Virus record (IMG/VR): IMGVR_UViG_3300049595_001334
Span: 1-23,442 of that record
Strand: one strand, 5' to 3'
Length of the DNA stretch: 23,442 bases
From: a virus
Each line of letters begins with the position of its first letter. Within the stretch, counting starts at the first letter, position 1. Positions 1 to 23,442 of the stretch are shown here, one piece after another. A program made the translations under genes and the position numbers. Under the pieces are notes generated by a model that did not search any database, had not been told where the DNA came from, and saw nothing but the letters and a program-made list of their open reading frames with translations.

Positions 1-1133
1 TTCCAAGAGAAACCGATACGAGCTGACCAATAACCTTCAGTTAAAGCGTTTTCCATCAACATATCTAAGATTTCGAGGTCGATTTCTTGAGAGATATACT
101 CTGACAACATTGAAGTCAATTCAGCTTCAGCATCGATTGAGTGGTAAGCGTTCAAATCTTGAGCGAATTCAGGAGTCCATTGTGCCTTTAACTTACGAGT
201 CTTAGCAACGATTGGTACAGAGCGAAGCTCTACGTTCAATTCAGGAATACCTAAATCAGTTTCAGGGTTTTGACCAAAACCAGCAGCAGTTTGTTCGAAG
301 TCACCACGAGTGATGTCAGTCGGTTGCTTTTGGTATCTTACAACGTAGTTAGTTACTAAATAAGCAGCACCAATAGAACCAGCAGCTCTTACTACGAAAC
401 GAACATTAGAACCAACAATTTTAGTGTATTGTGGGTAGTAATCAAGAATACCTGAACCAGAGATTGAAAATGCTCTAACACCTTCAGTATCAAGAGATGT
501 GAGTGATGACACAGGAACTGATACAGTTGAAAGGTTAAAGTTAGCAGTTGTAGCAGATGCAGAGAATACGGTATCGTAATCTACAATAGCTAAACCAGCA
601 GCACTACCAAGGTCGATTGACGCAGATGTGTGGTTAGTCAATGTAGCAGTAGCCACATCGTTGATAGAGTAACCAAAACGACCAGCACCATAAAGACCAC
701 CTGAAGCTTGGTCTGCAGTTTCGGTAACACCGAATACAGAGTCAGATTGTGAATCTTTACCAGCACCAGTAGTGAAACCTGGCTGAGCCGTACCATACTT
801 GAAATCCAAGTAGAATACAAGACCCGAAGGTAAGTTCATTGGTTGAACAGAGACGAATTCTTTTGCAGCGATTTCGCTGAAAATGCGTCTTACGAGAGGA
901 AGAGCGACACCAGCCCACTCTTCGGAGTTTGCAGAAGTACCAGTAGCAGAAGCTTCAGATACTAACTGACGTGCTTGGTTTTCCAACAATGTAGCGATTC
1001 CAGCTCTTTCGAAGTCGGTACTAGTACCTTCCAAAAGACCTGTCGGTTCCCATTTAGAAACGAGTCCTTTAGACTCTTCGCTCATTTTTTTGTTGAAACC
1101 AGCAGATTCATTTAATAGAGAATTTGTGTTCAT
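1..1133 (-). CDS. 23: Major capsid protein, gp23-like (C-terminus cut by window edge)
   Basis: This is the T4-type major capsid protein that forms the hexameric shell of the head. About 377 codons are visible from the ATG at 1133, and the frame is open to base 1. T4 gp23 has 521 residues, so the last quarter or so is missing. The diagnostic stretch is KLKAQWTPEFAQDLNAYH followed by a DAEAEL segment, which matches the T4 gp23 region LKAQYSIELAQDLRAVHGMDADAEL. The N-terminal 60 residues look like the removable delta peptide. They contain SLLNE (residues 5-9) and end at LVSE/A (57-61), where T4 gp23 is cut after FLTE65 by gp21. The start is supported by AAAGGA eight bases upstream. The gene lies 31 bases after gp22, as in T4 (21-22-23 order). 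The fold assignment is secure; the cleavage position is inferred. Confidence 0.95.
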   Translation of the reverse strand, partial: MNTNSLLNESAGFNKKMSEESKGLVSKWEPTGLLEGTSTDFERAGIATLLENQARQLVSEASATGTSANSEEWAGVALPLVRRIFSEIAAKEFVSVQPMNLPSGLVFYLDFKYGTAQPGFTTGAGKDSQSDSVFGVTETADQASGGLYGAGRFGYSINDVATATLTNHTSASIDLGSAAGLAIVDYDTVFSASATTANFNLSTVSVPVSSLTSLDTEGVRAFSISGSGILDYYPQYTKIVGSNVRFVVRAAGSIGAAYLVTNYVVRYQKQPTDITRGDFEQTAAGFGQNPETDLGIPELNVELRSVPIVAKTRKLKAQWTPEFAQDLNAYHSIDAEAELTSMLSEYISQEIDLEILDMLMENALTEGYWSARIGFSW

Positions 1134-1164
1134 CTTATTAATCCTTTTCTTTAGGTTTTTAAAT

Positions 1165-2145
1165 TTACTTAATTAAACCAGCTAACTTCTTAAATCTATT
1201 AGCCACTTGAGTTCCTTCAGAAATAATTGATTTCTTCGGAGCACTTGACTTTGTAGGTTTAGAAGCGAGTGATTCTTTTACAATAGTTTTAGGTTTTTTA
1301 GCAACATTCAAGTTTTCACCCAATGTAGCGTAAACCAATTTTACTTCTCTTAAAGATGCAGCTCTATCGAAATTTTCGATAACTTTCATCTTTTGACCTT
1401 CGTTGAGGTCGAAAGTTCTGAACAACTTGTTAGTGTAAAGAAGTTTTGCATTTAACAAATTTACTTCGTTAATAGTTTTTTTCAAAGATTCAATAACTTG
1501 ATAAGCTTCTTCAAGCGCATCATTATTTTCTTCTTCTTTCATTTCTTCTTCAGACATTTCTTCATCATCAGCCATTTCTTTTAAGGTTCTGATAATTTCG
1601 TTAATATCTAATTCTTCCTCTTCTTCGGTCATTTCGTCTGAATCGTAAGCCTCATAAGCTTCTTCATCTTTGGTCATTTCCTCGTCTTCGGCTTCTTCAG
1701 ACATTTCTTCGTCATCACCCTCAAGGGCAGCTTCTAATTCAGCAATAATTGATTCAAGGTCAAGTTCGTCTTCTTCGGTGTCTTCTTCTTCGTCACCTGT
1801 TAAGTCGTAGTCTTCACCTTCTTCAGAATCCATGTCAAGTTCCATGTCAACATCCATGTTAGAATCCATGTCAGAATCCATTTCAGAATTCATTTCATCA
1901 CCCATTTCAGAATCCATTTCATTAGACATCTCGTCTTTTTCCATTTCGGTCGTTGTAGCAGCCATTTCCTCTTCTTCTTCAGTCATCTCTTCGTCATCTT
2001 CTAACTCTTCAGCAAGTTTATGAGAAAGCATTGATTGTAGTTTTGGAGCAAAAGCTTCTTCAAGAGCCATTTTAGCGTTAGCTAATGCAGTTTCTTTAAC
2101 AGCTTTAGCATCAGCGATTGCTTCTTTTAACAAATCTGATTTCAT
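1165..2145 (-). CDS. 22: Prohead core scaffolding protein, gp22-like
   Basis: This 326-residue, extremely acidic protein is probably the prohead scaffold, which in T4 is degraded by gp21 before DNA packaging. The assignment rests on its position between the protease and the capsid gene, on its composition, and on a helical C-terminal part (residues 225-280, LLNAKLLYTNKLFRTF then VKLVYATL) of the kind seen in gp22 of T4-like phages. The N-terminus MKSDLLKEAIADAKAVKE is helical and holds the hydrophobic-x-Glu site LLKE/A. Residues 50-210 are mostly Glu, Asp and Met. Two related stretches (about 125-153 and 175-203, both ELD..xII..L then DDEEMSEE) suggest an internal duplication. Residues 73-105 carry Met at every fourth position. 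The tail after 280 is basic (KKPK, KPTKSSAPKK). A strong AGGAG precedes the ATG by seven bases. Confidence 0.85.
   Translation of the reverse strand: MKSDLLKEAIADAKAVKETALANAKMALEEAFAPKLQSMLSHKLAEELEDDEEMTEEEEEMAATTTEMEKDEMSNEMDSEMGDEMNSEMDSDMDSNMDVDMELDMDSEEGEDYDLTGDEEEDTEEDELDLESIIAELEAALEGDDEEMSEEAEDEEMTKDEEAYEAYDSDEMTEEEEELDINEIIRTLKEMADDEEMSEEEMKEEENNDALEEAYQVIESLKKTINEVNLLNAKLLYTNKLFRTFDLNEGQKMKVIENFDRAASLREVKLVYATLGENLNVAKKPKTIVKESLASKPTKSSAPKKSIISEGTQVANRFKKLAGLIK
1831..1929 (-). repeat. 12-bp periodic repeat coding for an acidic Met-every-fourth-residue tract
   Basis: Within gp22, residues 73, 77, 81, 85, 89, 93, 97, 101 and 105 are all Met, and the three residues between are almost only Asp, Glu, Ser, Asn or Gly. 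At the DNA level this is a degenerate 12-base tandem repeat (tccatgtcaga-like on the plus strand). It probably varies in copy number between relatives. Confidence 0.9.
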
Positions 2146-2223
2146 TTGTTATCTCCTAAATTAATTTTTGGATAATAAGATTATTAAGAATCTTAATAGA
2201 ATATAATACTTTTAAATAAGTAA

Positions 2224-2243
2224 ACCACTCATTAGAAAGTGGT
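2224..2243. other. Small hairpin in the gp22 leader
   Basis: ACCACT and AGTGGT form a perfect 6-bp stem with an 8-base loop, between the bS21 gene and gp22. Reading on the minus strand, it follows the promoter-like motif at 2252-2260, so it would sit at or near the 5' end of the gp22-gp23 message. It has only a poor T run after it in that direction, so it is a weak terminator for the minus strand. On the plus strand it is followed by ATTTTT. Confidence 0.4.
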
Positions 2244-2251
2244 ATTTTTGT

Positions 2252-2260
2252 AATAAATAT
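2252..2260 (-). promoter_or_regulatory. Late-promoter-like motif (variant ATATTTATT) upstream of gp22
   Basis: The minus strand reads ATATTTATT, one base from the ATAYTTATA motif repeated upstream of other gene groups in this window. It lies in the largest intergenic gap, 107 bases before the gp22 start. This is the expected place for a promoter serving the scaffold and capsid genes. Confidence 0.4.
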
Positions 2261-2295
2261 AGAAATTATTTTTAAAACGTTAAAGTGTTTACTAT

Positions 2296-2592
2296 TTACC
2301 CTTCACGGCGTCTACGAACCCACTCCGCTCTTATAGCAGCGTTTCGTTTTTCTCTTTTTACTGTGGTTGGTTTTTTGTATTCTTTATTATCACGAATATC
2401 GTCTAAAACTCCACTATCTTTCATAATGCGTTTCCACGCTCTAAGAGCAGCTTCTACATTTCCATTAATAACTTTTACACCATGTGCGTGCCCATAAAGA
2501 TACATTTCTTGGCGTGGTGGTTTTTTCTTTTTATCGTTGTTACGATTATTTCTATCGTTGTTACGATTTTGGTTTTTATTGTTTTCTTGCAT
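2296..2592 (-). CDS. rpsU: Phage-encoded small ribosomal subunit protein bS21
   Basis: The 98-residue product contains a bS21 domain at residues 38-94. It reads VKVINGNVEAALRAWKR, then SGVLDDIRDNKEYKKPTT, then an Arg/Lys-rich helix ending WVRRRR. This follows the bacterial S21 pattern (V.V..ne..d.ALRrfKR...k.GvL.e.R....yekPt..rkrk). bS21 sits near the anti-Shine-Dalgarno end of 16S rRNA and affects initiation, so a phage copy could bias host ribosomes toward phage messages. Residues 1-29 are an unusual Asn/Arg/Lys-rich extension. An internal ATG (residue 30) would give a 69-residue protein of standard bS21 size, and I cannot decide between the two starts. The upstream ATG has no Shine-Dalgarno sequence (AAAAGTT precedes it). 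The gene lies between the internal-protein genes and gp22, so it is probably expressed late. Confidence 0.88.
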   Translation of the reverse strand: MQENNKNQNRNNDRNNRNNDKKKKPPRQEMYLYGHAHGVKVINGNVEAALRAWKRIMKDSGVLDDIRDNKEYKKPTTVKREKRNAAIRAEWVRRRREG

Positions 2593-2601
2593 AACTTTTA
2601 A

Positions 2602-2988
2602 TTAATATATAGGCCCTCTATTTCCTTTTTTCATAGAAATTGCCCATTTTTGTAACATTTTTTTTATATCAGATGGAAGTTGTTTATCATGAATTTTTAT
2701 ATCACCATTATTACTAATGTGTGCAATGGTTTTATAAGAATCGTTTTCTTCTTCGGCTCTATTCCAAACAGTTAACCCATTACCCATATATCCAGAACCA
2801 ATATCATATTTTTTACCTTCATATATATTTGATTCCGTTAAAATATCCAATCCATCTTTAAAGTCAGACATTAAGTTACCCAATTGTCTTTGTTTTGATG
2901 GTGAAATTTTTTTTATTCTATTCAAGTTTTTTTTAATTAAACTACTAAACTCGAAAGAAATGCTTTGTATAATGTCATTTTCGTTCAT
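2602..2988 (-). CDS. Small putative virion protein (128 aa)
   Basis: The function is not established. The ATG overlaps the stop of the preceding 553-residue protein gene (TAATG), so the two are translationally coupled. The N-terminal half is helical and basic. Residues about 50-52 form LTE followed by SNIYEG, a hydrophobic-x-Glu/Ser site of the kind prohead proteases cut. The C-terminal half holds a compact module with GNGLTVWNRAEEEN, YKTIAHIS and LPSDIKKML. From memory, this type of module (GLTVWN...YKTIAHI) recurs in large phage proteins, but I could not run a search. Its place between gp21 and gp22 and its junction with the modular protein suggest that it too is a head component. Confidence 0.75.
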   Translation of the reverse strand: MNENDIIQSISFEFSSLIKKNLNRIKKISPSKQRQLGNLMSDFKDGLDILTESNIYEGKKYDIGSGYMGNGLTVWNRAEEENDSYKTIAHISNNGDIKIHDKQLPSDIKKMLQKWAISMKKGNRGPIY

Positions 2989-4649
2989 TACTTACCCATT
3001 AAAGTTTTTAACAACATTGAAGTTTTATTAATTTTTGACTCAACAAGTTTAAGTTCATTGGGAGCGTGTTTCATTACATCACCATTTGGTAATTCTATGT
3101 TGTAGTATTTTTCATCATCAGCACCATCTTCTTTGTCTAATGATTTAACAACACCAACACCGCCATGAGACATTTCTACTTTATCACCAACTTTAAAGTG
3201 AGATTCGTTTACTGATTCATAAAAAAGATTAGACATCATATCTTTAAGTTTTGGATTTCTAAAATCACCCTTAAACTTTTCTAATGCTCTTTTTGCTTTT
3301 AATGCATTTTTAACAGAAACTACAAAGTATCCAGATTGAACACCACCTTTTTTCTTAGCTGCTAACATAACTTGTGTTCTTTCACCAGCTCCCATTTGAT
3401 TACCCATTGGGTCAATTATGGTGTATTTTTCTTCGTTTAGTGATGAAACTGATTCTTTCACATATTTCATAGATGAATTAGAACCATCGGTAAAGAATAC
3501 ATTCTCACCATCAATCATTTTTACTTTTCTTTTGAATGGTCCTTTTTTACCTAAAGCTGCTTCCCAATGAGGGTTATTAACAACCTTAACCATTTTACCA
3601 ACTTCAATTTCTTCGTTTACTGATTCAAATTTCATATCTTTTGATTGTCCCGGTCTAGCACTATGTGTATTGAATAGAACATATTTACCATTATCCAAAA
3701 TAACAGCAAATCCAAAATCACTATCATACGCCACATTTGTAACTTTTCTACCCTTCATTATGTAATTAAGGTTTTTATTATCACTAAATACTTCGTTTAC
3801 TGATTCAAGTTTTAAATTTCTTTGTGCATTAACTAATCCATTAATAATAGATTTTAAACCACCTTTAACTCCATCAGTATCTTTAGCTTGAACTCTTTTA
3901 TCCAAAATTTTGGTGTTCATCTTTAAGAAGTTGATGATTGCGTTTTCAACAGCGTTCCACTTAATTTCTTCTTCGTTTACTGATTCATCTTTTTTTGCTC
4001 TCAATGCAGCCAAGTCAGATGCTTCAATTTCACCATCACCATCAACATCAAGTTTGTGTTGGTCACCTTTAAGTTCTTCTCTTTTTAACAAAGAAGTTAA
4101 CTTCATAGATTCGTTAGCAAACTTTTTAGCATTTTCTTTATCTTCAGCATCAACACCGGTTACTTTGAATGATTTACCATCAACTTCAAATGAATCTTTA
4201 TTAGCAGCAATTGCTCTAGCTCTTTCTGCTCCAAACTCATTACCTTCTTTGATTTCGTAATATTTACCAAGAACTTCTCCAATTTCATCATAAGCTGATT
4301 CTAATCGTTGTTGCAATTGAACTACTTCGTTTATAGAATTTGAGAATACTTTGTAAGATTCGTTCATTGATTTCATATGTCTTTGAACAGTTACTCTATC
4401 AAACCAATCACCAGTTTCTTTAATAGTTAAAGAGCTTGCGCTTTCAACAATATTTTTGATATTTTCGTGAATTTCAGACAAATTTCCTTTGTGAGAAATC
4501 ATTTCACCTAGCTGATGATATGAAGCAACGGCTTCAAGAAATGCTCGTTTTTCTTCGTTGGTCATTCCTTTTTCATTCTCTTTCTCACCGATGTTCATTC
4601 TACGGTAGTCGAGATTTTGAGATTCTTTAATTAAGTTTTTTAATTTCAT
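2988..4649 (-). CDS. Modular ESVNE-linked putative internal head protein (553 aa)
   Basis: The leader MKLKNLIKES resembles the T4 internal-protein targeting leader MKTYQEFIAEA. A helical region follows to about residue 200, then an EF-hand-like loop LDVDGDGEIEASDL (about 199-212). Exact ESVNE linkers lie at 222-226, 282-286, 342-346 and 478-482, with a variant ESVSSLNE at 399-406. The modules between them are 52 to 71 residues. Two look like SH3/KOW-type barrels (EVGKMVKVVNN after 347; FKVGDKVEMSHGGVGVV after 483). One has alternating hydrophobics (FAVILDNGKYVLFNTHS). The gene overlaps gp21 by ATGA and has GGAG eight bases upstream. It sits where T4 keeps only scaffold genes. I infer an internal virion polyprotein, possibly cleaved at V-N-E by the adjacent protease. 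No enzymatic motif is visible. Confidence 0.85.
   Translation of the reverse strand: MKLKNLIKESQNLDYRRMNIGEKENEKGMTNEEKRAFLEAVASYHQLGEMISHKGNLSEIHENIKNIVESASSLTIKETGDWFDRVTVQRHMKSMNESYKVFSNSINEVVQLQQRLESAYDEIGEVLGKYYEIKEGNEFGAERARAIAANKDSFEVDGKSFKVTGVDAEDKENAKKFANESMKLTSLLKREELKGDQHKLDVDGDGEIEASDLAALRAKKDESVNEEEIKWNAVENAIINFLKMNTKILDKRVQAKDTDGVKGGLKSIINGLVNAQRNLKLESVNEVFSDNKNLNYIMKGRKVTNVAYDSDFGFAVILDNGKYVLFNTHSARPGQSKDMKFESVNEEIEVGKMVKVVNNPHWEAALGKKGPFKRKVKMIDGENVFFTDGSNSSMKYVKESVSSLNEEKYTIIDPMGNQMGAGERTQVMLAAKKKGGVQSGYFVVSVKNALKAKRALEKFKGDFRNPKLKDMMSNLFYESVNESHFKVGDKVEMSHGGVGVVKSLDKEDGADDEKYYNIELPNGDVMKHAPNELKLVESKINKTSMLLKTLMGK
3204..3986 (-). repeat. Dispersed identical 15-mers coding for ESVNE (four copies)
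   Basis: The plus strand reads TTCGTTTACTGATTC at 3204-3218, 3612-3626, 3792-3806 and 3972-3986, always in the same frame (minus-strand codons GAA TCA GTA AAC GAA). The copies at 3612, 3792 and 3972 are spaced exactly 180 bases apart. A related longer variant (ESVSSLNE) lies at 3432-3455. All copies use the same synonymous codons. Confidence 0.95.
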
Positions 4650-5290
4650 GATTTTACTCCAAAGTCACATTCACAATATCCACCAACTTCACAAATAATG
4701 TCTCTCATGATTGTGTTGGCTTTTATGTATTTATAAGTATTTAATTTTTTAGTAACACCTTCTTTGATGATACCTTCATTTGTTGGCGATAAGAAAGCGC
4801 CATGGGTAGATGGGTTAGAGACAAAATCCCAGCAAATCAAATCAAAATCATTTTCAACTGCTACAGTATCTTCGCCAATTTGTTTTACTGACCCCATACC
4901 TCTTGATGAGATACCAACAGTACATCCCGCTTTAATAATTTCTTTAAGAATATTTCCAGCTGGAGTATTTAATATTTCAACCGTACCTACAACATCATCA
5001 CCATTCCAATATACTTCACGAACAATATGCGATGTGTTTTTTAATTCTACAACAGCAGATTCAGGATGGTCTAATTCACCATATGCACGATTTTGTTTAA
5101 TTTCTCTACCTTTGTATTTTTCAACTTCTCTTTCAAGAATGTTTTTAGGATATACTCTACCATTTTGGTTTTTAGCGTTTGCTCTTTGCAATACACCCTT
5201 TACCAAAAAACGACCTGACTTATCCTCAGCCTCTTTAAGCATAGTCGGTGTTACTTCAAACACCATTACATCCATGAGTAATTGCTTCAT
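4646..5290 (-). CDS. 21: Prohead core protease, gp21-like
   Basis: This is the serine protease that matures the T4-type prohead by cutting scaffold, capsid and internal proteins after hydrophobic-x-Glu. From the ATG at 5290 the protein has 214 residues, close to T4 gp21. A TTG at 5302 would add four residues, but the ATG has GGGAG six bases upstream and is preferred. The catalytic His is in GELDHPE (His75). The Ser is in GISSRGMG (Ser128 or Ser129). An Asp in the DFDLICWDFVSNPS region may complete the triad. MLKE/A (17-21) could be a self-cleavage site. The C-terminus carries a Cys cluster (CEVGGYCECDF). The gene overlaps the small gene upstream (TAATG) and the 553-residue protein gene downstream (ATGA), giving tight coupling of the protease to its probable substrate. 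Confidence 0.93.
   Translation of the reverse strand: MKQLLMDVMVFEVTPTMLKEAEDKSGRFLVKGVLQRANAKNQNGRVYPKNILEREVEKYKGREIKQNRAYGELDHPESAVVELKNTSHIVREVYWNGDDVVGTVEILNTPAGNILKEIIKAGCTVGISSRGMGSVKQIGEDTVAVENDFDLICWDFVSNPSTHGAFLSPTNEGIIKEGVTKKLNTYKYIKANTIMRDIICEVGGYCECDFGVKS
4732..4740 (-). promoter_or_regulatory. Late-promoter-like motif ATACTTATA inside the 3' end of gp21
   Basis: The minus strand reads ATACTTATAAATA. This is an exact match to the motif repeated in this window, and it also contains the T4 late-promoter box TATAAATA (4735 down to 4728). It lies 83 bases upstream of the 553-residue protein start, within gp21 codons for NTYKY, so it could drive that protein, bS21 and gp22-gp23 separately from gp21. 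Confidence 0.5.
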
Positions 5291-5430
5291 TATTTCTCCC
5301 AAACTTGTCTTTTACGGTATAAATCAAAAAAAATTCGTGCTATTTCTCTACGAATCATTAATCTGATAGTCTCAAGGTCATTAACCTCAAGAGACTCATT
5401 AATATTTTTTTTGTTACAACCACAACCCAT
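5290..5430 (-). CDS. Small hypothetical protein upstream of the protease (46 aa)
   Basis: This short gene fills the gap between the 166-residue protein gene and gp21. It starts one base after the stop of its upstream neighbour and ends in a TAATG overlap with the gp21 ATG. AGGTG stands six bases before its start. The product begins MGCGCNKKNINES and continues with a predicted amphipathic helix rich in Arg and Leu/Ile (ETIRLMIRREIARIFF). The two Cys at residues 3 and 5 might bind metal or be modified. I do not recognise the family. The exact packing between neighbours and the ribosome binding site make it a real gene, and the coupling suggests a role in head assembly. Confidence 0.8.
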   Translation of the reverse strand: MGCGCNKKNINESLEVNDLETIRLMIRREIARIFFDLYRKRQVWEK

Positions 5431-5431
5431 A

Positions 5432-5932
5432 TTATGCACCTAATTCTTTAATGTTACGAGAAATTTTTAACATTCTTTCAGAAATTTTTCCAAAACGAAT
5501 TTTTGTTGATTCCCAAAAATGTCCTTGGCTTACTCCCATTTCTGTTTTTAATTTAGAATTTTGGTTTATAAGTTGTTCTACTTCGTATAATTTACGATTG
5601 ATTTCTTTAATAGCCAAATTAACCTTTTTCTTGGCCGACATTGACTCATCTTTTTTGTATGCTCTATAAGTAGCCTCAATCAAACTCTCTAATTTAGATT
5701 CTAATTTAGAAACTGATTCAAAATGTTGTTTTGATTTTTTAGATTTTTTATAACCTAATACTTCAATATGGTCATTGTCCATATCATCTTCACTTTTAGC
5801 AAAAGCTCGTGGAGTTCTTGGTGGACCAGCACCACCATCAAGGTTTGCTGTTACATTTGCTTCTTCAATTTCTTTTTCGGATTCCAATTGTTTAAATTTA
5901 GATTCCAATTGTTCCATTAAAAATTTAGACAT
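5432..5932 (-). CDS. Putative head or prohead core protein (166 aa)
   Basis: The function is not certain. The position, between portal and protease, matches T4 gp67/gp68, which are prohead core proteins. The N-terminus is a charged helix with repeated LES and EQLES segments. It is followed by a Pro/Gly loop (DGGAGPPRTPRAFAK, about residues 31-45), an acidic patch (SEDDMDNDH) and the strand IEVLGYKKSKKSK. The rest is predicted helical or coiled coil (KLESKLESLIEA, then INRKLYEVEQLINQN). FESV near residue 71 recalls the ESVNE linkers of neighbouring proteins but lacks NE. The start has AAGGG upstream and lies one base after the preceding stop, so it is cotranslated with the 278-residue protein. 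Confidence 0.75.
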   Translation of the reverse strand: MSKFLMEQLESKFKQLESEKEIEEANVTANLDGGAGPPRTPRAFAKSEDDMDNDHIEVLGYKKSKKSKQHFESVSKLESKLESLIEATYRAYKKDESMSAKKKVNLAIKEINRKLYEVEQLINQNSKLKTEMGVSQGHFWESTKIRFGKISERMLKISRNIKELGA

Positions 5933-5933
5933 T

Positions 5934-6770
5934 TTAACCCTTTTTTAATTCGTGTAAAAGCTCGTGGTATCTTAACAACGAAAGAACTTGATTTTCGCTG
6001 ATAACTTTTGATGATGTAATATTATCCATAAGGTTTATCGTTTCATTTAATTTGATTTGTGTAACCTTATCGCTAATTTTTAATTTATTAAATTCAGTTT
6101 TTAATTTTTTAACCTCTAACAATACAAACTTTCTTAATTTATCAGAATTGTCTACATTATTGATATAATTACGAAGAATTGTTTTTTGAGATTCTGAAAG
6201 AATTGTATATTTTGAGTTAAATGAATCAATTAAAAACTTATATGCTAGCATACGCACTTCTTTAGGTTGTGATAAGTATTCTTTATCAGAAGTTTCAGTT
6301 ACAATTTCAACATCATTTTTAGTGATAATTTCCAAAATCACATTTTTGCATTCAACATATTCTTTAGGTGATACTGATTGAGTATGTTCAAACATTTTAT
6401 AAACGGATGCCATTTCGCGATAATTTGATACGCGATATTTAAAAAAATCTTCCATGACAAACGACTCTTTAATTGATTTAATTAAATTATACTTTTGTCT
6501 ACGGAGGATTCCATCATTTAAATTTGTTCTTTCGTGAAGAATAATATTTACAAATTCTTGAGCTTTATATTGCGTATCAAAATTTTCTTTTGTTAAAGCT
6601 TGATACATTTTTAACTCTTTAGAAAGCTCAGTTCCTCTTTTAAAGTGTTTTTTAATAACTTCTAACGCGAGAGAATCCTTTCCGGCCAAAGTATCCGATG
6701 CAATTTGTCTTACAAGTAATTCAAATAAAATACCTGTATTTTTAAACTTGCTGTGTTTAAGTTTATTCAT
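5934..6770 (-). CDS. Conserved-position hypothetical protein in the gp67/68 slot (278 aa)
   Basis: I do not recognise the family. The protein is almost wholly alpha-helical by composition, basic and low in Cys. It opens MNKLKHSKFKNTGILFELLVRQIASD and ends LLRYHELLHELKKG. There is no signal peptide, membrane span or catalytic motif that I can see. It lies immediately downstream of the portal gene with its own promoter-like motif 29 bases before the start, and it leads the group 278 aa - 166 aa - 46 aa - protease. The context makes a head-assembly or core role likely. Its start has only a weak Shine-Dalgarno sequence (GGA close to the ATG, GAAAG further upstream). Confidence 0.72.
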   Translation of the reverse strand: MNKLKHSKFKNTGILFELLVRQIASDTLAGKDSLALEVIKKHFKRGTELSKELKMYQALTKENFDTQYKAQEFVNIILHERTNLNDGILRRQKYNLIKSIKESFVMEDFFKYRVSNYREMASVYKMFEHTQSVSPKEYVECKNVILEIITKNDVEIVTETSDKEYLSQPKEVRMLAYKFLIDSFNSKYTILSESQKTILRNYINNVDNSDKLRKFVLLEVKKLKTEFNKLKISDKVTQIKLNETINLMDNITSSKVISENQVLSLLRYHELLHELKKG

Positions 6771-6798
6771 TCCAAACTTTCTAATTATTGTTCTACTT

Positions 6799-6807
6799 TA
6801 TAAATAT
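6799..6807 (-). promoter_or_regulatory. Late-promoter-like motif ATATTTATA downstream of the portal gene
   Basis: This is an exact ATAYTTATA match on the minus strand, in the 39-base gap between portal and the 278-residue gene, 29 bases upstream of the latter start. That is about the distance expected for a promoter with a short leader. Confidence 0.5.
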
Positions 6808-6809
6808 AG

Positions 6810-8663
6810 TTAAATTACATCATCCAATAACTTTGACTCATCCATCATACCAACTTCTTGTTTGAAATTATCGTCTTTCAACGATTCAAGTATAATTGAA
6901 GATGATTTAAGTTTTTTGTTTCTTAAAGATACTTTTAAAGCATTGCTAGATTCGGTAGCAAATGCTGAATTTTTAAATTTATGAAAAGTAGAATCCCTAC
7001 CAATATCAGTTTTTGCACCCAACGGGTCTCTACCAAAATTATTTTCATCAGTTCCAAATGTTCCACCTTCAGTAGGCCGACCAGCGCCAGGCTGACCCCC
7101 TTCTTCAGACCCACCCTCCTGTTCATCTTGGAGATTAAGAGCAGCAAGGTCATGTGGTGTTCCAAACGATTCTCCTGTCTTAACAGGATCATTACCCTCA
7201 TTGGTAATTTGCTCTTGTCTAAACGTAAGTTTAAGGTCGTTAATAACTTTACCTTGTTCTATCTTCCATTCATCATCTGACATATTAAAAATGTTTTTAT
7301 ACATCCATTCTTGAGATATCATTTTAAGGTCTTTCATATCACGAACTAAAGTAACTTTTTCCGACCACAAGGCGGCTTTCTCTTGTTCGTAGATAATAGA
7401 TGGATTTGTAAGTTCTAACTCAAAATTAACAAGGTCTTCATTTTCATATCCTTGTGAGTAAAGATGAACAATTGCAATTTTTGTAAGTTCTGATAAAACA
7501 ATCCTTTGCACTCTTTCAACAGTTCTTGCAAATCTGATGTCTTGTTGAGCAAGTGTTGCCTTACCTTCCACACCCTCTTCATATCCGATAAATGCTTTAG
7601 GAACCTTTAAAGCAGCCATCATTCTATTTTTTAGGTATTCAATATCATCAATACCACCAAATTCCATACCACTTAAAGAATCAATTTCAGTTCCACTTTG
7701 ACCACCACGAACTGGTAGGTAGTAATCCTCCAGCATATTCATCAAGTTAAATTTAAGATTGTAATCGCCTGTATTTTGGTCAAGATATGGAATCTTTTTC
7801 ATTTGGTCAATGATGGCTCGCATATGATTATCAACCTCGGATGGTGGGATATTACCTACATCAATTTTAAATACTCGTTTTTCAGGCGCTCTCATGATTC
7901 GATGAATCATCATAGCATCTTCCATAAGAGTTAATTGTTTCCAAGTTTTTCTAGCACCTTCTAACAAAGAACGACCATATGGTAGGAAATTCGTATCAGC
8001 CATTAAACGAAAATGCGCAATCTGATAGAATTCAAAGTAATGTCCAGAGCTTTTTGTATTAGCTGAATAAGGACTTGACATGGATGATAACTTAAACCGA
8101 ACTTCATATGGATTTTCTTCATTAAAACCCTCTTCTCGTTCAATTTCGTATGCTGATAATGGTGACACATTTACAATACCAATTCCTTCTTCAATGTCAA
8201 GATGTAAATAATAATCACCATACTTGTTCATACCACGAATCCAAGACCAAAGGTTGAATTCAATGTTTAATACATCGTAAAATAAGTTGTGAAGAATTTT
8301 TTTAATGTTTTCATCGGAAGATTTAATACGAATTACATCACCCATGTCGTTTTTCAAAGTGCACTCATCCGAATAAATATCTAAAATAGATGCGATAATA
8401 GAATCTTTATCCATCGCCTCATAATCCGTATATAATTCTAATTTGTTTGAGTGGTAATTGAATTGGTTATTATAAGTTTCCCAATTTCTACGAGATGTGT
8501 GCATACGACCATATCTATCGTAATATGATGTGCCACGAATATTACCAGATGATTGTAGTCTCTGCGTATCTATGGCTTGTGTCCTACCCTTACCAATTCG
8601 TCTTACAACGACTTGGGTAGCGAATAGTTTTCTAAGCCTTCCAAATAATGATGTATCTGCCAT
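6810..8663 (-). CDS. 20: Portal vertex protein, gp20-like
   Basis: This is the portal protein of the T4 type, the dodecamer at the head vertex through which DNA is packaged and to which the tail attaches. Its 617 residues compare with 524 in T4. Recognisable family segments are RAPEKRVFKIDVGNIPP, SLSGMEFGGIDDIEYLKNR, ALKVPKAFIGYE and ATLAQQDIRFARTVERVQR in the middle. The C-terminal 120 residues are a Gly/Glu/Pro-rich low-complexity tail (EGGSEEGGQPGAGRPTEGG) ending in a basic then acidic segment. This accounts for the extra length. There is no close Shine-Dalgarno sequence; AAAAGGA is about 25 bases upstream. The gene directly follows the terminase gene, whereas T4 places sheath (18) and tube (19) genes between them. 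Confidence 0.95.
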   Translation of the reverse strand: MADTSLFGRLRKLFATQVVVRRIGKGRTQAIDTQRLQSSGNIRGTSYYDRYGRMHTSRRNWETYNNQFNYHSNKLELYTDYEAMDKDSIIASILDIYSDECTLKNDMGDVIRIKSSDENIKKILHNLFYDVLNIEFNLWSWIRGMNKYGDYYLHLDIEEGIGIVNVSPLSAYEIEREEGFNEENPYEVRFKLSSMSSPYSANTKSSGHYFEFYQIAHFRLMADTNFLPYGRSLLEGARKTWKQLTLMEDAMMIHRIMRAPEKRVFKIDVGNIPPSEVDNHMRAIIDQMKKIPYLDQNTGDYNLKFNLMNMLEDYYLPVRGGQSGTEIDSLSGMEFGGIDDIEYLKNRMMAALKVPKAFIGYEEGVEGKATLAQQDIRFARTVERVQRIVLSELTKIAIVHLYSQGYENEDLVNFELELTNPSIIYEQEKAALWSEKVTLVRDMKDLKMISQEWMYKNIFNMSDDEWKIEQGKVINDLKLTFRQEQITNEGNDPVKTGESFGTPHDLAALNLQDEQEGGSEEGGQPGAGRPTEGGTFGTDENNFGRDPLGAKTDIGRDSTFHKFKNSAFATESSNALKVSLRNKKLKSSSIILESLKDDNFKQEVGMMDESKLLDDVI

Positions 8664-8700
8664 ATTTTTTTTCTAAATGAAAATGTGTCCTTTTACAAAG

Positions 8701-8709
8701 TATAAATAT
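8701..8709 (-). promoter_or_regulatory. Late-promoter-like motif ATATTTATA upstream of portal
   Basis: This is an exact motif match on the minus strand, in the 71-base gap between terminase and portal, 38 bases before the portal ATG. The sequence is close to palindromic, so TATAAATA is also present on the plus strand, but no plus-strand gene follows. Confidence 0.5.
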
Positions 8710-8734
8710 ACAAAAAATAAAGTTAAATACCAAA

Positions 8735-10312
8735 TTAAAGTAACCAAGTCAAATCCATGTCTTGACCATGGCTGTCTTTTTGTAACCATGGGTTTCTATT
8801 ACCCATATTTGAATTATACACACCACCACTTGTTTTTGTGATATGATTTAATGCGGTTCTGCTTAAATCAATACCTTGTTGTCTTAATTTTAATGCAGTA
8901 TCACGAACCCAAAGACCAGTAGAAAATGACATTACCAAATCATCATTATATCCTCGTTGAGCTTCAGCTCGTGACCCATTCCAGATAAATACAAATAACT
9001 CTTCAATTAATCGTTTTGAGTGTATAATTGGAGTTCGTTCTCTCATGTAGGTATCAAGTTTAGAAACAACAAGAGGTCGTGTTCTTGATGTCATTGAAAA
9101 GCCAGGAACCATATCTTCTTTTCGTTTTAAATCCCAACCTTTACGAAGATGAATATCATCATCAATGTATCCAACTTCTCTATAAGAGTAATATAAATTT
9201 TGATAGTTTCTGTCAATTACTTCTTGAATTACAGCCCATCCAATATTTGCGTTTTCAATCACCAACATTGCATTATTCCATTCAGCAGCAATTGATGTAA
9301 GCATTGCACCAAACTGTTTGGTTTCAATCTTACCTTTATATTCTGCAACTTGCTCTACCGATTCAATATCAATAACATGAAATGCGGAATAGTCACTAGA
9401 ATCTCCACGAGATACATCCGCTACAACAACATAATCACGAGAATAATTTGGATAATCCCATAACCAATAGTTACCATCAAACCCTCTTTTTTCTAATGGG
9501 TCTTTTACATAAGTTTGTTCATACCATTCTAAAGTAGGACCTTCAACTACCGTATAACCTGAACTAATAAAGTCACAATCACATTCTTGAGCTGCTCCCT
9601 TTTCGCCAAGTAATTTTGTTTGTTCTTCTCGCCATTTTTTATTTCTATCGGGGTGAACAGTCCAATGAAGTTTAATGGGGTTCCATTGTTCCCCACTCAT
9701 TGCCTGAACCCATACCTTATGAAACCAATTACCTACGCCATTCGGAGTAGAAAGAACAATAGCACCACCACCTGTTGAAAGAGTCGATTGAGCAGATGTC
9801 CAAATATCTTCAATGTTATCAATGAATGCAGCTTCGTCAATAATTAACATAGATAAGGCTTCAGAACGACCAGCATCGCCTGCAGCTGAAGTTGCTTTAA
9901 TTTGAGACCCGTTCTTTAACCGAAGTGATAGTTTATTGTCTTCTTCAGTTTGCCCCTTTAACCATGATGGTAAGTTTTGGTGCATGAATCGAACTTTCGT
10001 TACAAGATTTTTAGCTACTTCTTGTTTAGTTGCGATTACCAATACGTTCTTGTCTTCATGAAACAACATTAGCCAGAGTGAATACCCGGCTGAAAGAGTT
10101 GAGATACCTAATTGTCTTGATTTTAATATTACATTGAAACGATTTTTTTCAACATCATGCATTAAATTTTCTTGAAAATCGTAAAGATTAAAAAGAATTT
10201 TTCCTCGTGATGGGTGTTGAATGTAACAATACTTTTTAAAAAAATATACAGGATCTTTAGCGCATTTAATATATTCTTCCCTAATTAGGTCTTTGAGTGA
10301 TTTTTGACTCAT
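8735..10312 (-). CDS. 17: Terminase large subunit, gp17-like
   Basis: This is the DNA-packaging ATPase and headful nuclease. It has 525 residues, against 610 in T4. The N-terminal ATPase has a Walker A-type loop SRQLGIST (65-72), Walker B LIIDEAA (156-162, catalytic Glu160) and the coupling motif STP (188-190). The RNase H-fold nuclease domain begins near VVVADVSRGDSSDYSA (catalytic Asp299) and includes the acidic pair in YNDDLV nearer the C-terminus. EECYIQHP-like features of T4-type terminases appear as KKYCYIQHPSRG near the N-terminus. No small-terminase gene (gp16) is recognisable next to it. The start lacks a clear Shine-Dalgarno sequence. TATAAATG, close to the T4 late box, stands about 10 bases upstream. 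Confidence 0.96.
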   Translation of the reverse strand: MSQKSLKDLIREEYIKCAKDPVYFFKKYCYIQHPSRGKILFNLYDFQENLMHDVEKNRFNVILKSRQLGISTLSAGYSLWLMLFHEDKNVLVIATKQEVAKNLVTKVRFMHQNLPSWLKGQTEEDNKLSLRLKNGSQIKATSAAGDAGRSEALSMLIIDEAAFIDNIEDIWTSAQSTLSTGGGAIVLSTPNGVGNWFHKVWVQAMSGEQWNPIKLHWTVHPDRNKKWREEQTKLLGEKGAAQECDCDFISSGYTVVEGPTLEWYEQTYVKDPLEKRGFDGNYWLWDYPNYSRDYVVVADVSRGDSSDYSAFHVIDIESVEQVAEYKGKIETKQFGAMLTSIAAEWNNAMLVIENANIGWAVIQEVIDRNYQNLYYSYREVGYIDDDIHLRKGWDLKRKEDMVPGFSMTSRTRPLVVSKLDTYMRERTPIIHSKRLIEELFVFIWNGSRAEAQRGYNDDLVMSFSTGLWVRDTALKLRQQGIDLSRTALNHITKTSGGVYNSNMGNRNPWLQKDSHGQDMDLTWLL

Positions 10313-10322
10313 ATATTTTCAT

Positions 10323-10724
10323 TTATAGTGCTAATAAGATAACCGCTACAGCGATACCAACTGAACTACCAAGACCCACACCGTTCCAAAACTTTGAACG
10401 TTTTTGTTTTTTAAGAATTTCGATTTGTTCTTCTTTTATTGTAATTATTTTATCTTTTTCAACAATTACAGCGTCTTTGTTTGTAATGATTTTATTTAAA
10501 TTTAAAATCAATTGGTTTTGTTTGTCGGACTTATCTTCCAACAACACAATTTTTTCTTGTGTAATAGTAAGAACAACATGGCAGGTATCATGTTGTTGTT
10601 TTACGATGAGAGCGTTTTTAACTGCCCGAGTTGGAACTACAATCGAATCACTTAAAAGTGTTTGCGAATGTAGTGGCGAGCTCATCATCAGACATATCAT
10701 CAAGCTTATTAACTTGTTCTGCAT
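10323..10724 (-). CDS. Exported coiled-coil protein with C-terminal membrane span, spanin-like
   Basis: The 133-residue protein has a hydrophobic N-terminal export signal (about 4-20, LISLMICLMMSSPLHS). A Lys/Glu/Asp coiled coil spans about 55-108. A Gly-rich membrane span follows at about 112-133 (WNGVGLGSSVGIAVAVILLAL). Signal, coil and C-terminal span is the layout of unimolecular spanins, which link the two membranes of a Gram-negative host at lysis. However, no canonical lipobox is seen (the nearest Cys is in LMIC). The 5' end overlaps the 114-residue gene by 77 bases in another frame, as Rz1 genes overlap Rz. It precedes terminase by about ten bases. A membrane role is fairly safe; the lysis role is inferred. 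Confidence 0.65.
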   Translation of the reverse strand: MQNKLISLMICLMMSSPLHSQTLLSDSIVVPTRAVKNALIVKQQHDTCHVVLTITQEKIVLLEDKSDKQNQLILNLNKIITNKDAVIVEKDKIITIKEEQIEILKKQKRSKFWNGVGLGSSVGIAVAVILLAL

Positions 10725-10992
10725 ATTTTATTCTCAAATTAGCTAATTGTTTATTTTTTTCATCAATCTTATCATCAATAACATCAATGTCTTTAATGAG
10801 TTCACTATTAAAAGTAAATAAAGAATCATTAACTTCGTTTAATCTTTCGATTTCTACTTTATATGAATCTTCTTTTTCTTTCAACATCTTTTCATATTGT
10901 TTTTTATAACCATCGGTTTTAAAAAATTGTTGATAAATAAGAACACCTATCAAACATACAATAATCCATTGAGATGTATTTAGTTTTTTCAT
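10648..10992 (-). CDS. Small membrane-anchored coiled-coil protein, possible i-spanin
   Basis: The 114-residue protein has a short positively charged N-terminus, one membrane span (about 9-23, WIIVCLIGVLIYQQF) and then a long charged coiled coil (about 30-100). This is an N-in, C-out type II topology like phage Rz. The ATG immediately follows the stop of the 100-residue gene (TAA ATG). Its 3' part overlaps the next gene in another frame. Together the two resemble an Rz/Rz1 pair, but coiled-coil membrane proteins have other roles and no endolysin or holin is in the window to support lysis. Confidence 0.65.
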   Translation of the reverse strand: MKKLNTSQWIIVCLIGVLIYQQFFKTDGYKKQYEKMLKEKEDSYKVEIERLNEVNDSLFTFNSELIKDIDVIDDKIDEKNKQLANLRIKYAEQVNKLDDMSDDELATTFANTFK

Positions 10993-11295
10993 TTATTTCT
11001 TAACCGTTGGCTTTTTGTAATAACGCTTTTTTGTATTTGGCTTTGGAGTTAAATTTCCAGCAGAAGCACTACCACTTGTAGATGAGTTTGATGTATTTTT
11101 TTTAGTGGTAGATTTGGATGTATTTTTTTTAGAAGTATCCGTTACTACATCTTTAACATCTTCAGTAAATTTCTTAGTGCGAACCTTGATAACTTCAATG
11201 TCTTTTTTTACTTCTTTAATTACTTCGACAACTTTTTCATCTACTGTAGTTTTACCAAGTAGCCAGTTCCAAGTTTTCTTTAACCAATTTTTCAT
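10993..11295 (-). CDS. Small basic protein with Thr/Ser/Lys-rich tail (100 aa)
   Basis: I do not recognise this protein. The first 16 residues (MKNWLKKTWNWLLGKT) form a Trp-rich amphipathic helix that could bind membrane. Residues 18-55 are a charged helix (VVEVIKEVKKDIEVIKVR). The last 45 are low-complexity Ser, Thr, Asn and Lys, ending KKRYYKKPTVKK. It leads a three-gene group with the two membrane proteins, and a promoter-like motif lies 35 bases before its start. A link to the membrane or to DNA is plausible from composition, but nothing more can be said. Confidence 0.65.
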   Translation of the reverse strand: MKNWLKKTWNWLLGKTTVDEKVVEVIKEVKKDIEVIKVRTKKFTEDVKDVVTDTSKKNTSKSTTKKNTSNSSTSGSASAGNLTPKPNTKKRYYKKPTVKK

Positions 11296-11329
11296 AATTT
11301 TTTCTTTTGTATTAAACAGAGTATTTAAC

Positions 11330-11338
11330 TATAAGTAT
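11330..11338 (-). promoter_or_regulatory. Late-promoter-like motif ATACTTATA
   Basis: This is an exact motif match on the minus strand in the 53-base gap after the glycosyltransferase-like gene, 35 bases upstream of the 100-residue gene. It would head the group 100 aa - 114 aa - 133 aa - terminase. Confidence 0.5.
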
Positions 11339-11348
11339 GTAAATAAAA

Positions 11349-12296
11349 TTAATTATTATAGTTTGGAACTTTTAGTTTAGATTTTAAGGTATTAAATATA
11401 AGTTTGGATGAGTCCCACATTCCAAACGATTGTAATAATGATTTTCCGTTTTCAGTTATTTGGTGATATGCATCTTTATAAAAGTGATTATCAACTTCAT
11501 TTACATAATTTTTTGCACCCCAAAGATGATAAACATATTCGTCAAGATTTGTGTCTAATTCAGAGTCGAGGTTTTTGTAATTATAGAATTTACTAAAACT
11601 AAATACGGATTTGGATATACAATTAGAAATAAAATTTGGATTCATTTCTTCTTTATATTTTAAAATTAAAGCTGATAAAAGGTATTGTTCTGCAAATGTC
11701 TGCATTCCGCTATTTGCTATGTATGTCGAATCTTCAAATGTATAATCACCACTATTATTTAAAACAAAATCAAAATATGTATCTGCATAATAATTTTTAA
11801 ACTGCATATCATTAAATGATATAACAGAGACATTTATAGGTAATGCTGATTTGAAATATATTTTTAAATTACCCCAATCCCAATTTGGTGGTAAAGTAAC
11901 TTCGTGTGGTCTTAAATATCCAGCTTGAAATTCTTTATGTAAATATGATATAGAATTATTTGAAAATTCAGATATGGGTGTATGTAAAACTAAATCGGTA
12001 TCAATTATGGTAAATGGGGTATTTATTTTTTTCATTAACCATAATTTAGGACTTGCCCAAAAGTTTTTAGATATCATATCACTTGGATAATCATCAAAAA
12101 CATCAGTAATGACATCATCATAAAATTTTAAAATTCCTATTTTTTTATAAAAAGAAAGACTTTCGTTATTGGTGGCAAATGTAATTGGAATTTTTGGATT
12201 TCTATATTTGTGATTTAATACAGAAATTAATTGAACTAATAATTCAAGTTCACTTGGAGGCGTTTCTCCAATAATGTATGTATGATACAATTTCAT
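11349..12296 (-). CDS. Glycosyltransferase-like protein (GT-A type, 315 aa)
   Basis: The protein has features of a GT-A fold sugar transferase. An N-terminal strand and loop (MKLYHTYIIGE) comes first, then alternating strands and helices. The segment FTIIDTDLVLH near residues 95-105 holds a DxD-type metal and nucleotide-sugar motif (DTD). The later segment AEQYLLSALI is a feature I associate with uncharacterised glycosyltransferases of this general type. Aromatic residues are frequent. Substrate and acceptor cannot be told; possible targets are a virion protein or host surface sugar. It is more AT-rich and Asn/Tyr-rich than its neighbours and splits the internal-protein genes from the terminase group, as an acquired gene might. 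Its start is preceded by AAGTT rather than a Shine-Dalgarno sequence. Confidence 0.6.
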   Translation of the reverse strand: MKLYHTYIIGETPPSELELLVQLISVLNHKYRNPKIPITFATNNESLSFYKKIGILKFYDDVITDVFDDYPSDMISKNFWASPKLWLMKKINTPFTIIDTDLVLHTPISEFSNNSISYLHKEFQAGYLRPHEVTLPPNWDWGNLKIYFKSALPINVSVISFNDMQFKNYYADTYFDFVLNNSGDYTFEDSTYIANSGMQTFAEQYLLSALILKYKEEMNPNFISNCISKSVFSFSKFYNYKNLDSELDTNLDEYVYHLWGAKNYVNEVDNHFYKDAYHQITENGKSLLQSFGMWDSSKLIFNTLKSKLKVPNYNN

Positions 12297-12320
12297 AACT
12301 TATTTTTTTTATAATTTTAT

Positions 12321-13058
12321 TTACCACTTTCTACAAGACCAATATCTTGCTTTCCACCTTGGACCAGGATTATCACAATTGTGTCTAGCTCTAAATGATG
12401 CTCTTGCTTTAGGATTATTTTTACGAATTCGCATCGTTCCACCTTTAGCATCACCACCTTGACCAAAGTTTACCTTAACAACATTACCTTTGTCATTTCT
12501 AACATATACTTTGAATTTTTTAACATCACCTTGCATAATCTTACCAAGTTTTACTTTTCTACCTTGGTATTCTGCTTCATTGATTTGACTTTTATATTCA
12601 GCCATAAATTGAGCAAATTCTCTTAGGTCTTGGTAATTTTCTACATCATACTCGTTAACTTCACTATAATCCGATACTGTTGAGATGTAATCTTCTGCTT
12701 TTGTAATTAGTGATTGAACCCAAGGTTCTAAATTACCCTTACCACGAAGTTTTGTAATTAATTCTTGTGCTTTTTTAATTGATATTTCCAATTGGTCTAC
12801 TGCCATGTCAGAGTCAGATTCACCACCTTCGTTTTTTTTCTCTTCAGGACTTTTACCAAATGTTTTGTGAACTAATTTATCAAGTTTAGTATGAAATTCT
12901 TTTTCTTCACTATCACTCGCTTCATTTTTAAATGAGTTAACATATGGGTTACCATACACCTTACCTAATTCAGGAGTAAATCCATATTGAGTTTCCATAA
13001 AATTCTTTACTTTATGGTATTCTTCTTTGATTAATTTTTTAAGATTGTTAGTTTTCAT
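12321..13058 (-). CDS. Putative internal virion protein with T4-type leader (245 aa)
   Basis: The leader MKTNNLKKLIKEEYHK closely resembles the T4 capsid-targeting leader MKTYQEFIAEA, with LIKE/E as a candidate gp21 cut. A charged helical middle follows (SDSEEKEFHTKLDKL; then SIKKAQELITKLRGKG). The C-terminal 75 residues form a compact basic module. It contains KLGKIMQGDVKKFKVYV, NNPKARASFRARHNCDN and WKARYWSCRKW, with two Cys that could pair or bind metal. From memory this RARHxC...YWSCRxW module occurs in several phage virion proteins, but I could not check. The start lies one base after the stop of the 840-residue gene. I infer a head-internal protein that may bind DNA; no enzymatic motif is visible. 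Confidence 0.75.
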   Translation of the reverse strand: MKTNNLKKLIKEEYHKVKNFMETQYGFTPELGKVYGNPYVNSFKNEASDSEEKEFHTKLDKLVHKTFGKSPEEKKNEGGESDSDMAVDQLEISIKKAQELITKLRGKGNLEPWVQSLITKAEDYISTVSDYSEVNEYDVENYQDLREFAQFMAEYKSQINEAEYQGRKVKLGKIMQGDVKKFKVYVRNDKGNVVKVNFGQGGDAKGGTMRIRKNNPKARASFRARHNCDNPGPRWKARYWSCRKW

Positions 13059-13059
13059 T

Positions 13060-15582
13060 TTATTTCAAACCTTCCATCTTACTTCTATTTTTATAGACAC
13101 CAGCTAACCACTTCATTGATTCTTTAGTTTTTGGAAAATCTTTGTATTCTTTATAAAATTGAATTACAAAATCTTTAAAATCTTTTGCTTCTTGTGCAAT
13201 AATATCAATATCACTCAATGAAGCTTCGTTTACTGATTCAAATTTGAGTTTATTAAGGTTTATATTACCGATAGTTCTTTGGAATAAGTATCCATTTTGA
13301 AATTCAGCATGGCTTCCACCTCTAAAGAAAAACTCACCCTTACCGTATGCAGTATCCAAACTTTTTTGTATATGATTTACTATTTTGTTAGTTCCTATTT
13401 TTCTAACTGCAATACTTGCTGCCTTTTTATCCTTAAAAGAAAACAATATTTTTCCATTTGTCTCACTTATATCAAAATCTATACCTAATATATTTGCACG
13501 ATTAGTATTTTCGTTTACTGATTCAACTAAATCACTTTTGTAATTTTTATTTACAAACTGAACTAAACTTTGTGCATATTTGCCAGTAATTTTACCTACC
13601 ATCTTAACTCCATTTGGAGTATGGGTATACATTTCTTGTGAACCAATTCCGGCAGTTTTTAATACCTTACCATCCGTATTTAAGTTTCTACCTTCTAAAG
13701 GTTTTTTATCAAAAAATGCCTTAACTACTTTCGTATCGGCTGGAAGTAGAGCTTCGTTTACTGATTCTCCGATTGTGGTCACTTTCCAATAGTATCCTTT
13801 ATTCTTTTCTGATGCTGATAATCTTTTATTTAGAGTTTCAACTTCTTTTTCAGCTTCTCTGTAATTTCTGTCAACCGATAATGTTTTTAAAATTTTATTT
13901 TTGTTAGGGTCAAATAATGAAATTTTAACACCTTCGTTTACTGATTCTTTCATTCCAAACTTGGAAATAATCATTTTTTGGATTTTGTTACCAGGATTCC
14001 CAACCATTGCAGTTACAAAATCCATTTTATCTGAAAGTTTACCTTTTTTTAGATATGAGTATAGTTTTGTAGAATCTAAATTATTATCATCAATAAACTT
14101 TTGAACTCCTTCAGGTCTTGTTGCAGTTAATGAAGCAATTGCTACTGCCCATTTTGTTTGGCTTGGCACTGCTTCGTTTACGGATTCTTTAATACCACCC
14201 TTGTTGATATTTGATATCCAACCATTTTTAATGAACCAATCCATTTTTTCTTCAAATGATGGGTTAGTCTTTTTAGCCCACATATTATACTCAACTTTTT
14301 TGTTGAATTGTTTTTGATTTTTAAGAATAGCACTTACTACTTTGTCTTTGTTAGTATCACCTTTAGATACATCTTTCATACCTAACTTTGCCCAAGTTTT
14401 GTAATCTACAAAATAAGCTGAATCATCTTCTTTATAGTATCCAAAGTGAAGTTTACCTTTACCATCAGAAAATACAGTTTTACCAACAACTGATTTAAAA
14501 TCTTCGTTTACTGATGGAATTACTTCGTCTTGGTAAAGAACTTTTACATCTTTAAGATTACCATTAAATTCACCCTTCATGGTCATAATCGTAACCGTAT
14601 CACCACTAATTTTTTTTACCATTCCGGTTTTATTTGCAGATTTAAAATGAACAAAATCACCTATTTCAAAATCACCTTTGTTGGCTTCGTTTACTTTATT
14701 TTCCATCACACCCACAGCAGTATCGCCTACTACGAAATCAGGTTTGGTTGCATATTTTTTATTTACAATACCAACTCTATTACCACTCTTATCTTGCACT
14801 ATATAAATTGGCATTGGTGATGTGGCGAAGATGTATCGTATGCCTGTTTTTTTCAACTCTGACCCAATATTCATAAACGAAGACGCTGATTGAACTGCTG
14901 ACTTAATGGCTTCCATATCCTTTGGTGAAATACGCTCATTCATTGATTTTTTCATTTTAATTACCTCTGCAATCGTTTCATCATTTGCCTCTTTAACAGG
15001 ATACATTTTTCCGTTAAATTCAAATTCGGTTAAACCTTCTTTTCGTGCGTTAAACAAAGCACCGGTAAAAGCATTACCCTCTTTAACACTATAAATTTCT
15101 TGTTCGTTTTTCATCAAACGATTTTTTGCTAACAAAGAAAGAAACTTAATATCAGCGTCTGCAATTTGTTGTAATTCATCTTTAGGCAACTTGTCCAACA
15201 TCGTAATTAAACGATTATACGCTGGACTATTTGGGTTGATTTTATTAATGTCGTTATATGCCTGCTTTAACATATCAAGGTGGGTTTTATCAAATCTTTC
15301 GCTTACTGATTCTGACTTAGTTTTCCAAGTTCCACCTTTTTCTTTATACCACTTAGATGCAAATGCGTTAGCATATGCTGATGGGTAAACATCGTATTTA
15401 GCTTTTGCAGCTGATTTTGCTCTACTCCAAAGTGCGGGATTAGTTGGTTCGTTTTCTTCGTTCATTTCAACTGATTCAGGAACACAATTAGGAACTTCCC
15501 TACCACTTTTCATTTTCATTCCTACTTGTTTATACCCATCCCAACATGGACCATTTTCGTTTACGAATTTTTTTTTATTCAT
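13060..15582 (-). CDS. Large modular ESVNE-linked putative virion polyprotein (840 aa)
   Basis: This is a string of small modules joined by ESVNE or near copies, at residues 91 (ESVSE), about 295 (NKVNE), 356 (PSVNE), 466, 546, 606, 687 and 782. The modules are mostly 54 to 105 residues. The leader MNKKKFVNE/N ends in V-N-E. A Cys-pair module follows (GPCWDGYKQVG...VPNCVPE), then one reading NPALWSRAKSAAKAKYDVYPSAYANA. Both remind me of modules scattered in phage and large-virus proteins. Residues about 300-355 look like an SH3/KOW barrel (FEIGDFVHFKSANKTGMVKKI). Others are helical (AVAIASLTATRPEGVQKFI; SLSDIDIIAQEAKDFKDF). AAGGA precedes the ATG. I infer an internal head polyprotein processed by the gp21 homologue. 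No catalytic site is visible. The mature products, if any, are unknown. Confidence 0.85.
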   Translation of the reverse strand: MNKKKFVNENGPCWDGYKQVGMKMKSGREVPNCVPESVEMNEENEPTNPALWSRAKSAAKAKYDVYPSAYANAFASKWYKEKGGTWKTKSESVSERFDKTHLDMLKQAYNDINKINPNSPAYNRLITMLDKLPKDELQQIADADIKFLSLLAKNRLMKNEQEIYSVKEGNAFTGALFNARKEGLTEFEFNGKMYPVKEANDETIAEVIKMKKSMNERISPKDMEAIKSAVQSASSFMNIGSELKKTGIRYIFATSPMPIYIVQDKSGNRVGIVNKKYATKPDFVVGDTAVGVMENKVNEANKGDFEIGDFVHFKSANKTGMVKKISGDTVTIMTMKGEFNGNLKDVKVLYQDEVIPSVNEDFKSVVGKTVFSDGKGKLHFGYYKEDDSAYFVDYKTWAKLGMKDVSKGDTNKDKVVSAILKNQKQFNKKVEYNMWAKKTNPSFEEKMDWFIKNGWISNINKGGIKESVNEAVPSQTKWAVAIASLTATRPEGVQKFIDDNNLDSTKLYSYLKKGKLSDKMDFVTAMVGNPGNKIQKMIISKFGMKESVNEGVKISLFDPNKNKILKTLSVDRNYREAEKEVETLNKRLSASEKNKGYYWKVTTIGESVNEALLPADTKVVKAFFDKKPLEGRNLNTDGKVLKTAGIGSQEMYTHTPNGVKMVGKITGKYAQSLVQFVNKNYKSDLVESVNENTNRANILGIDFDISETNGKILFSFKDKKAASIAVRKIGTNKIVNHIQKSLDTAYGKGEFFFRGGSHAEFQNGYLFQRTIGNINLNKLKFESVNEASLSDIDIIAQEAKDFKDFVIQFYKEYKDFPKTKESMKWLAGVYKNRSKMEGLK
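13225..15312 (-). repeat. Dispersed identical 15-mers coding for ESVNE (four exact, several near copies)
   Basis: Exact TTCGTTTACTGATTC (plus strand) occurs at 13225-13239, 13510-13524, 13753-13767 and 13933-13947. One-mismatch copies are at 14173-14187 and 15298-15312, and partial copies start at 14503 and 14686. All are in the same reading frame of the 840-residue gene and fall between modules. The copies at 13753 and 13933 are exactly 180 bases apart. The same 15-mer is in the 553-residue gene 9 kb away. Confidence 0.95.
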
Positions 15583-15591
15583 AATAATTCC

Positions 15592-16290
15592 TTAATTAAT
15601 ATAAGCGGTTAATTCAAAATTACCACTTTCCATTCCATAAACGGAAAAATTTAAACCTTTTCTTTGTGGTTTATCATTTTTAAGAAGTCCAACCGTAAAT
15701 GAATGAGTTTTACCTATACCAGGTCTTGAACGTGAATATTTTCCACCGAGTGCAACTTGTGTTTGCCAATCATCTTCATCAATTTTAAATCCTTTTTTCT
15801 CGGCATATGTTCTAGCTGCGTCTGCGGCTGATGAAAATGATTTATGATATGTTTGGTAATTTGATTCGTTAAGGTATGCTGATTCTTTAAATATTTTCAT
15901 GCCTTTAGATTCTACCAACTTTTCAATTTTCTCACCCATGGGTCTTCCAATAGTCATTGATACATAAAATCCAATTGCATTTACGATATCTTTACCATCC
16001 CACTTACAAATATTTGCAACATCGGTACCCAAATCATATTGATACATTTGTATAAGGTCCTTCTCCGCCATTGGGTCACCTTCGTATTTTGCCTTTGAAC
16101 CGAATAGGACAGGAACCTTCTTTGATTCCGAATGGAAGTTAGCATCGGTTAATGCTCCCATCAAAATGTGCATTACTGCAAATTGGTGGTTTGGTCTACC
16201 TTTAGATAAATCCTTTAATTCTTTATCTAATAAAGATTTAACCATTTTATTCATGGCTGCATCTTCGTTAAGTAATTCAGTTAATTTCAT
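15592..16290 (-). CDS. Putative internal virion protein (232 aa)
   Basis: I chose the ATG at 16290, ten bases after the upstream stop and with AAGGTG close before it. A GTG at 16314 would overlap the upstream gene. From this ATG the protein opens MKLTELLNEDAAMNK, another leader ending in hydrophobic-x-Glu (LLNE/D). The middle is helical (QFAVMHILMGALTDANF; VNAIGFYVSMTIGRPMG). Near two thirds of the length FKESAYLNESNYQ acts like a linker. A C-terminal module of about 85 residues follows: SSAADAARTYAEKKGFKIDEDDWQ, then SFTVGLLKND and FELTAYIN. I do not recognise an enzyme. The gene is followed after nine bases by the 840-residue polyprotein gene and shares its leader style, so a virion role is inferred. 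Confidence 0.72.
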   Translation of the reverse strand: MKLTELLNEDAAMNKMVKSLLDKELKDLSKGRPNHQFAVMHILMGALTDANFHSESKKVPVLFGSKAKYEGDPMAEKDLIQMYQYDLGTDVANICKWDGKDIVNAIGFYVSMTIGRPMGEKIEKLVESKGMKIFKESAYLNESNYQTYHKSFSSAADAARTYAEKKGFKIDEDDWQTQVALGGKYSRSRPGIGKTHSFTVGLLKNDKPQRKGLNFSVYGMESGNFELTAYIN

Positions 16291-16300
16291 GTATTCACCT

Positions 16301-16891
16301 TCATTTATTTTCACTCTGCGTTTCTAACCTTTTAATAAAGTTTTCTTTAAAAGTATAAAACTCTTCTTCTATTTTTTTTTCCATAACTTCCCACGACACA
16401 CCATCCCAATCCTCAACCGAACCATCTTCGTTAATGAATTTGGTATTTAATGCCGCTTTCAAAGCTTCTTTTTCAAGTTCGGCCTGTTTTAACCAGGCTT
16501 TACCATTATCTAACATTTTTTGTCGTTCGTATTCTTCATATTTTCCTTCAATTTTTAATTGATGTTCCATATCAATAACACAATCAAAACACATTCCGTG
16601 AAGAGATTTCATCTTCACATCATTTCTATTTAAGGTTGTGCAGGTGCAAACCTCTTTACGACACTTTGGGAATGTGTTAAGTTCTTTTCTTAACTCTGAA
16701 AGTTTACCAAGTTTAACTTTGTATCCTTTTTTTTGTTCCCAAATGTTTTCTTCATCATCGGTCCATTGGTCACCAACTTCTCGTTTGATAAAGTCCTTAC
16801 TTTCCCCAAATGAAACAGTCGTTTTGGTTTGAGTTCGGTGTGTTCCAGCAATCATTTCTTTAACTGCCTTTACATTATTTAATTTTGCCAT
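16301..16891 (-). CDS. Cysteine-rich putative zinc-binding protein (196 aa)
   Basis: The family is not recognised. Five Cys lie in a CX4CXC-X16-CX2C arrangement (residues 77, 82, 84, 101, 104: KCRKEVCTCTTLN ... GMCFDCVIDMEH), which suggests a zinc ribbon. The N-terminal 70 residues are basic and polar (THRTQTKTTVSFGES; KVKLGKLSELRKE). The C-terminal half is a long charged helical region (KIEGKYEEYERQKML; KKIEEEFYTFKENFIKRL). A zinc module between helices fits an adaptor, connector or nucleic-acid-binding role, but this is only inference. The start is preceded by AAAAAGTT without a Shine-Dalgarno sequence, and a promoter-like motif is 26 bases upstream. Confidence 0.7.
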   Translation of the reverse strand: MAKLNNVKAVKEMIAGTHRTQTKTTVSFGESKDFIKREVGDQWTDDEENIWEQKKGYKVKLGKLSELRKELNTFPKCRKEVCTCTTLNRNDVKMKSLHGMCFDCVIDMEHQLKIEGKYEEYERQKMLDNGKAWLKQAELEKEALKAALNTKFINEDGSVEDWDGVSWEVMEKKIEEEFYTFKENFIKRLETQSENK

Positions 16892-16916
16892 AACTTTTTA
16901 GTGTAGTTTATCAATA

Positions 16917-16925
16917 TATAAGTAT
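16917..16925 (-). promoter_or_regulatory. Late-promoter-like motif ATACTTATA
   Basis: This is an exact motif match on the minus strand in the 38-base gap after the 833-residue gene, 26 bases before the Cys-rich protein start. It would head the group of internal-protein genes down to 12321. Confidence 0.5.
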
Positions 16926-16929
16926 ATTA

Positions 16930-19431
16930 TTATTCGTAGAAAAGTCCTAAAATTTGATTAAGTGGCGCAAATGTACCTGTGAGTTTGTAAGTATTACCCT
17001 TATATACAAATACGATACCTTCATTAGGAACAATTTTGTCTTTACCACCAATAGCAGCAAGTCTTTGTAATTCTAATTTTAATTTTGCAATTTTCTTTGG
17101 GTCTCCTGCTTTTTGAACATCTTTAACTGTTTGGTCAAGTCGGTCTTTCATATTTCTAACAGCCGTATCAGGATTTACAGTTAAAACTGAACTCATAAAC
17201 GAAAGCACTTCAGCACCTACTCCCAAGAAAATATCTTCAAATGGTCTAATATTATCCTTGGCGATTTTAGCATGGTCGTTTTTATCTATACCTTGTGCCC
17301 AAGACAATACCTTTGGGTCTTCTATACTTTTACCATCTAAACGAAATCCCTTATCATAAAACGCCCATCGTTTTACAAGACCCATTTTAGTTCTATTATC
17401 AAGTGTTGATGGTGATTTTGTATCTACAAAGTTTTCCCACCACTTTTGGTGATATTCTGCAACACCATCAGTATCTTTCAAGTTAAATTCTTTTTGAAGT
17501 TTACCCAACTGACCATCAAACTTTGATTTTAAAGAAGTAAGTTTTTGTGACTTTGGTAATTGAGTCACGGGTGGTCCTTGAATAGTATACTTTGACTGAA
17601 TAGTTTGATTGATTTGTTTAATCATTCCAGCAAGAATTTTTGCATCACTTTGGTCAGCGCCAATCGCTATACCATCTTCATTGTATTCAGTTGTATTGTG
17701 GAATATCAATAGGGCTTGACCATACGGAATGACATTTACCGATGTTGGCCAGATTACTTCAAGGTTCATAAACTTTGCACCTTGTTTGAAGATTTTGTCT
17801 CTTTGTGCTTTTGATAGACCTTTAATAGCTGATGTGAGGTCTTTCATTGCAAAGTTGTAGGCGTCAGTTAATCCACCTCTACCACCAAACTTGGAAGCGA
17901 CCCCACTAATGTCTAATGCTTTTTCACCACGATTTGCAAGATGTCCTTTATTTCGTGCAGCAATTAAACCCATGTCATCTCTCCACGAAATTGCAAGGGC
18001 TTGACCATCGGTTTTTTCTCTTGCAAGTTCTAACTCACCTGTTAGGGCTCCGTTGATGATTTGTTTTAAATCACCAAAAGTTAAATTCATTTCAGTATCA
18101 AATGGGTGAGCCATATGACCATACGCGCCACCCTCGACTAACAAACCTTCGCTTAATCCAATTTCTTTTTTATCAAGGAAATTTATAAACTTAATACCAA
18201 CAGCGGTGGCTGTTTTTTCAATATCAGATTTCCAATCAGAGTAATCCCTATTTGCGGGTCTATTACTTTTTGGGTAATAAGAAACTTGTGTTGGTCGGTC
18301 TTGAACAAATTGTGTTTCTAAATCAGTTCCTAATATCCAATCAACCACTTCAAATCCCAATCGTTTTGCAACTTCGTTATTTGCTTTTTGATATTGTTCT
18401 TTACTAGCCCACGAAAATGCAGGGCCATTATCTACCATAGCTAACGAAATAGGATTCATAGTAGAACCTTCGGTTTTAAGGTCTTGAACATCAATTTGTT
18501 TCCTACCTTGTTTTGCCGTTGTAAAGTCATCGCTTACAGGTGGAATTTCTAAATCAGTATTATTTCTGATATTTCTTCTTGAAGAGTATTGATAGTAATC
18601 TGATGTTCCCTTTGCATCTTTTGAAATAATAACATCGGCTTTTGGAAAATGTAGTTGAGTCCAACCACCATTTACAAACCACACATCGTCTTTTTGACCT
18701 GGATTTTTCTTTCCAAGTTTACGGGTTTTTCCTGGCAATACAAACATAGTATCTGGCTCACCGGCATCGGCTCCATAAAGAGAACCTTCTAAAAGTGATT
18801 TAATATCAAACGATTGAAAAAATGATTCCATTACGGATTCAACTTTAATCATTTTAGATGAAACCAAATCAAAAATCTTTTGGTTAAATTTTGGATATGC
18901 TGTTTTAAAAAACTTTATCCGTAATTCTTCATTTGGATTTGACATACCACTTCTAACTTCAGTTCCACTTAACGGATTTTTTTGAGCAGGAGATGCATAA
19001 ACATACCCACCATCTTTTACAGGTATATCAACAACACCTTTATAAGGTCTAAAGTATTTACCACCCAAACGACCACTATCCTTTTCACCAACTACCGTAA
19101 TAAATGCAGTTGTATTTTCATCAAATTTATCAAGAATTTCTTTTGGAGCGTATGGATTTTTAACTTCTACAATTTTATTTTTTGGTATTCCAAACATAGT
19201 AGTCATAATTTCTACCTTTTCTTTGAATCGAAAAGGAGACTTTGGAATTTCTATTTTATCAGAAGTTCCAATATAAACATTATCTTTACCAAATTTTTTT
19301 ACTAAATGTTCGTATGTAGCATAGTGACCTTTATGGAATGGTTGAAACCGACCCACATAAGTCACAATTGTTTTTTTAATATTTTCGGTTAAGATACTTT
19401 CCTTAACCCACTCTTTAATTAATTGTCCCAT
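16930..19431 (-). CDS. Fusion of HxGH nucleotidylyltransferase and KxDG ligase-like domains (833 aa)
   Basis: Residues 20-200 are a cytidylyltransferase-fold nucleotidylyltransferase, resembling NMN adenylyltransferase (NadM). The phosphate-binding motif is GRFQPFHKGH (27-36) and the second nucleotide motif is SGTEVR (155-160). A linker ESVMES (198-203) follows. The remaining 630 residues end in a region with motifs of the covalent nucleotidyltransferase (DNA/RNA ligase) superfamily. Motif I is EKTDG (Lys473 as adenylation candidate). A motif III-like Glu lies in NLEVIWP (Glu558). Motif IV is EGIVFVYKG (804-812). Motif V-like YKLTG holds Lys816. The order and spacing fit, although motif III to IV is long (about 245 residues). 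The leader MGQLIKEWVKESILTE/N recalls neighbouring virion proteins. Substrates are unknown. The first domain is fairly secure; the second is inferred from motifs. Confidence 0.75.
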   Translation of the reverse strand: MGQLIKEWVKESILTENIKKTIVTYVGRFQPFHKGHYATYEHLVKKFGKDNVYIGTSDKIEIPKSPFRFKEKVEIMTTMFGIPKNKIVEVKNPYAPKEILDKFDENTTAFITVVGEKDSGRLGGKYFRPYKGVVDIPVKDGGYVYASPAQKNPLSGTEVRSGMSNPNEELRIKFFKTAYPKFNQKIFDLVSSKMIKVESVMESFFQSFDIKSLLEGSLYGADAGEPDTMFVLPGKTRKLGKKNPGQKDDVWFVNGGWTQLHFPKADVIISKDAKGTSDYYQYSSRRNIRNNTDLEIPPVSDDFTTAKQGRKQIDVQDLKTEGSTMNPISLAMVDNGPAFSWASKEQYQKANNEVAKRLGFEVVDWILGTDLETQFVQDRPTQVSYYPKSNRPANRDYSDWKSDIEKTATAVGIKFINFLDKKEIGLSEGLLVEGGAYGHMAHPFDTEMNLTFGDLKQIINGALTGELELAREKTDGQALAISWRDDMGLIAARNKGHLANRGEKALDISGVASKFGGRGGLTDAYNFAMKDLTSAIKGLSKAQRDKIFKQGAKFMNLEVIWPTSVNVIPYGQALLIFHNTTEYNEDGIAIGADQSDAKILAGMIKQINQTIQSKYTIQGPPVTQLPKSQKLTSLKSKFDGQLGKLQKEFNLKDTDGVAEYHQKWWENFVDTKSPSTLDNRTKMGLVKRWAFYDKGFRLDGKSIEDPKVLSWAQGIDKNDHAKIAKDNIRPFEDIFLGVGAEVLSFMSSVLTVNPDTAVRNMKDRLDQTVKDVQKAGDPKKIAKLKLELQRLAAIGGKDKIVPNEGIVFVYKGNTYKLTGTFAPLNQILGLFYE

Positions 19432-19463
19432 GATAATAAATATCCTAAATTATACAATTAAAA

Positions 19464-21743
19464 TTATATACTTTCAGTAGGTGATTCAACTGCGATTTCG
19501 TCACCATTTCCAAAGTCTGCAGAAAATTGTCTTGTAGTAATTATTGAAATGTTTTTAATTTTAAGTTTTGTGTTTGTATCAGGCGTTCCTGATGTATTCA
19601 ATCTTAACGCTAATGTTAGTTTACACAAATGTCCATTAAAATTTGATGGTAATGCTACCGCGTTTGTTAGTTGTGGAGTTCTCGATTGTGAAGAACTTGG
19701 GAATGTAGACGCAACAGCACCAGCCCATGTATCGGTTAAAACTGAGGTTACACCTCCAAATGAAGAGTCGTAATTATTAATAGGTCCTAACCCACGAACT
19801 AACCCAAAAGAAGAACTTTCTATTGTAACTGATACAGTTGGAGACGCTATACTAGCTCCACCGATTAATGCGATAGCGTTAAAAGAAAGACCAAGATGTG
19901 TTTCTTCGGGCAATAATGTAAAGACATAACTAGCGACATCTATAAAAATTCCAGCTGAACTTGTTATGAAATATTCAGATGTATCTGACACGATTTGTCT
20001 TCCAACATTTCTAGCGTCAACAATACCTGCTTTGGTATCTAATATAGTATAATTGGTAGATGATACTCGTTGTTTAATTAAAACATTGGAACCTGTAATG
20101 TCACCATTTGATTTAAATGCTAAGGCTGGTCCAAGGTTTGCAATAATAGTTGATGAACTTATTGCGGTTGGAGTTACAACAAATCCACCGATTATAGCTT
20201 CGCTATCTTTTGGGTTTAGATGAAAAAATGATGAACTAATTTCTATATTACCATTTGAACCACTAATAAATTGCGTGTCTTTTGTTCCAATAAAAAACTC
20301 ATCCGTAATCACTTTAAGATTACCACCATCATGAGTTGTAAAGAAGAAGCTTGATGAACCACCAGCGGACACCATTTCCATTCCTACGCCGGGGTATTGG
20401 TCTGCTCCAATTTGAAGATTACCACTACCACTCCAAATAAGAAACCCACCTGGCCCTTTACCAAGAGACGCAGAGGTGATGCCTTGATATCCTACTGATT
20501 TAAGATATCCACTTGAATTACCTGACATTTCGATGCCCGTTCCAATAGCATTACCAATATGAAATGAGCCTGTAATTAGGGATTGATTACCAGCTATATA
20601 AACATTACCGCCTGTAAATACAACTGATGATATTTCAATTTCGGTTGTAGATACATTACCCAATTCATTTACAAATTGTAATCGTAATGTTTTTGGGTCA
20701 TTTAATTGTTCTGTTGGAATGGGAACTTTGTATGAAAATGATGAAGTATTTTCTATTTGAGTTTCGCCAATTGTAGAATAGTCTGAATTTAATAATCCAT
20801 CTGATTTTATCGAAGTTCTTACTGAATAAATTCTACCAGAAATCGGATTGACATCTGATAGTGAAATATTTGCAAAAGCAATTTGATTTTGAGTAGGAGT
20901 ATCCGAGCCGGTTGAGTAATATTCTACATTTATGTTTACAAGCCCATCGGAATAGTCATAGGTATGTATTGAACCAACTGAACGAGTATCAATTGTAGTG
21001 ATTGGCTTATCAATACGCATTACATTTGATGATGATACTTCAAGAACACTTGCGGTAAATTGTGTTGGTTGTGTTTGACCACCCCCTAATCTTGGAAATA
21101 AAACTACATTAGACAAATCAGCATAAACAATACCACCTACCATTTCTTTATTAAATGGAGTTAACGATTCATACTCTAAAGTAACAGTATTACCATATGT
21201 AGATTTTTTGTAAAAAACATCAATCTCATCCGTAACTGTTATTAGTTGATTATTTGAAACTAATTTATTTGTAAATATTTCAACACTTGAGCTAATTGTA
21301 AAGTTAGGTTGTGTTTTAAATACTATATCAGATGGCGATTGTCTTGACTTTACAACATTTAATGGATATGACCATCTTAAAGGAGTGTCATTAACCGCAG
21401 TGGCTGTTATGACAATTGTAGCAGGCCCATCCGGCGTGTTATATCTTTTATTAGTTGGTAAGTTGTATACCCAAATTGATACTAAACTTGAATTATCAGA
21501 ATCTTTATATATAGAAGTTTCCCAATAGATAGGATTACCATCTCTATCTAAAACTTCGATTTCAATACGACTACGACTTTTAAATCGCGTAGGTTTTATC
21601 CTAAACGAGTTTTTACCTTCTCCAAGAAATTCAGGAAGATTAGATATGCCAAATAACCTAACACCATCATCAAATGACAGGTCAGTAGCACCTGCTATTT
21701 TATTTAAAAATAGTTTAGACCTTTTTTTTAGTTCTAATGCCAT
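19464..21743 (-). CDS. Large beta-rich structural or fibre protein (759 aa)
   Basis: The protein is rich in Ser, Thr, Gly, Asn and Val with few charged helices, as in tail fibres, baseplate spikes or head fibres. The N-terminal 130 residues look like an attachment or Ig-like region (DDGVRLFGISNLPEFLGEG; IEIEVLDRDGNPIYWE). Residues about 370-560 carry fibre-like segments (GSFHIGNAIGTGIEMSG; GYLKSVGYQGITSAS; GFLIWSGSGNLQIG; IIGGFVVTPTAISSS). The C-terminal 150 residues may be a beta-sandwich knob (LTLALRLNTSGTPDTN). The start is backed by GGAG eight bases upstream and a promoter-like motif about 21 bases upstream. Structural function is likely. Whether it binds a host receptor cannot be told from sequence, and no chaperone gene follows. 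Confidence 0.75.
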   Translation of the reverse strand: MALELKKRSKLFLNKIAGATDLSFDDGVRLFGISNLPEFLGEGKNSFRIKPTRFKSRSRIEIEVLDRDGNPIYWETSIYKDSDNSSLVSIWVYNLPTNKRYNTPDGPATIVITATAVNDTPLRWSYPLNVVKSRQSPSDIVFKTQPNFTISSSVEIFTNKLVSNNQLITVTDEIDVFYKKSTYGNTVTLEYESLTPFNKEMVGGIVYADLSNVVLFPRLGGGQTQPTQFTASVLEVSSSNVMRIDKPITTIDTRSVGSIHTYDYSDGLVNINVEYYSTGSDTPTQNQIAFANISLSDVNPISGRIYSVRTSIKSDGLLNSDYSTIGETQIENTSSFSYKVPIPTEQLNDPKTLRLQFVNELGNVSTTEIEISSVVFTGGNVYIAGNQSLITGSFHIGNAIGTGIEMSGNSSGYLKSVGYQGITSASLGKGPGGFLIWSGSGNLQIGADQYPGVGMEMVSAGGSSSFFFTTHDGGNLKVITDEFFIGTKDTQFISGSNGNIEISSSFFHLNPKDSEAIIGGFVVTPTAISSSTIIANLGPALAFKSNGDITGSNVLIKQRVSSTNYTILDTKAGIVDARNVGRQIVSDTSEYFITSSAGIFIDVASYVFTLLPEETHLGLSFNAIALIGGASIASPTVSVTIESSSFGLVRGLGPINNYDSSFGGVTSVLTDTWAGAVASTFPSSSQSRTPQLTNAVALPSNFNGHLCKLTLALRLNTSGTPDTNTKLKIKNISIITTRQFSADFGNGDEIAVESPTESI

Positions 21744-21762
21744 TAACGGACTCCATGGTTTC

Positions 21763-23442
21763 TTATAAGTATGATACTTTTGAGAACCCTTTTATTTTAT
21801 TGATGTCGATTATTTGGTCTACCATGTCTCGCGTCTTATCAATGTGAGATATCGTGATAATAAAATCGAATTGAGTTTTTAAGTAATCAAATAATAAATA
21901 TAGAGAATTAAAGTTGTCCGTATCTAATGACCCAAATCCTTCATCAATTGCGATAAAGTTTGGTCGTGGTAAATTAGATACATTTATTAGAGCTGTTCTA
22001 ATGGCAAGGGATGAAATGAACTTTTCCATACCACTTGTAAGTTCTAATGGCCAATATTCGGTATCAGAATAAGCAATAAATGAGTTGATATTTTTGCCAT
22101 CAGTATTTAATAGAATTTGGAAATCTACAATCGGAGAAAGAATGTTATTTATTTCAACTTCTAATTTAGGTAAAATTTCCGAAATAAGGTTATATGGAAT
22201 ACCATCACGTTTTACACATTTTAAATAGTATTCGTATCCATCGAATCTAAGTTCCATGGCATTTAATTTTTGAAGAGACTGGTGAACATTTTCAATTGTT
22301 TTTTCAGCCAATTTAATTTCAGAGTTTACATTCATAATTTTGTCTGTAACCTCTTTGATGTTTTCTTCAATTTCAACTCTTGCAACTTTAAAAGATTTTA
22401 TCTTTTCCTGCACTAACTTATTGTGTTCAACAGCCTCTTGTTGACCTTTTGCTTTTTGAATATCCGATTCCAAATCTCGAATAGAAATATCATAATCTTT
22501 TACAAGCGATACACAATAGTCATATGCTTTAGTTGCTCGTAACCATTCCCTATCTAAATTTGAACATTGTTGTGAAAGCGAATCCCACTTTTTTAAGTCG
22601 TTAGTAACATCACACTCGTTTCGAAGTGACATTACACCCATTCTTTTACTTACAAGGTCACCATACTCTTTACCCAATCGTTTGATTTCAGACGAAAGAG
22701 TTTGTGCTTGTTGTGCAAATGGTGTGTTTTTGTTCTGAACGCAATGATTACAATTATCATCAAATGAAAGAGAACCAATACCATCTAAGTGTTTTTTTGC
22801 GTGAATCATTTGTGATTCTAATTTGTCACACTCAAGACCCATTGTATTGAATTGGTCATCATATGACTTATACAAATCATTTTGCTCACGAAGGTGTTTA
22901 ATATCAATAGAATTTATTTTATATTCAATATCTTTTTGATTGGTTTCTATTTTTGTAACCTCCGTAAGGTTTATACTACATTCGTTATTTTGTAAATCTC
23001 GCTGTGTAATTAAGGATTTTAAATGAGCTTCTAATTGTTCAATGTCACCGATATCCTCCACTTGCTTTAAGTTTTGAACCTCAAATTCAATCTTTGTATT
23101 TACTACATTTCGTTGACCTTCTAATTTTGTTTTTTGTTCTTGTAGAGTGTCTAATGAGCCTGTGATAGATGTAAGGGTTTCTTCTGCTTCTGCAAGTTGG
23201 GTTGGTAGGTCTTGGTTTTTGTAGTCTTTTAAAAGAGCTGATAGTTCTCTCACCTCTTCACTTGCAATCTGATACAATCCTTCAAATACATCCATATCCA
23301 AGAATTGAGCAAGTAGTTCTTTTCTTTCTTTTTGTGATTTATCTATAAAGCCTGTATTATTAGATTGAGTTGACATTGCTGTTAATACAAAGTCATCATA
23401 TGTTCCAACATACTCACGGATGATTGAGTTAGTATCTCTACG
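21763..23442 (-). CDS. 46: Recombination nuclease subunit, gp46/Rad50/SbcC-like (N-terminus cut by window edge)
   Basis: This is an SMC-type ATPase that with gp47 processes DNA ends for recombination-dependent replication. About 559 residues are visible, and the frame is open to the right edge. A Met at 23376 is internal, because the preceding 22 codons (REYVGTYDDFVLTA...) continue the family sequence into NNTGFIDKSQKERKELLAQFL. Long coiled coils flank a zinc hook CNHC (about bases 22741-22752), in DDNCNHCVQ. Near the C-terminus are the ABC signature region ELTSGMEKFISSLA (in place of LSGGE), Walker B and D-loop FIAIDEGFGSLD, and the H-loop ISH. The Walker A half lies outside the window. This replication gene directly abuts late structural genes on the same strand. 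Confidence 0.93.
   Translation of the reverse strand, partial: RRDTNSIIREYVGTYDDFVLTAMSTQSNNTGFIDKSQKERKELLAQFLDMDVFEGLYQIASEEVRELSALLKDYKNQDLPTQLAEAEETLTSITGSLDTLQEQKTKLEGQRNVVNTKIEFEVQNLKQVEDIGDIEQLEAHLKSLITQRDLQNNECSINLTEVTKIETNQKDIEYKINSIDIKHLREQNDLYKSYDDQFNTMGLECDKLESQMIHAKKHLDGIGSLSFDDNCNHCVQNKNTPFAQQAQTLSSEIKRLGKEYGDLVSKRMGVMSLRNECDVTNDLKKWDSLSQQCSNLDREWLRATKAYDYCVSLVKDYDISIRDLESDIQKAKGQQEAVEHNKLVQEKIKSFKVARVEIEENIKEVTDKIMNVNSEIKLAEKTIENVHQSLQKLNAMELRFDGYEYYLKCVKRDGIPYNLISEILPKLEVEINNILSPIVDFQILLNTDGKNINSFIAYSDTEYWPLELTSGMEKFISSLAIRTALINVSNLPRPNFIAIDEGFGSLDTDNFNSLYLLFDYLKTQFDFIITISHIDKTRDMVDQIIDINKIKGFSKVSYL
21764..21772 (-). promoter_or_regulatory. Late-promoter-like motif ATACTTATA upstream of the fibre gene
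   Basis: This is an exact motif match on the minus strand that overlaps the stop codon of the gp46-like gene and lies about 21 bases before the 759-residue gene. It is well placed to start late transcription where replication genes give way to virion genes. Confidence 0.5.

Follow-up and report, generated by a model that had tools for sequence, protein, structure and literature searches.

The locus among the head genes

The window, the whole stretch of 23,442 nucleotides of viral DNA analysed here (IMG/VR record IMGVR_UViG_3300049595_001334), covers the head genes of a T4-like phage that is uncultured and water-borne. It encodes the major capsid protein gp23 (PF07068, 8.9e-39), the portal protein gp20 (3.5e-72), a homologue of the prohead core protease gp21 and the large terminase, and also holds a fragment of an SbcC-like gp46. 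Within this region lies the gene for a protein of 833 residues, whose coordinates had been given in an earlier reading of the sequence alone and proved correct: the minus-strand frame begins with ATG and runs without interruption, and no comparable ORF exists on the plus strand across the same interval (Table 1). No tRNA gene was found in the window, a search for the late-promoter motif TATAAATA gave nothing above chance, and a sigma-70 promoter scan stayed at shuffle level. Similar surroundings were observed in relatives of the protein, with a terminase homologue within the fetched flanks at 192 of 215 family loci, a portal at 137 of them, and an S77 protease in all seven relatives' records that were tested.

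Other observations concern the neighbouring genes. A gene for phage ribosomal protein bS21 (2296-2592, minus strand; PF01165, 7e-12) is located between gp21 and gp22, and RpsU is annotated in the same region of Microcystis phage Mel-JY01. The mechanically assigned starts of 4646-5302 (TTG) and 15592-16314 (minus strand, GTG) are probably wrong, and nearby ATG codons would give proteins beginning with MKQLLMD... and MKLTELLNED..., respectively, the latter resembling the leader of the 833-residue protein.

Table 1. Positions in the window of the 833-residue protein, its modules and motifs, and the predicted processing enzyme
Feature	Position	Strand	Basis
Whole coding sequence	16930..19431	(-)	833 aa + stop, ATG start, open throughout; full-length relatives exist
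Leader, residues 1-16 MGQLIKEWVKESILTE, predicted head-targeting propeptide, cut after E16	19384..19431	(-)	Leader type; predicted cleavage
NMNAT-like HxGH adenylyltransferase domain, residues 20-200	18832..19374	(-)	Pfam, NCBIfam, PDB profile 9e-8, Foldseek, VIA
HxGH motif HKGH, residues 33-36, within GRFQPFHKGH	19324..19335	(-)	Alignment A4
SGTEVR motif, residues 155-160	18952..18969	(-)	Aligns with archaeal NMNAT SGTEVR
Linker ESVME, residues 198-202, candidate prohead-protease site	18826..18840	(-)	ES[VIL]ME in close relatives
KSLLE, residues 211-215, second candidate site LLE/GS	18787..18801	(-)	Predicted cleavage
Variable middle region, residues 216-433	18133..18786	(-)	Two small modules; 216-341 modelled disordered or unsure
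LLVE, residues 430-433, candidate cut LLVE/GG before ligase	18133..18144	(-)	Junction conservation; low pLDDT
Ligase-fold (covalent nucleotidyltransferase) module, residues 434-833	16933..18132	(-)	AlphaFold, Foldseek, VIA, alignments A1 and A2
Motif I KTDG, residues 473-476, predicted AMP acceptor Lys473	18004..18015	(-)	EK[TL]DG in 163/163
Motif III LEVI, residues 557-560, Glu558	17752..17763	(-)	Glu invariant in A1, A2, A5
All-helical insertion between motifs IIIa and IV, residues about 621-801	17029..17571	(-)	Model secondary structure
Motif IV EGIV, residues 804-807, Glu804	17011..17022	(-)	EG[ILV]V in 162/163
Motif V YKLTG, residues 815-819, Lys816, single lysine	16975..16989	(-)	K[LF]TG in 162/163
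Prohead core protease gp21 homologue, predicted processing enzyme (S77, T4-type)	4646..5302	(-)	PF03420 1.6e-32
A slash within a motif marks the predicted cut.

Two nucleotidyl-transfer modules in one chain

The sequence-only reading had described two unrelated nucleotidyl-transfer modules in this protein, an observation that is confirmed by Pfam and by the fold matches of both modules. Its HxGH domain is real, being matched by Pfam CTP_transf_like over residues 25-111 (26.5 bits against a cut-off of 21). The ten NCBIfam matches were NMN adenylyltransferases or a general nucleotidyltransferase domain model, all under their curated cut-offs and, in the case of the NMNAT equivalog models, far below them (TIGR01527, 26.6 against 181 bits; NF002243, 30.4 against 127 bits). 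A profile built from 69 relatives matched a PDB entry of archaeal NMNAT (9e-8), and the alignment took in both the HxGH and the SGTEVR segments. In alignment A4, R28, H36, S155 and R160 were invariant and H33 was substituted in a marine clade. The AlphaFold model of residues 1-424 was confident for residues 20-215, and each of the 35 PDB structures that Foldseek matched at E<=0.001 is an NMN/NaMN adenylyltransferase, so that both the motifs (GRFQPFHxGH and SGTxxR) and the fold of an NMN adenylyltransferase are present in the N-terminal domain. Since VIA scored phosphopantetheine adenylyltransferase as high as NMNAT (Z 12.6 and 12.9), the domain is predicted to be an adenylyltransferase of the NMNAT type, for which VIA does not single out NMN as the acceptor. 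The cytidylyltransferase option of the earlier reading is unlikely and was rejected, because the close matches in Foldseek and VIA are all ATP-using adenylyltransferases.

In the C-terminal part, the four ligase motifs were found exactly at the places claimed for them, with K473 in KTDG, E558 in LEVI, E804 in EGIV and K816 in YKLTG. These motifs are not due to chance, since motifs I, IV and V are kept in 162 or 163 of 163 distinct full modules; the four motif residues are also invariant in alignments A1 and A2, and the order I (KxDG), III (Glu), IV (EGxV) and V (Lys) is that of the covalent nucleotidyltransferase superfamily. The ligase fold anticipated for residues 400-833 is borne out by the AlphaFold model of the module (417 aa, 47 sequences, pLDDT 85.1, pTM 0.81), which places the motif residues on or adjoining strands, and by structure searches. 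The best 50 PDB matches listed by VIA were all covalent nucleotidyltransferases (ligases or capping enzymes), led by the RNA ligases of Naegleria (Z 8.7, a modest score) and T4 (Rnl1, Z 8.5). DNA ligases and capping enzymes came further down the list (Z 5.5-6.5). Foldseek, whose leading PDB matches fall in the same superfamily, placed a tRNA ligase and T4 Rnl1 on top, weakly (E-values >0.001).

At the sequence level, residues 434-833 were recognised by no Pfam, NCBIfam or PHROG model. Pfam hits up to E = 1 comprised nothing but CTP_transf_like, PF09511 (Rnl1) and PF09414 (Rnl2) being unmatched, and sequence-profile searches for solved ligases failed with the whole module as well as with motifs I-IIIa alone. 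The profile searches that had been proposed for the two parts were productive for the N-terminal one (CTP_transf_like and NMNAT matches) and returned no known ligase for the C-terminal one. Because the protein ends 17 residues after Lys816, the module lacks an OB domain. On the predicted structures, it is highly probable that residues 434-833 have a covalent-nucleotidyltransferase (RNA/DNA ligase) fold and the N-terminal part an NMNAT-like fold.

Relatives, architectures and junction sites

A whole-protein search retrieved 58 loci, a search of IMG/VR with the ligase module at least 548, and a divergent version from the Microcystis phage, used as query, 304 loci that may overlap those of the other scans. 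The family is abundant in IMG/VR and almost entirely uncultured: among 50,697 phage records, Microcystis phage Mel-JY01 is the one isolate that has the module, which is otherwise present in two unannotated metagenomic genomes. A cellular origin was rejected, since only seven loci were found in 84,980 species genomes, six of them titled as MAGs and one in an uncultured assembly; these seven are presumably viral contigs. A 410-kb contig in an uncultured Firmicutes assembly (L238) carries a much diverged ligase module (26% identity) and an S77 protease match, and probably belongs to a huge phage that was placed in a bacterial bin. In the literature, no paper was found on DUF6267, Mel-JY01 or a fusion of nucleotidyltransferase (NTase) and ligase.

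All 89 distinct full proteins (394-1848 aa) have the ligase module at the C-terminal end, and the NTase, present in 81, always stands ahead of it. The two are encoded on neighbouring ORFs in L149, and in some relatives (L077, L105, L108, L110 and L062) the ligase alone follows a similar leader. Anything from 0 to more than 1000 residues may separate the two domains, and the central part of the chain, which has no family match in the window's version (residues 216-433), differs from relative to relative. The modules inserted between the two domains or ahead of them differ by clade and habitat, and include a PolyA_pol/CCA-adding domain (L034, L102 and L112), an HD domain (L112), a GNAT acetyltransferase (L067), zinc peptidases (PF05618 in L199; HELTH/HELVH motifs recognised by eye in L015, L021 and L049), DUF5661 (L031, L046, L111 and L118) and, in seven marine relatives (L151, L154, L158, L183, L184, L192 and L211), a P-loop kinase of the AAA_33/zeta/PNK class, a broad class whose members here may not be RNA kinases. 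In ten relatives' records, which may be incomplete, exactly one copy of the ligase module was present in each, and a recognised RNA ligase was encoded elsewhere in four (one of which also had a DNA ligase), the other six having neither kind. Such variable strings of unrelated domains have been named polyvalent proteins (PMC5512222), and the present family conforms to this pattern, with chains of at least two unrelated enzyme domains that vary between relatives and are encoded among virion genes.

The likeness of the leader and the linker to those of putative virion proteins, pointed out in the sequence-only reading, was upheld: ES[VIML]xE occurs 12 times in the window compared with 1.0 expected from shuffles, ten times in 2988-4649 and 13060-15582, once in 5432-5932 and once at residues 198-202 of the 833-residue protein. 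The two ORFs richest in the motif, 13060-15582 and 2988-4649 (both minus strand), look like strings of small domains separated by ESVNE/ESVSE (six and four copies, respectively), and are likely to be further protease-cut head polyproteins. ESVNE as a general site for the whole family was weakened as a candidate, because ESxxE is confined to some of the members, whereas nearly all carry [LIVM]xE ahead of the ligase. The form [LIVM]xE/GG directly precedes the ligase in 149 of 155 distinct junctions, whatever lies ahead of it, and [LIVMF][LIVM]xE is found at residues 7-20 of 66 of 74 distinct leaders versus 58 of 501 control ORFs, which are mechanical ORFs and include some that are not genes.

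The leader and junction sites are of the (I/L)xE type expected of substrates of a T4 gp21-type prohead protease, which cuts at (L/I)xE. The gp23 of the window has VSE/A at what we take, comparing by eye with T4 gp23, to be the T4 cut position. In T4, gp21 trims internal proteins as well as the 65-residue propeptide of gp23 (PMC9958956). Since the protein has an (I/L)xE leader and the window encodes a prohead protease of the T4 type, head packaging with cleavage of the polyprotein is the best reading and appears rather probable. The earlier suggestion that the two enzymes are separated by the prohead protease and delivered in the virion is well supported as a prediction by the leaders, the junction sites, the head-gene synteny and the S77 protease, each of which is indirect evidence.

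A possible parallel exists in cyanophages, in which DUF6267 (PF19782; T4-like GC 71) adjoins the gene of an HxGH NTase annotated as 'cytitidyltransferase' in S-H9-2, P-HM2 and S-CAM9; in S-PM2 the two are fused in the reverse order. DUF6267 resembles the ligase module in its length and in the order of its motifs (KWDG, EG[YF]V and K[LI]V), and a Foldseek search of BFVD matched the ligase-module model to the S-PM2 protein (E 7.6e-6), but differs by an Asp at the motif III position where the module has Glu, by its reverse order relative to the NTase and by its location among replication genes; a profile-profile comparison (hhalign) of the two was not significant (probability 0.2%). DUF6267 loci with ligase-like motifs are L219:2769-4552, L227:2501-4269, L228:2501-4824 and L230:411-2186. 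DUF6267 may be a distant ligase-fold family, and the pairing of NTase with a ligase-like protein may be older than the present lineage, which we offer as a lead only. A small module, CW[DK]GYKQ.G.KMK.G..V.NCV, is common to the N-terminus of 13060-15582 (minus strand) and to L219:4799-5620, a Synechococcus phage protein encoded beside that phage's cytitidyltransferase.

Proposed function and comparison with known systems

The programs used support two enzyme folds, conserved catalytic residues, a modular architecture, head-gene synteny and conserved junction sites; packaging, cleavage, ejection, RNA as substrate and NAD as product are inferred. The best overall explanation, to which we give a probability of roughly 0.45, is that the gene encodes a late head polyprotein whose N-terminal leader would take it into the prohead core, where the T4-type prohead protease would cut after (I/L/V)xE, removing the leader at ILTE/N and freeing the ligase at LLVE/GG. 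The products would be an NMNAT-like adenylyltransferase and a ligase-fold enzyme of 400 aa, both of which would be ejected into the host with the DNA. There, Lys473 would accept AMP and the ligase domain would seal RNA, the likeliest targets being tRNA and other RNAs cleaved by host defence nucleases, with the CCA-adding, P-loop kinase and HD modules of relatives supplying end-healing steps, and the adenylyltransferase would restore the NAD (or a similar dinucleotide) that host defence depletes. Repair of RNA, in particular tRNA, after injection is the preferred function, favoured because RNA ligases rank first, the OB domain is missing and modules in relatives act on RNA; RNA as the substrate nevertheless has somewhat less than an even chance, and the NAD role is less certain. 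Phages are known both to counter host nucleases that cut tRNA and to restore NAD (PMC7824862, PMC9503650), and an NMNAT-like domain fits the latter.

Other explanations draw on parts of the same evidence. A head-packaged enzyme that mends nicks in the packaged or newly injected genome would agree with the shared superfamily (T7 DNA ligase matches at Z 6.5), with the adjoining terminase gene and with the finding of a recognised ATP-dependent DNA ligase in only one of ten relatives' records; however, RNA ligases outscore DNA ligases in both Foldseek and VIA, no OB domain follows motif V, and the accompanying modules, where known, act on RNA (CCA-adding), which makes sealing of DNA improbable. 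Slightly less probable is a late non-virion multidomain enzyme acting in the dying cell, neither packaged nor cut. The leader and xE sites would then be incidental, which the short and common (I/L)xE consensus and the want of a late-promoter signal would allow, but which is at odds with the retention of the junction site, with leader sites well above those of control ORFs and with the conserved placement beside head genes.

The direct coupling of NAD chemistry to ligation that the sequence-only reading had envisaged would require an uncut protein, in which NAD formed by the NMNAT out of NMN and ATP is consumed by an NAD-dependent ligase, with NMN released again. Candidate cut sites between the domains predict their separation, the ligase occurs without the NTase in several relatives, the middle region and the inter-domain spacing are variable, and no NMN-binding Ia domain was recognised. 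The coupling is not supported, and the chance of such a cycle is slim, despite the NMNAT-like NTase, the single lysine in motif V, which is also a feature of NAD-dependent ligases, the fusion in most distinct architectures and the cyanophage pairing of a ligase-like DUF6267 protein with an HxGH NTase. Marginally slimmer is the chance that the ligase-fold domain works in RNA capping, protein AMPylation or another nucleotidyl transfer in place of ligation, moving AMP or GMP from Lys473 to a protein or RNA end of the host: capping enzymes have the common fold (Z up to 5.9) and the module, with its large helical insertion, forms a separate family, but capping enzymes score under RNA ligases and carry the OB domain that is absent here. 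The interpretation given in the sequence-only reading is, on the whole, partly supported.

Extending RNA repair and NAD restoration to the whole family, one might suppose that a widespread aquatic T4-like lineage packages a protease-activated kit (a new RNA-ligase family, CCA-adding enzyme, end-healing kinase/HD and NMNAT) that is delivered on infection and counters tRNA-cutting and NAD-draining defences before phage gene expression, a proposal that we consider doubtful. If true, it would add a ligase-type family with its own domain layout, account for a large 'cytidyltransferase' protein family of uncultured aquatic phages, and perhaps for the cyanophage DUF6267 too, and extend injected phage proteins from host-modifying and anti-restriction factors to RNA repair.

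Compared with T4 RNA ligase 1, Naegleria RNA ligase and T4 RNA ligase 2, the module shares the fold, the motif order I-III-IV-V and the absence of an OB domain after motif V, but it has no sequence-level match to them and no C-terminal domain, carries a conserved HxxHPF segment ahead of motif I, and is fused, always C-terminally, in a head-gene polyprotein. It also departs from the T4 Rnl1 and Rnl2 families in motif V, where K[LF]TG, with one lysine, replaces the two-lysine KxK; this single lysine and the roughly 180 residues of helical structure inserted between motifs IIIa and IV set it apart from the RNA ligases known to us. The N-terminal domain shares the GRFQPFHxGH and SGTEVR segments and the fold with archaeal NadM-type NMN adenylyltransferases, but scores far under their equivalog cut-offs and has an inter-motif segment unmatched by NMNAT models. 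Like the internal or ejected head proteins of T4 (Alt and IPI-IPIII), the protein has a short N-terminal leader ending in (I/L)xE and an S77 protease in the same genome (PMC9958956), whereas here several enzymes lie in one chain with internal sites and packaging is a prediction. With phage polyvalent proteins it has in common a position next to head genes and a lengthy, changeable series of unrelated enzyme domains (PMC5512222); it differs in that the mentions of RNA ligases in that account describe no such fusion, and in that its parts look made for separation by the prohead protease. The protein is a fresh form of two known things, the virion polyvalent proteins and the covalent nucleotidyltransferases.
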